DNA of 64,000 nt from contig NZ_CANLSL010000006.1 in the NCBI RefSeq assembly GCF_947493735.1, positions 1 through 64,000 of the forward strand, read 5' to 3'. This stretch comes from an uncultured Acinetobacter sp. Its GTDB lineage: Bacteria; Pseudomonadota; Gammaproteobacteria; Pseudomonadales; Moraxellaceae. Position numbers and translations under genes: made by a program. Shown here one piece after another: positions 1 through 64,000 of this stretch; within the stretch, counting starts at the first letter, position 1; every line of letters starts with the position of its first letter. The notes under the pieces were generated by a model, which was not told the origin of the DNA, searched no databases, and worked only from the letters and a program-made list of their open reading frames with translations.

Positions 1-4
1 AACT

Positions 5-1150
5 ATGGGAGTCCAAAACAACAGCTCGAAATACTGTTGGATTGGACGGGTATTTGACCTTATCTACTACAGCCCCTTTTATTTTTCATCTGTATTATTC
101 TTTGGTTATGAGTCATATTTACAATCGGCAGGTCGTGAGCTGAATGTTTTATCGATTTTATTTTTCATGATTTATATTTCGATGTTTATTTACTATCAGC
201 AATATCGATATGAAATTTTAGAGCATAAAAGTGCCAATCATGCAGAAGAATTAGATCGCTATTTAAAACTAAATAATCAATTGGCTCGTTATGCGCCAGT
301 TCAGCTTTGGCAATCTATCATGCGTGGTGAGCTTGAAGCACGTATTGAGTATAAGCGTCGTAAGCTAACGATTTTTTTCTCTGATATTAAAGGATTTACC
401 GATCTTTCAGAGAGTTTGATTCCTGATGATCTTGCATTCTTGTTAAATGATTATCTCAAGCATATGACTGAGATCGCAAAGCATTATGGCGGTACCATTG
501 ATAAGTTCATGGGCGATGGCATGCTGATTTTTTATGGCGATCCGAATAGCCGTGGTGAGAAAGAAGATGCTTTAGCATGTTTGGATATGGCAGTGACGAT
601 GCGTCAGCAAATGCGTATTTTACGTGAGCGTTGGATCAAAATGGGCTATACCTCACTCAATGTACGGATGGGGATCGCAACAGGTTATTGTCACGTTGGA
701 AACTACGGTACACCGCATCGTATGTCTTATACCATTGTCGGACGTGATGCCAATATTGCTTCACGCTTACAGACAGCGGCACAAGTTGATCAAATCTTGA
801 TTTCTGAAGAAACGTTTAACTTAGTCAAAGATGAGTTTTTATGTGTTCAGCATGAACCATTGGTTTTAAAAGGTATTAGTGAGCCTGTGAAATCATGGCA
901 AGTGGTTGAGCGTTACCATGAGTCGATTGAAAAATATCGCACATGGTTTGATTTTGAATCTAAGGGCTTTAACTTATTGCTCAATTTGGATCAAACGCCA
1001 ATTTATGATTACCCTGAATTGATTAAGATCATGCAAGAGGCGATAGATCGAATTAAACTACAACAACAACGTACCGATGATGATGGTGCGGTGATCCTGT
1101 CAAAAGAGCATATTGTGCCTTTTCAACAGCTCAATGAGAAAAAGCACTAG
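5..1150 (+). CDS. Class III adenylate/guanylate cyclase, membrane-anchored (probably 5'-truncated by window edge)
   Basis: Makes a cyclic nucleotide, most likely cAMP. Two hydrophobic stretches (about residues 22-36 and 48-64) are followed by a linker and a class III cyclase domain (about 118-300). The metal-binding aspartates fit D127 (FFSDIKGF) and D171 (KFMGDGM). The lysine in DKFMGDG is typical of adenylate rather than guanylate cyclases. The later GRDANIASRL block matches the family. The frame is open to the left edge, so the true start may be upstream and further membrane segments may be missing. A cAMP-receptor-type regulator lies at 30170-30895 in the same window, so both halves of a cAMP circuit may be present. 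Class is certain; the nucleotide product is inferred. Confidence 0.88.
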   Translation: MGVQNNSSKYCWIGRVFDLIYYSPFYFSSVLFFGYESYLQSAGRELNVLSILFFMIYISMFIYYQQYRYEILEHKSANHAEELDRYLKLNNQLARYAPVQLWQSIMRGELEARIEYKRRKLTIFFSDIKGFTDLSESLIPDDLAFLLNDYLKHMTEIAKHYGGTIDKFMGDGMLIFYGDPNSRGEKEDALACLDMAVTMRQQMRILRERWIKMGYTSLNVRMGIATGYCHVGNYGTPHRMSYTIVGRDANIASRLQTAAQVDQILISEETFNLVKDEFLCVQHEPLVLKGISEPVKSWQVVERYHESIEKYRTWFDFESKGFNLLLNLDQTPIYDYPELIKIMQEAIDRIKLQQQRTDDDGAVILSKEHIVPFQQLNEKKH

Positions 1151-1170
1151 AATAAAAAATTCTCTATATA

Positions 1171-1201
1171 AAAAATCCATGTAAGTGCATGGATTTTTTT
1201 T
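1171..1201. terminator. Bidirectional hairpin terminator between cyclase gene and fdx
   Basis: The stem AAAAATCCATG/CATGGATTTTT with a T-run on both strands lies 20 bp after the cyclase stop and 46 bp after the fdx stop. It can serve both convergent genes. Confidence 0.8.
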
Positions 1202-1246
1202 GATTTTAAACACTTACAACATGAGTAATGAAACTTTTCGATCTTA

Positions 1247-1585
1247 TTAGTGGTTTTCTGAAGCATGATTGATGGTGTATTTCGGAATTTCGATTTCCAA
1301 ATCTTCATCTTCGATTTTCACTTGGCAAGACAATCGTGATTCCGCTTCCAAGCCCCAAGCACGATCGAGCAAATCCGCTTCGACATCATCCATTTCATCG
1401 AGCTCATAGAAACCCTGACGAACCACCACGTGACACGTGGTACATGCTTTTGACATATCACAAGCATGTTCGATCTTCACGCCATTTTTCAGCAGACTTT
1501 CACAGAGGTTGGCATTTTTTTCGACTTCAAATTCAGTACCTTCAGGGCAGAATTGCGCATGTGGGCGTACTTTGATACGTGGCAT
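1247..1585 (-). CDS. fdx: ISC-type [2Fe-2S] ferredoxin
   Basis: Electron donor for Fe-S cluster assembly on IscU. The 112-residue protein is of normal length. Cluster ligands are C42, C48, C51 and C87, in the adrenodoxin/ISC ferredoxin pattern (C-x5-C-x2-C ... C). It is the last gene of the isc operon, 3 bp after hscA, and is therefore translationally tied to it. Nothing unusual is seen. Confidence 0.96.
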   Translation of the reverse strand: MPRIKVRPHAQFCPEGTEFEVEKNANLCESLLKNGVKIEHACDMSKACTTCHVVVRQGFYELDEMDDVEADLLDRAWGLEAESRLSCQVKIEDEDLEIEIPKYTINHASENH

Positions 1586-1588
1586 AAT

Positions 1589-3502
1589 TTATTCCTTCGG
1601 CTGATTTGAAGAGGTATTAGATGAATTTGACCAATCATCAAGGCGAGTGCCTTTTAAAGCATGGTCAATATGCTGATTCATACGCATCGCAGCAAATGCA
1701 TCACTATGAATCTTTAACGCTTCAACGGCTTGTTCGATAGCTGAGGCACCATCAGTTTGCAATGTCTTTTCCAGTGTTGCGATAGCTTCATTTAAAGATT
1801 GCTGTTGAGCTGATTCAAGCAAACTTTGATCTTGAATGAGTGCCTGTTTTAAGGCCTCTAACTCTCGTTGTGCTTCGACTTTTAACTCATTCAGATGACG
1901 CAAGTGTTTGTCTTGTTCGGCATGTTGAAAACCTTCTAAAAGTAGACGTTCAGTATCTGATGACGACAAACCATAAGATGGTTTGATAGTGATATTAGCT
2001 TTGACATTCGATGTGGTTTCAAGCGCAGAAACATTGAGTAGACCATCCGCATCCACTTGAAAAGTGACTTCAATCCGTGCCGCACCCGCAGTCATCGCAG
2101 GAATGCCACGCAGTTCAAATTTACCCAATGATCTGCAGTGCTCCACCATATCACGCTCGCCTTGCACCACATGGATCAGCATGGCAGTTTGACCATCTTG
2201 ATAGGTGGTAAATTCTTGCTTACGTGCCACTGGAATCGGCGAGTTACGTGGAATTACACGCTCAACCAATCCGCCCATAGTTTCTAAACCCAAAGACAAT
2301 GGCGTGACATCGAGCAACAACGTGCCGTCTTTACTGTTGCCAACCAATTGATTCGCAGTAATTGCAGCACCAAGTGCCACCACTTCATCAGGGTTAATGG
2401 TACAAAGAGGTGTTTGCTCGAAAAACTTGGCTACAGCGTCTTGAATCGCCATCGAACGTGTCGAACCACCGACCAGAATGATGGCATTCACATTAGCAAC
2501 TTTTAGCTTGGCATCACGTAAGACACGTTGGCAAACCTGTAGTGTCCGATCTGCCACAGGCTGAATGACCGTTGCCAATTCAGCTTGAGTAAGTGTGGTT
2601 TGAAAATGCTGTGCTTCAATTTTAAATTGAATATCAACTTGCGATTCAGTTGTCAGTGCTTCTTTGGCAGATTTGGCAATTTGTACAAGCTGCGCATGTT
2701 GTTGATTGTTGAGTTCATCGATTTCAAATTTAGTTTTTAAGAACTTCACCAATAAGCGATCAATATCGTCACCGCCCATTGCGGTGTGACCGCCAGTGGC
2801 TAGGACTTCGAATACACCTTTGCTAAAGCGTAAAATCGACATATCAAATGTGCCACCACCAAGATCGTAAATTGCAAAAGTTTGATCTTCGACGATTTGA
2901 CTATTTTGATCGAGTCCGTAAGCGATCGCCGCTGCGGTTGGTTCATTCAATAGGCGTAATACATTTAATCCTGCGAGTTTGGCTGCATCACGTGTTGCCT
3001 GACGCTGTGCTTCATCAAAGTAGGCAGGCACGGTAATGACTGCACCATTGATTTCATGCTCAAGATGTAGATCAGCACGATTTTTTAAAGCCGTTAAGAT
3101 TTGCGCAGAGATTTCGACAGGGGATTGATTGCCATGTGCAGTGACGAAAGTTGGCATATCTTGATCGCTGCCGACCAATTCATAGGGATGTTGGAAGCGG
3201 ATATCGGCTTTTGAGCGCCCCATAAAACGCTTCACTGAAACGATGGTATTGGCTGGATCGGTGGCGATCAATGCTTTGGCATCATGCCCAACAGTCACTT
3301 GTGTGTGACCATTGTTATCTTTGCCATAATGTACGATAGAGGGCAGAAGCGTATGATCATGTTGTTCTTGGAGGATTTTTGGCACACCAGAGCGCACAGT
3401 CGCCACCAATGAGTTGGTGGTACCGAGATCAATACCGATCCCGATACGATGTTCGTGTGGATTACTGGATTGTCCAGGTTCTGCAATTTGCAATAAAGCC
3501 AT
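1589..3502 (-). CDS. hscA: Fe-S assembly Hsp70 chaperone HscA
   Basis: Specialised Hsp70 that uses ATP to release clusters from IscU, binding its LPPVK motif. At 637 residues it is of normal length. The N-terminal ATPase begins [14 protein letters not shown] at about residue 22. Further ATPase motifs are [23 protein letters not shown] and ILVGGSTRS. The substrate-binding domain starts after [17 protein letters not shown] at about 400. It lies between hscB (57 bp upstream) and fdx (3 bp downstream), the standard order. The dedicated partner and context separate it from DnaK. Confidence 0.97.
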
Positions 3503-3559
3503 AATCTATCCGCAGTTTAAATTCAGTCAAAAATGAGAACGCTTATTGATGAATGTTGT

Positions 3560-4084
3560 TTATTCAAAATCATCATCAAAACCAGCAAAATCCTCATCAT
3601 CGAATAATTTTTCTTCTGCTTTATCAATGTCCATCAACACATGACGGAAGAAACGTAATTTTCGCACAGTATCTCGTGCTTCTGACCAATCTTGCTCGGC
3701 ATAATCAATTTGAAACTCTTTGATCAAGGCGTTGACCCATTGCTCAACTTCAGTTCGTAAACCTTGCAATTGTTCACTTGAAGTCGCTTCATCAAGCTGT
3801 TCACGAAGCTCTAATGCAGATTGCAAAAACTCAAAATCATGAATAGATTGCTCAATACCACCATCTTGCTTTTGTAGTTGCAGTAAATAGGAAGCACGGC
3901 TGTCAATATGTTTGAGCGCATCGTAGGCTTGATTGACTTGACTAGACTTGGCAATGGCTTGCTCGATTTGATCTTGATTATTATCAGGATGATATTGCTG
4001 TTGCAGTTTGAGAAATTTGGCTTTGAGTTGCGTCAAGTCGATCTCAAGCGCAGGTTCAAGTTCAAATAATTCAAAGTGATTCAT
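3560..4084 (-). CDS. hscB: J-domain co-chaperone HscB
   Basis: Co-chaperone that brings IscU to HscA and stimulates its ATPase. The N-terminal J-domain carries the HPD triad at residues 32-34. The C-terminal helical domain binds IscU. The 174-residue length is typical. Its C-terminus is strongly acidic (DDEDFAGFDDDFE). It is separated from iscA by 113 bp holding a hairpin terminator, so hscBA-fdx may be partly uncoupled from iscRSUA. Confidence 0.95.
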   Translation of the reverse strand: MNHFELFELEPALEIDLTQLKAKFLKLQQQYHPDNNQDQIEQAIAKSSQVNQAYDALKHIDSRASYLLQLQKQDGGIEQSIHDFEFLQSALELREQLDEATSSEQLQGLRTEVEQWVNALIKEFQIDYAEQDWSEARDTVRKLRFFRHVLMDIDKAEEKLFDDEDFAGFDDDFE

Positions 4085-4145
4085 TGCAACGGCTCATCAG
4101 TAGATTGGAAGAAAAACAAAATCTATCTATAAAAATATATGTAAT

Positions 4146-4180
4146 AAAAGCCAATAAGACACTGGAATTATTGGCTTTTT
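4146..4180. terminator. Intra-operon hairpin between iscA and hscB
   Basis: A perfect 12-bp stem AAAAGCCAATAA/TTATTGGCTTTT with T-runs on both strands lies 18 bp downstream of the iscA stop. On the minus strand it has the form of an intrinsic terminator or attenuator that would lower hscBA-fdx relative to iscRSUA. Confidence 0.65.
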
Positions 4181-4197
4181 ATCATGACAAAAGGGGA

Positions 4198-4518
4198 TTA
4201 AACAGTGAAAGATTCACCGCAACCACATTCGCCTTTTTGGTTCGGGTTACGAAACTCAAAGCCTTCGTTTAAACCATTTTTGACATAATCCATCTCAACA
4301 CCATCGAGATAGACTAGACTTTTTGGATCAACAAAGACTTTGACACCGTGTTGTTCAAAGACTTGATCATGTGTGTTGGTTTCATCTACAAACTCAAGCA
4401 CATATGCCAAACCAGAACAACCAGAGGTTTTGATTCCCAAACGGATACCTTCACCTTTACCACGACCCGCAATAAAGTTTGCAACATGCTGTGCAGCACT
4501 TTCAGTTAAATGAATCAT
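4198..4518 (-). CDS. iscA: A-type Fe-S carrier IscA
   Basis: Carrier that passes Fe-S clusters from the IscU scaffold to target proteins. At 106 residues it is of family length. The three ligand cysteines are visible: C34 (SGCSGLAY) and C98 and C100 (CGCGESF). It follows iscU in the operon by 48 bp. The very similar ErpA cannot be excluded on sequence alone, but the position between iscU and hscB fixes the call as IscA. Confidence 0.95.
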
Positions 4519-4566
4519 GTTTACTCCTAAACTGTTTGCATATGGTCGGTGATGATCATCTGCAAT

Positions 4567-4950
4567 TTATTTTGCAGTTTTGCTACGGTAGTCTTCAACC
4601 GCTGCTTTGATCGCATCTTCTGCCAAGACAGAGCAGTGGACTTTTACAGGTGGCAATGCCAATTCAGTGGCAATATCCATGTTTTTGATCGCTTGCGCTT
4701 CGTCCAGAGTTTTGCCCTTGAGCCATTCAGTCACCAATGAACTTGATGCAATCGCAGAACCACAGCCGTATGTCTTGAAGCGTGCTTCTTCGATCACGCC
4801 ATTGTCATTGACTTGGATTTGCAAGCGCATTACATCGCCACATGCAGGTGCACCCACCATGCCTGTACCAACATTTGCCGCGTCTTTGTCTAATACGCCT
4901 ACATTACGTGGATTTTCGTAATGGTCGATTACTTTTTCGCTATATGCCAT
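4567..4950 (-). CDS. iscU: Fe-S cluster assembly scaffold IscU
   Basis: Scaffold on which clusters are built from IscS-derived sulfur. C37, D39, C63 and C106 are the conserved ligands. The LPPVK motif recognised by HscA is at residues 99-103. The protein has 127 residues, as usual. It lies 106 bp downstream of iscS in the same direction. Confidence 0.97.
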   Translation of the reverse strand: MAYSEKVIDHYENPRNVGVLDKDAANVGTGMVGAPACGDVMRLQIQVNDNGVIEEARFKTYGCGSAIASSSLVTEWLKGKTLDEAQAIKNMDIATELALPPVKVHCSVLAEDAIKAAVEDYRSKTAK

Positions 4951-5056
4951 GATGCTTCTCCATACCTCGGGGTCAGCTGGGGTTGATGAAATGGTTTAAA
5001 TTTTCAATCAACCATGATAAATAAATATGGGTGTTGATTCACTTTTTCAAGTGAAA

Positions 5057-6274
5057 TCAGTGTTCTGCCCACTCGACTTTTGAGAAATCTACGCCATCTT
5101 TGTACATATCCCAAAGTGGAGAGAGTTCACGTAGTTTTTCTACTGCAGATTTGGTGATGGCGATGACATGATCGATCTCAGCTTCAGTGGTGTATTTACC
5201 AAAGCTAAAACGGATTGAGCTGTGCGCCAACTCATCAGATAAACCAAGTGCACGAAGCACATATGATGGTTCAAGCGTTGCCGATGTACATGCAGAACCA
5301 CTTGATACCGAAACATCTTTCAGTGCCATCATCAATGATTCACCTTCAACAAAGTTAAAGCTGACATTGAGATAGTTTGCGACGTTATGTTCAGGATGAC
5401 CGTTGAGGTAGACCTCTTCCATGTCATTCAAGCCATTCCACAGCTTTTCACGCAACACACGTAAACGTGCTTGCTCAGCTTGCATAGTTTTACCAGCGAT
5501 TTCAAAAGCTTTACCCATACCAACGATCTGATGGGTTGCTAGTGTACCAGAACGCATACCACGCTCATGACCACCACCGTGGATCAATGCTTTTAAGCGT
5601 ACACGTGGGCTACGACGCACATATAATGCACCAATACCTTTAGGGCCGTAAGCTTTGTGACCAGAGAAACTCATCAAATCGACTTTCATGGTTGAAAGAT
5701 CAATTTCAACTTTACCTGCAGCTTGTGCGGCATCAACGTGTAAGAATGTCTTATTTGCACGAGTCAATTCGCCGATTGCAGCCACATCAGTGATCGTGCC
5801 GAGTTCATTATTGACCATCATCAATGATACAAGAATGGTGTCAGGACGAAGTTCTTTTGCCACCATGTCAGGGGTAATCAAGCCTGTGCGTGGTTCTGGC
5901 TCGATATAGGTAATTTCAAAACCTTCCGTTTCTAAGAAACGACAAGTATCCAAAATCGCTTTATGTTCAATTTTAGAAGTGATGATGTGTTTGCCTTTAT
6001 TTTTATAAAAATTGGCAACACCGATCAATGCTAAGTTATCTGATTCAGTCGCACCAGAAGTCCAGACGATCTCACGTGGATCTGCTTTGATTAAGTCTGC
6101 AACTTGCTCACGTGCATACTCCACAGCTTCTTCAGCTTTCCAACCATAGCTATGCGAACGTGATGCAGGATTACCAAAATTCCCATCAAAGGTGAGGGTG
6201 CTCATCATCAACTCTGCAACTTCAGGCAACACAGGGGTTGTTGCAGCATAATCTAAATAAATTGGGAGCTTCAT
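5057..6274 (-). CDS. iscS: Cysteine desulfurase IscS
   Basis: PLP enzyme that takes sulfur from cysteine for Fe-S clusters and tRNA thiolation. At 405 residues it is of normal length. It starts [11 protein letters not shown]. The PLP lysine is in [12 protein letters not shown] (about residue 206). The catalytic cysteine loop is [16 protein letters not shown] (about 325-340). It begins one base after the iscR stop, so the two are tightly coupled. Confidence 0.97.
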
Positions 6275-6275
6275 G

Positions 6276-6764
6276 TTAAATCGTTCCTGTAACAGACTTT
6301 TGATTGACGATCAGAGGGGCTAGATCATCGCTAGATGATTGGCGTAAAGCGACAGCTTGCACATTATCTCGATCGACCAAATCAGCAAGGGAGATACGTT
6401 CTAAATAATTTGAAATATGACTTGATAAGTCTTGCCATAAATCATGAGTCAAACACATTGCACCATTTTGACAGTTGCCTTTGTGGTCACAACGCGTCGC
6501 ATCGACGGACTCATTCACCGCTTCGATGATCTCGAGTACAGTGATTTCACGAGCAGGGCGTGCAAGGTGATAACCACCATTTGCACCACGTACACTGGCA
6601 ACAAGCTGGCGACGTTTCAATTTTGAAAATAGCTGCTCAAGATAGGCGACAGAAATAGTTTGTCGAGCGGCGATTTCTGCAAGAGTAATCGTTTGGTCGA
6701 GTGGCTGAAGTGCTAAATCGAGCATTGCAGTCACGGCGTAGCGACCACGTGTTGTAAGGCGCAT
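6276..6764 (-). CDS. iscR: Rrf2-family Fe-S-sensing regulator IscR
   Basis: [2Fe-2S] repressor of the isc operon. The winged helix is at residues 1-70 (starts [19 protein letters not shown]). The three cluster cysteines sit exactly at C92, C98 and C104, with H107 following, as in characterised IscR. It is the first gene of the operon. An IscR type 1 box overlaps its promoter at 6826-6850, indicating autoregulation. Confidence 0.97.
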
Positions 6765-6815
6765 GATCTAATCTCTTAGCTTTGATCTGTGGCAACATGC
6801 AAATACGATATGTGA

Positions 6816-6850
6816 ATTATAAAAAAACCCGACTAAATTAGTCAAGTTTA
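6816..6850 (-). promoter_or_regulatory. isc promoter with overlapping IscR type 1 operator
   Basis: On the minus strand there is TTGACT (plus 6840-6845), an 18-bp spacer and TATAAT (plus 6816-6821). The plus-strand string CCGACTAAATTAGTCAAGT at 6829-6847 fits the IscR type 1 consensus YYGACTRWWWYAGTCRRST. The operator overlaps the -35 element and the spacer, so bound holo-IscR would block RNA polymerase. Confidence 0.85.
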
Positions 6851-6963
6851 ATATCATTGTAAATACTGATGTTGGTTATTCACTATGCAAATAGCATGAA
6901 TAAAATAGCTTTTTGCTAAAAACTTAACGTGATTTGAGTCAAGAGCGGTTAAATCGAGATGTA

Positions 6964-7617
6964 TTATAGCAGAATAAATGCGCTTATGCCGATGGCGAAA
7001 ATGAAGATCAATAATAAATATAAGCGATGTGTGTTTTTAAGCTTACGTTCAAGCTGTTGTAGATCATAACGCTGTTCTTTTACTTGTAATTCAAGTTGAC
7101 TAATTTCACTGCGTTGCAATTCAAGCTTATTTAGAAGTGGTTCTAAGCTACGTTGTGGTAAGTTATTTGACTGTTGTTTTGAGAGCCAACTTTTCCAATC
7201 CGCAAAAAGCATTGGCAAGGTTAGGCTATGCATAAATAAACGGAATTGATCATGCCATTCCTCTCCACCAAACAATCGAACTCGACGAAGATGGCGATCA
7301 TTGCCAGTTAATAAGAAACGCACCAAATCAATACTTGAAGCTGATACGGCGAAGGTTTCAACTTGATTTTTTTCGGTCAACTCTGGATCAAATAAAATGC
7401 CTTTATTATCAAAAGTGACATAAAAATCTGAAGCAGGTAAAAAGGTTTTAAAAGCAATAGTGACATTATGCTGAACAAAGCTTTTCGCATGAAGTCGTGA
7501 AGCACGATCATGTTTTAATAGAAAAGTCACAATTGTTTCTAAAATAATTAGAATAATAGAGTGCAACAAATGTGGTTGGTGTGTGCTTTGTTGCGTGTTG
7601 TCATTCATCAAAATCAA
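6964..7617 (-). CDS. Hypothetical membrane-anchored protein, possibly SCP2/UbiJ-like
   Basis: A 217-residue protein not firmly recognised. It has a hydrophobic stretch near residues 19-37, a soluble middle part, a coiled coil rich in Leu/Gln/Glu at about 160-195, and a C-terminal membrane helix (LYLLLIFIFAIGISAFILL). The middle part (SASSIDLVRFLLTGND, then RLFGGEEWHDQF) loosely resembles the SCP2-like lipid-binding domain of UbiJ. That reading is tentative. It stands alone between the isc promoter and the divergent phasin gene. Confidence 0.6.
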   Translation of the reverse strand: MILMNDNTQQSTHQPHLLHSIILIILETIVTFLLKHDRASRLHAKSFVQHNVTIAFKTFLPASDFYVTFDNKGILFDPELTEKNQVETFAVSASSIDLVRFLLTGNDRHLRRVRLFGGEEWHDQFRLFMHSLTLPMLFADWKSWLSKQQSNNLPQRSLEPLLNKLELQRSEISQLELQVKEQRYDLQQLERKLKNTHRLYLLLIFIFAIGISAFILL

Positions 7618-7869
7618 AACCTTAATTAAACCACGTTAACAATCCATTGTTAGCGCAAAGAATATTTTGCTATGGCAGTTTAAAACAGCAAAATATTAGC
7701 AACTTTTAACGTAGCGCTGTATCACGATTTAAGAGCATGTCATGAAAACTGTCAACAGCTAGTTTTTAAGAAAGGTGAATTGTTAGACAGATTTAATACA
7801 TTTGATACAGAACTCTGCTATGGTGAACTGTTATAAGTCAAAATGCGAATGTTGTTTTAGGAGCTAGGC

Positions 7870-8412
7870 ATGTGTCCAAATAAAGATAAGGATATTTCAG
7901 TGGTTGACCAAGTGGATGGAATGGATCGGCACGCTCATAGTTTGTACGATGAACATGCGATTGATGAATTGCAAACTGAAACATCAGTAAAAACAAAAGG
8001 TAAACGTAAAAGCCCAATAGAACTTCGTAAGTATACCAAGCAAATTTGGCTTGCAGGATTAGGTGCATTCTCACGTGCTGAAGAAGAAGGTAATAAACTG
8101 TTTGATTCATTGGTGCAAGTCGGTGAAGAACTCGAATCAAAAACAAGCAATGTTGCAGATCAAACTGTTGAAAAGGTTGGTGAGGTCACAGGCAAAGCGT
8201 ATGAACGTGTTGTAGACACCCGTGAAAAAGTTGAAAAAATGATTGATCAACACACACACCAGACACTCAATCGTTTTGGTTTGGTGACACCAAAAGACAT
8301 TTTGCTAATAGAACAATTATTAAAAAATCTCAACGAAAAGGTTGATCGCCTTGTCGATAGTAACGAACAGCTGAAAGCAGAGATTCAAAACTTAAAGCAG
8401 GTTAAAAAATAA
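7870..8412 (+). CDS. Phasin-family (PHA granule-associated) protein
   Basis: A 180-residue protein with a charged N-terminal tail and then the phasin motif YTKQIWLAGLGAFSRAEEEG (about residues 55-75). A long amphipathic helix and a C-terminal coiled coil (about 140-180) follow. This matches PhaF/PhaI-type phasins, which coat polyhydroxyalkanoate granules. No PHA synthase gene is nearby, so a general stress or membrane-associated role is equally possible. A ribosome-binding site (TTAGGAG) lies 6 bp before the ATG. Confidence 0.8.
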   Translation: MCPNKDKDISVVDQVDGMDRHAHSLYDEHAIDELQTETSVKTKGKRKSPIELRKYTKQIWLAGLGAFSRAEEEGNKLFDSLVQVGEELESKTSNVADQTVEKVGEVTGKAYERVVDTREKVEKMIDQHTHQTLNRFGLVTPKDILLIEQLLKNLNEKVDRLVDSNEQLKAEIQNLKQVKK

Positions 8413-8579
8413 ACAATGAGAGTAAAATCTCCAAAATTTTGTAAAAAGTTCGCATTTTTTTCAAGAAAAGCGTCAACTTTGGCTTGCCAACATCAAATCG
8501 CATTGCTATAAAGGCTTCTACGGCTATTTTTAAAATTTGGCTTAAATATTCAAACGATCAAATTTAGAGGATGTTTTGC

Positions 8580-8852
8580 ATGAATAAATCAGAATTAATT
8601 GATGCGATTGCTCAAAAAGGGGGGCTTACTAAAGTTGATGCTGGTAAAGCTCTTGACGCAACGATTGAATCTATCAGCGCTGCATTGAAAGCAGGCGATA
8701 CAGTAACTTTAGTTGGCTTTGGTTCTTTCAGTGTGAAAGAGCGTGCTGCGCGTACGGGTCGTAATCCGAAGACTGGCGCAGAGCTTAAAATCCCTGCAAG
8801 CAAAGTACCAAGCTTTAAAGCTGGTAAAGGTCTTAAAGATTCTGTTGCTTAA
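8580..8852 (+). CDS. hupB: Nucleoid protein HU (beta-like)
   Basis: A 90-residue DNA-bending protein of the HU/IHF family. It starts [20 protein letters not shown]. The DNA-binding arm motif [20 protein letters not shown] is at about residues 53-72. An in-frame ATG at 8571 abuts the AGAGG ribosome-binding site, so the start at 8580, with normal 9-bp spacing, is the real one. A strong hairpin terminator follows at 8881-8907. It is HU rather than IHF because it lacks the longer IHF tails. Confidence 0.95.
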
Positions 8853-8880
8853 TTTGTTTCAAACGACATTGAAGTAACTT

Positions 8881-8907
8881 AAACGCGCCAGGACGGCGCG
8901 TTTTTTA
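8881..8907 (+). terminator. hupB terminator
   Basis: GC stem CGCGCC/GGCGCG with a 5-nt loop followed by TTTTTT, 29 bp after the hupB stop. Confidence 0.88.
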
Positions 8908-9023
8908 TTGATGAATGCGTTTTAGATACTGATATATCATTTTGATGTAAGTAAAAAATAAATATACTTGTCATTTGACAATTTTTGGCTAGTATTCGAT
9001 TTAAGGTTTTTTTTGGAACACTT

Positions 9024-10916
9024 ATGGAAGCTTTTCGTACATTAATTCGGGGTTGGCTTGGCAAAGTCCTACTGGTCTTGTTTTTAACACCTTTGGCATT
9101 GGTTGGAATCGAGGGTTATTTTTCTGGAAGCAACGAAGAAGTTGCGATTCAAGTCAATGACCAAGAAATCACTAAAGCAGAACTAGATAATTGGATTAAA
9201 TCTCAAAAAGACCAGTATCTCCAAGGTGTTGGCGGAGATGAAACTTTGCTCAATAACGAAGTGATTGAAGCACAAGTCTATGATGCAGCGATTGTGCGCG
9301 CTTTGTTGATCCAACAGGCAGAGAAGCTTGGTCTGACATTAAGTGATGAACAGCTCGGTGCCTTACTTCGCCAACAACAGGCATTTCAGCAAGATGGTCA
9401 GTTTTCACAACAACTCTTAGATAATTATTTGGCGAATTCACGTTCAACGATCAACCAATTGTTAACCAATTTTCGTCAGCAAACGGCGTTGAGTTTGATA
9501 ACACAAAGTTTGATTTCAACGTCGCTGCATAGTGCCAAAGACACCGAGAATCTGATCAAACTGATCAGTCAAGAACGTACCACGCATCTTGCAGAAATAC
9601 CTTTGGCAAATTTTGCTCAAGATTTTGTCGCTACTGATGCGGCTGTTAAAACGTATTATGATAAAAATATTGCGTCGTACAATCGTGCAGCGAATGTTGA
9701 TGTGCAGTATGTCGTTTTGAATAAGTCAGAATTTGAAACCCGTGCTGAAGTTTCCGAACAAGATCTACAACAGGCGTATCAAGCTTATAGTGCTAACTTG
9801 GCTAAAGATGCAAGTCGTGAAATCAGTCATATCATGATTGCAACTGGCGATGATGGTCATAAAGATGCAGATGCGTCTAAATTGGCTCTAACTGTTCAAG
9901 CAGAGCTTAAAGCAGGTGCGAAGTTTGAAGATCTCGTGAAAAAATATTCAGAAGACCCTGTGTCTAAAGAAGCGAATGGTAAAGTTGATGGATATACTGT
10001 TGGTGCATTTGGTGACGCATTTGACCAAGCAGTGCTTGGGTTAAAGCAATCAGGGCAGACTTCCGCTCCAGTAAAAACAGATTTTGGCTATCATATTATT
10101 CGTCTTGATCAGCTTTCAGGTGTAGATGTACCACCATTATCATCGGTTCGTGATGAGCTCATGACTGAAGCAAAAGAGAAGAAAGTTGAGAACATGTATC
10201 AAGATGCCATTGGTCATGCCAATGAAACAGCACTTGAAACAGACTCTCTTGAAGCACTTGCAGAGCAATATAAGGTATCGGTACAAACTGCTCGTAATGT
10301 ACAAGCAAATAATACGGATGTCGTTCTTTCTGATGCACAAGTGAAACAGAAACTGTTTTCTGAGCAAATCGCTGAAGGTGATCGTAACGTATCTACAGGT
10401 ATTACGACGACAGCTGGTTCTACAGTGTGGTTTAAAGTATCTGAATATCGTGCAGAACGTCCTCAAACTCTTGCTGAGGCAAAAGCTGATATTCAAGCGA
10501 AGTTAAAACGTGCAGAACAAGTGAAACAAGCTGAAGCAAGCGTAAAACAACTTTTGGCGGATTTTAAAACTAAACCTGCGAAAGAAGCACTTGCATCAAG
10601 TAAGTTAAGCTTTACGAATTTAGGTCCTGTACCACGCTACAGTGCGTTGCTACCAAATGATCTTGAGAAAGTGGCATATAGTGTTCCAGCTCCGACCAAA
10701 GAGGGTTTTTGGTCTGCGAAGTCTGCAAATTCAGGTGAGTATCTATTTGTTGTTGCTGTATCTGCAATTGGGCAAAACCCAGCCTTTACTTTAACTGATG
10801 AGCAAAAAGTGCAAGTTGTAAATCGTTTTGATCCACGTGGGCAAAATGAATTGAACGACTATATTGAATATCTGCGCAGTCAAGCAAAGGTCGATCATAA
10901 ATCGCAAAAGAACTAA
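9024..10916 (+). CDS. ppiD: Periplasmic folding chaperone PpiD (SurA N-like, parvulin domain)
   Basis: Inner-membrane-anchored periplasmic chaperone, 630 residues. A short cytoplasmic N-terminus is followed by one membrane helix (about residues 12-32). Next come a SurA_N-like chaperone region (about 35-190) and a parvulin domain (SREISHIMIAT to TDFGYHIIRLDQ, about 260-365). A long C-terminal chaperone region completes it. A TTG at 8985 extends the frame upstream, but the ATG at 9024 begins the expected MEAFRTLIRGWLGKV anchor. The gene follows hupB, as in many gammaproteobacteria. Confidence 0.92.
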   Translation: MEAFRTLIRGWLGKVLLVLFLTPLALVGIEGYFSGSNEEVAIQVNDQEITKAELDNWIKSQKDQYLQGVGGDETLLNNEVIEAQVYDAAIVRALLIQQAEKLGLTLSDEQLGALLRQQQAFQQDGQFSQQLLDNYLANSRSTINQLLTNFRQQTALSLITQSLISTSLHSAKDTENLIKLISQERTTHLAEIPLANFAQDFVATDAAVKTYYDKNIASYNRAANVDVQYVVLNKSEFETRAEVSEQDLQQAYQAYSANLAKDASREISHIMIATGDDGHKDADASKLALTVQAELKAGAKFEDLVKKYSEDPVSKEANGKVDGYTVGAFGDAFDQAVLGLKQSGQTSAPVKTDFGYHIIRLDQLSGVDVPPLSSVRDELMTEAKEKKVENMYQDAIGHANETALETDSLEALAEQYKVSVQTARNVQANNTDVVLSDAQVKQKLFSEQIAEGDRNVSTGITTTAGSTVWFKVSEYRAERPQTLAEAKADIQAKLKRAEQVKQAEASVKQLLADFKTKPAKEALASSKLSFTNLGPVPRYSALLPNDLEKVAYSVPAPTKEGFWSAKSANSGEYLFVVAVSAIGQNPAFTLTDEQKVQVVNRFDPRGQNELNDYIEYLRSQAKVDHKSQKN

Positions 10917-10971
10917 TGATTAGAAGTGGGCGTTTGAATTAAGCATTTTATTTTATACGCCACTCATCATC

Positions 10972-11004
10972 AAAAAAAGCGTTGGTAAATACCAACGCTT
11001 TTTT
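10972..11004. terminator. Bidirectional terminator between ppiD and oxyR
   Basis: Stem AAAAAAGCGTTGGTA/TACCAACGCTTTTTT with a short loop. It lies between two convergent genes and has T-runs on both strands. Confidence 0.88.
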
Positions 11005-11028
11005 ACATCTGTGCATAACAGCTATGGC

Positions 11029-11964
11029 TTATTGTGACGCAATATACTTTTGATTGTCTGATAAGACTTGCGTGGTAATCGTGGTTAAAATACTATGCAA
11101 AATATCAAACTCAGTCTGTAGAGGCGTACTTTTGCGTGTAATCAACGCCAATGTGCGTTCAGGAGGGTTATCAATAGGATGAATAATCAGCTGATCATTG
11201 GTGACTAAGCTTGCGTTTTGAATAGCAATCTCAGGCAACATGGTAAAACCAAGATTCGCCAAAACCATTTCTAATAGCGTTGGTAAAGAGCTGGCCTTCA
11301 ATCGAGCGTCATTCTTTTGTTCTTTGATCGGACATGCACTCAGTACGTGATCACGCAAGCAATGTCCTTCTTCAAGCAAAATCAATTTTGATAAATCTAA
11401 ATCATCAAGGTTCTTGGCTTTGATGGTATCTTTATCATTTTTATTGCAGACCACATACAGCTTTTCTGTATTGACTTCTTTGATCTTTAAACCTTGTGTA
11501 TCAAAAGGCAATGCGAGAAGCACGATATCTAATTGACCGTGTTCAAGGCGTTCAAGCACTTTTTCACTTTGCGCTTCATGTAGATGTAAGCGAATACGTG
11601 GTAATTCTTTTTGAACGGCTTGCAATAACTGGGTCAAAATAAAAGGTGCAATAGTCGGAATGACACCGAGATGTAAATCACCTGTTAATGGCTCGCTCAT
11701 CTCACGGCTTAAACGCATCAAATCTTGCGCATCGGCAAGTAACACACGAGCACGTGCAACGACTTGTTCACCAAGTGGTGTTAGCCTGACATTTTGGCGG
11801 TCACGCTCTACCAATACACCACCAAGTAGTCGCTCTAATTCCATAATGCCACCAGATAAGGTGGATTGGGTAACGAAAGAGCGACGTGCCGCCTCGGTGA
11901 AATGTAAAGTTTCTGATAAAGCAACTAAATACGAAAGCTGACGGAGAGAAGGTAGAGCAGCCAT
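11029..11964 (-). CDS. oxyR: Hydrogen peroxide sensor OxyR (LysR family)
   Basis: LysR-type peroxide-responsive regulator, 311 residues. The N-terminal helix-turn-helix is at about 3-62. The redox cysteines fit C202 (EEGHCLRDH) and C211 (SACPIKEQ). They are nine residues apart, as in E. coli OxyR (C199/C208). It is the last gene of rubA-rubB-estB-oxyR, starting 7 bp after estB. The same four-gene operon has been described in Acinetobacter strain ADP1. Confidence 0.95.
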   Translation of the reverse strand: MAALPSLRQLSYLVALSETLHFTEAARRSFVTQSTLSGGIMELERLLGGVLVERDRQNVRLTPLGEQVVARARVLLADAQDLMRLSREMSEPLTGDLHLGVIPTIAPFILTQLLQAVQKELPRIRLHLHEAQSEKVLERLEHGQLDIVLLALPFDTQGLKIKEVNTEKLYVVCNKNDKDTIKAKNLDDLDLSKLILLEEGHCLRDHVLSACPIKEQKNDARLKASSLPTLLEMVLANLGFTMLPEIAIQNASLVTNDQLIIHPIDNPPERTLALITRKSTPLQTEFDILHSILTTITTQVLSDNQKYIASQ

Positions 11965-11970
11965 AATATC

Positions 11971-12951
11971 CTAAGGAGTCAATGATTTAATTTGTTGAGT
12001 AAAAATATGCACTAATTTTGGAATGTAATATAGTGGTAAATCGTGTCCCATACCATCTATGAGTTCAAATTTTGCATTCTTGATCGCTTTTGCAACAGCT
12101 TTGCCGTGTGCAGGTGGGAGTAAACGATCTCGACTGCCATGCACCACTATCGTAGGCTGTTCGATTTGTTTGTCAAGTTCTAATAACGAACCTGTACAAA
12201 GGATCGCCAAGAATTGTTGTAATACGCCTGCGGGATAAAAACTTCGGTTGTAAAGTTTACGTGCATGTTCTGCAGATAGAATTGGATCGACTAAACCAGG
12301 CGAACCAATGGTGTTAAATAATCGAATGGAATGCTCAACGATACCATTTTCATCGTGAGATTTTGGTTTGCCAATTAAGCTCATCAACTGCTTTGGAAAT
12401 GGTGGAGGTAAGAAACGCTGATTGTTACTGGTGAAAAGCAAGCCTAGTGTTTTTACTTTTTCAGGATATTGTGCCGCCACGATTTGCGCAATCATGCCAC
12501 CCATTGATGCACCAATAAGATTTACTTCTTTTAAGCGTAGCGCATCAATTAGTAAGCTGACATCTTCAGCCATGTCATACAAGGTATATGGTGCACCTTC
12601 ATTCGGTAGACCTAAGCCAAAACGACCCATTAATTTCAATGTATTTAGACGTTCGCCTTTACGTTTGGTTTTGCTAGATAGACCAATATCACGATTGTCA
12701 AAGCGAATTACTTGATAACCTGCGTCAATGAGTAAGCGACAAAATGCATCAGGCCATACCAACATCTGCGCACCTAAACCCATAATTAACATAATGGTAG
12801 GATGTGCAGGATTACCACCTATTTCAACATGTAGTCGTTGCTTGTTTGGTAGCAAAATTTCAGTTTCTTGCATGAACTCACTATACGGCGATTGGTTCAT
12901 TTGCAAAGCGGTCGCTGTCACGGCAATGTCCTCTATACATCTTATCTGCAA
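11971..12951 (-). CDS. estB: Alpha/beta hydrolase (esterase EstB)
   Basis: A 326-residue alpha/beta-hydrolase. The oxyanion region is MLIMGLGAQMLVWPD. The nucleophile elbow is GASMGG (serine about residue 148). A late Asp is in VVHGSRDRLLPPAHG and the catalytic His is in GMGHDLPLY. The position between rubB and oxyR matches the estB esterase of the ADP1 operon. The start is uncertain: the first ATG gives about 27 residues before the conserved EILLPNKQRLHVE, and a Met at residue 27 is an alternative. Confidence 0.85.
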   Translation of the reverse strand: MQIRCIEDIAVTATALQMNQSPYSEFMQETEILLPNKQRLHVEIGGNPAHPTIMLIMGLGAQMLVWPDAFCRLLIDAGYQVIRFDNRDIGLSSKTKRKGERLNTLKLMGRFGLGLPNEGAPYTLYDMAEDVSLLIDALRLKEVNLIGASMGGMIAQIVAAQYPEKVKTLGLLFTSNNQRFLPPPFPKQLMSLIGKPKSHDENGIVEHSIRLFNTIGSPGLVDPILSAEHARKLYNRSFYPAGVLQQFLAILCTGSLLELDKQIEQPTIVVHGSRDRLLPPAHGKAVAKAIKNAKFELIDGMGHDLPLYYIPKLVHIFTQQIKSLTP

Positions 12952-13010
12952 CGCATTGTGACGACTAAATTTGGGTCAACATACTTCGTTACATAAAACT
13001 TGTGGCGTGT

Positions 13011-13044
13011 AAAAAAGGTAAGTCTATCGTTGTAAACTTACCTT
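13011..13044 (-). terminator. Hairpin between rubB and estB
   Basis: Stem AAGGTAAGT/ACTTACCTT followed on the minus strand by a T6 run, 38 bp after the rubB stop. It may attenuate transcription into estB-oxyR. Confidence 0.65.
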
Positions 13045-13081
13045 AACATTTGTGTTCAACAATCAGTCTAATGTAGATAGA

Positions 13082-14284
13082 TTAACTCGATTGCGCAGGG
13101 ATCAAGTCTGGAACTAACTTTGCAAGGCTGAGGCGTTGTTTGCCTGCGGTTGCACCCAGCAAAACAAAGCCACGTAAAGTACCTTCTTGATCAATTGCTT
13201 TGGCAAGCATGCCATCGTCATACTCTTCAGTTTCCCAATTGACCTCGACATCAGTCGGTGCAGGTAAAACAGTCAATGGTGCTGCAGGTGTTTTCACCGC
13301 AACAGGCATTGCAGGGTAGTGAACGTGGGTGCTTTCACCATTCAGCGTTTTTGCCAAAGCTCGAGCTTGTTGCATGATCGGCATTACATAAGGAAGCAAT
13401 GTTCCTTGAACCTCTGCGCAATCACCAACAGCATAAATATCGGGCTGATTGGTTTCCATAAGCGAATTGGCAATTATACCACGATTTGTATGAATTTTGG
13501 ACGATTTTGCTAAATTTATATTCGGCTGTAACCCAATCGCAGACAAGACCACATCCACGACGAAACGCTGTCCGTTGGATAAGGTCACTTCATAATCGAT
13601 ATCAGTGCCTTGTTGCTTGATTTTAACAACTTTATCAACGGTGGTGCCAAGTGCAAACTGAATGCCTGCTTGTTCAAGATTTTCTTGGAAAGCGGTTGCT
13701 GTATGATCTGGTAGTAGACGCCCAAGAGGTCGTGGTGCTATATCAACTACAGTGACATTGTGATCGGTATTTTTCAGATCATTGGCAAACTCGCAACCAA
13801 TTAATCCTGCACCAAGAATCAATACACGTTTTTCTGCACGGCGATCTAGATGGTCACGGAAGGCTTTGTAATCATTGAGGTTGTTTACCACAAAAATATC
13901 ATCCGCACCGTCACCAGAGATGGCTAGGCGAATGGGATTTGCACCCACAGCGAGCACTAATTTCTCATAATCTAAAGTACTGATTTGACCACTAGTTTCA
14001 ATCTCAATTTGATGTTGTTCTGCATTAATGGCTTTAACCCAAGTTTCAGTGAGAATGGTCATATCGAGTTGAGTCCGCATTTTTTCTGCATCGCCAAGCG
14101 CAATTTGATCAGGTGCTTTATTTCCAACTAAGGCATTCGATAATGTCGGTTTGGCGTAGTTGCTTGCATCATCCGTCGTGATCATGATCAGCGACTGTTC
14201 TTTATTCAATTTACGAAACTCACGTGCAAGGGTATATCCAGCCATACCTGAGCCGACAATGATGATAGGACGGATTGTTGCCAT
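13082..14284 (-). CDS. rubB: Rubredoxin-NAD(+) reductase
   Basis: FAD enzyme that passes electrons from NADH to rubredoxin for alkane hydroxylation. The 400-residue protein has an N-terminal FAD fold (IIIVGSGMAGYTLAREF). The NAD-binding fold is RVLILGAGLIGCEFANDL (about 152-170). The second FAD motif is IYAVGDCAEV (about 280). It follows rubA by about 200 bp, a gap that holds a terminator-like hairpin and a dispersed repeat. Confidence 0.93.
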   Translation of the reverse strand: MATIRPIIIVGSGMAGYTLAREFRKLNKEQSLIMITTDDASNYAKPTLSNALVGNKAPDQIALGDAEKMRTQLDMTILTETWVKAINAEQHQIEIETSGQISTLDYEKLVLAVGANPIRLAISGDGADDIFVVNNLNDYKAFRDHLDRRAEKRVLILGAGLIGCEFANDLKNTDHNVTVVDIAPRPLGRLLPDHTATAFQENLEQAGIQFALGTTVDKVVKIKQQGTDIDYEVTLSNGQRFVVDVVLSAIGLQPNINLAKSSKIHTNRGIIANSLMETNQPDIYAVGDCAEVQGTLLPYVMPIMQQARALAKTLNGESTHVHYPAMPVAVKTPAAPLTVLPAPTDVEVNWETEEYDDGMLAKAIDQEGTLRGFVLLGATAGKQRLSLAKLVPDLIPAQSS

Positions 14285-14331
14285 ATGTTGTTATCTCCAT
14301 ATATTTTTTAAATATCGCTTCAAGTATCTTC

Positions 14332-14438
14332 TATAGTCGAAGAAATTAATTTCTGATACAAGGCAACCGAGCGAAGGTGTACAAAGAGTACTGCGAATGA
14401 GGTTAACGCTGTAGCAGGATTTAAGTTCTCTGACTATA
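14332..14438. repeat. About 107-bp MITE-like intergenic repeat with imperfect inverted ends
   Basis: The ends TATAGTCGAAGAAATTAA and TTAAGTTCTCTGACTATA are inverted repeats matching at 15 of 18 positions. The body has no ORF. It sits between rubA and rubB. It resembles a dispersed intergenic repeat I recall from Acinetobacter genomes; no second copy was seen here. Confidence 0.6.
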
Positions 14439-14442
14439 AAAA

Positions 14443-14469
14443 CAAAAAAGACCATGCAATGCATGGTCT
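14443..14469 (-). terminator. Terminator after rubA
   Basis: Stem AGACCATGCA/TGCATGGTCT with a 1-nt gap, followed on the minus strand by TTTTTT, 13 bp after the rubA stop. It may reduce read-through from rubA to rubB. Confidence 0.75.
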
Positions 14470-14482
14470 AGTCGAGTAAGAC

Positions 14483-14647
14483 TTATACTTCGATCATTTC
14501 AAAATCTGCTTTTGAAACGCCACAGTCAGGGCAAGTCCAATCGTCAGGAATATCATCCCACTTTGTACCAGCTGCAATACCGTCTTCTGGCCAGCCTTGT
14601 GATTCGTCATAAATCCAACCACAAACGATACATTGATACTTTTTCAT
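14483..14647 (-). CDS. rubA: Rubredoxin
   Basis: A 54-residue one-iron electron carrier. The iron ligands are two CxxC pairs at C6/C9 ([11 protein letters not shown]) and C39/C42 ([10 protein letters not shown]). It supplies electrons from RubB to an alkane hydroxylase, which is not in this window. It is first in the rubA-rubB-estB-oxyR set. Confidence 0.95.
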
Positions 14648-15051
14648 TTAAATCTCCGTGCACTGACTCGGTGGAACATTCTGCCTATCATATTGAGCAA
14701 ATCTCACGACTTCACTCAAACTTCCTTGAGCAACTATCTTAAAGTGTGCCGAATAGAAAATAAAGTCAGAATATGCGTCATCGAAACTGGGTGCGGTTAA
14801 ATCATGCAAATTGGGGCTACTTTAAACGATGTATTTTGCTTATAACTTATCATTTTAAGACAAAGGTGAATGATTTTGGGTCTGTTAATTGGTTTGTTTG
14901 TTTAAAATTTAACTGATTTAATGAGTTAGACAATATAAATAATACAATGATAAATTGAAGTGTAAAGTCGCAAGTAAATGTTCCAATGATTTGAATCAAA
15001 AGAATGATTATTAATAGTAATTTTAAAAAAACTGGGGGAGTTTAGAAAAGA
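14648..15051. other. 404-bp intergenic region, no gene seen
   Basis: AT-rich region holding the rubA upstream sequence on the left. No credible ORF, RNA gene or strong repeat was recognised. Confidence 0.5.
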
Positions 15052-15498
15052 CTAGGCGAGTTTCGCTTTAATCTTGCTAGATACTTGGGCTGGATCGGCA
15101 CGTCCGGCTATGATCGGACGTAGAGAATTCATCACCTTACCCATATCTTTCATGCTAGTAGCACCTTGCGCTTCAATCGTTTGCGCAATGAGAGAATCAA
15201 GCTCGTCCTCTGACATAGCTTCAGGTAGAAATTGAGAAATGACCTCAAGTTCGGCTTGTTCTTTACTAGCTAAATCTTCTCGACCAGCGCCTTGAAAGGC
15301 CTTGATCGATTCTTTGCGTTGTTTGACTTGTTTTTCAACAACGTTCATCACTTGAGCATCATCAAGTTCGATGCGCTCGTCGATTTCAATTTGTTTGATC
15401 GCTGCTTGTACACCACGAATCACTGTCACGGTCGCCATGTCTTTCGCTTTCATGGCAGTTTTGAGTGTGTCAGTAATTTGCGTTTTTAAAGTAGTCAT
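15052..15498 (-). CDS. GatB/YqeY domain protein
   Basis: A 148-residue helical protein of the YqeY family, which is related to the tail domain of the tRNA amidotransferase subunit GatB. Recognisable blocks are MKAKDMATVTVIRGVQAAIK, AELEVISQFLPEAMSEDEL and MGKVMNSLRPIIAGRADPAQ. The exact role is unknown. The internal ATG (MTTLKTQ) is preferred to the one four codons earlier. It lies downstream of rpsU in the same direction, as in many gammaproteobacteria. Confidence 0.9.
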   Translation of the reverse strand: MTTLKTQITDTLKTAMKAKDMATVTVIRGVQAAIKQIEIDERIELDDAQVMNVVEKQVKQRKESIKAFQGAGREDLASKEQAELEVISQFLPEAMSEDELDSLIAQTIEAQGATSMKDMGKVMNSLRPIIAGRADPAQVSSKIKAKLA

Positions 15499-15574
15499 AT
15501 CATCAATCAATTATCAATTTAAAATCTGAATACTCAATCATTGAGTATAGTCACTACAAGTTTATAAAAGCGAA

Positions 15575-15790
15575 TTAGTACAAACGAGTTGTGCGGATTG
15601 ATTCACGAGCAACTTTTTTTGCATAACGCTTCACAGCAGCAGCTTTTTTGCGCTTACGTTCTTGAGTTGGTTTCTCGTAAAATTCACGCTTACGTACGTC
15701 CGCTAAAACACCTGCTTTTTCGCAAGAGCGTTTGAAGCGACGGATAGCAACGTCAACTGGTTCACCTTCTTTCAATTTAACTTGTGGCAT
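15575..15790 (-). CDS. rpsU: 30S ribosomal protein S21
   Basis: A 71-residue basic protein starting [20 protein letters not shown] and ending in an Arg/Lys-rich tail. It helps the 30S subunit in mRNA selection. The frame is open 17 codons upstream, but the conserved S21 start is the Met at 15790. It is divergent from tsaD, the classic rpsU/tsaD arrangement. Confidence 0.97.
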
Positions 15791-15958
15791 ATAGAATCCT
15801 CTATTAAGACAATGGACAATGTGTATGTACCCTATGTACATACGGTGAATGAGTGCGGCATTTTACGCTTTTACTCTGCGAAGTACAAGTCTATAATGTG
15901 CGCCATCGTCTCGAACGAATTGATTTTGAAATTATCGCTTGAATTTGGTTGTGTAAAA

Positions 15959-16966
15959 ATGATTGTACTTGGTTTGGAAACGTCTTGTGATGAAACTGGT
16001 CTAGCGATCTATGACAGTGAGCAAGGGCTTCGTGGGCAAGTATTGTATAGTCAAATTCAACTCCACGCAGAATATGGCGGTGTAGTCCCTGAGCTTGCCT
16101 CTCGTGATCATGTACGCAAGCTCATTCCACTGTTAGATCAATTGCTGAGTCAATGTGATTTATCTAAACAAGATATTGATGCGATCGCCTATACACGTGG
16201 TCCGGGTCTGATGGGTGCACTGATGACAGGTGCATTATTTGGGCGAAGTCTTGCTTTTGCCTTAAATAAGCCTGCGATTGGCGTACATCATATGGAAGGG
16301 CATTTACTTGCACCATTATTATCAGCACAGCCACCACAATTTCCGTTTGTTGCGCTTTTGGTGTCAGGTGGTCATACGCAACTCATGGCTGCACATGCGC
16401 TTGGTGAATATGAATTACTCGGTGAATCAATTGATGATGCAGCGGGTGAGGCTTTTGATAAAGTCGCCAAAATGCTCAATTTGCCGTATCCCGGCGGTCC
16501 AAAAATTGCCAAACTCGCATTACAGGGCAATCCTGATGCTTTCGCTTTTCCTCGTCCATTGATGCAACAAGCTTTGAATTTTTCCTTTAGTGGTTTAAAA
16601 ACAGCCGTATCGAGTCAAATCAAAGCAGTCGAAGGACAAGGGTGTGAGGCGGATATTGCAGCGTCATTCCAAGAAGCTGTAGTCGATACTTTGGTGAAAA
16701 AATCTATCAAAGCACTTAAGCATACAGGCTTAAAACAATTGGTGATTGCAGGCGGTGTTAGTGCCAATCTGCGCTTACGTGAAAAACTGGAAAAATCTCT
16801 GAGTGGAATGGGTGCAAAAGTCTATTACGCTGAGCCTGCGCTATGTACAGATAATGGTGCAATGATTGCTTTTGCAGGCTATCAGCGCTTAAAAGCGGGG
16901 CAACAAGATGATTTGGCAGTCACCACCACACCAAGATGGCCGATGACTGAGCTAACAGCCTTATAA
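15959..16966 (+). CDS. tsaD: tRNA N6-threonylcarbamoyladenosine transferase TsaD
   Basis: Catalytic subunit that makes t6A37 in ANN-decoding tRNAs. At 335 residues it is of normal length. It starts [14 protein letters not shown]. The metal-binding motif is [14 protein letters not shown] (about 107-120). The ASKHA ATP motifs are [10 protein letters not shown] and [14 protein letters not shown]. The frame runs upstream to 15782, but only the Met at 15959 gives the conserved N-terminus. It is divergent from rpsU. Confidence 0.97.
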
Positions 16967-17128
16967 AATCCTGTACTAGATCAAATTTAACCTGCCAAGC
17001 ACAATAAAAATGGGTAACTCTCAGATCAGGTTTTAGCTAGTATACATAATGTACGAAGCATGAGTCGCTCTCAAGCTTAGTTGACCATGCTTCGAAAGCA
17101 ATGTTTAGTTTTATATTATTTCGGGTAA

Positions 17129-17680
17129 TTATTTTCCACTTTCCACATCTTCATGCTGATGCGTATCCGCTTCAACAGCACGTAACTCTGATACAAATCC
17201 TTTCATCACTTCGGTTAATTCAGGCAGGATTTTTAACATGGCATTTTGCCCAACGGCCATACTTTGTTGCATGACCACAGGCATTTTCTCGATTGTGGTT
17301 TTACCCAGTGGTGTTTTATAAAAAGCAATCAAACCGTTGATGTCTTCTTGAGTGAAGTTGTCTTGATAAATTTTGACCATCGCTGGCTCAAGGTCTGACC
17401 AAGTCATGCCTTTTGCCATGACATCTGCCATTTTCTTTGAATACTTGTATACGACTTCGACTTGCGCATCAGTCAGCGGTTTACCTTGTTGCTTTTGTAC
17501 TTGTTGAATCGATTGCGACATGATGCTTTCCATCTGTGCATTGACCTGATCTAACATTTGCTCAGATTGAGTGACTTGCAATAATTCTTTGACAGAAGCT
17601 TCTGTTGCTGTGGCAGCCATTGCAGTGATGGGTTGGAATAGCGCCATGCTCATGGCAGTGGCGGTCAATAATTTTTTCAT
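17129..17680 (-). CDS. DUF2059-family exported protein
   Basis: A 183-residue protein with a clear signal peptide (MKKLLTATAMSMALFQPITAMA, cleavage about residue 22). The DUF2059 core is visible in the block EDINGLIAFYKTPLGKTTIE followed by KMPVVMQQSM. The function of the family is unknown. It is predicted to be periplasmic. It is the last ordinary chromosomal gene before the restriction-modification island. Confidence 0.85.
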   Translation of the reverse strand: MKKLLTATAMSMALFQPITAMAATATEASVKELLQVTQSEQMLDQVNAQMESIMSQSIQQVQKQQGKPLTDAQVEVVYKYSKKMADVMAKGMTWSDLEPAMVKIYQDNFTQEDINGLIAFYKTPLGKTTIEKMPVVMQQSMAVGQNAMLKILPELTEVMKGFVSELRAVEADTHQHEDVESGK

Positions 17681-17782
17681 GTGTGCACTTTAATGTTAGT
17701 AAATTTAAAATTCAATTAAGTATTATTGTAGCTTATGCATTTGGCTTTAGGTACTTATAAATATTTCGAGTTGTTATCCAAC

Positions 17783-18006
17783 GGGTCTTAGGAAGCAAAC
17801 ATAAAACAATTATATGGTAACTCCCTAATATGAATCAAAAAAATAGGTACTACAGCACATTGTGAACTGACATCACCTTTACAAGGTGCTGTTGAATTCG
17901 ATGAGTCGTATTTCGGTGCTCATCGTATAAGAGGGAAACCATGATAATTTGTATCTTAAACTACTCAAATTATCACGGAAAAATCCGCTTTAGCTTCCTA
18001 AGACCC
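17783..18006. mobile_element. IS1595-family-like remnant (224 bp, perfect 14-bp inverted ends)
   Basis: Perfect terminal inverted repeats GGGTCTTAGGAAGC (17783-17796) and GCTTCCTAAGACCC (17993-18006) enclose a fragment whose plus frame reads GAVEFDESYFGAHRIRGKP. This is the DESYFG block of ISXO2/IS1595-type transposases. Most of the transposase is deleted. No clear 8-bp target duplication is visible. It cuts into the XRE fragment that follows. Confidence 0.78.
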
Positions 18007-18008
18007 AA

Positions 18009-18131
18009 TGTGAAATAGATCGCAGCTATTTAGGGCGTATCGAGCGTGGCGAAGTCAATCTGACAGTAGATAAGCTATATCAAATCGCACAGGTTTTGCA
18101 GATTAGCCCAAAAGACTTATTACCAGAATAA
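18009..18131 (+). pseudogene. Beheaded XRE/Cro-family regulator (C-terminal fragment)
   Basis: 41 codons read CEIDRSYLGRIERGEVNLTV, then DKLYQIAQVLQISPKDLLPE and stop. This is the second half of a helix-turn-helix_3 domain. The N-terminal half is missing at the IS remnant boundary and is not found on its other side. It may once have been the controller of the restriction-modification genes that follow. Confidence 0.8.
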
Positions 18132-18237
18132 AATAGTTATTTGCACGACACATTTAGTCGTAGAACATGTAATTGACATAGATTTTTAGTAATTTATATC
18201 ACACAATACCCTCAAAAGAAATTTGAGAGTCATCTAC

Positions 18238-19716
18238 GTGATTACAGGCGAAATTAAAAGCAAAATTGATCAGATTTGGAACGCATTTTGGAGTGGTGGT
18301 ATTTCCAATCCTCTTGAAGTCATGGAGCAAATGACTTATTTGCTCTTTATTCGCCGACTCGATGAAATTCAGATCACCAAAGAAAAGAAAGCCAACCGTT
18401 TAAAGAATGAGGTTGAGCATCCAATTTTCACGCCTGAACAAGATCATTTACGTTGGTCAAAGTTTATTACTTTAGGCGATGCTGCAACTTTATATAATAC
18501 CGTAGCCAATGAAGTCTTCCCATTCATTAAAAACTTAGGTGCAGAGGATGACTCGACATACAGTCATCACATGAAGGATGCTCGTTTTACCATTCCAAAC
18601 GCTCCACTATTAACCAAAGTGGTTGATCTGTTGGCTGATGTACCAATGGATGATAAAGACACCAAGGGCGATATTTACGAATACATGCTTGGTAAGATTG
18701 CTTCCGCAGGTCAAAATGGTCAGTTCCGTACGCCTCGCCATATCATCAAGATGATTGTGGAGCTGATGCAACCTAAGCCAACCGATACCATTTGTGATCC
18801 TGCATGTGGTAAGGGCTTTTTGGTGGCTGCAAGTGAATATCTAAACGAGCATCACAGCATTGAGATTTTTGCCAATCCTGAAGCTGCAAAGCGTTTTAGC
18901 TCCGATACTTTCTTTGGTTATGATTTTGATAGCACTATGCTTCGGATTGGTTCAATGAACATGATGCTACATGGTGTTGAAAACCCAAGTATTGAAAACC
19001 GTGACTCATTAAGCGAAGCGCATTCACATATTGAAAGTAAGTACAGTCTGATTCTTGCTAATCCACCATTTGCAGGCAGTTTAGACAATGAAAGCTGTGC
19101 CAAGAACATTCAAGCGGTGGTTAAGACCAAAAAGACTGAATTGTTATTTTTAGCTTTGTTTTTACGTTTGTTAAAAACAGGTGGTCGTGCTGCGGTGATT
19201 GTGCCTGATGGCGTGTTATTTGGTTCATCTAAAGCACATAAAGATTTGCGTCAAAAGATTGTGGAAGAACAAAAACTTGAAGCAATTATTTCCATGCCAT
19301 CTGGTGTGTTTAAGCCGTATGCAGGGGTTTCGACTGCCATTATGATTTTTACTAAAACCATGTCGGGCGGTACGGACAAAGTTTGGTTTTATGATATGCA
19401 GGCGGATGGTTATTCACTGGATGATAAGCGTAATGAGCTAGATGCGTTTAAGCATGAAAATAACAACATTCCTGACATTATTGCTCGTTTTAAAAACTTG
19501 GAAGCGGAAAGCACGCGTAAAGCCACAGAGCAAAGCTTTATGGTGGATAAAGCTGATATTGCTGCTAATGGTTATGATTTGTCGATTAACCGTTATAAAG
19601 AAGTGGTATATGAGCAAGTGGAATATGAAGCACCAAGTAAAATTTTGGCAGATTTAGAAGCACTTGAGCAGGATATTTTAAAAGGAATGGCTACGCTTAA
19701 GGAGCTTCTTAAATGA
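18238..19716 (+). CDS. hsdM: Type I restriction-modification DNA methyltransferase subunit HsdM
   Basis: N6-adenine methyltransferase subunit of a type I system, 492 residues from the GTG at 18238. An N-terminal helical HsdM_N domain (about 1-130) precedes the catalytic domain. SAM motif I is DPACGKGFLVAA (about 190) and the catalytic NPPF motif is ILANPPFAGS (about 280). The preceding in-frame TTG at 18223 is a weaker start. It overlaps hsdS by 4 bp. Confidence 0.95.
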   Translation: MITGEIKSKIDQIWNAFWSGGISNPLEVMEQMTYLLFIRRLDEIQITKEKKANRLKNEVEHPIFTPEQDHLRWSKFITLGDAATLYNTVANEVFPFIKNLGAEDDSTYSHHMKDARFTIPNAPLLTKVVDLLADVPMDDKDTKGDIYEYMLGKIASAGQNGQFRTPRHIIKMIVELMQPKPTDTICDPACGKGFLVAASEYLNEHHSIEIFANPEAAKRFSSDTFFGYDFDSTMLRIGSMNMMLHGVENPSIENRDSLSEAHSHIESKYSLILANPPFAGSLDNESCAKNIQAVVKTKKTELLFLALFLRLLKTGGRAAVIVPDGVLFGSSKAHKDLRQKIVEEQKLEAIISMPSGVFKPYAGVSTAIMIFTKTMSGGTDKVWFYDMQADGYSLDDKRNELDAFKHENNNIPDIIARFKNLEAESTRKATEQSFMVDKADIAANGYDLSINRYKEVVYEQVEYEAPSKILADLEALEQDILKGMATLKELLK

Positions 19717-20915
19717 GTGATTGGGTAACAGCAAAACTCAAAGACGTTGCTAAAGTTGTAACAGGTAAAACGCCTCAAACTTCAAATAGTGAATATTATG
19801 GAGGAGATATACCATTTGTCTCACCTGCTGATTTAAATGAAGGTATCCTCAGTGAAACAAAAACATATTTAACTTCTTCTGGTGCAGATCAGGTCTATCG
19901 AGTTCCTAAAAATACCGTTCTTGTTTCTTGTATTGGAAATCTTGGAAAATTAGCGATAACAGCAAAAGAGGTTTGTTTTAATCAACAAATTAATGGTTTG
20001 ATTTTTGATGAGCAGAAAATATTCCCTAAATATGGTTTTTATTTTGCTCAAACTATAAAACCACAATTGGAAAAAGCATCTTCTTCTACAACATTGCCTA
20101 TTGTAAATAAATCTAGATTTTCAGATTTAGAAATCAAGTACCCACCACTTTCCGAACAACGCCGAATTGCGTCTATTTTAGATCAAGCGGATGAGCTACG
20201 CCAAAAACGTCAGCAAGCGATTGAAAAGTTAGATCAACTTTTACAAGCCACCTTTATTGATATGTTTGGTGATCCTGTGAGTAATCCTAAAGGTTTCGAG
20301 GTTAAAAAACTTTCAGAACAAGTAGATTTAATTCAGATTGGTCCTTTCGGAACTCAATTACATCAAGAGGATTACATTGAGAATGGAATCCCTTTAATCA
20401 ATCCATCACATATAAAAAATGGAAAAATTATTCCTAATCATAAATTAACAGTAAGCCAATCTAAGTACGAAGAATTAACTCAATATCATCTTAGACTGAA
20501 TGATGTTTTATTAGGTCGTCGTGGTGAAATGGGAAGATGTGCTGTTGTAACTCAAAACGAAGTGGGTTGGTTATGTGGAACAGGAAGTCTTTTTCTTAGA
20601 CTTAACGTAGAGAAAATTAACCCATTTTTCTTAGAAATGTTGTTATCTTCAGATTCAATAAAAAGATATTTGGAAAACGTGTCACAAGGTCAAACCATGG
20701 CAAATCTGAATAAAACCATTGTAGGATCAATACCATTAATTGCGCCAAGCATTGAAATTCAGAACAAATTTTTTCTCATTGCTGAAAAAATTGATAAGAT
20801 GAAAACTGAATTGAAAAGTGCAAAAAATCAAGTAAACAACCTATTTGAATCACTACAAAACCAAGCATTTAACGGCACTTCATTTGAGAATCTAAGATAC
20901 AAGGACAGTTTATGA
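19713..20915 (+). CDS. hsdS: Type I restriction-modification specificity subunit HsdS
   Basis: DNA-recognition subunit, 400 residues. There are two target recognition domains: TRD1 at about 1-150, starting WVTAKLKDVAKVVTGKTP, and TRD2 at about 195-375. They are separated by the conserved helix PPLSEQRRIASILDQADELR (about 146-165). A second helix at the C-terminus closes the pseudo-symmetric fold. It overlaps both hsdM and the next gene by 4 bp (ATGA type). Confidence 0.94.
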   Translation: MSDWVTAKLKDVAKVVTGKTPQTSNSEYYGGDIPFVSPADLNEGILSETKTYLTSSGADQVYRVPKNTVLVSCIGNLGKLAITAKEVCFNQQINGLIFDEQKIFPKYGFYFAQTIKPQLEKASSSTTLPIVNKSRFSDLEIKYPPLSEQRRIASILDQADELRQKRQQAIEKLDQLLQATFIDMFGDPVSNPKGFEVKKLSEQVDLIQIGPFGTQLHQEDYIENGIPLINPSHIKNGKIIPNHKLTVSQSKYEELTQYHLRLNDVLLGRRGEMGRCAVVTQNEVGWLCGTGSLFLRLNVEKINPFFLEMLLSSDSIKRYLENVSQGQTMANLNKTIVGSIPLIAPSIEIQNKFFLIAEKIDKMKTELKSAKNQVNNLFESLQNQAFNGTSFENLRYKDSL

Positions 20916-21661
20916 AATTTAAATTAATCGCAGCCGTTGGCTTAATTTTTTTCTCAACCACCAGCATTGCAGAGAAATATCAATTTTCTCCTGTAAAAAT
21001 TGATATCAGCGTAAATGAACAAAGAAAAAAGCATCCTATAACCGCTATAGGTACAGCAATATTTAAAAATGGTGTGCAAGTCCCTGCATATTCGATCAGC
21101 GTCCCTATGGGTATGGATGAAACTGATGCACCACATAGACCTACAGCAAGTTGTAATAAGTCAAAGTGCTATTTCGCAATGGATTTACCAAAAAAACTTG
21201 CTGCCAGCATGAGGGTATATAACATTGCTGAAACAGAAGAATGGATCTTAGCACCTGCTGAATGGACACGATTGGAAGGTGCTATTGGTGTAAATGGCAA
21301 CACCGTTTTAGCACTTGCATCAACAGATCAAAAGTCAAACCTAAGTTTATATGCTGTCCCTGCTTGTGTCGGTTGTGGACTTGATGCCGCAACACCATTT
21401 TTCCCAGAAGCTGCAAGGCAAAATCATCAACTATATGGTACTAAGTTTAGTGGGACAACACCACCTGTACACATAGTAAGAGCGAATCAACAAACTGTTT
21501 ATTATCAGTATCAATTAAGAGGACAATATCAAACCAATGGGGTCGCAAAATTTCGACCAAATGAAGACAATATTTATGATGAACTTAGTGTTACAGTTGC
21601 ATCAGATAAAATGGAATACGCTCGAATAATGTTAAACTTTTTTTCTTTAACACATAAGTAA
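20912..21661 (+). CDS. Exported protein of unknown function inside the hsd operon
   Basis: A 249-residue protein with a signal peptide (MKFKLIAAVGLIFFSTTSIA) and two cysteine pairs: CNKSKC (about 75-80) and CVGC (about 149-152). These are probably disulfides in a periplasmic protein. It may belong to the DUF4850 group seen in Acinetobacter, but that is a tentative memory-based match. It overlaps hsdS by 4 bp and precedes hsdR by 56 bp, so it is co-transcribed with the restriction system. A secreted protein is odd there, and its role is unknown. Confidence 0.8.
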   Translation: MKFKLIAAVGLIFFSTTSIAEKYQFSPVKIDISVNEQRKKHPITAIGTAIFKNGVQVPAYSISVPMGMDETDAPHRPTASCNKSKCYFAMDLPKKLAASMRVYNIAETEEWILAPAEWTRLEGAIGVNGNTVLALASTDQKSNLSLYAVPACVGCGLDAATPFFPEAARQNHQLYGTKFSGTTPPVHIVRANQQTVYYQYQLRGQYQTNGVAKFRPNEDNIYDELSVTVASDKMEYARIMLNFFSLTHK

Positions 21662-21717
21662 ATTACTTAATATCAAGAATCTATAAAATTTAATTTAATA
21701 TTTAAGGGAATATATAC

Positions 21718-24700
21718 ATGAGTAACTTCTCGTTTTTAGAACCTGAATTTAAAAGCTTGGCAGCGACTGCCAAAGAAGCCGAAAAGCTCACGTATATATC
21801 CCCACAATTTGCCCTTGCAGCGGCTCGAACATCACTCGAAAACCTTGTACTGTGGTTGTATCAATACGACAAAAAACTGACTCAGCCTTATGATGCTTCA
21901 CTACATAACTTACTCAACGACCTCAAATTTAAAGACCTGATTCCACCCTATATTTGGGACAAAATGGACAACATCCGCATGGTCGGCAACAGTGCCGTAC
22001 ATGGGAAAAAGTTTAAACAACTGACGACTGAAGAATCTGTAAAACACATCAGCCATTTATTCCTGATGTATGTTTGGTTTGAACGGAACTATGGCTCACC
22101 ATCAAAAGACCGTTCTCAGTCGATTTTATTTAACCCAAAACTAATACCAAATGCTGACAATACTCAGCAAATCACCGCCAACCAAGAACAACTGCAAAAA
22201 GAAACAGAAGCTAAAGAAAAACAGTTTGCTGAACAACATAAAGCTTTACGGGAACGTGAGCAAAAACTATTTGAACTGTCCGCAAGTTTAGAAGAGCGTG
22301 AAAAATTACTTGCAAATATAGATGCTGAACTTGCACAAAAACGTGCAGACGTTGAACAAGCCAAAATTGCCAACAGCAAAATCGAAGACCATACCGACTA
22401 TAAAGAAGACGAAACTCGTAAACTTAAAATTGACCTCATGCTTGAAGAAGCAGGTTGGGAAATTGGCACAACGGTTCGAAAGGAAGTTGCTGTAACAGGT
22501 ATGCCAAGCCCATCGGGTAAAGGTGCAGTGGATTATGTGCTGTATGATGCCAATGGCTTGCCTTTGGCGGTGGTTGAAGCAAAACGCACATCGACTGATC
22601 CTGATATAGGACAGCAACAAGCCAAACTCTATGCAGACTGTTTAGAGCAACAAACAGGACAAAGACCTGTCATATTCTATACCAATGGCTACAAAACCCG
22701 AATCTGGAATGATGTGCAAGGTGGCCCACCACGCTTAGTTCACGGCTTTTATACGCAGGCAGAACTCAAACGTCTGATCGAAAGACGTAAGAACAACCCT
22801 GATTTAAGTAGCTTCCCAATCAATGCGGATATTGTCGAGCGTTACTACCAAACTCGTGCCATCAAAGCCATGCTTGCAGCCTATCAACGTAAAGAACGTG
22901 CAGGCTTACTGATTATGGCAACAGGCACAGGTAAAACACGTACTGCCATTGCACTGGTCGATGTGCTGATGAAAGCGAATGTGGTGCAAAAAGCCTTATT
23001 CCTTGCCGATCGTACTTCATTGGTCAATCAGGCACACAACGCTTTTAAAGCCAATTTAAAAGTTGCCTCATTTGTCAATTTACTTGAGGATAAGAACCAA
23101 GTCGGACGAGTGTATTTCTCGACCTATCAAACTATGATGGGCTTAATTGATGAAAAAAATGCGGACGGTACACGACAATTCGGTACAGGCATGTTTGACC
23201 TGATTATTATTGATGAAGCACACCGCAGTGTTTATCAAAAATTTGGCGAGATTTTTAAATACTTCGACAGCCTACTGGTGGGCTTAACTGCGACACCGCG
23301 GGATGAAGTGGATCGTGATACATACGCACTGTTTGGCTTAGAAAGCGGTGTCCCAACCGATTACTACGACCTCGATCAAGCCATTGCAGATGGTTATCTC
23401 GTGCCACCGAAAGCTTATTCTGTTCCGCTTAAATTTATGCGTGAAGGCGTAAAATATGACGAACTCTCTGAAGAAGAAAAACAACATTGGGATAGTCTAA
23501 ATTGGGGCGATGAAGATGCACCTGAAGAAGTCTCAGCATCCAAAATCAATAAAGAGCTGTTTAATACTGGCACGATTGATTTAATGCTCAAGCACTTGAT
23601 GGAAAATGGTATTAAAACTGAAGGTGGAGATTGTTTGGGTAAAACTATTATCTTTGCCGTCAATCAAAAACATGCTCAGTTTATTGCTGATCGCTTCAAT
23701 GAAAACTATCCGCAATATGATGGCAAGTTTGCCCGTGTCATTACTCATGCCACTAAGTATCCACAAAGCTTAATTGATGACTTTAGCAAGAAAAATTTAC
23801 CTGAGCCACAGATTGCGATTTCAGTGGATATGCTCGATACAGGCATCGATGTACCTGAAGTGGTCAACTTAGTATTCTTTAAAGCTGTACGTTCTAAAGT
23901 GAAGTTTATGCAGATGATTGGGCGTGGTACTCGACTCCGCAAAGAACTGTTTAGCCCTGAAGATGATAAAAAAGAATTCTTTATCTTTGACTACTGTTCA
24001 AACTTTGAATACTTCAATGAAAACCCTGCTGGTGCGCCTGTTGCGACCACAGAGCCAATCGGACAACGTTTGTTTAAAGCGCGTTTAAATATCCTGAGTT
24101 TACTGAATGCGAAGGACGATGCCACCGAAGAATTAAAAGCTGTACAGCAAGATATGCGTCAGAGTTTACAGACTGAAGTGAAGTCCATGAACAATGACAA
24201 CTTCATTGTGAAGTCTGAACTTGAGCATGTTGAACACTTCAAAAATGATGATGCTTGGAACAACTTAGATGACCTTGCGATAGGAACATTACGAGAACAT
24301 ATCTCTAAACTACCGAATCAACTTGAGCCTGAAACATTAGAGGCCAAACTGTTTGATATGCTTTGCTACAACTTAGAACTTGCGATATTGGAAAAGAACA
24401 ATATAGCGATTCAGAGTTATGCCAATAAAGTAATTGAAATTGCTTCTAAACTGGAAAGCAAAGAAAATATTCCTGTTGTTGCAGAACAGATTGCGCTGAT
24501 TCAAGACATTCAAACCGTAGAATATTGGAAGAGTATCAGCTTGCCAATGCTTGAAGCGATGCGTAAGCGGATTCGGGGTTTGGTGAAACTGATTGAAAAA
24601 TCCACATCGACTATTGTGTATTCCATGCTTGATGATGAAATTGGAGATATGCAAACGGTTGATATTCCTGTCGTATCAAGTGGCGTAAACCTAGCCCAGT

Positions 24701-25158
24701 ACCGTAAGCGTGTAGAAAGCTTTATTAAAGCCAATGAAAATCATATTACCATTGCTAAGTTAAAGCGTGGGTTAGTACTGACACCGACCGATCTAAGTGA
24801 GTTAGAACGCTTTGTTTTTGAAGCACAAGAAGTAGAAAGCCGAGATAAATTTGAAGAATGTTTTGGGACTGAAAAATCCTTACCGTTATTTATTCGATCA
24901 TTGGTCGGTCTGGATCGGAAAGCTGTACAAGAAGCCTTTTCAAAATATTTACAAGGTTCAACGTATAACGAAAAACAGATACGTTTTGTGGAAATGTTAA
25001 TCGAACATTTAACACAAAATGGTGTATTAGAGGCTGCTCAATTATATGAACCACCGTTTAATCAGATCCACTATGAAGGGATTGATGGTGTGTTTGGTAA
25101 TGCCGATGCTGACAACATATTTGGGGTTGTTGAAGCGTTTAATGAAGCGGTGGCTTAA
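21718..25158 (+). CDS. hsdR: Type I restriction endonuclease subunit HsdR
   Basis: Translocase/nuclease subunit, 1146 residues. An N-terminal DUF4145-like domain (about 1-130) and a coiled coil (about 155-225) come first. The PD-(D/E)xK nuclease follows (GAVDYVLYDANGLPLAVVEAKR, about 263-284, shown here in two parts: VDYVLYD and AVVEAKR). The helicase motor has Walker A MATGTGKTRTA (about 400), DEAHRS, GLTATP and QMIGRGTRLRKE (about 725). All motor and nuclease motifs are intact. The gene is complete. Confidence 0.95.
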   Translation: MSNFSFLEPEFKSLAATAKEAEKLTYISPQFALAAARTSLENLVLWLYQYDKKLTQPYDASLHNLLNDLKFKDLIPPYIWDKMDNIRMVGNSAVHGKKFKQLTTEESVKHISHLFLMYVWFERNYGSPSKDRSQSILFNPKLIPNADNTQQITANQEQLQKETEAKEKQFAEQHKALREREQKLFELSASLEEREKLLANIDAELAQKRADVEQAKIANSKIEDHTDYKEDETRKLKIDLMLEEAGWEIGTTVRKEVAVTGMPSPSGKGAVDYVLYDANGLPLAVVEAKRTSTDPDIGQQQAKLYADCLEQQTGQRPVIFYTNGYKTRIWNDVQGGPPRLVHGFYTQAELKRLIERRKNNPDLSSFPINADIVERYYQTRAIKAMLAAYQRKERAGLLIMATGTGKTRTAIALVDVLMKANVVQKALFLADRTSLVNQAHNAFKANLKVASFVNLLEDKNQVGRVYFSTYQTMMGLIDEKNADGTRQFGTGMFDLIIIDEAHRSVYQKFGEIFKYFDSLLVGLTATPRDEVDRDTYALFGLESGVPTDYYDLDQAIADGYLVPPKAYSVPLKFMREGVKYDELSEEEKQHWDSLNWGDEDAPEEVSASKINKELFNTGTIDLMLKHLMENGIKTEGGDCLGKTIIFAVNQKHAQFIADRFNENYPQYDGKFARVITHATKYPQSLIDDFSKKNLPEPQIAISVDMLDTGIDVPEVVNLVFFKAVRSKVKFMQMIGRGTRLRKELFSPEDDKKEFFIFDYCSNFEYFNENPAGAPVATTEPIGQRLFKARLNILSLLNAKDDATEELKAVQQDMRQSLQTEVKSMNNDNFIVKSELEHVEHFKNDDAWNNLDDLAIGTLREHISKLPNQLEPETLEAKLFDMLCYNLELAILEKNNIAIQSYANKVIEIASKLESKENIPVVAEQIALIQDIQTVEYWKSISLPMLEAMRKRIRGLVKLIEKSTSTIVYSMLDDEIGDMQTVDIPVVSSGVNLAQYRKRVESFIKANENHITIAKLKRGLVLTPTDLSELERFVFEAQEVESRDKFEECFGTEKSLPLFIRSLVGLDRKAVQEAFSKYLQGSTYNEKQIRFVEMLIEHLTQNGVLEAAQLYEPPFNQIHYEGIDGVFGNADADNIFGVVEAFNEAVA

Positions 25159-25197
25159 TTAATGAATAATTTAAAAATAAATATTAAGGGGTAAATT

Positions 25198-25752
25198 ATG
25201 TTAAAAAAATATAGAAATAGAAAATTTTGGAAGCTACCAGAATTTCAATGGATATTCATTGATGGGAGTCACGTGAGAGCACACCAACATTCTTCAGGAA
25301 TAAAAGATCAGGATATTTCAAAAAGTATTGGTGGAAATAGTTCAAAAATCCATTTGGCTGTTGATTCTAATGGCAATCCTATTGAGTTCATCATTTCTGA
25401 TGGGACGACTCATGTTATGAAAATTGCGCCAATCTTAGTTCAGCAATTAGACGTGTCTGAAACCAAAACGTTGTGCGCAGATAAAGGATATGACTCTGAG
25501 GGTTTGAGAGTACAGATCCAAGACACTGATACCAAAGCAAATATTCCGAGAAAGTCCGATACGCAATCGAACAATGATCATATGGACTGGTATTTTTATA
25601 AAATCTGACACTTAGTAAGAGAATAGGTTTTGTCGATTAAAGCATTTTAGAGGAATTTCTACACGATTTGATAAACTAAAGCGCAATTTTAAAAGTGCTG
25701 TCGCTTTGGCTTGTATCTATCTTTGGTTGCCTTTATGAAATGTCAACAGACC
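25198..25752 (+). mobile_element. Degenerate IS5-family insertion sequence (truncated transposase, right end kept)
   Basis: The 136-codon frame at 25198-25608 holds the IS5 DDE motifs IFIDGSHVRAHQHSSG and CADKGYDSEGLR. After a frameshift the end of the transposase continues as ENRFCRLKHFRGISTRFDKL and ends at 25738. The right terminal repeat GAAATGTCAACAGACC ends at 25752. The left end and transposase N-terminus are lost. The same terminal repeat occurs on three MITEs in this window. Inactive. Confidence 0.85.
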
Positions 25753-25837
25753 AATGTATCAACAATCATGGTTTAATAAGAGTAAATACGATGAAAAATT
25801 ATCGGATCGTAAAAATTTATTAAAAATAATTCTGGGA

Positions 25838-27055
25838 TCAATTAACTAACCCAAACTCTCCAATAATCGCCTTCGCAGGATCTTGGATCGAATCGTCTGA
25901 CGTCAGTAAACGATGCAACGCCAACAACTCCTGTATCTGCTCATCACCTTTATCCGTCCTCAACAACACCTTTAACTCCTGATAAATATTCTGCGCAGTC
26001 GCATCCGACTGAATCAACTCTTTCACCAAAGCCTTTTTGGCAATGATATTGGGCAGGGAATAATGCGGAATCTTGACCATCATTGAAGCAATAAAATACG
26101 TCAGCCAGTGCAACTTATACACCACCACCATCGGCTTATGTAGCAGTAACGCCTCTAAAGTCGCCGTTCCCGACGCCAACACAATCGCATCACTTGCCGA
26201 CATTACCAACCGACCAATATTGGACTCGCTACCTTGATTATCAATTACCGTGATACGGTCTTGAATGGATTTTTCTTGAGTCGCCAAAAGTTCATGAATC
26301 TGTTTGGCACGATTGGCATTGATCGCAGGAATCAAATAATGGAAATCTGTGCTTGAGTTTGCAGTGCCATCATTTTTCTGTTGCATCAACGCCACACTAT
26401 CGAGCATCACAGGCAGTAAGCGTTCAATTTCCCCTAAGCGACTGCCTGGCAAGAGCGCAATGTAACGCTGCTCAGGATTGAGGTTGAGCTGTTGTTTGGC
26501 GGCTAGCGTGTCGGTTTCAAGCGGTAAAGACTTTGCCAATGGATGCCCGACAAAGATCGCAGGCACGTCATATTTTTGATAAAAATCCACTTCAAACGGA
26601 AATAAACACAGCACCAAATCACAAGCGTATTTAATATTAAAGACACGTTTCTGACGCCACGCCCACACCGACGGACTGACATAATGCACAGTTTTGGTTG
26701 GCAGTTTTAAGTCTTTGATGGATTTGGCAACCCGTAAATTAAAATCAGGCGCATCTATACCAATAAATAAATCAATCGGTTGCGATTGCCAATGGGCAAG
26801 CAATCCATCACGTACCGCAAACAGTTCTTTGAGATGTTTTAACACTTCAACCAAGCCCATCACCGAGAGTGTTTCCATCGGATAGAGGCTATTGAAGCCT
26901 TCAGCGATCATCTGCGGTCCGCCAATGCCTTCAAACTCTGCGTCGATGCCTTGTGCTTTAAAACTGCGGATTAACGCTGCGCCTAACGTATCTCCAGACA
27001 CTTCACCGACGACGATACCGATTTTTAAAGGTTTCGATGGATTGGAATCTGACAC
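25838..27055 (-). CDS. lpxB: Lipid-A-disaccharide synthase LpxB
   Basis: Glycosyltransferase (GT19) that joins UDP-diacylglucosamine and lipid X in lipid A synthesis at the inner membrane. The 405-residue protein starts with KIGIVVGEVSGDTLGAALIR after a short tail. Other family blocks are HYVSPSVWAWRQKR, ALLPGSRLGEIERLLPVM and ASGTATLEALLLHKPMVVVY. It stands alone here, without lpxA/lpxD neighbours. Confidence 0.96.
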   Translation of the reverse strand: MSDSNPSKPLKIGIVVGEVSGDTLGAALIRSFKAQGIDAEFEGIGGPQMIAEGFNSLYPMETLSVMGLVEVLKHLKELFAVRDGLLAHWQSQPIDLFIGIDAPDFNLRVAKSIKDLKLPTKTVHYVSPSVWAWRQKRVFNIKYACDLVLCLFPFEVDFYQKYDVPAIFVGHPLAKSLPLETDTLAAKQQLNLNPEQRYIALLPGSRLGEIERLLPVMLDSVALMQQKNDGTANSSTDFHYLIPAINANRAKQIHELLATQEKSIQDRITVIDNQGSESNIGRLVMSASDAIVLASGTATLEALLLHKPMVVVYKLHWLTYFIASMMVKIPHYSLPNIIAKKALVKELIQSDATAQNIYQELKVLLRTDKGDEQIQELLALHRLLTSDDSIQDPAKAIIGEFGLVN

Positions 27056-27257
27056 GCTGATCTCGCTAGGTTAAATAATTGAATTTAGGCATCTTAGCAT
27101 TTTGAGTCTGAGAATAATATTGCAAATCAAGAGTGGATAATTCGCTATCGAATGTGTGGCTTTATCATAATTTCTCATAAGCTATGCACTTTTGATTACA
27201 ACGTCTTAGCACAAAAAGTTATAAGATGCGCACAGTTTTGAATATTTTGGAAAATAC

Positions 27258-28142
27258 ATGCTCGATGTCATTCATTTTATCTTGGCAGGTGTGGTTGTTG
27301 GCTTCTGTGTCGGCGTGACAGGTGTGGGCGGTGGTTCATTGATGACACCTATTCTGATTGGTTTGTTTAAAATCGAGCCACATATCGCCATTGGTACAGA
27401 TTTATTGTATGCCTCAATTTCCAAATTTTGTGGTTCTTTAGTGCATGCGAAAAAGCTCAATATCATTTGGCCATTAGTGATTTTTCTTTCACTGGGTAGT
27501 ATTCCTGCATCTTTTGCAACGACTTGGGTGCTTGAGCATTATTTGAGCCAATCGACGCATTATAAAATGGTCTTGACCATGTTTTTGGGCTTTATGCTGA
27601 CCATTACGGGTATTTCGATTATTTTCCGTCCGCAGATTGAGCGATTCTTTAGCAAATATCGCAATCCTAATCCAAGTGAAACGCTGATTGACCCGAATGC
27701 GATTACCAAGAATAAGCATGTTTATATCATCATCATGGGTGCGATCTTAGGTATCTTTGTGACCTTATCATCTGTAGGCGCAGGTGCGTTTGGTATCATG
27801 GCGTTGATTATCATGTTTCCGAATATGCCGATGATTCGCATTATTGGTTCTGATGTGGTGCATGCGGTGCTACTGACATTAGTCGCAGGGCTTGGACATA
27901 TGAATTCGGGTAATGTCGATTTTCATCTATTGATGTGGTTATTGGTCGGTTCGATTCCTGCAATCGTGGTGGGTACATTACTCAGCTCAAGAATGCCTGA
28001 GCGTCTGATCCGTCGAATTTTGGGGATTACATTGTTTGCATTAGGTGTGAACTTCATGGTCAATCCAATCAAAGCAAAACCAGTCAAAGCAGAAACAGCG
28101 CAAGTGGTCATCCTACAAGATCAATCTCAAAAGATCGTTTAA
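27258..28142 (+). CDS. TauE/SafE-family sulfite/organic anion exporter
   Basis: A 294-residue polytopic membrane protein with about eight hydrophobic segments. The family repeat GVTGVGGGSLMTPIL occurs near the N-terminus and its second copy LSSVGAGAFGIMALI in the middle (about 170). The substrate is not predictable; members export sulfite, sulfoacetate or similar anions. A single gene with its own terminator. Confidence 0.9.
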   Translation: MLDVIHFILAGVVVGFCVGVTGVGGGSLMTPILIGLFKIEPHIAIGTDLLYASISKFCGSLVHAKKLNIIWPLVIFLSLGSIPASFATTWVLEHYLSQSTHYKMVLTMFLGFMLTITGISIIFRPQIERFFSKYRNPNPSETLIDPNAITKNKHVYIIIMGAILGIFVTLSSVGAGAFGIMALIIMFPNMPMIRIIGSDVVHAVLLTLVAGLGHMNSGNVDFHLLMWLLVGSIPAIVVGTLLSSRMPERLIRRILGITLFALGVNFMVNPIKAKPVKAETAQVVILQDQSQKIV

Positions 28143-28210
28143 AGTGAAATATTTAGCGTTGCTTATCACATGAAAATTGAATGATTGGAAAAACAGTTGA
28201 ATTTGATTGA

Positions 28211-28249
28211 AAAAAAGCACATGAAAATTAAGTTTTTCATGTGCTTTTG
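28211..28249 (+). terminator. Terminator after TauE-like gene
   Basis: Long stem AAAAGCACATGAAAA/TTTTCATGTGCTTTT with a short loop, ending in a T-run, about 70 bp after the stop. Confidence 0.82.
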
Positions 28250-28319
28250 TAATGATCAAGTTATGGAAACATGCTATATTCGAGCCAAGTTGTTATATTG
28301 AAAAAAGTTTGGAAGACTA

Positions 28320-29411
28320 ATGAGTGATTTAACCGCCCAAGAAGTGGCGAATACTGTTGTTAACGATTTGAACATTGCCAGCGTACAAGCTTTGATTACG
28401 CCAGCTCAATTAAAAAAAGATTTGCCGTTGTCTGATCAAGCCCGCAATAGCGTGGTCAATGGTCGTCAGACGGTGCGTGATATTTTAGATGGTAAGGACA
28501 AACGCCTATTTGTGGTGATTGGTCCTTGTTCAATCCACGATCCAAAAGCAGCACATGAATATGCAGATCGCTTACTTGCATTACGTGAAAAAATCCAAGA
28601 TACGCTATATATCATCATGCGTGTTTATTTTGAAAAGCCACGTACTACAGTGGGTTGGAAAGGCTTAATCAACGATCCTGATATGAACGATTCATTTGAT
28701 ATTGAAAAAGGTTTACATATCGGTCGTCAGCTTTTGCTTGAACTCAATGAAAAAGGTCTGCCATGTGCAACAGAAGCACTTGATCCAAACTCACCACAGT
28801 ATCTACAAGATTTGATCGCATGGTCTGCGATTGGCGCTCGTACAACTGAGAGCCAAACGCATCGTGAAATGTCATCAGGCTTGTCATCACCAGTAGGTTT
28901 TAAAAATGGTACAGATGGTGGCTTAACTGTAGCGACCAATGCCATGCAAGCTGTTCAGTCAGGGCATAGTTTCCTCGGCTTAAACAATGATGGTCAAGTG
29001 GCAATCATCCGCACCAGTGGTAACCCATATGCGCATGTCGTTCTACGTGGCGGTAATGGTAAGCCAAACTATGACGCAAGCTCGGTTGCACAAGCGGAAG
29101 GCGTGTTGAATAAAGCCAAAGTCAGCAACAAGATCATGATCGACGCGAGTCATGCGAATTCAAACAAAGATCCGTACTTACAGCCTTTGGTATTGCAAAA
29201 CTTGACCAATCAAATCGTAGATGGCAATAAAACCATCGTCGGTGTGATGGTTGAAAGCCATCTCAAAGGCGGTCGTCAGGATATTCCAAAAGATTTAAAT
29301 GACCTCGTTTATGGACAGTCTGTCACAGATGGTTGTATCGACTGGGAAACCACTGAAAAAGTCTTGTTAGAAATGCACGACGCATTGAAAGACGTACTAC
29401 CGAATCGTTAA
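28320..29411 (+). CDS. aroG: 3-deoxy-7-phosphoheptulonate (DAHP) synthase, class I
   Basis: First enzyme of the shikimate pathway; it condenses PEP and erythrose 4-phosphate. At 363 residues it is of family length. Diagnostic blocks are VVIGPCSIHDPKAAHEYADR, MRVYFEKPRTTVGWKGLIND, ESQTHREMSSGLSSPVGFKN and MIDASHANSNKDP. The AroF/G/H subtype (which amino acid inhibits it) cannot be decided by eye, so aroG is a generic symbol. Confidence 0.94.
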   Translation: MSDLTAQEVANTVVNDLNIASVQALITPAQLKKDLPLSDQARNSVVNGRQTVRDILDGKDKRLFVVIGPCSIHDPKAAHEYADRLLALREKIQDTLYIIMRVYFEKPRTTVGWKGLINDPDMNDSFDIEKGLHIGRQLLLELNEKGLPCATEALDPNSPQYLQDLIAWSAIGARTTESQTHREMSSGLSSPVGFKNGTDGGLTVATNAMQAVQSGHSFLGLNNDGQVAIIRTSGNPYAHVVLRGGNGKPNYDASSVAQAEGVLNKAKVSNKIMIDASHANSNKDPYLQPLVLQNLTNQIVDGNKTIVGVMVESHLKGGRQDIPKDLNDLVYGQSVTDGCIDWETTEKVLLEMHDALKDVLPNR

Positions 29412-29415
29412 TCCT

Positions 29416-29445
29416 AAAAAACGCCATCACTTGATGGCGTTTTTT
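29416..29445 (+). terminator. Terminator after DAHP synthase gene
   Basis: Stem AAAAACGCCATCA/TGATGGCGTTTTT, 5 bp after the stop. Confidence 0.9.
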
Positions 29446-29507
29446 ATATAGACTTTTTATGTAGAGAATCAAAATTAAAGCTGATCATTTTAAAGACTGT
29501 GAACTTT

Positions 29508-30047
29508 ATGAATATTGATGATGAAATGACCGACATTGAAAGTCAGCCTGATCTATCCAGTAAACTACAAGAGATTGAACAGTTTGAATGGATACATGCG
29601 CATTTGGCGACTTCGGGACAGCCTACGGTTGAACAGCTGACTGAGATCAAAGCACAAGGCTTCACGACGATCGTCAATCTCGCTTTGACGGATGCCTCAA
29701 ACCATCTGCCTAATGAAGATCGAATCTGCCTTGAGCTTGGACTGGACTATATTCAAGTGCCTTTATTGTGGGAGTGTCCGAGTAGTAGCGGGGCTTTGTT
29801 TGTGATCGACTTGATCGACCATCTCGTACAAGAACAAAAAGTATGGGTGCATTGTGCCAAGAATATGCGGGCGAGTAGTTTGATTTTTCTGTATCGACAG
29901 TTTTATATGGGAATGGATTTGGCAGAAGCCGATGCGTTGTTAGAAAAAGTTTGGCAACCCAATGAAACTTGGACAGGGCTGATTCATGCAGTGCGTTTGC
30001 AATTACAAGCAAGACAGTCTACTAAGGAGTTGGCGGAGCTAAGCTAA
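29508..30047 (+). CDS. Protein tyrosine phosphatase-like protein
   Basis: A 179-residue protein of the dual-specificity/BLH-like phosphatase group. The N-terminal block LATSGQPTVEQLTEIKAQGF resembles the start of that fold. The phosphate loop is VHCAKNMRAS (about residue 121). Its C-to-R spacing is CX4R rather than the CX5R of classical phosphatases, a variant seen in this subgroup. The GTG at 29499 is an alternative start. The substrate is unknown. Confidence 0.78.
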   Translation: MNIDDEMTDIESQPDLSSKLQEIEQFEWIHAHLATSGQPTVEQLTEIKAQGFTTIVNLALTDASNHLPNEDRICLELGLDYIQVPLLWECPSSSGALFVIDLIDHLVQEQKVWVHCAKNMRASSLIFLYRQFYMGMDLAEADALLEKVWQPNETWTGLIHAVRLQLQARQSTKELAELS

Positions 30048-30110
30048 GTTTATTTTAATTTTTTATATTTTAAAATTTTATCTTTAATCAAATAGATAAT
30101 ACAGATCAAT

Positions 30111-30143
30111 AAAAAAACAGCCATATCAACGGCTGTTTTTTAT
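30111..30143. terminator. Bidirectional terminator between phosphatase gene and vfr
   Basis: Stem AAAAACAGCC/GGCTGTTTTT between convergent genes, with T-runs on both sides. Confidence 0.85.
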
Positions 30144-30169
30144 TTCGAATTCAAATTTACAGATTAATC

Positions 30170-30895
30170 TTAATCTTTGTCGTCATAGTCATCATTGCTA
30201 TGATTTTCAGATGAATTTTCGATCGCTTTTAAAGAGGCATCATAGATCAAGATCGCTTTACCTTCGGTTTCAATCATGCCTTGCTCTTCAAGCGTTTTGA
30301 GTACACGACCAACCATCTCACGTGAACAACCGACTAGACGACCAATCTCTTGACGAGTAATACGAATCTGACGACCATTTGGCAACATCATCGCCTCAGG
30401 TTGATTCGCCAAGTCAATCAAACAACGTGCAATACGACCAGATACATCAATAAATGCAAGATCAGTCACTTTACGAGTGGTATTTTTTAAACGGCGTGCA
30501 AGTTGTGCAAAGAGTGCATAGCTTAAATCAGGATATTGATGACACAACTCATGGAATGTGTCGTAATCAATTTCAGCGATTTCACAGACATCACGTGTAC
30601 GAACTTCTGCGGTACGATGCGACTGGCTCTCAAATAAGCCCATTTCACCGAAGAAATCACCTGCATTCAAATATGCCACGATGATTTCGCGATGATCATC
30701 TTCTTCGATAATGATCGACACAGAACCTTTGAGAATTAAATAAAGTGAGTGCGCTTCGGCACCTGCCTGTACAATTGTTGTCTTTTTAGGAAAACGATTG
30801 ATTTTTGCTCGCTTAAGCAATGCTTTGACAGACTCTGGCAGTTGACCAGGTGACAACGCATCTGTTCTTAATCTAGAAAAATCAGAAGTGAGCAT
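30170..30895 (-). CDS. vfr: Crp/Vfr-family cAMP-responsive regulator
   Basis: A 241-residue regulator. The N-terminal cyclic-nucleotide domain (about 30-145) has the phosphate-binding cassette FFGEMGLFESQSHRTAEVR, very close to E. coli CRP. The C-terminal winged helix (about 170-230) has the recognition helix ITRQEIGRLVGCSREMVGRV. It therefore very likely binds cAMP. The last 15 residues are Asn/Asp-rich and not part of CRP. The cyclase at 5-1150 is a candidate source of the ligand. Confidence 0.92.
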   Translation of the reverse strand: MLTSDFSRLRTDALSPGQLPESVKALLKRAKINRFPKKTTIVQAGAEAHSLYLILKGSVSIIIEEDDHREIIVAYLNAGDFFGEMGLFESQSHRTAEVRTRDVCEIAEIDYDTFHELCHQYPDLSYALFAQLARRLKNTTRKVTDLAFIDVSGRIARCLIDLANQPEAMMLPNGRQIRITRQEIGRLVGCSREMVGRVLKTLEEQGMIETEGKAILIYDASLKAIENSSENHSNDDYDDKD

Positions 30896-31085
30896 GATTT
30901 ACCCCAAGCTTTAAAAGAAGTGCGAATCGAATACCAAATGTAAATGACCAAATTGTAGCGATTGACACAATTATATACAGCTGTATTTTAAAAGTGAAAT
31001 GGCACATAGATTCGATTACGCATCGTATAACGATATGCTAATATATTGAACCCGATAAATGTATAGTTTTTTAAACGGAGATGCA

Positions 31086-31511
31086 ATGCACGCACAAGTT
31101 CAATGGTTAGAGAATGTGTCATTTCAAGCGACTTCTGCGAGTGGTCATGATGTCATGATGGATGGTTCTGCGGAATATGGCGGAGAAAACCGTGGCGCTC
31201 GACCAATGGAATTGATTTTGATGGGCTTAGGTGGCTGTGCTTCGTTTGATATTGTGACCATTTTGAAAAAAGCACGTCAAGACATTACAGATGTAAAGTG
31301 TGAGCTTCAAGCGGAACGTGCAGACATCATTCCTGCTGTATTTACCAAGATTCATTTGCACTTTGTTGTGACTGGCAAAGCCGTTAAAGAAAAGCAAGTG
31401 GCAAAAGCTGTTGAGCTGTCTGCGGAGAAGTATTGCTCTGCAAGTAAAATGTTAATGGATGGCGGTGTCATCATTACCCATGATTTTGAAATATTAGAAG
31501 CTGAAGCCTAA
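31086..31511 (+). CDS. OsmC/Ohr-family peroxiredoxin-like protein
   Basis: A 141-residue OsmC-fold protein with the family blocks RPMELILMGLGGCASFDIV (first cysteine) and ELSAEKYCSASKMLMDG (second cysteine). Members reduce organic hydroperoxides through these two cysteines. The ATG at 31086 is chosen because ACGGAG lies 6 bp before it; the upstream in-frame Met at 31059 lacks a ribosome-binding site. A second OsmC gene lies at 33863-34270. Confidence 0.9.
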   Translation: MHAQVQWLENVSFQATSASGHDVMMDGSAEYGGENRGARPMELILMGLGGCASFDIVTILKKARQDITDVKCELQAERADIIPAVFTKIHLHFVVTGKAVKEKQVAKAVELSAEKYCSASKMLMDGGVIITHDFEILEAEA

Positions 31512-31581
31512 AGCTCATTCAGCGCTAAGCATCACACCACACCACTCAGTGGATCTGAACGGTTTGCTGTCGTAAAACTTT

Positions 31582-31611
31582 AAAGATCAGTCGCTATGCG
31601 GATCTTTTATT
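31582..31611 (+). terminator. Probable terminator after OsmC gene
   Basis: Imperfect stem AAAGATC ... GATCTTTT with an inner CGC/GCG pair, about 70 bp after the stop. The T-run is short. Confidence 0.5.
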
Positions 31612-31809
31612 GTTTAGTAGATACAAAACTTAATTTGAAATTTTTTAGTTTAACTGTGTGATTAGTGACACAAAATTGACAATCAAGGCTTTACCCATAA
31701 GGCTTTTTTTAGGACAATATCGCACAAATTACAAACATACTTCTTGAGTGTTTTTTGTTGCTTTAGTCTGTATGTTTTCTTGGATGAATCACTTTTTGGA
31801 ATCTGATCT

Positions 31810-33795
31810 ATGACAACCCCACTTAATGAACGTCGTGTTGCCAACGCTATTCGTGTTTTGGCGATGGACGCAGTACAGCAGGCGAATTCAGGTCATCCCG
31901 GTGCGCCGATGGGCATGGCAGATATTGCAGATGTGGTTTGGCGTGAGTTTTTATCTCACAATCCAAGCAACCCACAGTGGGCGAATCGTGACCGCTTTGT
32001 ATTGTCAAATGGTCATGGCTCGATGTTGCATTATGCGCTTTTGCATTTGACAGGTTATGACTTGTCGATCGAAGACATCAAACAGTTCCGTCAACTTCAT
32101 TCAAGAACACCTGGTCATCCAGAGTATGGCTATGCGCCGGGTATCGAAACGACCACTGGGCCACTGGGTCAGGGGATTGCCAATGCGGTTGGTTTTGCAC
32201 TTGCGGAAAAGACTTTAGCAGCACAGTTCAATAAAGAAGATATCCAAGTCGTTGATCATTTTACTTATTGCTTCCTAGGCGATGGATGCTTAATGGAAGG
32301 TATTTCGCATGAAGTATGTTCTTTGGCAGGGACACTTCAACTGGGTAAATTGATTGCTTACTATGACGACAATGGCATCTCAATCGATGGTGAAGTTGAA
32401 GGCTGGTTCAGTGATGATACAGAACAACGATTCAAGGCGTATGGTTGGCAAGTATTGCGTGTTGATGGGCATGATGCAGATGCAATCCGTAAAGCAACTG
32501 TTGAAGCAAAATCAGAAACTGCAAAACCGACATTAATTATCTGTAAAACAGTGATTGGACTTGGTTCACCAAACAAACAAGGTAAAGAAGATTGCCACGG
32601 TGCGCCGCTAGGTAATGATGAAATTGCATTAACACGTGAAGCATTGGGTTGGACTGAAGAAGCCTTCGTTATTCCCGAAGATGTTTATGGCGCATGGGAT
32701 GCCAAAGCAAAAGGTGTCGAAGCTGAATCTGCTTGGAATGATGTCTTTGCGCAGTATCAAGCGAAATATCCTACAGAAGCAAAAGAATTATTACGTCGTA
32801 TCTCAGGTGTATTACCTGTGGACTTTGCTGAAAAAGCAGCACAGTTTATCGCTGATACCAATGCCAAAGCCGAAACTATTGCAACTCGTAAGGCGAGTCA
32901 AAATACTTTACAAGCTTTTGGTCCATTATTGTCAGAATTACTAGGTGGTTCTGCGGATTTGGCAGGTTCAAACCTGACCCTTTGGAAAGGTGCAGAAGGC
33001 GTTCAAGACAATCCTGCGGGCAACTATGTGCACTATGGTGTGCGTGAATTTGGGATGACTGCGATTGCCAACGGTGTAGCGTTACATGGTGGATTTATCC
33101 CTTACGTAGCGACATTCTTGATGTTTATGGAATATGCACGTAATGCAGTGCGTATGTCTGCATTGATGAAACAACGTGTGATTCATGTCTATACCCATGA
33201 CTCGATCGGTCTTGGAGAAGATGGCCCAACGCATCAGCCGATTGAGCAAATTGCTTCACTACGTGGCACACCAAATCTACACACGTGGCGTCCAGCTGAT
33301 ACGGTGGAAACTGCTGTGGCGTGGTTATCTGCACTGCAATACAAAGATGGCCCAACGGCATTGATCTTGTCACGTCAAAACCTGCCATTCCAAACCCGTG
33401 ATCAAGCTCAGATTGATGATATTGTCAAAGGTGGCTATGTGCTCGCGAAAGAGAAAGGTGAGCTGAAAGCCATCATCATTGCAACAGGTTCTGAAATTGA
33501 TTTGGCAATGCAAGCACATGCAGAGCTCGAAGGCGTACGTGTGGTGTCAATGCCATGTGCAGAATTGTTTATGCAACAAGATGCGACATATCGTGAAGCT
33601 GTACTTCCATCGAATATTCGTGCACGTGTTGCGGTGGAAGCTGCTCATGTGGATTACTGGTGGAAATTTGTTGGCTTAGACGGCAAAGTGATTGGCATGA
33701 CGACTTATGGTGAATCTGCACCTGCCAAAGACTTGTTTAATCACTTTGGTATTACTAAGCAAGCTGTTGTTGATGCGGTAAATAGCTTGAGCTAA
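31810..33795 (+). CDS. tkt: Transketolase
   Basis: TPP enzyme of the pentose phosphate pathway, 661 residues, normal length. Key blocks are [20 protein letters not shown] (N-terminal), the TPP motif [18 protein letters not shown], and the C-terminal domain block [18 protein letters not shown]. An AT-rich 298-bp leader precedes it with no other gene visible. Confidence 0.96.
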
Positions 33796-33823
33796 ATTCG
33801 CATAAAAATTTTAAAATGATCCG

Positions 33824-33854
33824 AAAAGCGTCCTTATAGGGCGCTTTTTTTTTT
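33824..33854. terminator. Terminator between tkt and second OsmC gene
   Basis: Stem AAAGCG/CGCTTT followed by a T10 run, about 30 bp after the tkt stop. The convergent gene may share it. Confidence 0.75.
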
Positions 33855-33862
33855 GAATGAAA

Positions 33863-34270
33863 TTAAATGCTAAGTTCAGTTTGAATCGAAATATTAGACG
33901 TTAATAATTTATGAACAGGACAACTTTCCGCAACTTTTAATAAGCGTTTATGCTGTTCTTCAGTAAATTCACCTTTAAGCACAATTTTACGCTCGATATT
34001 GTTATGACCTGATTCAGGTTGACCATTTGGGTTTAAACTCAAATCAACTTGAACGTGGTCAAGTTTAATTCCTTTATGTTTAGCGTACATTTCCAAGGTA
34101 ATGGTAGTGCAAGCACCTAAAGCAGAAAGTAAAAGCTGAACAGGGTTGGGTGCTGTATCTTGACCACCTTTATCAGCAGGCTCATCCGCATGCCATGTAT
34201 GACCAGATTCATCAGTCAGTGTTACGCGATAAGGGGTCAAAGTGCTTTCAGCTTGTACAGAATAAGTCAT
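33863..34270 (-). CDS. OsmC-family protein
   Basis: A 135-residue protein. Blocks are [40 protein letters not shown] (first cysteine) and [12 protein letters not shown] (second cysteine). This spacing is closer to the YhfA/OsmC-like branch than to Ohr. It probably acts in organic peroxide or thiol chemistry. Monocistronic. Confidence 0.9.
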
Positions 34271-34330
34271 GGTTTACCTTGTTGTTGGTATAAATGATTA
34301 AGCATATCTCAAAAGTGTTGCTTATTGGAT

Positions 34331-34360
34331 GAAAATAAGGACATTAAAGCCCTTATTTTC
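34331..34360 (-). terminator. Palindrome downstream of baeRF gene
   Basis: Perfect 10-bp stem GAAAATAAGG/CCTTATTTTC, 20 bp after the stop of the minus-strand gene. The stem itself ends in T-rich sequence on either strand. Confidence 0.6.
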
Positions 34361-34379
34361 AATGAGTTTGAGTATTTTA

Positions 34380-35471
34380 TTAATAGCGCGCCTTGGCTAA
34401 TAGGTTAGCATTTTGATCTAAAAACTCAGCATCTAAGAAATGAGCTTTACCACCATGATGGATTACCGTCGATAATATATCATCTACTATATCATCAGTC
34501 GTCGTCGTACCAGTATCAAGTTCAACAGTAGACGTTGCTGAATCAATATTCGCTGGCTGTATGTAACCTTTTTTAATAAAGATTTGGTCAAGGCGACCCT
34601 CATTTGCAGCACGGTAAATTGATGATAAATCCTCAATCAATAAATTCTGACTCTTTGCTTGATTGATTTCAGTTTGAGCAACTTCCTGAAGTTTGGTTCG
34701 GTATAAATTGACTTGCTCTTGGGCTTCTTCAATAATTAGGCGTGCTTCTGCTTCTAAGTTTGCACTGTTAGTAACAGTGGCGACAATCGCATTTGGATTG
34801 TCACAGACTTGTTGATAGAAAGAGACGGTACGCTCATCACCAACGACAATAATTGGTAAAGGATTTTGTTTATAGACTTCCTGAACGCTTTTATCAACAC
34901 GATTTAGAAACTCTTTGATATAGTTTTCTTCTTTAGTTGCGTTTGAACGATCATTTGAGCTCGTTGTATAAAGATGCGTGTTTTCTAATGGGAATTCTAA
35001 TCCTTGAAGTTCATCTTCTTGATTAAACTCATGTACGAGCTGATCGTTAAATACTTCAAATAATCGCCCATTCATTCTTGAAACAATTACCATGTAATAA
35101 TGCACAGAACTGTTCAATTCACGGAGAATGTCTCGTGTAGCAAAATGCTGATCAATAATGACTCGTGGTTTTACCTTGAAAGGGAAGTTGAAAATTTGAG
35201 TACTTTCAGGTGTTGAGAAGATTGCTAAAGTATCAAGATTATAATCGTGATCATGCTCCGAAAGTTCTTTCTCAATTTGCTCTAATCGCGTCTGAACCTC
35301 ACGCTTATCATGGGCTTCAGATAAGCGAGTTTCTAATTCTTTGAGTGCATTTTTTAATGCAATTGCATCTTGCTGGTTATCTGGAAAAGTTCGATGTGTT
35401 GGAACAAAAATGCTGATCGCTGGATTGGCTTGAACCGTGTTTAATTGATCAAATACTTGTTGTAAATTCAT
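34380..35471 (-). CDS. baeRF-family protein, probable Balon-like ribosome hibernation factor
   Basis: A 363-residue protein that I recognise as an aeRF1/Pelota-like (baeRF) family member. It starts MNLQQVFDQLNTVQANPAIS. The middle part holds NPLPIIVVGDERTVSFYQQV (about 205-225). A C-terminal third has RLDQIFIKKGY and ends STVIHHGGKAHFLDAEFL. Such proteins are common in Moraxellaceae and include Balon, which binds idle ribosomes in the A site in Psychrobacter. The Met at 35471 is preferred, because GAGGAAA lies 7 bp before it; the Met five codons earlier has none. Confidence 0.72.
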   Translation of the reverse strand: MNLQQVFDQLNTVQANPAISIFVPTHRTFPDNQQDAIALKNALKELETRLSEAHDKREVQTRLEQIEKELSEHDHDYNLDTLAIFSTPESTQIFNFPFKVKPRVIIDQHFATRDILRELNSSVHYYMVIVSRMNGRLFEVFNDQLVHEFNQEDELQGLEFPLENTHLYTTSSNDRSNATKEENYIKEFLNRVDKSVQEVYKQNPLPIIVVGDERTVSFYQQVCDNPNAIVATVTNSANLEAEARLIIEEAQEQVNLYRTKLQEVAQTEINQAKSQNLLIEDLSSIYRAANEGRLDQIFIKKGYIQPANIDSATSTVELDTGTTTTDDIVDDILSTVIHHGGKAHFLDAEFLDQNANLLAKARY

Positions 35472-35743
35472 GATGTTTCCTCTCAATGAAAATATTTAAA
35501 AATTTTTTAAAGGTGATTAATTTTTATAACATCGTTTGCTAAAAACCACGGTTAAAAAATGATAAGTTTTGTATAGCTCGAATTTGTGTAAGTTATGCTT
35601 TATTGTTGTTTGTGTGATTTATTTATCTATATAGATGTATAATCGTTGCAAAAATAAAACACTGTGTCATAAATCAACGCAGTTTATTCCTACACTTTTC
35701 TACTACAATCAATGAAATTTTGAAAAAATGATTCGAGGATGCC

Positions 35744-36328
35744 ATGAACAGATTAAAAACGTTATCTCTAGGTGTATGTTTAGTATTAGGTTCAACACTA
35801 GTACAAGCGAAGGCTGTTGATTACAAAATTGACCCAACTCATACAGCAACTGTATTTAGCTGGAACCATTTTGGTTTCTCTACACCGAGTGCAAACTTCA
35901 CTGATATTCAAGGTACAATTAAAATTGATAATGCAAAACCTGCAAATTCATCTGTAGAAGTGACGATCCCTTTAAGCAGCGTAAATACCAATGTTCCTGC
36001 TTTGGATAAAGAGTTCCAAGAAGAAGCTTGGTTTAACGCTGCTAAGTATCCGAATATCACTTTTAAAAGCACTAAAGTCGAAACGACTGATAGTAAGAAC
36101 TTCAAAATCACTGGTGATTTGACAGTGAAGGGTGTAACGAAGCCTGTAGTATTAGATGCAGTACTGAATAAGAAAGCACCTCATCCAATGACGAAGCTAG
36201 ATACAGTTGGCTTTAATGCAACCACAAGTTTTGATCGCTCTGCATTTGGTATCGCTGCATATGTGCCAAATGTTGGCGATAAAATCAGCGTGAATATCAC
36301 CACTGAAGCATCTGTTGCTAAGAAATAA
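35744..36328 (+). CDS. YceI-family periplasmic lipid-binding-like protein
   Basis: A 194-residue protein with a signal peptide (MNRLKTLSLGVCLVLGSTLVQA). The YceI lipocalin-like barrel begins VDYKIDPTHTATVFSWNHFG. Members bind isoprenoid-type lipids in the periplasm. Also typical are NAAKYPNITFKSTKVE and ITGDLTVKGVTKPVVLD. It has a single gene and a terminator. Confidence 0.92.
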   Translation: MNRLKTLSLGVCLVLGSTLVQAKAVDYKIDPTHTATVFSWNHFGFSTPSANFTDIQGTIKIDNAKPANSSVEVTIPLSSVNTNVPALDKEFQEEAWFNAAKYPNITFKSTKVETTDSKNFKITGDLTVKGVTKPVVLDAVLNKKAPHPMTKLDTVGFNATTSFDRSAFGIAAYVPNVGDKISVNITTEASVAKK

Positions 36329-36371
36329 GTCAAAGCATAGCTTATATTGATTAGACATAGGCTTTTACAAT

Positions 36372-36407
36372 AAACACAAGTATTGTGCGCAAACTTGTGT
36401 TTTTTTA
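36372..36407 (+). terminator. Terminator after yceI-like gene
   Basis: Stem AAACACAAGT/ACTTGTGTTT with a T7 run, 43 bp after the stop. Confidence 0.85.
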
Positions 36408-36502
36408 TGCCAAAAGTTTGTTAAGTTAAGAATTCAAATAGAGTGCGAAACAACAAGATTTGTCCAATAGTGATTAGATAAAAAACGTCAGGGAGAAAAG
36501 TG

Positions 36503-36910
36503 ATGCAAGGTCAATGTTTATGTGGTGAAGTGAAGTTTGAGATTGAAGAAACAAGCGAGGTCGCAGTCTGTCATTGTGGCATGTGTCGCAAATGGAGCGG
36601 TGGTCCGCATATGTCACTTGAGTCGAAACGTGTTCAAATTTCTGGAGAACATCATATTCAACGCTATGAATCATCAGAGTGGGGTTCACGTAGTTTTTGC
36701 AAGCAATGCGGAACGAATTTATTTTATCAACTCAATGCAGATCCGCAGACATTTTATTTAAATTCACAGCTTTTTGATTTCCCTGAGCAAGCTCAAATCG
36801 TGTCTGAGATATATGTAGATCATAAACCGACGTTTTATCCATTCTTGTCTGAAACAGCCGAAAAGCTCACGCAAGCAGATATCGAAAAAATGTTTAGTGG
36901 GTCATTTTAA
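36503..36910 (+). CDS. GFA (glutathione-dependent formaldehyde-activating) family protein
   Basis: A 135-residue zinc-binding protein of the GFA/CENP-V fold. Zinc ligands are in CLCGEVKFE, CHCGMCRKWSGG and FCKQCGTNLFY. The biochemical role is uncertain, because many members do not act on formaldehyde. Start at the ATG 36503, with GGGAG 7 bp upstream; the GTG one codon earlier is less likely. Confidence 0.9.
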   Translation: MQGQCLCGEVKFEIEETSEVAVCHCGMCRKWSGGPHMSLESKRVQISGEHHIQRYESSEWGSRSFCKQCGTNLFYQLNADPQTFYLNSQLFDFPEQAQIVSEIYVDHKPTFYPFLSETAEKLTQADIEKMFSGSF

Positions 36911-36955
36911 TTCGGTTTAATTTTGTTCAGTTTTCAAATGCTAATCTAAGATAAT

Positions 36956-36987
36956 AAAAAGCCAAATCAATTTGATTTGGTTTTTTG
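36956..36987. terminator. Bidirectional terminator between GFA gene and lipA
   Basis: Stem CCAAATCAA/TTGATTTGG flanked by A- and T-runs, between convergent genes. Confidence 0.85.
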
Positions 36988-37010
36988 ATATTCATCTTGA
37001 ATATCAAAAA

Positions 37011-38024
37011 TTAGGCTTCAACAGCTAAAACTTCAATTTTCTTTTCAGGTGCAACTTTACGGCGTACCGCAGGAACAGGCTCGCCATAGTATTGACGATC
37101 GGCGAAGTAGCTAGAGCGTACCATTGGCGCAGACCAAATATTGCGGAATCCAAGTTTACGACCATGCTCAGCATAGCGTTCAAATTCCTCAGGTGTCACG
37201 AAGCGATCAATTGGCGCATGTTGTTTTGAAGGTTGTAGATATTGACCAATCGTTACATAGTCCACATCATGTGCACGTAGATCGTCGAGCAGTGCAATTA
37301 CTTCTTCTTCTGTTTCACCAATACCCACCATCAGACCACATTTGGTCGGGACATCAGGGCAGTATTCTTTAAACATTTTTAATAAGGTCAAAGAGTGCTG
37401 ATAGTCAGAGCCTGGACGCATCGCTTTGTAGAGGCGAGGTACAGTTTCAATATTGTGGTTAAACACATCAGGCGGACACTCGGTCATGATCCGAAGTGCA
37501 ACGTCCATACGCCCACGAAAGTCTGGTACAAGGATTTCGAGTAATGTTTTTGGGCTGAGTTTACGTGCTTCGGTAATGCAATCGACAAAGTGCTGTGCGC
37601 CACCATCGAGTAAATCATCACGATCTACAGAAGTGATCACTGCATATTTCAATCCGAGATTAGAAATTGTTTCTGCCATATGACGTGGCTCGTCCGCATC
37701 AAGTGCATTCGGACGACCATGCGCAACATCACAAAACGGGCAACGACGAGTACAGATATCACCCATGATCATAAATGTTGCCGTACCACCACCAAAGCAT
37801 TCAGGAAGATTTGGACAGGCTGCTTCTTCACAGACAGTATGTAGCTTTTGAGAACGCAATGTGGTCTTGATACGTTGCACTTCTTCAGGTGCAGTCATCT
37901 TGACTCTGATCCAGTCTGGCTTGCGAGGGACTTCAACCGTAGGGACAACTTTGACAGGGATTCTAGCGACTTTTTCAGCACCACGAAGTTTGACGCCCTG
38001 TTCAGGTTTACGGTTTGCAGACAT
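37011..38024 (-). CDS. lipA: Lipoyl synthase LipA
   Basis: Radical-SAM enzyme that inserts two sulfurs into octanoyl groups of lipoyl domains. The 337-residue protein has both cluster motifs: the auxiliary [4Fe-4S] [12 protein letters not shown] (about 74-85) and the radical-[11 protein letters not shown] (about 100-107). The C-terminal RSSYFAD loop carries the conserved serine. It depends on Fe-S supply, and the isc operon is in the same window. Confidence 0.96.
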
Positions 38025-38200
38025 AACGATCTTGATTCCTCTGTATTACTGGTTTGATATTATACCGAAAATTTGTATTGAAATGACCCACATTGCCATT
38101 CAAATACAAAATGTCCTTATAACTAAAAGTATAAGTGTTTGTTGCACATTTTTAACATATATTGGGCATACTCTATATTCAACTTTATGATGAATCAGTA

Positions 38201-38466
38201 GGGTCTGTTAGCATTTCACAGATGCTTGCGACTAAGGATGTTTTTTAGGCGATACAAGGCAGTAATGAGGAAGTTTAGTCATTCTAAATGACTCATTGCT
38301 AACGACGTAGCGTCAAAAAACATCCTAGTCCCGAAGGGTTATCGCTAAAACTGCCATAAACTTCGTTATGAAACTTGGTAAGGGAGTGACCATTCCCTGC
38401 GTTTCATGCCTCGTTTCTGTAGTTTTAGCTGATAACGCAATGCATGGATGAAATGCCAACAGACCC
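38201..38466 (-). mobile_element. MITE copy 1 (266 bp, TA target duplication)
   Basis: The ends GGGTCTGTT and AACAGACCC are flanked by TA on each side. The body matches MITE copies 2 and 3 in reverse orientation (for example CACAGATGCTTGCGAC at its left end). It is non-coding. The terminal repeat matches the right end of the IS5-family remnant at 25752, which suggests mobilisation by an IS5-type transposase. It fills most of the 558-bp gap between lipA and sthA. Confidence 0.85.
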
Positions 38467-38582
38467 TAATGTTTTTCTTCATGATTCCAAGCGAAGTGGT
38501 TTAAAATTAGAGTTTTAGAAAGTTAGTTTCTATCATTGCCACTATATTTCATAACGACGATCACTGCTAAAAGGAGCATCGA

Positions 38583-40001
38583 ATGCCAGCACGCAAAAAA
38601 GAACTGTCCAGTACCAATTACACCAAATACGATGCGGTCGTACTTGGTTCAGGTCCAGCAGGTGAAGGTGCTGCGATGAAGCTCGCAAAATCAGGCAAGC
38701 GGGTAGCGATTGTCGATATGCGTGAACAATTGGGTGGTAACTGTGCGCATGTCGGTACGATTCCGAGTAAGGCACTTCGTCAAACAGTATCTAGCATCAT
38801 TCGTTATCAACGTGATTCGTTGTTTCAAAAAGCAGGTGAGTGGAAACAATTCACCATGAAACAGATTTTGCGTAATGCGCATAAAGTGATTCAGCAACAA
38901 GTAGAAACGCACACACGATTTTATGATCGAAATCAAATCGCAATTTATCATGGTCGTGCCTATGTTCAAGACAAAAATACCGTTTTGGTATTTAGCAATG
39001 AAGGCATCAAAGAAACCTTGATTTGTAAGCAAATCGTGATCGCTACAGGTAGTCGTCCATATCAACCTGCGGAATTGGACTTTAATCATCCACGTGTATT
39101 TGATTCAGATAAAATTCTTGATTTGGATTTTCATATTCAAAAAATCATTATCTATGGTGCAGGGGTGATTGGTTGTGAATATGCCTCGATATTTGTTGGA
39201 CTTGAAAACAAGGTTGATCTGATCAATACCCAAGAAAAATTACTCAGCTATTTGGATGATGAAATCTCTGATGCTTTGTCATATTACCTGCGTGAACTTG
39301 GTGTATTGATTCGCCACAATGAACAAATTGATAAGCTCGAAACTTATGACGACCACGTGGTTTTACATTTGATGAGTGGAAAGAAGATCAAAGCTGATGC
39401 GATCCTTTGGTGTAATGGTCGATCTGGTAATACCGATGGCTTAGGGCTTGAAAATGTAGGTTTACAACCAAATAGCCGTGGTCAATTGACGGTGAATGAG
39501 CAGTATCAGACTGAAGTGGAAAATATCTATGCGGCGGGTGATGTGATTGGTTGGCCATCACTTGCCTCAGCTGCCTATGACCAAGGACGCTGTGCAGGTG
39601 CAAATATGGTCGGTGAGAAGCATGTCAAACCTGTAACGGATATTCCGACAGGGATTTATACCATTCCTGAGATTTCTTCGATTGGTAAAAATGAACAGCA
39701 ACTCACAGAGGAAAAAATTCCCTATGAAGTTGGGCAATCTTTCTTCCGTCAACTTGCTCGAGCGCAGATCACTGGCGATACGGTCGGTATGCTAAAAATC
39801 CTATTCCACCGTGATACTTTGGAGATTTTGGGTATTCACTGCTTTGGTAATAATGCGTCAGAGATTGTGCACATTGGACAGGCTGTCATGCAAAGCCCAG
39901 ATAATTCTCTCAAATATTTTGCTGAAACGACCTTTAACTATCCAACGATGGCTGAGGCTTATCGTGTTGCAGCATTAAATGGTATGAATCGTTTGTTCTA
40001 A
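38583..40001 (+). CDS. sthA: Soluble pyridine nucleotide transhydrogenase
   Basis: FAD enzyme that interconverts NADPH and NADH, 472 residues. The FAD motif is [20 protein letters not shown] (about 20-39). The NAD motif is [16 protein letters not shown]. The region [16 protein letters not shown] replaces the redox CxxxxC of related disulfide reductases with a single cysteine, as expected for SthA. The dimerisation domain is at the C-terminus. Confidence 0.94.
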
Positions 40002-40018
40002 TTGGCTTTTTAGGATTT

Positions 40019-40050
40019 TAAAAGTGGTGCATCTTTGCGCCACTTTTTTG
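40019..40050 (+). terminator. Terminator after sthA
   Basis: Stem AAAGTGG/CCACTTT with a T6 run, 18 bp after the stop. Confidence 0.85.
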
Positions 40051-40130
40051 TTTTGATTTATAGCTTTACTTGTGATTGTGTATTTACCTCTTTACTATTT
40101 TTATTGATTTAAAAACCTTGTGATGTATTT

Positions 40131-40745
40131 ATGCTATCGACTTATGTACATGCTTTTGCATTATTTTTTACACTGATTAACCCTTTTCTAATGAGTATCT
40201 ATATGATCGGCATGATCAGAAACTCAGAGGCAAAAGTCTTTAATAAAGCACTGATACAAGGGAGTTTAATTGCCTTTTTAGTGTTTATATTTTTTGCTTG
40301 GGGTGGCGAAGCGATTTCTAATCATTAACTCAACGTACGCTTTGAATCCTTTCAAATATTCGGTGGAATCATTTTTCTAGTCATTGGTTATCGCTACGTT
40401 TTTCACGGTGCAGATACCATCGGTGAGATACGTGGCGCACCTGAGCACCTTGCAGGCACTGTAGCAATGCCATTTATGATTGGACCGGGTACGATCAGTG
40501 CAGCGGTCGTGACAGGCATCAATCATGGCATGTTGGCGACCGTTATGGTGGTCGCTTTAACACTTGGAATTACTTGTATTATTTTGATCTTAATGAAATA
40601 TTTTCATGATAATTTGCGCTATAGCCATGCCAAATATATTGATCATTATTTTGATATCGTTGGGCGACTGTCCGCACTACTTATAGCCACGATTGCTATT
40701 GATATCATTGTTACAGGGATTATGGGAGTAATTGCAAATAACTAA
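40131..40745 (+). pseudogene. MarC-family membrane protein with in-frame stop
   Basis: The frame encodes a MarC-type protein of about 204 residues (FTLINPFLMSIYMIGM near the start; ESFQIFGGIIFLVIGYRY and AMPFMIGPGTISAAVVTGI later). A TAA interrupts it at 40326-40328, after residue 65, with the frame otherwise intact on both sides. A single base change (for example from CAA) would explain it. Its final TAA lies inside the degenerate last repeat of the CRISPR array. It is probably a recent pseudogene; a sequencing error is possible. Confidence 0.82.
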
Positions 40746-43700
40746 GCCATCTGTGCGATGGTTAACTTCGTTCAGACTATGAAGCCATTAAACAACAATT
40801 TCTAAGCCATCTGTGCGATGGAGAACACGAATCAATTTATGAGTTTTATTTCGATGCTTTTCTAAGCCATCTGTGCGATGGGGAACTCTGCTGTATTTGA
40901 AGATGTTTGTGATGTATTTTTCTAAGCCATCTGTGCGATGGGGAACGAAGAGAAAAAGCTTGAATATGCTTACCAAATTTTCTAAGCCATCTGTGCGATG
41001 GGGAACATAACTTTCGTTTGTTTTTTTTGGTGCTTTGCTTTCTAAGCCATCTGTGCGATGGGGAACGCGTGGCAAAAAGCGCATACATACTTCTAGGTTT
41101 TCTAAGCCATCTGTGCGATGGGGAACTCAAATGATGCAAATGCCAAGCGAGTTGTCAATTTCTAAGCCATCTGTGCGATGGGGAACGTATCTCATGTGAT
41201 ACTGCTTTGAGTTTGAAATTTCTAAGCCATCTGTGCGATGGGGAACTAACCCCTAAGCACCATTTGCGGAACATCGCATTTCTAAGCCATCTGTGCGATG
41301 GGGAACATCAAATTTTCTACTCAATTTTTACACAGCAATTTCTAAGCCATCTGTGCGATGGGGAACTTATAGGTGACTTCACCCAGCAAAGCGTCCGTTT
41401 TCTAAGCCATCTGTGCGATGGGGAACTTGTCTTGCGTAATGCGGCGTCAATCTGCTACTTTCTAAGCCATCTGTGCGATGGGGAACGTGTTAATTGACAC
41501 ATTGAGATTTTTTTGGATTTTCTAAGCCATCTGTGCGATGGGGAACAAATACAAGATTTAATCGCAACCGAGGAGGCATTTCTAAGCCATCTGTGCGATG
41601 GGGAACCAGCTGTAATTGTATTAATCAGCACAATGCTATTTCTAAGCCATCTGTGCGATGGGGAACACTGACCATTGCGATAGACTTCCGATCCTACATT
41701 TCTAAGCCATCTGTGCGATGGGGAACGACATCGCCCAAAACAGGTAGATTATACCGATTTTCTAAGCCATCTGTGCGATGGGGAACACGGTGGCATCGCT
41801 ACGATCTGTGCGATCGGTTTTCTAAGCCATCTGTGCGATGGGGAACCATTGCGTACACGCCAATGGACTGATCAGAATTTTCTAAGCCATCTGTGCGATG
41901 GGGAACATGCTGATCGCAAAACAACGGACTTGCTGACTTTTCTAAGCCATCTGTGCGATGGGGAACATATGCGTGGCGTAAACAAAGTAATTTTAATTTT
42001 TCTAAGCCATCTGTGCGATGGGGAACTTTCCGAAATGAAAATGCTGGGCGAAGTTGATTTTCTAAGCCATCTGTGCGATGGGGAACGATTCTGAAATGGC
42101 TAGGCTCGCTCGGCGCATTTTCTAAGCCATCTGTGCGATGGGGAACTAGGCTCGGTGATGTCTGCACTACTCAAGTAATTTCTAAGCCATCTGTGCGATG
42201 GGGAACCGTACCACGACAACCATTGGGTTGGTTTGCTTTTTCTAAGCCATCTGTGCGATGGGGAACTTTAGAATGGTTTGGCGCAGTATATGGCGATCTT
42301 TCTAAGCCATCTGTGCGATGGGGAACGACGGTCGCATCAAGACGCTTAATGCTGAAAATTTCTAAGCCATCTGTGCGATGGGGAACTGAATATCAAGGGA
42401 ATAGCATTTATGCAATGTTTTCTAAGCCATCTGTGCGATGGGGAACAAAAAGTGCGGTTTGGGCGTGACACTGTGGAATTTCTAAGCCATCTGTGCGATG
42501 GGGAACGCTTAGCAATTTTCACATATAACTGGATTCAATTTCTAAGCCATCTGTGCGATGGGGAACAGCAAATACGTGTCGCATCTGTTTTTTTAAATTT
42601 TCTAAGCCATCTGTGCGATGGGGAACGTGAGAAGTGGCAATAGGTTCGGATTGAACATTTTCTAAGCCATCTGTGCGATGGGGAACATTTGTTGCTTGTC
42701 TGCAATTAAGTTTCGATCTTTCTAAGCCATCTGTGCGATGGGGAACAAATTATATCTTGCTTTACTGATTGTTGTTGTTTTCTAAGCCATCTGTGCGATG
42801 GGGAACCAAAAACAGTAAAGGGGCTTTTACGGAAGCTTTTTCTAAGCCATCTGTGCGATGGGGAACTCAGAATTAAGCACAATCTTTGTGGGTGGCAATT
42901 TCTAAGCCATCTGTGCGATGGGGAACTCTCTATTGCTTTGAGTGATTTGCCTGTTCTTTTTCTAAGCCATCTGTGCGATGGGGAACTTACAGTCCCTTTT
43001 TCGTCTAACTATACAAGCTTTCTAAGCCATCTGTGCGATGGGGAACATACCGTGCCGATAAACGGCTTGGAAATAAAATTTCTAAGCCATCTGTGCGATG
43101 GGGAACGCCGTCAATGAAGTTCGGGCAGTCTTTGCATTTTCTAAGCCATCTGTGCGATGGGGAACAGACTTGCGAGTATCTTTTACATCATCACCGTTTT
43201 CTAAGCCATCTGTGCGATGGGGAACGAAAAGCCTCAAACTTACAATGCGCAAGCAGATTTCTAAGCCATCTGTGCGATGGGGAACCAGGTACTGATTTAA
43301 ACCACAAGCCACTTGCATTTCTAAGCCATCTGTGCGATGGGGAACATATTCTCACCTCAAGCCCTTGAGAAGTTTAATTTCTAAGCCATCTGTGCGATGG
43401 GGAACCAGGAGTAAGCGATATGTGCGGTGGATTTGTTTTTCTAAGCCATCTGTGCGATGGGGAACGGTCATAGCGAATCATCGTCAATGATGGTTAATTT
43501 CTAAGCCATCTGTGCGATGGGGAACCCTTACCGATGTTTTGCTGTGTATCTTTAAGTTTTCTAAGCCATCTGTGCGATGGGGAACCTTAAAAATTAATTG
43601 CCCTTGTCGCCACGGTGTTTCTAAGCCATCTGTGCGATGGGGAACTTTTTATCTATGACTTCATCATCATAGGCAATTTTCTAAGCCATCTGTGCGATGG

Positions 43701-45384
43701 GGAACAGGTTGAGCATGTGGACTTTAAGAACAAACAATTTCTAAGCCATCTGTGCGATGGGGAACTCTGGGCGATATCGTCACCAAGCCGATTCGCTTTT
43801 CTAAGCCATCTGTGCGATGGGGAACGTCACACTGCTACAGCTTGCGACTTGGGTATTTTTCTAAGCCATCTGTGCGATGGGGAACCGCACCACGACAACC
43901 ATTGGGTTTGCTTGCTTTTTCTAAGCCATCTGTGCGATGGGGAACAACACAAGATCAGCTTACGTCGATCAATCAGTTTTCTAAGCCATCTGTGCGATGG
44001 GGAACAACAAAAAGCCCTCGCAGAGTGGAATCAACAATTTCTAAGCCATCTGTGCGATGGGGAACAGTTTGTTGTTTAGAGTGATTCGCAACCATTTTTC
44101 TAAGCCATCTGTGCGATGGGGAACAACAAAAAGCCCCCAACACGGCTAGGTAATCATTTCTAAGCCATCTGTGCGATGGGGAACTCGCCTCGGCACGTAA
44201 CCAGTTGGCATTTTTTTTTCTAAGCCATCTGTGCGATGGGGAACTAATCCGACGGAAAAACAACTTGCGCATTATTTTTCTAAGCCATCTGTGCGATGGG
44301 GAACGTCAAAACAGCGCATGGGTGATGACCGCTATTTTTCTAAGCCATCTGTGCGATGGGGAACGAACGATCGTGCCATCGCTAAACTGCATTTTTTTTC
44401 TAAGCCATCTGTGCGATGGGGAACAGCTTGCGCCTGATCTCGAAGCTGATGCGGGTTTTCTAAGCCATCTGTGCGATGGGGAACTGGCAGCACTCAAGGC
44501 GATCACAAAAGCCTTTTTTCTAAGCCATCTGTGCGATGGGGAACAAGACGCCAAACCGCTGACACGATCGCTTACATTTCTAAGCCATCTGTGCGATGGG
44601 GAACGTGTTGATCGCTACATTGAGATTTTTTTGGATTTTCTAAGCCATCTGTGCGATGGGGAACCATAAATATCAACAATATTTTCACGATTAATTTTTC
44701 TAAGCCATCTGTGCGATGGGGAACTCTTCGCCGTCGTACATTGCGACTGCGACATTTTTCTAAGCCATCTGTGCGATGGGGAACACTCATAGACTGCATC
44801 GCTGTCTTCATCTGCGTTTCTAAGCCATCTGTGCGATGGGGAACTGCAGTAACTCGCATCAATATCATCAACAACGTTTCTAAGCCATCTGTGCGATGGG
44901 GAACTTCGAAATTGACACTCTAAGATTTAGGGTGCTTTTCTAAGCCATCTGTGCGATGGGGAACGACTATGCGAACAACGCTCTATCTATCACACTTTTC
45001 TAAGCCATCTGTGCGATGGGGAACAAGAAGTTGCACGTGAATTTGCGCAACAAGAATTTCTAAGCCATCTGTGCGATGGGGAACTGAGCGCAAAGCATTA
45101 CAAACTACGACGGATGTTTCTAAGCCATCTGTGCGATGGGGAACTTGAAACTGCTGAGCCGTCTCTTGCGCAAGTATTTCTAAGCCATCTGTGCGATGGG
45201 GAACAGATTTCAGAAGTGAAATCACAACTCCAAAACTTTCTAAGCCATCTGTGCGATGGGGAACGGTAAAGTAGAGTGTTTGAAGCGTGCCGAGGTTTTC
45301 TAAGCCATCTGTGCGATGGGGAACTGCCACTCCTGCGGCGACCCTTAAAGTCATTTTTTCTAAGCCATCTGTGCGATGGGGAAC
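40739..45384 (-). CRISPR. Type I-F CRISPR array, 78 repeats and 77 spacers
   Basis: A 28-bp repeat recurs every 60 bp with 32-bp spacers; two spacers, ending at 43137 and 44096, are 31 bp. In crRNA orientation (minus strand) the repeat starts GTTCCC, has the Cas6f hairpin CCATC-GCACA-GATGG, and ends with the handle CTTAGAAA. The copies are nearly all identical. The last repeats (low coordinates) decay: one change at 40799-40826 and four at 40739-40766. The leader is therefore at the high-coordinate end, next to cas6f. All cas genes point the same way. Confidence 0.98.
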
Positions 45385-45516
45385 TATAAATTTATCACAA
45401 AAAAATAAGCCATAACAGTGCTTTAACCCTAAAAAGTATCAAATACCCAAAGTTTTTGGCAAATGTTATAACTTATTGATTTTATTAAGTTGTTAAAGAG
45501 TCGAAAAAATATTGGG
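45385..45516 (-). promoter_or_regulatory. CRISPR leader
   Basis: AT-rich 132-bp non-coding region between the leader-proximal perfect repeat and the cas6f stop. Its place and composition fit the leader that drives pre-crRNA and directs spacer integration. No exact promoter assigned. Confidence 0.75.
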
Positions 45517-46128
45517 TCAAAACTCGGGAACAGTTGAGTTTTGACTTAGTCCATATGTCCCGAATTTACCAGAATTCTCAGTTTCTACATTTTGCTTAGA
45601 AATGTACAAACTAAACTCATGTTTCGGCTGATCTATATCACTGCTACTTTGACTTTTTAACTGAATAAAAGGCTCGCCACGTTTTTGTTCAGTAAATTGT
45701 TCAAAATACTTTGCCGATTCTTCCACTGAAATATTACGACGCTTTGCTTGGTGCAATATACGAGTCTGCTTATTTTTGAGGGGGCGAGTACGGTTGTAGT
45801 TTGCATATCCTGTAATTTTGTCCTGTGGTACTTCTCTAGGTCGTGTGACATGCACATAGTCTTCGAGTCGATCTAACCATTTTTGCAAATTAAGCTGTTC
45901 CAGTTCGGCAGGACTATTGGCAAAGATGCGGATTTTACTGCCCAAGTGTCCAAGCTGTTTTTGTTCGTGCAGACGATACTGCGGAAAAGATACGCCGTAG
46001 GTGATCTGTTCTGTATCATCCTTTTGCTCGACAAAGGCGAGGTGGAGTTGGGTGTAGAGCTTTGACCAGATGAAATATAAGGGGATTTCCGCCTGTTCAA
46101 TGATGGTGATTTCTTGGTAGAAGTTCAT
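45517..46128 (-). CDS. cas6f: Cas6f (Csy4) crRNA endoribonuclease
   Basis: Cuts pre-crRNA 3' of the repeat hairpin and stays bound to it in Cascade. At 203 residues it is slightly longer than the Pseudomonas protein. A histidine at residue 29 (TQLHLAF) matches the catalytic His29 of Csy4. The arginine-rich helix that reads the hairpin groove is visible at about 109-131 (NRTRPLKNKQTRILHQAKRR). It is last in the operon, 2 bp after csy3. Confidence 0.94.
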   Translation of the reverse strand: MNFYQEITIIEQAEIPLYFIWSKLYTQLHLAFVEQKDDTEQITYGVSFPQYRLHEQKQLGHLGSKIRIFANSPAELEQLNLQKWLDRLEDYVHVTRPREVPQDKITGYANYNRTRPLKNKQTRILHQAKRRNISVEESAKYFEQFTEQKRGEPFIQLKSQSSSDIDQPKHEFSLYISKQNVETENSGKFGTYGLSQNSTVPEF

Positions 46129-46130
46129 AA

Positions 46131-47147
46131 TTACTCCTTACCGCTTTCACCAAACACACCACCACGAATCAATACACTCATGACGTAATGTTGTTGTTCA
46201 ACTTCGGGGGCTTCGGCTTTGAGTACCCATTTATCAAAAAGGCTATAAAAATCCATTTTTTGCTTCGGTTGACGAAATGCAGTACCCATTGTGGTCACAG
46301 CACCATAAGGCTCAATGGCAATCGGAAATTGATTTTCCACATAGTCTGGATACCAAGTATCAATCGTGCGAATGGCATTGCCAATTTTTTGTGAATGCAT
46401 GCCTGCTTTATCATTGATTTTATACAGCTCTTTGCTTTTGGTCTTGCCAGTATCAAGCACTAATTCTTGAGAAGGGTAAACCTCTTGACCATAGCCCATG
46501 ACGGCTTTGGCTTCGATATATAAAATGACAAATGCTTTGTCAGTTAGTCCTTGTTCAATTAGGCTGGTAAGCATTGTTAAATGATCATTTGTATAATCAA
46601 AGTTTTTTAGGGTAATGGCTTTAGCATCATCAAACTGCATAACTTTTTGCTCACCATCCACTTTACATTTCACAGTCACACTAATTTTTTCTGCGCCAAC
46701 ACGGTTGCGCCATAACCAACGTGCATTGGCGATATTGGTCGCATAGCGTTTCGCCAGTTCACTCACGCCGTGATCTGATAGATAGGCTTGTACAGTTTGT
46801 TCCAAAGCCTTTTGATAATCACGGTCGTTACAGACATTCGGTTTGCCAGTAAAAGGCAAAACCTTGCAACTCCATGATGCGATTAAGGTATCACAATCCT
46901 CATGCAGTGCTGCTGCATCGACTTTTTGTAGATTGGCTTTTTCGATTTCTGCATCGAGTTTGGCTGGGTCGTTGGCAATCGCATTTTTGAGTCGATTACT
47001 GATCGTGCCTCGGACAGATTTTTCTGAAATAGTCACAGGCAGAATTTGTTTTTTATCATCAGCGCTATTACTTTGTGAAAAAAATGCATCTGAAATATCT
47101 AAGTTACGTTCAAATGCCAAAACGCTTGCTGTTTTTAAATTACTCAT
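46131..47147 (-). CDS. csy3: Csy3 (Cas7f), Cascade backbone subunit
   Basis: A 338-residue protein that forms the six-subunit backbone along the crRNA spacer, with every sixth base flipped out. Family signature blocks include VLAFERNLDISDAFFSQ at the N-terminus and ANARWLWRNRVGAEKISVTV in the middle. Gene order (csy2 before, cas6f after) supports it. It is 88 bp from csy2 and 2 bp from cas6f. Confidence 0.95.
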   Translation of the reverse strand: MSNLKTASVLAFERNLDISDAFFSQSNSADDKKQILPVTISEKSVRGTISNRLKNAIANDPAKLDAEIEKANLQKVDAAALHEDCDTLIASWSCKVLPFTGKPNVCNDRDYQKALEQTVQAYLSDHGVSELAKRYATNIANARWLWRNRVGAEKISVTVKCKVDGEQKVMQFDDAKAITLKNFDYTNDHLTMLTSLIEQGLTDKAFVILYIEAKAVMGYGQEVYPSQELVLDTGKTKSKELYKINDKAGMHSQKIGNAIRTIDTWYPDYVENQFPIAIEPYGAVTTMGTAFRQPKQKMDFYSLFDKWVLKAEAPEVEQQHYVMSVLIRGGVFGESGKE

Positions 47148-47235
47148 GTTATTGCTCCATGTATTGGTTTGTTTACAAAATTATGATTGGGGTTGTTGTA
47201 CCAAAAGTAGGGTACGGTGGTTGCTTGGTATCGTT

Positions 47236-48210
47236 TTATACAAATTCAAAAGGATCACTTTGGCGTACCAAATACAACGACTTTTCAGCATCATGTTCGT
47301 ACCGCCAAAATGCTGTAGAGATTTGATCATTTGCTTTAAGGTGATATGGATACAGCCATTTTCCTAAGCCATAGATGGCTTCAACATATTGGCTTGGATA
47401 TTCTGGATTTCGCACATTTTGCATGACACCAGCATCAAAGCACTCTGAAATACCCTGATAGCCAATAGGCATCGGCACAAGCCAACCGTAGCCAGTTTTG
47501 GCAGAAGTTGCAGACCATTTCACGTCGCCATTTTCTGTGGCTTCGGGAATATGGTGAATGGTACAGACATCAAGTAATGCATCTAAAGCCGTGGCATCAG
47601 GATGTTTGTCTTGGAATGTTTCAATGATTTGAGAGAATTCATCTTGTGCGTCCATCAAAACAAAAGCAGGCATCAACGATGGAATCACATCATCGAGCTG
47701 ATGACTTTGAAAAAATTCGACAGGTTTGTATTTTGAGAGACCATGTACACTGCCACCTGCGATGCGTTGTTGCTGAATCCATTGGGTGGTTTGATTGACT
47801 AATAGGTGACTTTGTTCATCACTCAGATGTGCTGTGCCAAGCACTTCAACCACAAAAGACATGGTGAGATGACATTTGCCTTCTTCGATAATGGAAGCTG
47901 TCTTACCATCTTTTTTGATCGGGTTGCGTGTTTGGTTAAAGGTATAGTTACTATATTTGCTTGAACGATAGACTTGTGGCTGACAATCGTGGCAAGCGAG
48001 TAGAACACCTCCCAGTGAAAATCCTTTAAATGCTTCGTGTACCTGTAACTTGCGAGACATGGCATGGAATGCACCTAAAAAACCCGTAATCGCAGGGAAG
48101 CCATAGGTGATCGGACTGGAGATACTATTTGCACCTGTAATCTGTACTTGGCGAAATAGTAAATAGCCAACAGATTGTGTTAACTCATTTTGATGTTGTT
48201 GATCTTGCAT
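47236..48210 (-). CDS. csy2: Csy2 (Cas5f), Cascade subunit
   Basis: A 324-residue subunit that, with Csy1, binds the 5' handle of the crRNA. Recognised from SSPITYGFPAITGFLGAFHA (about 36-55) and GYGWLVPMPIGYQGIS near the C-terminus, both typical of Csy2. Its start overlaps the csy1 stop by one base. Confidence 0.95.
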   Translation of the reverse strand: MQDQQHQNELTQSVGYLLFRQVQITGANSISSPITYGFPAITGFLGAFHAMSRKLQVHEAFKGFSLGGVLLACHDCQPQVYRSSKYSNYTFNQTRNPIKKDGKTASIIEEGKCHLTMSFVVEVLGTAHLSDEQSHLLVNQTTQWIQQQRIAGGSVHGLSKYKPVEFFQSHQLDDVIPSLMPAFVLMDAQDEFSQIIETFQDKHPDATALDALLDVCTIHHIPEATENGDVKWSATSAKTGYGWLVPMPIGYQGISECFDAGVMQNVRNPEYPSQYVEAIYGLGKWLYPYHLKANDQISTAFWRYEHDAEKSLYLVRQSDPFEFV

Positions 48211-49565
48211 TAGAAAATCCCTCGACCTTCGCGTTCGTATTGTTTTTTCATGGCTTCGATTTCACGCTTCCACTCTTTGTGCTCTGGATAAGCAATATCC
48301 GAAGATTGTTTAGGAAATTCAGCTTTAAGCAAAGCATTTAACCAATCGGCAAAGTGATTGATAATGATTTCGTGCCAGTCTTCTTTTGTTTGTCCAAGCG
48401 CAAATTCCTGTTCATCGGGCAGGGCAGCACGCTTTGGATCAAGCCAGTATTTGTAAGGCATGTCGAGTGCAAAATCTTTTGACCAACCTGCAGGTAATGT
48501 GGTGCGAATGCTATGTACTAAAGCAAAAAGAATATGTAGTACGTTATCAATTGCTTCTTTACGTGTATCACGCACATCGACCGTATTCTTAATTTTTTTC
48601 ATCACACCAAAAATATCTTGAATGGCATCTCGTGCTGGATAAATCAGTGCATTGTTATCAAAAATCGAACGCTTAAACTTAGACAACCTAAAATTAAAAT
48701 CCCGTCCGATCATCGGTGGTAGTGACGGTAATAAATAATTGCGACCACCTTGTTTACTCATCAGTTGGCTGACACCTTGAGGGTTACTTCCCCCAATTTT
48801 AGTAACCGCAATATTGAGCATATCTGGGTATGCTTCTACTGTGCTACTTTTGTTGTACCGATTCTTTCTAGCCTGAGAATATTTGTCAGAGTATTTAGAA
48901 TAATTAACGTGTTCATAAATATAATGGGTAAAAGATGATGGATAGAGAGGTATTAAACACGTATATGAGTCTTTATCTACATGCCACCAAAGAGTTTGTT
49001 TATTCAATTCACTGGATTTAGGTTCAGTAGGTTGGGCTAATAATAAATTGCGAAAAATATCGAAATAAGTTTTAGAAATTTTTTCGTTATTAGAGAATGC
49101 TGAATGAAAGCTGGCTTCATTTTCGATTATATAATGCTTAACTTTTCTTCCATCATTTACATCAAAATCAAAAAGGGAAAAAAGAGGTAGGGCTGCTGCA
49201 TTCCCACTCGCATCTAATATAGGTTCTCTCAGACTTTGATGACCAACAATCCCGTGTGGAAGTAGGTTGTTGGTGGAGAAATTTATATTATCTCCTCTAG
49301 AACTAGAATGTATACCTTTAGAAATATGAGTTCCAAATCCAATTTGTTTAGTCATCCAATTCGCAGCTCTTTCCATCCACGGCTCTAGTGCATATTTTTC
49401 TCTAATTTCGGCTATTTTAAGTGTTAATTCAGAAAACTTTTCTGCATCGCCGTCTTCTTTTGCTTTAGCAAGTTGCTTTTGTTCAGTTTCCGACTTTTTC
49501 TCAAACTGACCTTGTAAAAAGCCGAGAACAGCAGATTTTGCTTGTTGTGGTGTAATATCGTTCAT
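48210..49565 (-). CDS. csy1: Csy1 (Cas8f), PAM-recognising Cascade subunit
   Basis: Large subunit of the type I-F surveillance complex, 451 residues, which reads the PAM. It has the typical blocks THISKGIHSSSRGDNINF, NLLPHGIVGHQSLREP and GGSNPQGVSQLMSKQGGRNY. It is the first gene of the csy operon. A GAGGAAA ribosome-binding site precedes the ATG. Its upstream region holds a palindrome and the mini-CRISPR match site listed separately, so it is probably the controlled gene. Confidence 0.95.
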   Translation of the reverse strand: MNDITPQQAKSAVLGFLQGQFEKKSETEQKQLAKAKEDGDAEKFSELTLKIAEIREKYALEPWMERAANWMTKQIGFGTHISKGIHSSSRGDNINFSTNNLLPHGIVGHQSLREPILDASGNAAALPLFSLFDFDVNDGRKVKHYIIENEASFHSAFSNNEKISKTYFDIFRNLLLAQPTEPKSSELNKQTLWWHVDKDSYTCLIPLYPSSFTHYIYEHVNYSKYSDKYSQARKNRYNKSSTVEAYPDMLNIAVTKIGGSNPQGVSQLMSKQGGRNYLLPSLPPMIGRDFNFRLSKFKRSIFDNNALIYPARDAIQDIFGVMKKIKNTVDVRDTRKEAIDNVLHILFALVHSIRTTLPAGWSKDFALDMPYKYWLDPKRAALPDEQEFALGQTKEDWHEIIINHFADWLNALLKAEFPKQSSDIAYPEHKEWKREIEAMKKQYEREGRGIF

Positions 49566-49634
49566 TTTGCTATTTCCTCATTTTCTTAATGAACTCATTA
49601 AGGACATTGAATCATAAAATAATATTAAAAACAA

Positions 49635-49655
49635 CCGTAGTATTCTAAAGATTTC
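49635..49655 (+). promoter_or_regulatory. Candidate Cascade target site upstream of csy1 (CC PAM plus guide match)
   Basis: CC at 49635-49636 is followed by GTAGTATTCTAAAGATTTC (49637-49655). The sequence after the handle of the mini-CRISPR at 49683-49752 is GTAGTCTTCTAAATATTTC, identical at 17 of 19 positions. Mismatches are at positions 6 and 14. On the minus strand the site contains TAGAAT, and a TATGAT lies at plus 49611-49616. Either could be the -10 of csy1, so binding here should block the csy operon. Confidence 0.7.
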
Positions 49656-49682
49656 AAGATGACTTAAAAAAATATATAATTC

Positions 49683-49752
49683 GTTCTCTATCACGTAGAT
49701 AGCTTAGAAAGTAGTCTTCTAAATATTTCCCACCGCACAGGTGGCTTCGTTA
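49683..49752 (+). ncRNA. Mini-CRISPR guide RNA (CreR/CreA-like): two degenerate repeats and a 14-nt spacer
   Basis: Pseudo-repeat 1 (49683-49710, 28 nt) keeps GTTC, a 5-bp hairpin CTATC-ACGTA-GATAG and the exact array handle CTTAGAAA. Pseudo-repeat 2 (49725-49752) keeps CCACC-GCACA-GGTGG. Both hairpins carry paired changes relative to the array stem CCATC/GATGG. The 14-nt pseudo-spacer is GTAGTCTTCTAAAT. TATAAT at 49675-49680 lies just upstream on the same strand, and a hairpin terminator follows at 49754. Processed by Cas6f, it would give a short guide pointing to the csy1 upstream region. Confidence 0.75.
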
Positions 49753-49753
49753 A

Positions 49754-49786
49754 AGGCATGAGGTCAGACTTCATGCCTTTCTCCTT
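49754..49786 (+). terminator. Hairpin ending the mini-CRISPR transcript
   Basis: Stem AGGCATGAGG/CTTCATGCCT (one mismatch), followed by the pyrimidine run TTCTCCTT. It lies directly after pseudo-repeat 2, and just after the cas3 stop on the other strand. Confidence 0.6.
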
Positions 49787-49797
49787 AGTGTAAAAAC

Positions 49798-52700
49798 TCA
49801 TTGCCTGATAAATCCTAAATATTCACTAAACAACCAGCCACGACTATTTTGCGTATCTATACGATCCAAGGATACGCTGGCATAACGGATCGCCAAGCTA
49901 TTGATGCTGTATTCAGGTTCGTGCTGTTGTATGTTCAGCAAGGCTTGTTCAAGTGTCGTATTTAGCCACGGGCTGATCTGCGGATGTTCAAAATCAAAGT
50001 CAAGATTTTTAAAAGATTGATTTTGAGGTGTAGAGTCTTTGAGTGTATTGGCATAGACATCTTCGGCATAGTAAGCATCAAAACCAATCGGACTTTCTTC
50101 ATTCGGGATGACTAACCAATCCTCTTGTGAAAAACCAGCGTGATCCCGAAAAGGGCTGAGTTGTTGCAGATGCGTGTTGACTCGGTGTGATGCGCTATGG
50201 TCTTGCCAGTAGGCGTTGACATAGTTGGTTTGGGCATTATTCATGACATTCGCCATGACACGATGCTCAAGCTCGGCAAGACTTTGAATGGTAGTTTGCG
50301 TATTACTTTTGAGATTTTTATCTTTTGCAATACGTGGCTGTGCATCGACTTTTTGCAGTTGCTCCGTGCTGATTAAATCTTTCATGTCATAGCTATGTGG
50401 TTTTAATTTTACTGTTTCAAAACCTGGGCGCACAAAAACAGGCATTTTTTGCGATTTGCCTTGGTTATGTAAATGCCGAATGTTGTATTGCATGAGCAGA
50501 ATATTGGTGTGGGTGGCAATTTTTTCAGGGCGGTGTCGCCAAACACGTCCTGCAAGTTGGATGATTGAACGCATCGAGCTTGGTTCAACAATCGCCCAAT
50601 CATAGTCATGATCCCGACCAACTTCCGCTACAGGTGTTGCTAAAACGATAAATAGGTGATTTTTTAAATTGCTTTTGGCTAAAGCATTTTGAATTTCAGA
50701 ATGTAAAAAAAGTTGGTTTGGCTGTGATGAGGAGCGTTTCAAGATACGGTCAAGACGGTTTTCCAGATCATTACGAAGCACTAATAACTGTTTGGAATGA
50801 TAACAAGCCAGATAAATATGTGTATCTGTTGGAATATTCGATTGTGCAAATAGCTGTAGGGCAATTTGTGTCAGTTGGCTGATATTGGCGATACGCACCA
50901 AGCCGATGCTGACACGCTTGGTAGAAACCTCATCGACCTGATGATGCTGTTCATGCAGTTGCATCGCACCTTGTATGATGAATTGACCCAGTTCAGCATA
51001 AAATTGGGCTTGTTTCTCATGATGATATTTTGCTGTAATTGCTAAAATTTCTGCTTGGCGACGAACAGGCTGTACTTTTAAAAATTCGATACGGTTGGCA
51101 ATAAACTTTTCATGTGCTTCGTTAAATGTACTTATCTCTGCACATTGTACGCTCATCATGGCTTTTTCTTGTTCATCAAACCATGCACAAACGACATTTG
51201 GTGAGGCTTTATTTTGACTTTGATTAAACAGTTTTCGTCCTGCAAAATAGGCTTGATATAGACCTGCGATCAAGTCAGGTGTCAGTGTGGCGGAGGAGAG
51301 CAATACCCGAGAACCAAATACACCTGCCAAGTGAACTAGCCGAGCCAGTGCAGGCAAATCATTTTGGTCAAAATCATCAGGCTCATCTAAAATCAAATCA
51401 CTGCTGAGCAATCGCAACATTGGCGCAATGAATTTCCCACCACGCTTACACTCACTGGCTTGAATAATGTGATCAACCGTGCAAGTGACAATCGGTGAAA
51501 ATAGTAAGCCTCGTGCTTTGGTATCGGTCAATATCGTATCGATATTTAGTTCGTTAAAATCTTGATAGTCAATACTTGAATCAATCCATTCTTCGATAAG
51601 CTCTTCACTAGATTCACTACCAAAAACTGGTGAAATATTTTGTGATGATTCAACCTCATTAAGAATATGAATATTGTCTTTATCCTTTTGGTTATATTCA
51701 AAAAGATTTTTATTGGCTGTACCACCAACGAGTATTGCAAGCTGTTCATCATTCAGGTTTAAATCTTGGCGAAAACTTTGCCCAGTTTGTAAAGTGAGAA
51801 CACGCAACCCTAATGCAATAGTAAATCTTGCGCCAACTTTCGGGTCTGCGAGTCCATACATGATGCGTGCATTGCCAATGGTTTTACCACAACCTGTAGA
51901 AGCCATATTCACGCCAAAAAAACCATCGCTTTGGCTGGCTTGTTGTAATGATTTTGCCAGTTTAAACGCATGATTTTGCCATGCAAATCGTTCAATCGAT
52001 GTATTCTTCTCAAGTGCTCGATGCTTTTCAAGCGTTGGCATTTGTGAGGCAATGCTCGGTAAATGTCGAGCAAATTTGGCAGTAAACGTGGCAACGCCGA
52101 TCAGGTGTTCATCTAATGGTTGCTTGGTTTCTCGTGTTATTTTATCTGTATTGGCTGACAGTGTTTTAAAATCCGCAGCGCCCTCAACACGGCGACTGTC
52201 CGTATCAGCTAGGCTAGAATAATTGTGGTCACCAATCATCAAGGAAAGTCTGGAGAGATAAAGTAAAAAGGTATCTTGTATCGGCTTTTGTTGTTCGGTG
52301 GCTTCTGTACTGAGCTTCATTAAATTAATGTCTGTCAACGCTTTATTTGACCAGCGTTTGATATGCTTTTGCCATGCTTTGCTAAAAATAACTAATTGCT
52401 TGAATTGCCAAAAATTTTGGCATGTTTTTGCCTGTGTCTTATCTTCTAAAGTCCGTGGATTTTTCACCCAAAAATCAACGGGTTTAAGTTGTTTGTAAAA
52501 TCCATTCAAGGTGCTATTGATTGCAATACGGTCGTTTTTAAGACGAATAATTTCACTTGGCTTATAAAATGTTTCGTGTATGGGGGGGAGGCGATGATGT
52601 GTCACGATCAGCCAAGCCACCCATTGTGCAAGTGGTGGCAAAGTCGCAATGTTGGTTTTATCGGGATTGCATTGTTTAAATCGTTGTGCAGTATCGTTCT

Positions 52701-53244
52701 CGAATAACCATTGCTCAATATTGATCAGACGATTTAACCAAGCCTTATCATCGGGACAATCCGCAATCAGAAGTTCAAATAATTTAAGTGAAATCCATTC
52801 GTGACGATAGGGATCGCCTATAAACGAACTTGAGGTCAATTTATTTTGAAAACCAATCGTTGATTTCCCAAGATCGTGCAACAGTGCGGAAAGTGTGGCT
52901 ATGATTTGAATGCTAGAAGCATATTGCCAATTATTTTCCCATTCATTTTGCAAAATTTTTCGTTTGGTAGAGTTCACAGGCACTACGCCTTCACTGTTAA
53001 ATTTACTTCGATTGCCCACCACCCATAGCAACTCACTCCGCCGTCGCCCACGTATCCAGTGACACGATACCGCAGTATTTTTCGTAGCGGTCTGGCGGAG
53101 CAGTTTTTTCAGCGCAAGCAAGCCATCTTCGGTAATCACGGTCTGCCACGTATTATCACCAATTCGATCGGCAAAGGCATCGAGTACACGTCGAGTCCGA
53201 GCTAAGGCTTTCTTTTCACATTGGCTAATCAAGGTCACGATCAT
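49798..53244 (-). CDS. cas3: Cas2-Cas3 fusion nuclease-helicase (type I-F)
   Basis: Degrades targets found by Cascade and joins Cas1 in adaptation. The 1148-residue protein has an N-terminal Cas2-like domain (MIVTLISQCEKKALARTRRV onward, about 1-95). The HD nuclease follows (LSALLHDLGKSTIGFQNKL, about 115-133). Helicase motifs are STGCGKT (about 447), LDEPDDFD (about 625), LSSATL and QLAGRVWRHR (about 907). All are intact, so interference should work. It starts one base inside the cas1 stop. Confidence 0.96.
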   Translation of the reverse strand: MIVTLISQCEKKALARTRRVLDAFADRIGDNTWQTVITEDGLLALKKLLRQTATKNTAVSCHWIRGRRRSELLWVVGNRSKFNSEGVVPVNSTKRKILQNEWENNWQYASSIQIIATLSALLHDLGKSTIGFQNKLTSSSFIGDPYRHEWISLKLFELLIADCPDDKAWLNRLINIEQWLFENDTAQRFKQCNPDKTNIATLPPLAQWVAWLIVTHHRLPPIHETFYKPSEIIRLKNDRIAINSTLNGFYKQLKPVDFWVKNPRTLEDKTQAKTCQNFWQFKQLVIFSKAWQKHIKRWSNKALTDINLMKLSTEATEQQKPIQDTFLLYLSRLSLMIGDHNYSSLADTDSRRVEGAADFKTLSANTDKITRETKQPLDEHLIGVATFTAKFARHLPSIASQMPTLEKHRALEKNTSIERFAWQNHAFKLAKSLQQASQSDGFFGVNMASTGCGKTIGNARIMYGLADPKVGARFTIALGLRVLTLQTGQSFRQDLNLNDEQLAILVGGTANKNLFEYNQKDKDNIHILNEVESSQNISPVFGSESSEELIEEWIDSSIDYQDFNELNIDTILTDTKARGLLFSPIVTCTVDHIIQASECKRGGKFIAPMLRLLSSDLILDEPDDFDQNDLPALARLVHLAGVFGSRVLLSSATLTPDLIAGLYQAYFAGRKLFNQSQNKASPNVVCAWFDEQEKAMMSVQCAEISTFNEAHEKFIANRIEFLKVQPVRRQAEILAITAKYHHEKQAQFYAELGQFIIQGAMQLHEQHHQVDEVSTKRVSIGLVRIANISQLTQIALQLFAQSNIPTDTHIYLACYHSKQLLVLRNDLENRLDRILKRSSSQPNQLFLHSEIQNALAKSNLKNHLFIVLATPVAEVGRDHDYDWAIVEPSSMRSIIQLAGRVWRHRPEKIATHTNILLMQYNIRHLHNQGKSQKMPVFVRPGFETVKLKPHSYDMKDLISTEQLQKVDAQPRIAKDKNLKSNTQTTIQSLAELEHRVMANVMNNAQTNYVNAYWQDHSASHRVNTHLQQLSPFRDHAGFSQEDWLVIPNEESPIGFDAYYAEDVYANTLKDSTPQNQSFKNLDFDFEHPQISPWLNTTLEQALLNIQQHEPEYSINSLAIRYASVSLDRIDTQNSRGWLFSEYLGFIRQ

Positions 53245-54206
53245 CAGTCATGCTCCTCGTTAGAGAATGTGTTGAGCGATTGGGTTTTGACTTGATCAAA
53301 CATAAAGTCGAGACATTTATGTTCGGTGAATTTCTGTAGGATCTGTTGGCGGAATTCTTGTTCTTTCATGCCTTCTTTAGCACAGAGAAAGGCGTAGGGG
53401 AGTACCACGGCATCTTTGACCAAATCTGCGACATCAAATACCAATGCGCCACGCCGAGTTTCACCGTGCATGACTGCAAAGCCATGAGGAATACCCAGTA
53501 CCCACAGTGTGGTTGCAGCGAGTCCATAAGCGAGATAATTGCCATGATTAAGAAAGTCATTGGCAAGATCACCTTGTTCGGGATGACGCTCAAAAGACAT
53601 TTGGCAACGTGTGGCGGCGATTTTATAGAGTTGTTTTGTGGTCTGTGCTTCGGCAAGCAGTAAATCCGCCACCTTGCTCATAAGTGGAATTTTATTGCGG
53701 TAGCTTTGTAAGGCGTTTTGAATGTCTTGATCATCTAGATGAAAGCCTTCGGCACGGAGGTCACGATCTTTCGACCAGACTTGTTCAATAAAATTGAGTC
53801 GGGCATGTTGGAATGCTTTGGCGACGTCAAGGCGTTTCGCTTCATCGAACCAAAAAGACAACCAACCTTGCACATATTCAGTCGGTCGATATTCACTTTG
53901 TGGGGTAAGCCACTCAATCTCTGCACCTGAAAATAATGGCGTCCCACCACCACCGCAAAAGCCGACCAATACGCCTGCGCTACATAGCATACGCATGGCG
54001 GCATTGGTGATCGAGGTGCCTGTACCAAGCAAAATCACCGTGGTATTGGCGATGGGAATATTCCAGTATTGATTTTGATTTTTTTCTTCGGTGAGATACA
54101 GCACCCGACCGTCTTTTTGCATGACACGGCAGTATTCGAGGTAATACAGATTGGCACGTTTGGAGTGCAGGATGGCTTTTAAGTCGCTTGGATTGAGTTG
54201 TTCCAT
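53244..54206 (-). CDS. cas1: Cas1 integrase (type I-F)
   Basis: Spacer integrase, 320 residues. The active-site glutamate falls in the region before NHGNYLAYGLAATTLWVLG. The histidine is in FAVMHGETRRG (about 245) and the acidic residue in ALVFDVADLVKDAVVL (about 258). It forms a complex with Cas2-3. First gene of the locus; TGATG overlap with cas3. Confidence 0.96.
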   Translation of the reverse strand: MEQLNPSDLKAILHSKRANLYYLEYCRVMQKDGRVLYLTEEKNQNQYWNIPIANTTVILLGTGTSITNAAMRMLCSAGVLVGFCGGGGTPLFSGAEIEWLTPQSEYRPTEYVQGWLSFWFDEAKRLDVAKAFQHARLNFIEQVWSKDRDLRAEGFHLDDQDIQNALQSYRNKIPLMSKVADLLLAEAQTTKQLYKIAATRCQMSFERHPEQGDLANDFLNHGNYLAYGLAATTLWVLGIPHGFAVMHGETRRGALVFDVADLVKDAVVLPYAFLCAKEGMKEQEFRQQILQKFTEHKCLDFMFDQVKTQSLNTFSNEEHD

Positions 54207-54488
54207 ATTTTGCCCAGCTTTAATCTTCGATACTTTAATTTTTGATACTTAAATTTTCGATTTTGTTCATATATTGCATTTGATATTGATACTAGCCGAA
54301 TAGACTGCCTGAAGAAAGTGATAAAAATTCATTAACGACATGCTGTGTCGTTTTATTTTTTCAGAAACGAGAACGGTTTGTGACTGATCAGAAATTTGCA
54401 AATTTAACCTGCAATGGTATAACTAGAATCTATTGATATGTTCTCTTAATTTTTCATCAAAAATAATTGCAGATAGCTGGAGTCGAAT
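54207..54488. other. Intergenic region between divergent cas1 and rraA
   Basis: 282-bp AT-rich region that must hold both promoters. It contains near-repeats of CGATACTTTAATTT/TGATACTTAAATTT close to cas1 and a hairpin ACGACA/TGTCGT followed by TTTTATTTTTT at about 54335-54362. No ORF. Confidence 0.5.
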
Positions 54489-54992
54489 ATGAGTGTTGCT
54501 TTTGTGACGTGTGATCTCTTAGATGATAACGAAGATAAAGAGTTACAAGTGGTTTCTCCCTCGATCGATGGTAAATTTTTCCGTAGTTTCGGCGCACGCA
54601 AGACCTTCGGTGGTCAAGTGGTCACTGTGAAATGCTTTGAAGACAATTCACGGGTCAAAGAGCTGTTGGCAACGGATGGCACTGGTAAAGTGCTAGTGGT
54701 TGATGGTGGTGCTTCAATGCGCTGTGCCTTAATGGGCGACATGATTGCTGAGTCAGCGGTGAAGAATCACTGGAATGGTGTGATTATTTACGGTTGTGTC
54801 CGTGATGTTGATGCGATTGCAACGCTTGATTTGGGGGTGCAAGCATTGGCATGTATTCCACAAAAAAGTACCCGTAAAGGCGTCGGTGAAACTGGTTTGA
54901 CCTTAGCATTTGGCGGGGTGACCATTGCCCAAGATGATTATATCTATGCCGATAATAATGGCATTGTGGTTGCAAAAGAAGCACTGATTTAA
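54489..54992 (+). CDS. rraA: RraA-family protein (ribonuclease E activity regulator A)
   Basis: A 167-residue protein of the RraA/demethylmenaquinone-methyltransferase-like fold. It starts FVTCDLLDDNEDKELQVV. Blocks are VLVVDGGASMRCALMGDMIA and GVIIYGCVRDVDAIATLDLG. In E. coli RraA binds and inhibits RNase E; related proteins have aldolase activity. The close match in length and motifs favours RraA. Confidence 0.92.
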   Translation: MSVAFVTCDLLDDNEDKELQVVSPSIDGKFFRSFGARKTFGGQVVTVKCFEDNSRVKELLATDGTGKVLVVDGGASMRCALMGDMIAESAVKNHWNGVIIYGCVRDVDAIATLDLGVQALACIPQKSTRKGVGETGLTLAFGGVTIAQDDYIYADNNGIVVAKEALI

Positions 54993-55037
54993 CACATTTA
55001 TTTGCAAAAATCATGGATTGAAAAGGGCTACATCATC

Positions 55038-55829
55038 ATGAAAAACAATACTGGAAAACGCCATCGCACCAAGGTTTATCAAGCCTTAGCATCGACTTTT
55101 GTGACTTTACCTCGGGGTGTGATGGGCACAGCTTTTCCTAAGCAACCTGAGAAGCCATTAAAGCTCTATGAGTTTGAGGCGTCTCCATACTGCCGTCGTG
55201 TCCGTGACGTGATTACTCGGCTCAATCTCGATGTGGAAATTTATCCATGTCCAAAAAATGGCACACGTTTTCGTCCGATGGTGCAGGCGTTGGGTGGTCA
55301 GGCGCAGTTTCCTTTTTTGATTGATGAGAATACTGGCGATCAACTGTATGAATCCAAAGCGATTATTGCGCATTTATTTACCCATTATAGTCGCAAGGGT
55401 AAAGTGCCTTTGAGTTATCAATTGCTTCCACCTGTATCCTTGGTTGGTGGTATTGCTGTTGCAGTGAATAGCTTTGATGGCATGACGGCAAATGAGAATA
55501 ATGTCAATCGTCAAGCGCCTGAGCAGTTGTTAGAATTGTGGAGTTTTGAAGCCAGTCCATTTTCACGAATTGTCCGTGCCAAGCTAACTGAGCTTGAGAT
55601 TCCCTATAAATTGCATAACGTGCCGAAAGAGCGTTGGCAAGATCAAGGGCCAGCCAATGCACGACTGAAACCGGGTAAATATGTACCACTTGCTGATGGC
55701 AAGCGTGCTCGTGAAATCACAAATATGCAGGGTAAAATGCAAGTGCCATTTTTGATTGATCCAAATACAGGTGTGGAGATGTTTGAATCTCGGCAGATTG
55801 TAAAATATTTGGATAAGCAATACGGTTAA
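55038..55829 (+). CDS. Tandem glutathione S-transferase N-terminal-domain protein
   Basis: A 263-residue protein with two thioredoxin/GST_N-like domains. The first is around LYEFEASPYCRRVRDVITRL (about 46-65) and the second around LWSFEASPFSRIVRAKLTEL (about 169-188). Each ends with a PFLIDxNTG(D/V) block. The first keeps a CxxC-like PYC, while the second has PFS, so only one domain keeps the cysteine. Function unknown. Start at 55038 with AAAAGGG upstream; it follows rraA closely and is probably co-transcribed. Confidence 0.85.
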   Translation: MKNNTGKRHRTKVYQALASTFVTLPRGVMGTAFPKQPEKPLKLYEFEASPYCRRVRDVITRLNLDVEIYPCPKNGTRFRPMVQALGGQAQFPFLIDENTGDQLYESKAIIAHLFTHYSRKGKVPLSYQLLPPVSLVGGIAVAVNSFDGMTANENNVNRQAPEQLLELWSFEASPFSRIVRAKLTELEIPYKLHNVPKERWQDQGPANARLKPGKYVPLADGKRAREITNMQGKMQVPFLIDPNTGVEMFESRQIVKYLDKQYG

Positions 55830-55854
55830 ATCGTCTTAGAGTCATCGTTTAAAC

Positions 55855-55887
55855 AGCCTTTAACACATTGCTAAAGGCTTTTTTTTA
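55855..55887. terminator. Terminator after GST-like gene
   Basis: Stem AGCCTTTA/TAAAGGCT with a T8 run, 26 bp after the stop and near the end of the convergent LysR gene. Confidence 0.82.
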
Positions 55888-55904
55888 TTTGAATTAATTT
55901 TTTT

Positions 55905-56912
55905 TCAAATCAATTTTGCAAGTTTTAAGATTTCCGCACGTAAAAATTGATGGCGTGTATTGTGCGCCAAATCCTGATACCAATACATGCCAATATCGAT
56001 TTTAGGTAACGCAATCGGCAGTTCATGCACGTGAATGCTGTCGGCATAATGCAGATTTTGCAAAATCAATTTTGGAATGGTCAACATCGCCTCAGGATGC
56101 TGTGCCAAGACTTGTAAGGCGGTGGAATAGTGCTGACATCGCAGTAGAATCTGCCGAGAGAGTTGCTGACGATTCAGATCAATATCTTCCACCAATTGCC
56201 CAGTGCGCCGTGAAGACACGCCGATATGTGGTGCATTGAGATAGATGGTTTTATTGAAATTTTTCTGCTGACTACAGACCACAAAATGATCCTCAATCAA
56301 GGATTGATAGTGGATATTGCTTGGACAATTTTGCTTCAGATCAATGACAAAATCCGCTTGCTGAATGCTGAGATCACTAAACATGGTTTTGCGATCGAGC
56401 TTTGCACTCAAGAATTGAATGTTTAGATCCAGATTGTGAAAATGAGCGAGCAACTTCGGAAAGATGATCGGTTCAATTTCATCATGTACAGCAATTTTTA
56501 AGCTGTGAATTGCTTTGGGATCGAAACTATTTTGTGAGGTGGCAATGCTTTGAAGGGTTAATAATGCCTGTTTGATCGGCGTGTAAATCTGCTCCGCAAA
56601 TGGCGTTGCCAACATCTTGTGTCCAGCTCGGATAAATAATTCATCACCAATCTGTTGCCGTAGGCGTTGTAGGGCATGGCTGACCGCAGATTGACTGATA
56701 CAGAGAATCAGTGCCGCTTTGGAAATACTTTTTTGTTCAAAAATGGCGATAAACAAGGGATACAAGTTAATATCCACACGATGAAACTGGCTAATATCTA
56801 GGTTGTCATTGATTTCTAGGTTGTCATTACTGTCGTTATCATTATTTTCTAGACGGGCATTGTCGCTGGGTTGTTCTCGGTCGTTGAGATCAGCACTATG
56901 AATTTCATTCAT
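55905..56912 (-). CDS. LysR-family transcriptional regulator
   Basis: A 335-residue regulator. The first 40 residues form an Asn/Asp-rich tail (DNDSNDNLEINDNLDIS) that is unusual for the family. The winged helix follows (about 48-107; KAALILCISQSAVSHALQRL) and then the substrate-binding domain. It is divergent from the acyl-CoA dehydrogenase cluster, so it probably controls it. A MITE now sits between them. The real start may be an internal Met beyond the tail. Confidence 0.88.
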   Translation of the reverse strand: MNEIHSADLNDREQPSDNARLENNDNDSNDNLEINDNLDISQFHRVDINLYPLFIAIFEQKSISKAALILCISQSAVSHALQRLRQQIGDELFIRAGHKMLATPFAEQIYTPIKQALLTLQSIATSQNSFDPKAIHSLKIAVHDEIEPIIFPKLLAHFHNLDLNIQFLSAKLDRKTMFSDLSIQQADFVIDLKQNCPSNIHYQSLIEDHFVVCSQQKNFNKTIYLNAPHIGVSSRRTGQLVEDIDLNRQQLSRQILLRCQHYSTALQVLAQHPEAMLTIPKLILQNLHYADSIHVHELPIALPKIDIGMYWYQDLAHNTRHQFLRAEILKLAKLI

Positions 56913-56980
56913 AATCTTTGTATCAATTAAATCATTTCATTCATAATAATAATTTGCGTATGCTATGGCAATAGACAATA

Positions 56981-57246
56981 GGGTCTGTTGACATTTCAAC
57001 CATGCATTGCGTTATTGGCTAAAATCACATAAACGAGGCATGAAATGCAGGGAATGGTCACTCCCTTACCAAGTTTCATAACGAAGTTTATGGCAATTTT
57101 AGCCATAACCTTTCAGGACAAGGATGCTTTTTGACGCTACGTTGTTAGAAATGAGTTATTTAGAGTGACTAAACTTCCTCATTCCTTCCTAGTATCGTCT
57201 AAAAAGCATCCATTGTCGCAAGCATCTGTGAAATATCAACAGACCC
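56981..57246 (+). mobile_element. MITE copy 2 (266 bp, TA target duplication)
   Basis: The ends GGGTCTGTTGACATTTC and GAAATATCAACAGACCC are flanked by TA. It is non-coding and very similar to copy 3 and, inverted, to copy 1. It occupies most of the 359-bp region between the LysR gene and the acyl-CoA dehydrogenase gene, ending 25 bp before the latter's start codon. Confidence 0.88.
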
Positions 57247-57271
57247 TACAAATTCGCAAAGGATTTCCACC

Positions 57272-58507
57272 ATGTATGAGCTTTCTGATCGCGCCAAAGA
57301 CTACATCCAACGCACAGAACAATTTATCAAAGATGAAATCGAGCCAGTCGAGGCGGATTTTTGGCATGAAGTACATCGTCTGAATGTCGATGGCGATTGG
57401 ACGAAATGGCAGTGGCCAGCGATGCTTGAAACCTTAAAAGCCAAAGCCAAAACCGCAGGACTTTGGAATATGTTCTTGCCTGATGCGACTTTGGGTACGG
57501 GGCTGTCGGTACAGGAATATGCACACATCGCAGAGCGCACAGGACGCAGTTTGATTGCGCCAACCGTATTTAACTGTAATGCGCCTGATACAGGCAATAT
57601 GGAAGTGCTCTGGCGTTACGGCAGTGAAGCACAACAGGAACAATGGCTCAAGCCTTTACTCGCAGGGGAAATTCGTTCGGTATTCTGTATGACTGAGCCT
57701 GATGTAGCATCGAGTGATGCCACCAATATGCAAGCCACTGCGGTGATCGAAGGGGACGAAATCGTACTCAATGGTCGCAAATGGTGGTCGTCAGGTCTGG
57801 GCGATCCAAATGCCAAAGTCATCATCTTTATGGCGCATACCCCTGATGCATCCAAAGATCGCCATCATCAACACTCCATGGTCTTGGTGCCCGTAAATAC
57901 GCAAGGTGTAAAGATCGAACGCATGTTACCTGTGTTTGGTGACTACGATGCACCGCATGGTCATGGTGAAGTGAGCTTTGACAATGTACGTGTCCCTGTG
58001 GCGAATTTTATCGGCGGTGCAGGGCAAGGTTTTGAGATTGCGCAAGGTCGTCTAGGACCAGGACGTATTCATCACTGCATGCGTTGTATCGGTGCGGCGG
58101 AAAAGTCTTTGGAGCTGATGATTGATCGTGGTATGTCACGTAAAGCCTTTGGTAAAGAATTATTAAAGTTGGGTGGTAATCTAGAGCGTGTTGCAGAAGC
58201 TCGAGTTGCGATTGATCAAGCCCGATTGCTGACCTTATACGCAGCCTATAAGATGGATAAAATGGGCAATATGGCAGCCCTCACAGAAATCTCTGCGATC
58301 AAAGTGGTTGCGCCAACGGTACTGCAAAATGTGGTGGATATGGCGATTCAAATTCATGGTGGTGCTGGCGTATCCAAAGATACACCGCTGACCGCATTCT
58401 ATGCGCAGGCACGTGCACTGCGTCTTGCCGATGGACCAGATGAAGTGCATAAAGGCATGATTGCCAAACTGGAATTGATGAAACGAGGTTATGCGTCTCG
58501 CCGCTAA
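57272..58507 (+). CDS. Acyl-CoA dehydrogenase
   Basis: FAD enzyme of the ACAD family, 411 residues. FAD/substrate blocks are RSVFCMTEPDVASSDATNMQ (about 132-151) and GRKWWSSGLGDPNAK. The C-terminal block is IQIHGGAGVSKDTPLTAFYA. This branch (ACAD10/11-like) often pairs with a kinase-like phosphotransferase, which indeed follows 80 bp downstream. It may act on 4-hydroxy or other unusual acyl-CoAs; that is inference. Confidence 0.93.
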   Translation: MYELSDRAKDYIQRTEQFIKDEIEPVEADFWHEVHRLNVDGDWTKWQWPAMLETLKAKAKTAGLWNMFLPDATLGTGLSVQEYAHIAERTGRSLIAPTVFNCNAPDTGNMEVLWRYGSEAQQEQWLKPLLAGEIRSVFCMTEPDVASSDATNMQATAVIEGDEIVLNGRKWWSSGLGDPNAKVIIFMAHTPDASKDRHHQHSMVLVPVNTQGVKIERMLPVFGDYDAPHGHGEVSFDNVRVPVANFIGGAGQGFEIAQGRLGPGRIHHCMRCIGAAEKSLELMIDRGMSRKAFGKELLKLGGNLERVAEARVAIDQARLLTLYAAYKMDKMGNMAALTEISAIKVVAPTVLQNVVDMAIQIHGGAGVSKDTPLTAFYAQARALRLADGPDEVHKGMIAKLELMKRGYASRR

Positions 58508-58587
58508 ACAATGTAAATTGTTGATGTAAATGGCGAATTGAAAAAGCGCACAATTGAAAAATTAAGCAGTTGATAAAGGATAATTTC

Positions 58588-59697
58588 ATGGCAATCATCG
58601 ATATTGGTGGCAATGTCCGAAACGGCGAAGAACTTGATATAAAAGCAGTAGAATCATGGCTTAAAAATCATCAGGTTGATTTGCAAGGTCAAGTGCAAGT
58701 CACGCAATATTCTGGCGGTGCATCCAACTGGACCTATCGCCTGAAATACGACAATGTGGATTTGATTCTGCGTCGCCCGCCGAAAGGCACCAAAGCCAAA
58801 TCGGCGCATGATATGGCACGTGAATATCATGTGCAAAACAATCTCAAGCCGTTCTATCCTGTACTGCCTGAGATGGTGGCGCTGTGTCAGGATGAATCGG
58901 TGATTGGCTGTGATTTCTATGTGATGAAGCGCATCGAGGGCATTATTCCTCGTGCCAATTTACCCAAAGAAATTGACTATACTGAAGCCGATGTGCGCCA
59001 GCTTTGCATCAATGTTCTGGATAAATTGATCGAACTGCACCAAGTGCCATATCATGGCACTGCTTTAGAACAACTGGGCAAAGGCGATGGCTACTGTCGT
59101 CGTCAAGTCGAAGGTTGGGATAAGCGTTATGCTAAAGCCCGCACCAAGAATGTCCCGTCGTTTAATTATGTACGTAAATGGTTACTGGCAAATATTCCTG
59201 CCGATACCAAAACCTGCGTGATTCATAACGATTGGCGTTTTGATAATGTCATTCTCGATCCACAACAGCCGACCGAAGTGATTGGTGTGTTGGACTGGGA
59301 AATGGCAACACTTGGCGATCCGCTGATGGATTTGGGTTCAGCATTGGCGTATTGGGTGGAAGAAGGTGACAATATAATCTTTAAAGCCACACGCCGTCAG
59401 CCGACCAATCGCAAAGGCATGTTTAGCCGTCAGCAAGTGGTGGATTATTATCTGCAACAAACGGGTTTAACGCCTGAGAATTGGGCGTTTTACGAAGTGT
59501 TTGGTTTATTCCGCTTAGCAGGGATTGCACAGCAGATTTATTATCGCTATTACCATCAGCAAACCGATAATCCTGCCTTTAAAAACCTTTGGATTGTCAT
59601 CAATGCGATACATTTACGTGCTTTAAAATTGATCGCTAAACAAAAAATGGTAAATCATCCGATTGGCAAGCAAATTTTACAGCGAATCAGTAAATAA
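58588..59697 (+). CDS. APH-family phosphotransferase (ACAD10/11-type kinase domain)
   Basis: A 369-residue aminoglycoside-phosphotransferase-fold protein. The catalytic loop is VIHNDWRFDNVILDP (HNDxxxxN) and the metal motif is VLDWEMATLGDPLMDLG. The N-terminal part QYSGGASNWTYRL is the nucleotide loop. In eukaryotic ACAD10/11 such a kinase is fused to an acyl-CoA dehydrogenase. Here the two are adjacent genes, suggesting a joint pathway in which a hydroxyacyl-CoA is phosphorylated and then dehydrated. It is unlikely to be an antibiotic-resistance gene. Confidence 0.9.
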   Translation: MAIIDIGGNVRNGEELDIKAVESWLKNHQVDLQGQVQVTQYSGGASNWTYRLKYDNVDLILRRPPKGTKAKSAHDMAREYHVQNNLKPFYPVLPEMVALCQDESVIGCDFYVMKRIEGIIPRANLPKEIDYTEADVRQLCINVLDKLIELHQVPYHGTALEQLGKGDGYCRRQVEGWDKRYAKARTKNVPSFNYVRKWLLANIPADTKTCVIHNDWRFDNVILDPQQPTEVIGVLDWEMATLGDPLMDLGSALAYWVEEGDNIIFKATRRQPTNRKGMFSRQQVVDYYLQQTGLTPENWAFYEVFGLFRLAGIAQQIYYRYYHQQTDNPAFKNLWIVINAIHLRALKLIAKQKMVNHPIGKQILQRISK

Positions 59698-59739
59698 ATC
59701 AGGCAATAAATGAGTGTAGCGGACAAAGGTAGCAAAAGT

Positions 59740-60438
59740 ATGACCACGATTTATCTGATTCGACATGGACAAGCCTCATTTGGTGCCGCCAATTATGATC
59801 AGCTCTCAAACAAGGGCGAGCAACAAGCGACTTTGCTCGGACAGTATTTTGCCAAAATTTTAAAAGAACAACCTTATGTCTATGCAGGCACGATGCAACG
59901 TCATCAACAGACTGCACAGCTTGCCTTGGCGGAAAGTTTCCCTGAGCTTGAAGTGAATAGTGATCAAGCTTGGAATGAATTTCATCATCAGCAAGTTTTT
60001 GCCAAATTTGATGATCGCTTCAACAAACCTGATGAGCTGAAACTGGCGATTTTACAAGAGAAAAATCCGCGGGCGTATCTGGCAAGCATATTTGATCAAG
60101 CGATTGATCGCTGGATTGGCAATGAATTTGATCATGAATATGATGAGTCTTGGACGGCATTTTCGACTCGGGTAAATGGGGCATTTGATGCCTTATGTGC
60201 GGATTTGGCAGAGCTACAACCTCGTTATGCAGTGGTATTTAGCTCAGGCGGGGTGATTTCCACCATCGTCGGGCATCTGCTTGGATTGGATGCAAAAAGC
60301 ATTTTTCAGCTGAATTGGTCGATTGCCAATACCTCGATCACCACTATTCGCTTAAAAGGCAACGATCGACAGCTCCTCAGCTTAAATGAACACCACTTTA
60401 TCAAGGCTGAAAATGCAGATTTACTGACGTGGATTTAA
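59740..60438 (+). CDS. Histidine phosphatase family protein
   Basis: A 232-residue phosphoglycerate-mutase-like phosphatase. The catalytic motif is IYLIRHGQASFG at the N-terminus and the second histidine region is AVVFSSGGVISTIVGHLLG. An in-frame ATG at 59710 adds ten residues not expected in the fold; 59740 begins directly at MTTIYLIRHG. It is third in the acyl-CoA dehydrogenase cluster. The substrate is unknown. Confidence 0.88.
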   Translation: MTTIYLIRHGQASFGAANYDQLSNKGEQQATLLGQYFAKILKEQPYVYAGTMQRHQQTAQLALAESFPELEVNSDQAWNEFHHQQVFAKFDDRFNKPDELKLAILQEKNPRAYLASIFDQAIDRWIGNEFDHEYDESWTAFSTRVNGAFDALCADLAELQPRYAVVFSSGGVISTIVGHLLGLDAKSIFQLNWSIANTSITTIRLKGNDRQLLSLNEHHFIKAENADLLTWI

Positions 60439-60481
60439 CTGAATATTTTACAGAAAATCATTGAAATTAAAGGATCTAATC

Positions 60482-61225
60482 ATGGCAAAAACAATTTTAA
60501 TCACAGGTGCAAGCTCAGGACTTGGCGCAGGAATGGCACGTGAGTTTGCCAAAAAAGGCTATAACCTTGCGATCTGTGCACGCCGCCAAGAGCGCTTAGA
60601 TGCACTAAAACAAGAGCTCGAAAGCCAATTCGGCATCAAAGTCATCGCCAAAACTTTGGATGTCACACACTATGATGATGTGTTTACCGTATTTAAAGCC
60701 TTTCAGGCAGAATTTGGGCGTATTGATCGAATCATCGTCAATGCGGGTGTTGGTGAAGGTCGTCGTATTGGCAAGGGCAACTTTGCCATTAACCGTGCCA
60801 CAGCAGAAACCAACTTTATCTCAGCGCTTGCCCAGAGCGAAGCTGCGGTAGAAATTTTCCGTGCGCAAAATGCAGGGCATTTGGTGGTAATTTCCTCGAT
60901 GAGCGCAGTACGTGGTCTGCCAAAACATTTGTCGACTTATGCCGCAAGTAAGGCTGCAGTTGCGCACCTTGCCGAAGGCATCCGAGCAGAACTGATTGAT
61001 ACACCGATCAAAGTCTCTACGATTTTCCCAGGGTATATCCGTACTGAGCTGAATGAAGGGGCGAAAAAACTGCCTTTTGAAGTCGATGAAAAAACAGGCT
61101 GTAAAATCTTGGTGAAAACCATTGAAAGTGAACCTGTCAAAGCTTTTGTGCCAAAATGGCCATGGTTACCACTTGGTTTGGCGATGAAAGTCTTGCCACT
61201 GCGTATCGTGAACAAGTTAAGTTAG
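60482..61225 (+). CDS. Short-chain dehydrogenase/reductase
   Basis: A 247-residue SDR. The NAD(P) motif is ILITGASSGLGAGMAREFAK (TGxxxGxG). The catalytic site is S at VISSMSAVRG and YAASK in LSTYAASKAAVAHL. The C-terminal hydrophobic segment WPWLPLGLAMKVLPLRIV may bind membranes. The internal Met at 60482 is the conserved start. Last gene of the cluster; MITE copy 3 begins 11 bp after the stop. Confidence 0.92.
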   Translation: MAKTILITGASSGLGAGMAREFAKKGYNLAICARRQERLDALKQELESQFGIKVIAKTLDVTHYDDVFTVFKAFQAEFGRIDRIIVNAGVGEGRRIGKGNFAINRATAETNFISALAQSEAAVEIFRAQNAGHLVVISSMSAVRGLPKHLSTYAASKAAVAHLAEGIRAELIDTPIKVSTIFPGYIRTELNEGAKKLPFEVDEKTGCKILVKTIESEPVKAFVPKWPWLPLGLAMKVLPLRIVNKLS

Positions 61226-61236
61226 ATCAATTACTA

Positions 61237-61501
61237 GGGTCTGTTGACATTTCAACCATGCATTGCGTTATAGGCTAAATCACATAAACGATGCATGAAA
61301 CGCAGAGAATGGTCACTCCCTTGTCAAGTTTCATAACGAAGTTTATGGCAATTTTAGCCATAACCCTTCGGGACAAGGATGTTTTTTGACGCTACGTTGT
61401 TATGAATGAATCATTTAGAATGACTAAATTTCTTCATTCATTCCTAGTATCGCCTAAAAAACATCCGTTGTCGCAAGCATCTGTGAAATGTCAACAGACC
61501 C
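61237..61501 (+). mobile_element. MITE copy 3 (265 bp, TA target duplication)
   Basis: The ends GGGTCTGTTGACATTTC and GAAATGTCAACAGACCC are a perfect 17-bp inverted repeat, flanked by TA. Same orientation as copy 2. It is the best-preserved copy by its ends. Confidence 0.9.
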
Positions 61502-61513
61502 TAATCTAAGCAA

Positions 61514-61547
61514 TAAAAAAAACCATGCAAATTGCATGGTTTTTTTT
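61514..61547. terminator. Terminator near end of lipoprotein gene
   Basis: Stem AAAAAACCATGCAA/TTGCATGGTTTTTT, 14 bp downstream of the minus-strand lipoprotein gene; it also works in the other direction. Confidence 0.88.
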
Positions 61548-61561
61548 GATCATATTCGAAA

Positions 61562-61924
61562 TTAGTTTTGAGCAGCTTCTTTCACATCAGCAGCGCCAGT
61601 TTCAACCGCACCAGCGATTGCAGCAGTTGCATCTTTAGCAGCTTGACCAGCAGCGTTTGCAGCATCAGATGCAGCAGTTGCAGTTGCGTCAGCAGCTTCA
61701 CCGATTGCATTACCAGCTTCGTCAGTTGCAACAGCAGCATCTGTAGCCAAGTCGTCAGTTGCAGCAACAGTTGCATCACCAGCTGATTCTAGTGCAGCAC
61801 CTGCGTGATCAGCAGCATCTTCAGCGTGTTGTTCAGTTGCAGTTTCAGCAGCTTCTTCTTTTTTTGCACAACCAACGAAAGCAACAGCAGAAGCTAAACC
61901 TAAAGCAATTAATAATTTATTCAT
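61562..61924 (-). CDS. Small alanine-rich lipoprotein
   Basis: A 120-residue protein. A lipoprotein signal peptide (MNKLLIALGLASAVAFVGC, lipobox AFVG-C at residue 19) is followed by about 100 residues made almost only of Ala, Asp, Glu, Thr and Val. Heptad-like ATDxA/AxDAA repeats predict one long acidic helix. It is probably an abundant outer-membrane or periplasmic lipoprotein. Function unknown. The ATG at 61924 is chosen for the signal peptide. Confidence 0.85.
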   Translation of the reverse strand: MNKLLIALGLASAVAFVGCAKKEEAAETATEQHAEDAADHAGAALESAGDATVAATDDLATDAAVATDEAGNAIGEAADATATAASDAANAAGQAAKDATAAIAGAVETGAADVKEAAQN

Positions 61925-62055
61925 TTGTAAATCCTCATAAAATGGCATCCGAAACGGCTAACCGTTTCGAAGCCAAATAATATACGATTTGATAAAAAAA
62001 GCTACATCAATCTTAATACTTGTGATAGGTATCACGTTTTACACCAATCGATCAA

Positions 62056-63147
62056 TTAAACATTAAAACGGAAATGCATCACATCGCCATCTTGCACGAT
62101 GTAAGTTTTGCCTTCTAAGCGCCATTTTCCTGCTTCTTTTGCACCAGACTCGCCATTGTATTGAATGTAGTCGTCATAGGCGATTACTTCGGCACGGATA
62201 AAGCCTTTTTCAAAGTCGGTATGGATCACGCCAGCAGCTTGCGGGGCAGATGCGCCAATTTTCACCGTCCATGCACGCACTTCTTGCACACCAGCGGTAA
62301 AGTAGGTTTGCAAACCAAGTAGTGCATAACCCGCACGAATCACACGATTCAACCCCGGTTCTTCCATGCCCATTGCTTCAAGGAACTCTGCACGTTCATC
62401 TTCGTCAAGCAGTGAAATTTCTGCTTCGATCTGATTACAGAGCGCAACAACAACCGCATTTTCAGAATCTGCAAGTTCACGCACTGAGTCCAAATATGGA
62501 TTATTTTCAAAACCATCTTCAGCCACATTGGCGATGTACATGGTCGGTTTTAAGGTGAGTAAACCAAAACCTTTGATCAGTTTGCGTTCATCATCAGACA
62601 AATCTGCGGCTCGAGCAGGGCGACCGTCATCGAGTAATGGTTGAATTTTTTCAAGCACTGCTTTAGTGGCAATGGCTTCTTTATCACCACCTTTGGCAGT
62701 TTTTGCTAAACGTGTAATTGTTTTCGATACGGTCTCTAAATCAGCAAGTGCAAGTTCGGTATTGATGGTTGCAATATCATCGAGTGGATCAATCTTGCCA
62801 TTCACATGAATGACGTTTTCATCTTCAAAACAACGCACCACATGGGCAATCGCATCAGTTTCACGGATGTTGGCAAGGAATTGGTTGCCTAGACCTTCAC
62901 CTTTGGAAGCACCTGCAACCAGTCCTGCGATGTCGACAAATTCCATCGAAGTTGGGATTTCACGTTGTGGTTTGACGATGGCAGAGAGTTTATCCATGCG
63001 GTCGTCAGGCACAGGCACCACACCCGTATTTGGCTCAATGGTACAAAATGGAAAGTTTTCAGCGGCGATGGCTGCTTTGGTCAGTGCGTTAAATAAAGTG
63101 GATTTCCCCACGTTTGGCAAGCCGACAATACCACAATTAAAGCCCAT
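62056..63147 (-). CDS. ychF: Ribosome-binding ATPase YchF
   Basis: Obg-family P-loop protein, 363 residues, that prefers ATP and binds ribosomes. The G1 motif is [20 protein letters not shown]. The switch region is [20 protein letters not shown]. The C-terminal TGS domain includes [17 protein letters not shown]. The NxxE-type G4 variation accounts for ATP preference in the family. Complete and ordinary. Confidence 0.97.
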
Positions 63148-63440
63148 AAAATCTACTCAAATACGCTATTTTTACTGCGCCACATCATACAGCAAATTGC
63201 TCATGAAGTCAGTCATAAACGCACTTTGCAAAAGATGATTTTTCTAGCATGCAAAAGTGCTGAGGAAAATTGATCCGTGTGATGGCATTTGTATTTTTTC
63301 ATTGAAATTATAGGATTGCTTTGTATTTGGCTTTTGCGCAGTTGGTAAAATCGGTTTAATATGCCATGTAAGAAAAGATTTCACGACTCGATGTGCAAAC
63401 ATTTGATTGAAATCACAGAAAACCCATCTTCGGAGTTTAC

Positions 63441-64000
63441 ATGCGTATTTTGTATCAATTTCCGCTGTCATTGTTTTGTGAGAAGGCACGCTGGTTGCTT
63501 GATCATAAAGAGCTCCATTATGTGGCGAAAAATTTGACGCCAGGTTTTCATCGCTTAACCACGCAACACCATACGCAAAGCAAACATTTACCAGTACTTA
63601 AAGATGATAATAAGTGGATCGCAGATTCCAGTAAAATTGCTGATTATTTAGATTGTTACTATCCAGAACATGCCTTGATTCGCAGTGAGCCTGAGCTGCG
63701 AGAACGAATTTTAGAAATTGATACCTTAAGTCAAGCGTTTGGCATCCATGTGCGACGTTGGTTGTTTTATTTTATTTTACAATTTGAGCATAATTCGGCA
63801 ATCGAAGTCATACTTGGCGAACGTGGTTGGCTTCGTGATCTCAAAGCCTTGGCTCGCCCAACGATAAAATTTGCCATTAATAGCTATCATCACATTACGG
63901 GTAATACCGCAGTTGAATCAAAGCAGAAAATTGATGCAATGGTTGAACAATTCAATCAGATTCTTGTCGATAATGGTGGCGAGTATTTGGTGGCGGATCG
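63441..64000 (+). CDS. Glutathione S-transferase family protein (3' end beyond window)
   Basis: An open frame of 186 codons runs off the right edge. It starts MRILYQFPLSLFCEKARWLL, the GST_N thioredoxin fold with a CEKAR site. It continues with KHLPVLKDDNKWIADSSKIA, where the cis-Pro and the SSKIADYLD glutathione-site block are present. A helical C-terminal domain follows. The ATG at 63441 is the first in a frame that fits the fold. Confidence 0.88.
   Translation, partial: MRILYQFPLSLFCEKARWLLDHKELHYVAKNLTPGFHRLTTQHHTQSKHLPVLKDDNKWIADSSKIADYLDCYYPEHALIRSEPELRERILEIDTLSQAFGIHVRRWLFYFILQFEHNSAIEVILGERGWLRDLKALARPTIKFAINSYHHITGNTAVESKQKIDAMVEQFNQILVDNGGEYLVAD

What the first reader, a model, noticed from the sequence alone, without database searches (positions are those of the whole stretch)
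49683..49752. A hidden mini-CRISPR between cas3 and csy1: probable Cas-regulating guide RNA of the type I-F system
Two 28-nt degenerate repeats lie on the plus strand, opposite to the cas genes, bracketing a 14-nt spacer. The handle CTTAGAAA of the first is identical to the array. Both hairpins differ from the array in stem bases but with compensating changes (CTATC/GATAG and CCACC/GGTGG against CCATC/GATGG), so RNA structure has been selected. A TATAAT lies upstream and a hairpin follows. CreR/CreA guides (short guides that repress promoters without cleavage) are known for some CRISPR types. From memory, a CreTA toxin-antitoxin pair was described beside an Acinetobacter I-F locus, so this may be a relative or a pure cas autorepressor. 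Annotation programs normally miss it.
Basis: partly seen in the sequence, partly recalled or inferred. Interest (0 to 1): 0.93.

Follow-up and report, generated by a model that had tools for sequence, protein, structure and literature searches.

The report
Mini-CRISPR guide silencing its cas genes
Between two genes of an Acinetobacter CRISPR defence system lies a tiny one-guide CRISPR whose guide matches, next to a correct targeting signal, the stretch just in front of the defence genes themselves; it would likely let the system turn itself down, and the same self-matching arrangement, in different letters, sits at this spot in dozens of related systems.

Summary
Two degenerate I-F repeats (49683-49710, 49725-49752) bracket a 14-nt spacer, antisense to cas. 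None of 20,000 random gaps reached 17 (maximum 15).

The arrangement recurs in 44 of 55 csy1 loci (window included) with a cas3-csy1 gap of at least 100 bp or undetermined, each guide matching its own local site. With no PAM required, 32 of 35 matches follow CC; in CC-flanked matches mismatches pile up at positions 6, 12 and 18, the Cascade pattern. Hence a working guide, not a relic.

In the window and 22 other loci the site lies within 95 bp of csy1 and none of the 23 has a creT-like mini-ORF; in the published CreTA locus of LoGeW2-3 it lies 203 bp away behind the creT ORF. Best reading: a type I-F CreR-like autorepressor of the csy operon. One review passage lists CreR for I-B, I-E and V-A. 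Transcription, processing and repression are untested.

The parts
49683..49710 (+). psi-R1, degenerate I-F repeat; stem CTATC/GATAG, intact 5' handle CTTAGAAA (49703-49710)
   Evidence: 22/28 to the array repeat; letters
49711..49724 (+). 14-nt guide (spacer); pairing would run on 5 nt into psi-R2, 19 nt in all
49725..49752 (+). psi-R2, degenerate repeat; stem CCACC/GGTGG intact, 3' handle degenerate (CTTCGTTA)
   Evidence: 21/28 to the array repeat; folds as a 5-bp hairpin
49703..49744 (+). predicted mature 42-nt CreR-like RNA after Cas6f cleavage behind each stem
   Evidence: inference from the Cas6f cut site (recalled); letters
49635..49655 (+). target: CC PAM (49635-49636) and 19-nt protospacer matching the guide at 17/19 (mismatches 6 and 14)
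49606..49634 (-). predicted csy promoter: -35 TTGTTT (49634-49629) abutting the PAM, 17 nt, extended -10 TG-A-TTCAAT (49611-49606)
   Evidence: best-scoring placement in the window by a narrow margin (5.4 vs 5.2); same offset 0 in 11 of 23 proximal loci; not found by the consensus scan
49652..49680 (+). predicted promoter of the guide: TTTCAA, 17 nt, TATAAT (49675-49680) ending 2 nt before psi-R1; its -35 overlaps the target
   Evidence: -10 ends 1-3 nt before psi-R1 in 18 of 23 proximal loci
49752..49780 (+). 13-bp hairpin behind psi-R2, possible terminator shared with the convergent cas3 end
   Evidence: fold of 49683-49790, z -4.2; T tract weak, not called
48210..49565 (-). csy1, first gene of the csy1-csy2-csy3-csy4 operon that would be repressed
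   Evidence: TIGR02564, 334 bits
49798..54206 (-). cas3f and cas1f, upstream genes
   Evidence: TIGR02562 and TIGR03637
45517..48210 (-). csy2, csy3, csy4 (cas6f)
   Evidence: TIGR02565, TIGR02566, TIGR02563
40739..45384 (-). main I-F array, 76 exact repeats plus 2 variants at the end away from csy4

Best explanation
The cas3-csy1 gap encodes a one-guide mini-CRISPR whose guide matches a CC-flanked site just upstream of csy1, and its RNA would likely load into the system's own Csy complex and repress the csy operon without cutting (a CreR-like autorepressor). Proposed steps: (1) a promoter ending at psi-R1 drives a leaderless antisense RNA (predicted); (2) Csy4/Cas6f cuts behind both hairpins, giving a 42-nt guide RNA with an intact 5' handle and a psi-R2 3' hairpin (inferred); (3) the 14-nt spacer, 18 nt shorter than the recalled 32-nt standard, would assemble a shorter Csy complex, lacking about three Csy3 subunits at 6 nt each (inferred); (4) the complex binds the PAM and protospacer (sequence match shown, binding untested), where the PAM abuts the predicted csy -35, and blocks RNA polymerase (inferred); (5) the short, partial match would not license Cas3 destruction of the chromosome (inferred by analogy with the published I-F CreA). 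Ordinary crRNAs or anti-CRISPRs that tie up the Csy complex would relieve repression (by analogy with published CreR). The target also overlaps the guide's own predicted -35, so the guide may throttle itself too (weaker inference).
For: Window: 17/19 CC-anchored match; 0 of 20,000 first-order Markov versions of the gap reach 17, maximum 15, once; only one such site in the 2.6-Mb genome besides the guide itself at up to 2 mismatches, reversed-pattern control 0. Relatives: mini-CRISPR plus own target in 44 of 55 loci (window included) with a cas3-csy1 gap of >=100 bp or undetermined; a 45th (L083) with a relaxed handle. Counting all 20 positions, 34 of 60 loci with a guide candidate match their own CC-flanked site at >=15/20, against 0 of 595 swapped comparisons (>=14: 38 of 60 against 4 of 595). 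With no PAM required, 32 of 35 matches of >=15/20 follow CC. In the 38 CC-flanked matches mismatches number 0 at positions 1-5, 27 at 6, 28 at 12, 23 at 18 (all). Handle-to-second-stem lengths cluster at 37 minus multiples of 6: 27 of 43 exactly, 39 of 43 within one nt; over 29 guide families 0 of 100,000 random draws were as periodic. Both stems vary between C-G and T-A pairs. Best csy -35 directly behind the PAM in 11 of 23 proximal loci; guide -10 within 1-3 nt of psi-R1 in 18 of 23. An SD-preceded mini-ORF between target and csy1 in 0 of 23 proximal loci, while a creT-type ORF appears in 7 of 21 distal ones.
Against: No RNA, processing, binding or repression data. Neither promoter is found by the plain consensus scan; in the window alone a rival csy promoter scores 5.2 against 5.4, and in 12 of 23 proximal loci the best csy promoter is not at offset 0. 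11 of 55 gapped loci lacked the element (10) and 8 of 19 in the second set. L007 and L013 hold repeat-like hairpins without a passing target. The 0 of 47 short-gap loci are partly trivial, since a short gap has no room. The search required handle and stem, so psi-R1 pairing is partly built in, and the second stem was picked by a score. Loci are not independent (L052/L053 and L042/L056 are near copies). DNA of the closest homologues (P0001-P0005, 66-97%) was not available: metagenome scans were capped at 0.
Confidence: 0.82

Rival explanations
1. It is a CreTA module: the guide (CreA) represses a hidden small toxin RNA made from the 71 bp in front of csy1, and csy repression is incidental.
For: Published I-F CreTA sits in the same gap with an antisense guide, a CC target and, in WCHA45, a 20-nt guide (PMC10097628). 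A few very short ATG-stop frames without a Shine-Dalgarno sequence can be read by eye in the 71 bp.
Against: No SD-preceded mini-ORF in the window or in any of the 23 proximal loci, while the same scan finds a creT-type ORF in 7 of 21 distal loci, among them LoGeW2-3. The predicted csy start leaves about 34 nt of leader (from, inference). In L005, L010, L011 and L032 the target is 18-24 bp from csy1, leaving no room.
Confidence: 0.09
2. It is a decaying relic of a CRISPR array or a degraded creA with no present function.
For: Both repeats are degenerate; 10-11 of 55 gapped loci lack the element; L007 and L013 look like remnants.
Against: The parts a mature guide needs (psi-R1 handle, both stems, PAM, positions 1-5) are the preserved ones here; guides track their own targets in dozens of loci with different letters, with mismatches at 6, 12 and 18.
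Confidence: 0.05
3. The guide acts mainly as a minimal second array that can take up spacers, not as a repressor.
For: L033 and L044 carry an extra 32-nt spacer and a second psi-repeat in the mini-CRISPR.
Against: Does not explain the recurring match to a local CC-flanked site upstream of csy1; the extra spacer was seen in 2 loci, noticed by eye in a listing of 24 loci.
Confidence: 0.04

Closest known systems
CreR, cas-regulating RNA of types I-B, I-E and V-A (known here through passages of PMC13131331, PMC12948488 and PMC12737573; the original paper was not seen)
   Same: mini-CRISPR encoding a crRNA-like RNA with partial complementarity to a cas promoter; no toxin
   Different: subtype I-F; antisense element inside the cas3-csy1 gap; here repression, crRNA sensing and Acr response are untested
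I-F CreTA of Acinetobacter WCHA45, LoGeW2-3 and ANC3789 (PMC10097628)
   Same: same gap, antisense guide, two degenerate repeats, CC PAM, partial match mismatched at position 6; guide shortened to 20 nt in WCHA45
   Different: there the target lies at creT with a 33-bp toxin ORF, 203 bp from csy1 in LoGeW2-3; here no such ORF and 71 bp; Csy1 26.3% identical to LoGeW2-3
SpyCas9 autorepression (a passage of PMC13131331 says SpyCas9 auto-represses; the long-form tracrRNA detail is recalled)
   Same: effector represses its own genes, relieved by anti-CRISPRs
   Different: class 2, tracrRNA-based, no mini-CRISPR

Membership tests
CreR (cas-regulating RNA) | crRNA-like RNA gene with two degenerate repeats beside cas genes | tested here: met
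   gene anatomy only; the RNA itself is not shown
CreR (cas-regulating RNA) | partial complementarity, with correct PAM, to the cas promoter | tested here: met
   17/19 with CC PAM 71 bp upstream of csy1; the promoter itself is a prediction
CreR (cas-regulating RNA) | no toxin gene between guide target and cas | tested here: met
   SD-preceded mini-ORF in 0 of 23 proximal loci; the scan detects a creT-type ORF in 7 of 21 distal loci
CreR (cas-regulating RNA) | effector-dependent repression of cas, relieved by crRNAs or Acr | not testable with these tools
   needs reporter assays
CreTA (I-F) | creT toxin RNA downstream of the guide's target | tested here: not met
   only 71 bp to csy1. A toxin RNA without an SD-preceded ORF is not excluded
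CreTA (I-F) | antisense two-repeat guide in the cas3-csy1 gap with CC target | tested here: met
   and PMC10097628 section 6
Type I-F CRISPR-Cas | cas1f, cas3f, csy1-4 and I-F repeat array | tested here: met

The most novel reading that the evidence does not exclude
One ancient gene slot between cas3 and csy1 of type I-F systems holds a self-guided switch found across gamma- and beta-proteobacteria. Its guides are cut short in 6-nt steps so that a shorter Csy complex binds but does not destroy. It is repeatedly re-aimed: at the csy promoter it is an autorepressor, at creT it is a toxin guard. In the window one target overlaps the flanks of the predicted csy and guide promoters, making a two-way switch that reads out free Csy complex.
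Probability: 0.5. Interest if true: 0.82.

Novelty: new variant of a known kind. Interest (0 to 1): 0.72.

Why it matters
It would extend RNA-guided autorepression of CRISPR systems to subtype I-F and show that the slot known for the CreTA toxin guard holds, in this Csy1 lineage, mostly a plain self-regulator (18 proximal against 4 distal of 30 rows). It gives natural, testable examples of Csy guides that would bind without cutting, with lengths set in Csy3-sized steps and a 6-nt mismatch pattern. It also predicts how I-F systems respond to anti-CRISPRs and to long arrays, such as the one here with 76 exact repeats, whose crRNAs would compete for Csy complex.

Tried and rejected
Plain sigma-70/terminator scan: nothing found, so promoters rest on the placement, whose score gives a bonus for a TG-extended -10. 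First named-genome scan with the single Csy1: 11 pattern hits, no relative; the alignment scan then gave 43 loci. Viral contigs: none of 76 pattern hits encodes a relative. Plasmids: 16 records, three of them fetched. Second targets: the window has no other CC-flanked match of 13 or more of 19 bases; the only further genome hit within 3 mismatches is C11:49304, not pursued. Relaxed search in the 11 gapped loci without a call recovered one (L083). The extra spacers of L033 and L044 were not searched for protospacers. No structure prediction was made. Of PMC10097628 I read the outline, sections 6, 8, 9 and 15 and passages; of PMC13131331, PMC12948488, PMC12737573 and PMC10013973 passages only; the rest as search listings.

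Full report
What is there. The window holds a complete type I-F locus on the minus strand: cas1f and cas3f (54206-49798), a 232-bp gap, csy1 to csy4 (49565-45517), and a main array with 76 exact repeats and two variants. The genome is placed in the same genus as the one holding the 179,399-bp contig of Acinetobacter sp. LoGeW2-3, so it is an Acinetobacter (inference). In the gap, on the plus strand, lie psi-R1 (49683-49710), a 14-nt spacer and psi-R2 (49725-49752), 22/28 and 21/28 identical to the array repeat. They are the only such stretches in the window outside the array.

The missed target. The guide GTAGTCTTCTAAAT plus the first 5 nt of psi-R2 matches CC-GTAGTATTCTAAAGATTTC at 49635-49655 with mismatches only at positions 6 and 14. 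In 20,000 first-order Markov versions of the gap the best CC-anchored match was 15 of 19, once. In the whole genome the pattern, with positions 6 and 14 left open, finds this site, the guide itself and one 3-mismatch site. CC is the I-F PAM (PMC10097628).

Comparative test. I scanned the region upstream of csy1 in 102 loci (window included) of the family and order for a hairpin plus CTTAGAAA-like handle and a CC-flanked copy of the following 20 nt. 44 of 55 loci with a cas3-csy1 gap of at least 100 bp, or an undetermined gap, have both; 0 of 47 with a shorter gap do, which is partly for want of room. Gap lengths come from a simple open-frame rule. One more locus appears with a relaxed handle. 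In 42 of the 44 the guide is antisense to csy; in L081 and L082 it is not. Since positions 6, 12 and 18 were ignored in that scoring, I repeated it counting all positions over 500 bp. Own matches of 15 or more of 20 occur in 34 of 60 loci with a guide candidate, against 0 of 595 swapped guide-locus pairs (14 or more: 38 of 60 against 4 of 595). Mismatches in these 38 are 0 at positions 1-5, 27 at 6, 28 at 12 and 23 at 18; the next highest are 18 at position 20 and 9 each at 16 and 19. Without requiring a PAM, 32 of 35 matches of 15 or more follow CC. That Cascade flips out every sixth base is recalled knowledge. A second set of named loci gave the element in 11 of 19 gapped or undetermined loci against 0 of 12 short-gap ones, among them Advenella, Pelistega, Gallibacterium, Pasteurella canis, Pseudomonas stutzeri and Endozoicomonas; the first two are beta-proteobacteria by recalled taxonomy. 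Six of these 11 guides lie on the csy strand. Two of the 11 (L126, L133) repeat guide and target of L083 and L082 and are probably the same genomes.

Guide length. The distance from handle to second stem is 19 in the window and 25 in 21 of 44 loci. Against the recalled canonical 37 (32-nt spacer plus 5), 27 of 43 loci differ by an exact multiple of six and 39 of 43 within one nt (L009 left out, its second hairpin is doubtful). Over 29 guide families 0 of 100,000 draws with uniform remainders were as periodic, and period 6 scored highest of periods 4-9; 11 of the 29 share length 25, so common descent may contribute. One Csy3 subunit covers 6 nt (recalled), so these guides look trimmed by whole subunits; the window's would lack three.

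CreR or CreTA. Targets fall into 23 loci within 95 bp of csy1 (window 71 bp) and 21 further away. In the proximal class an SD-preceded mini-ORF lies between target and csy1 in 0 of 23. In the distal class the 33-bp frame MFSTHLVRRV of LoGeW2-3 or a close variant appears in 7 of 21; the other 14 show unrelated short frames or none. LoGeW2-3 is one of the three published I-F CreTA loci. On a Csy1 tree of 83 rows the window lies in a clade (support 100/100) of 30 rows with 18 proximal, 4 distal and 8 without a called element, most from other genera of the family; all other Acinetobacter rows of the tree fall outside it. Its closest rows are L032 and L036. Closest named homologues are Suttonella sp. 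R2A3 (58%) and Psychrobacter (54-55%). The locus was therefore probably acquired from outside the genus; the donor is open (inference).

Promoters. In 11 of 23 proximal loci, the window among them, the best-scoring csy promoter starts its -35 directly behind the PAM, with a 17-nt spacer and a TG-extended -10. In the window it is TTGTTT-17-TTCAAT and wins only narrowly (5.4 against 5.2). The guide's -10 ends 1-3 nt before psi-R1 in 18 of 23 loci; in the window it is TATAAT at 49675-49680. The guide's predicted -35 (49652-49657) overlaps the target, so one bound complex could silence both directions.

Structure. The predicted RNA folds with a psi-R2 hairpin and a 13-bp hairpin behind it (z -4.2 for 49683-49790; z -1.74 for the mini-CRISPR alone). 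Across 44 psi-R1 and 41 distinct psi-R2 versions every stem position occurs with at least two Watson-Crick pair types, some as single cases; the search required at least 4 of 5 pairs.

Judgement. Shown: repeats, guide, PAM-flanked self-match, recurrence with co-varying letters, 6-nt mismatch and length pattern, absence of a creT-type ORF. Against: position 14, needed in WCHA45 CreA, is mismatched here. Predicted: promoters, Cas6f processing, loading, repression, relief by crRNAs or anti-CRISPRs. It would work like CreR. Membership is met for the sequence-level features and untested for function. Review passages place CreR in I-B, I-E and V-A (PMC13131331) or in 'Type I and Type V-A' generally (PMC12737573). 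The original paper was not seen, so an I-F prediction in it cannot be excluded.

Noticed in passing
   Followed up: partly
L047 3185-3850: A HigB-like toxin gene (PF05015) with an HTH partner sits inside the cas3-csy1 gap, between cas3 and the guide; L046 and L048 have gaps of similar size, not looked into.
   Followed up: partly
L044 3080-3632: A BrnT toxin gene (PF04365) and a second frame without a Pfam hit lie between the guide and its target in the gap.
   Followed up: partly
L005, L010, L011: Acinetobacter I-F loci with gaps of about 200 bp, no creT-type ORF and the target 18-24 bp from csy1, among distal-target relatives on the tree: possible CreTA-to-CreR conversions.
   Followed up: partly
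L007 and L013: Acinetobacter loci with repeat-like hairpins in the gap but no passing target: possible decayed guides.
   Followed up: no
L128 1008-2267: In Rodentibacter the 1.2-kb stretch in front of csy1 holds frames of repeated peptides on both strands that look like repeat-spacer arrays.
   Followed up: no
window 56979-57248 and 61235-61503: A repeat of about 270 bp (45 bp at 98%, 227 bp at 91%), 4.26 kb apart, the first copy just in front of the ORF at 57272; possibly a small mobile element.
   Followed up: no
window 40739-45384: Very long I-F array: 76 exact repeats and two variants at the end away from csy4.
   Followed up: no
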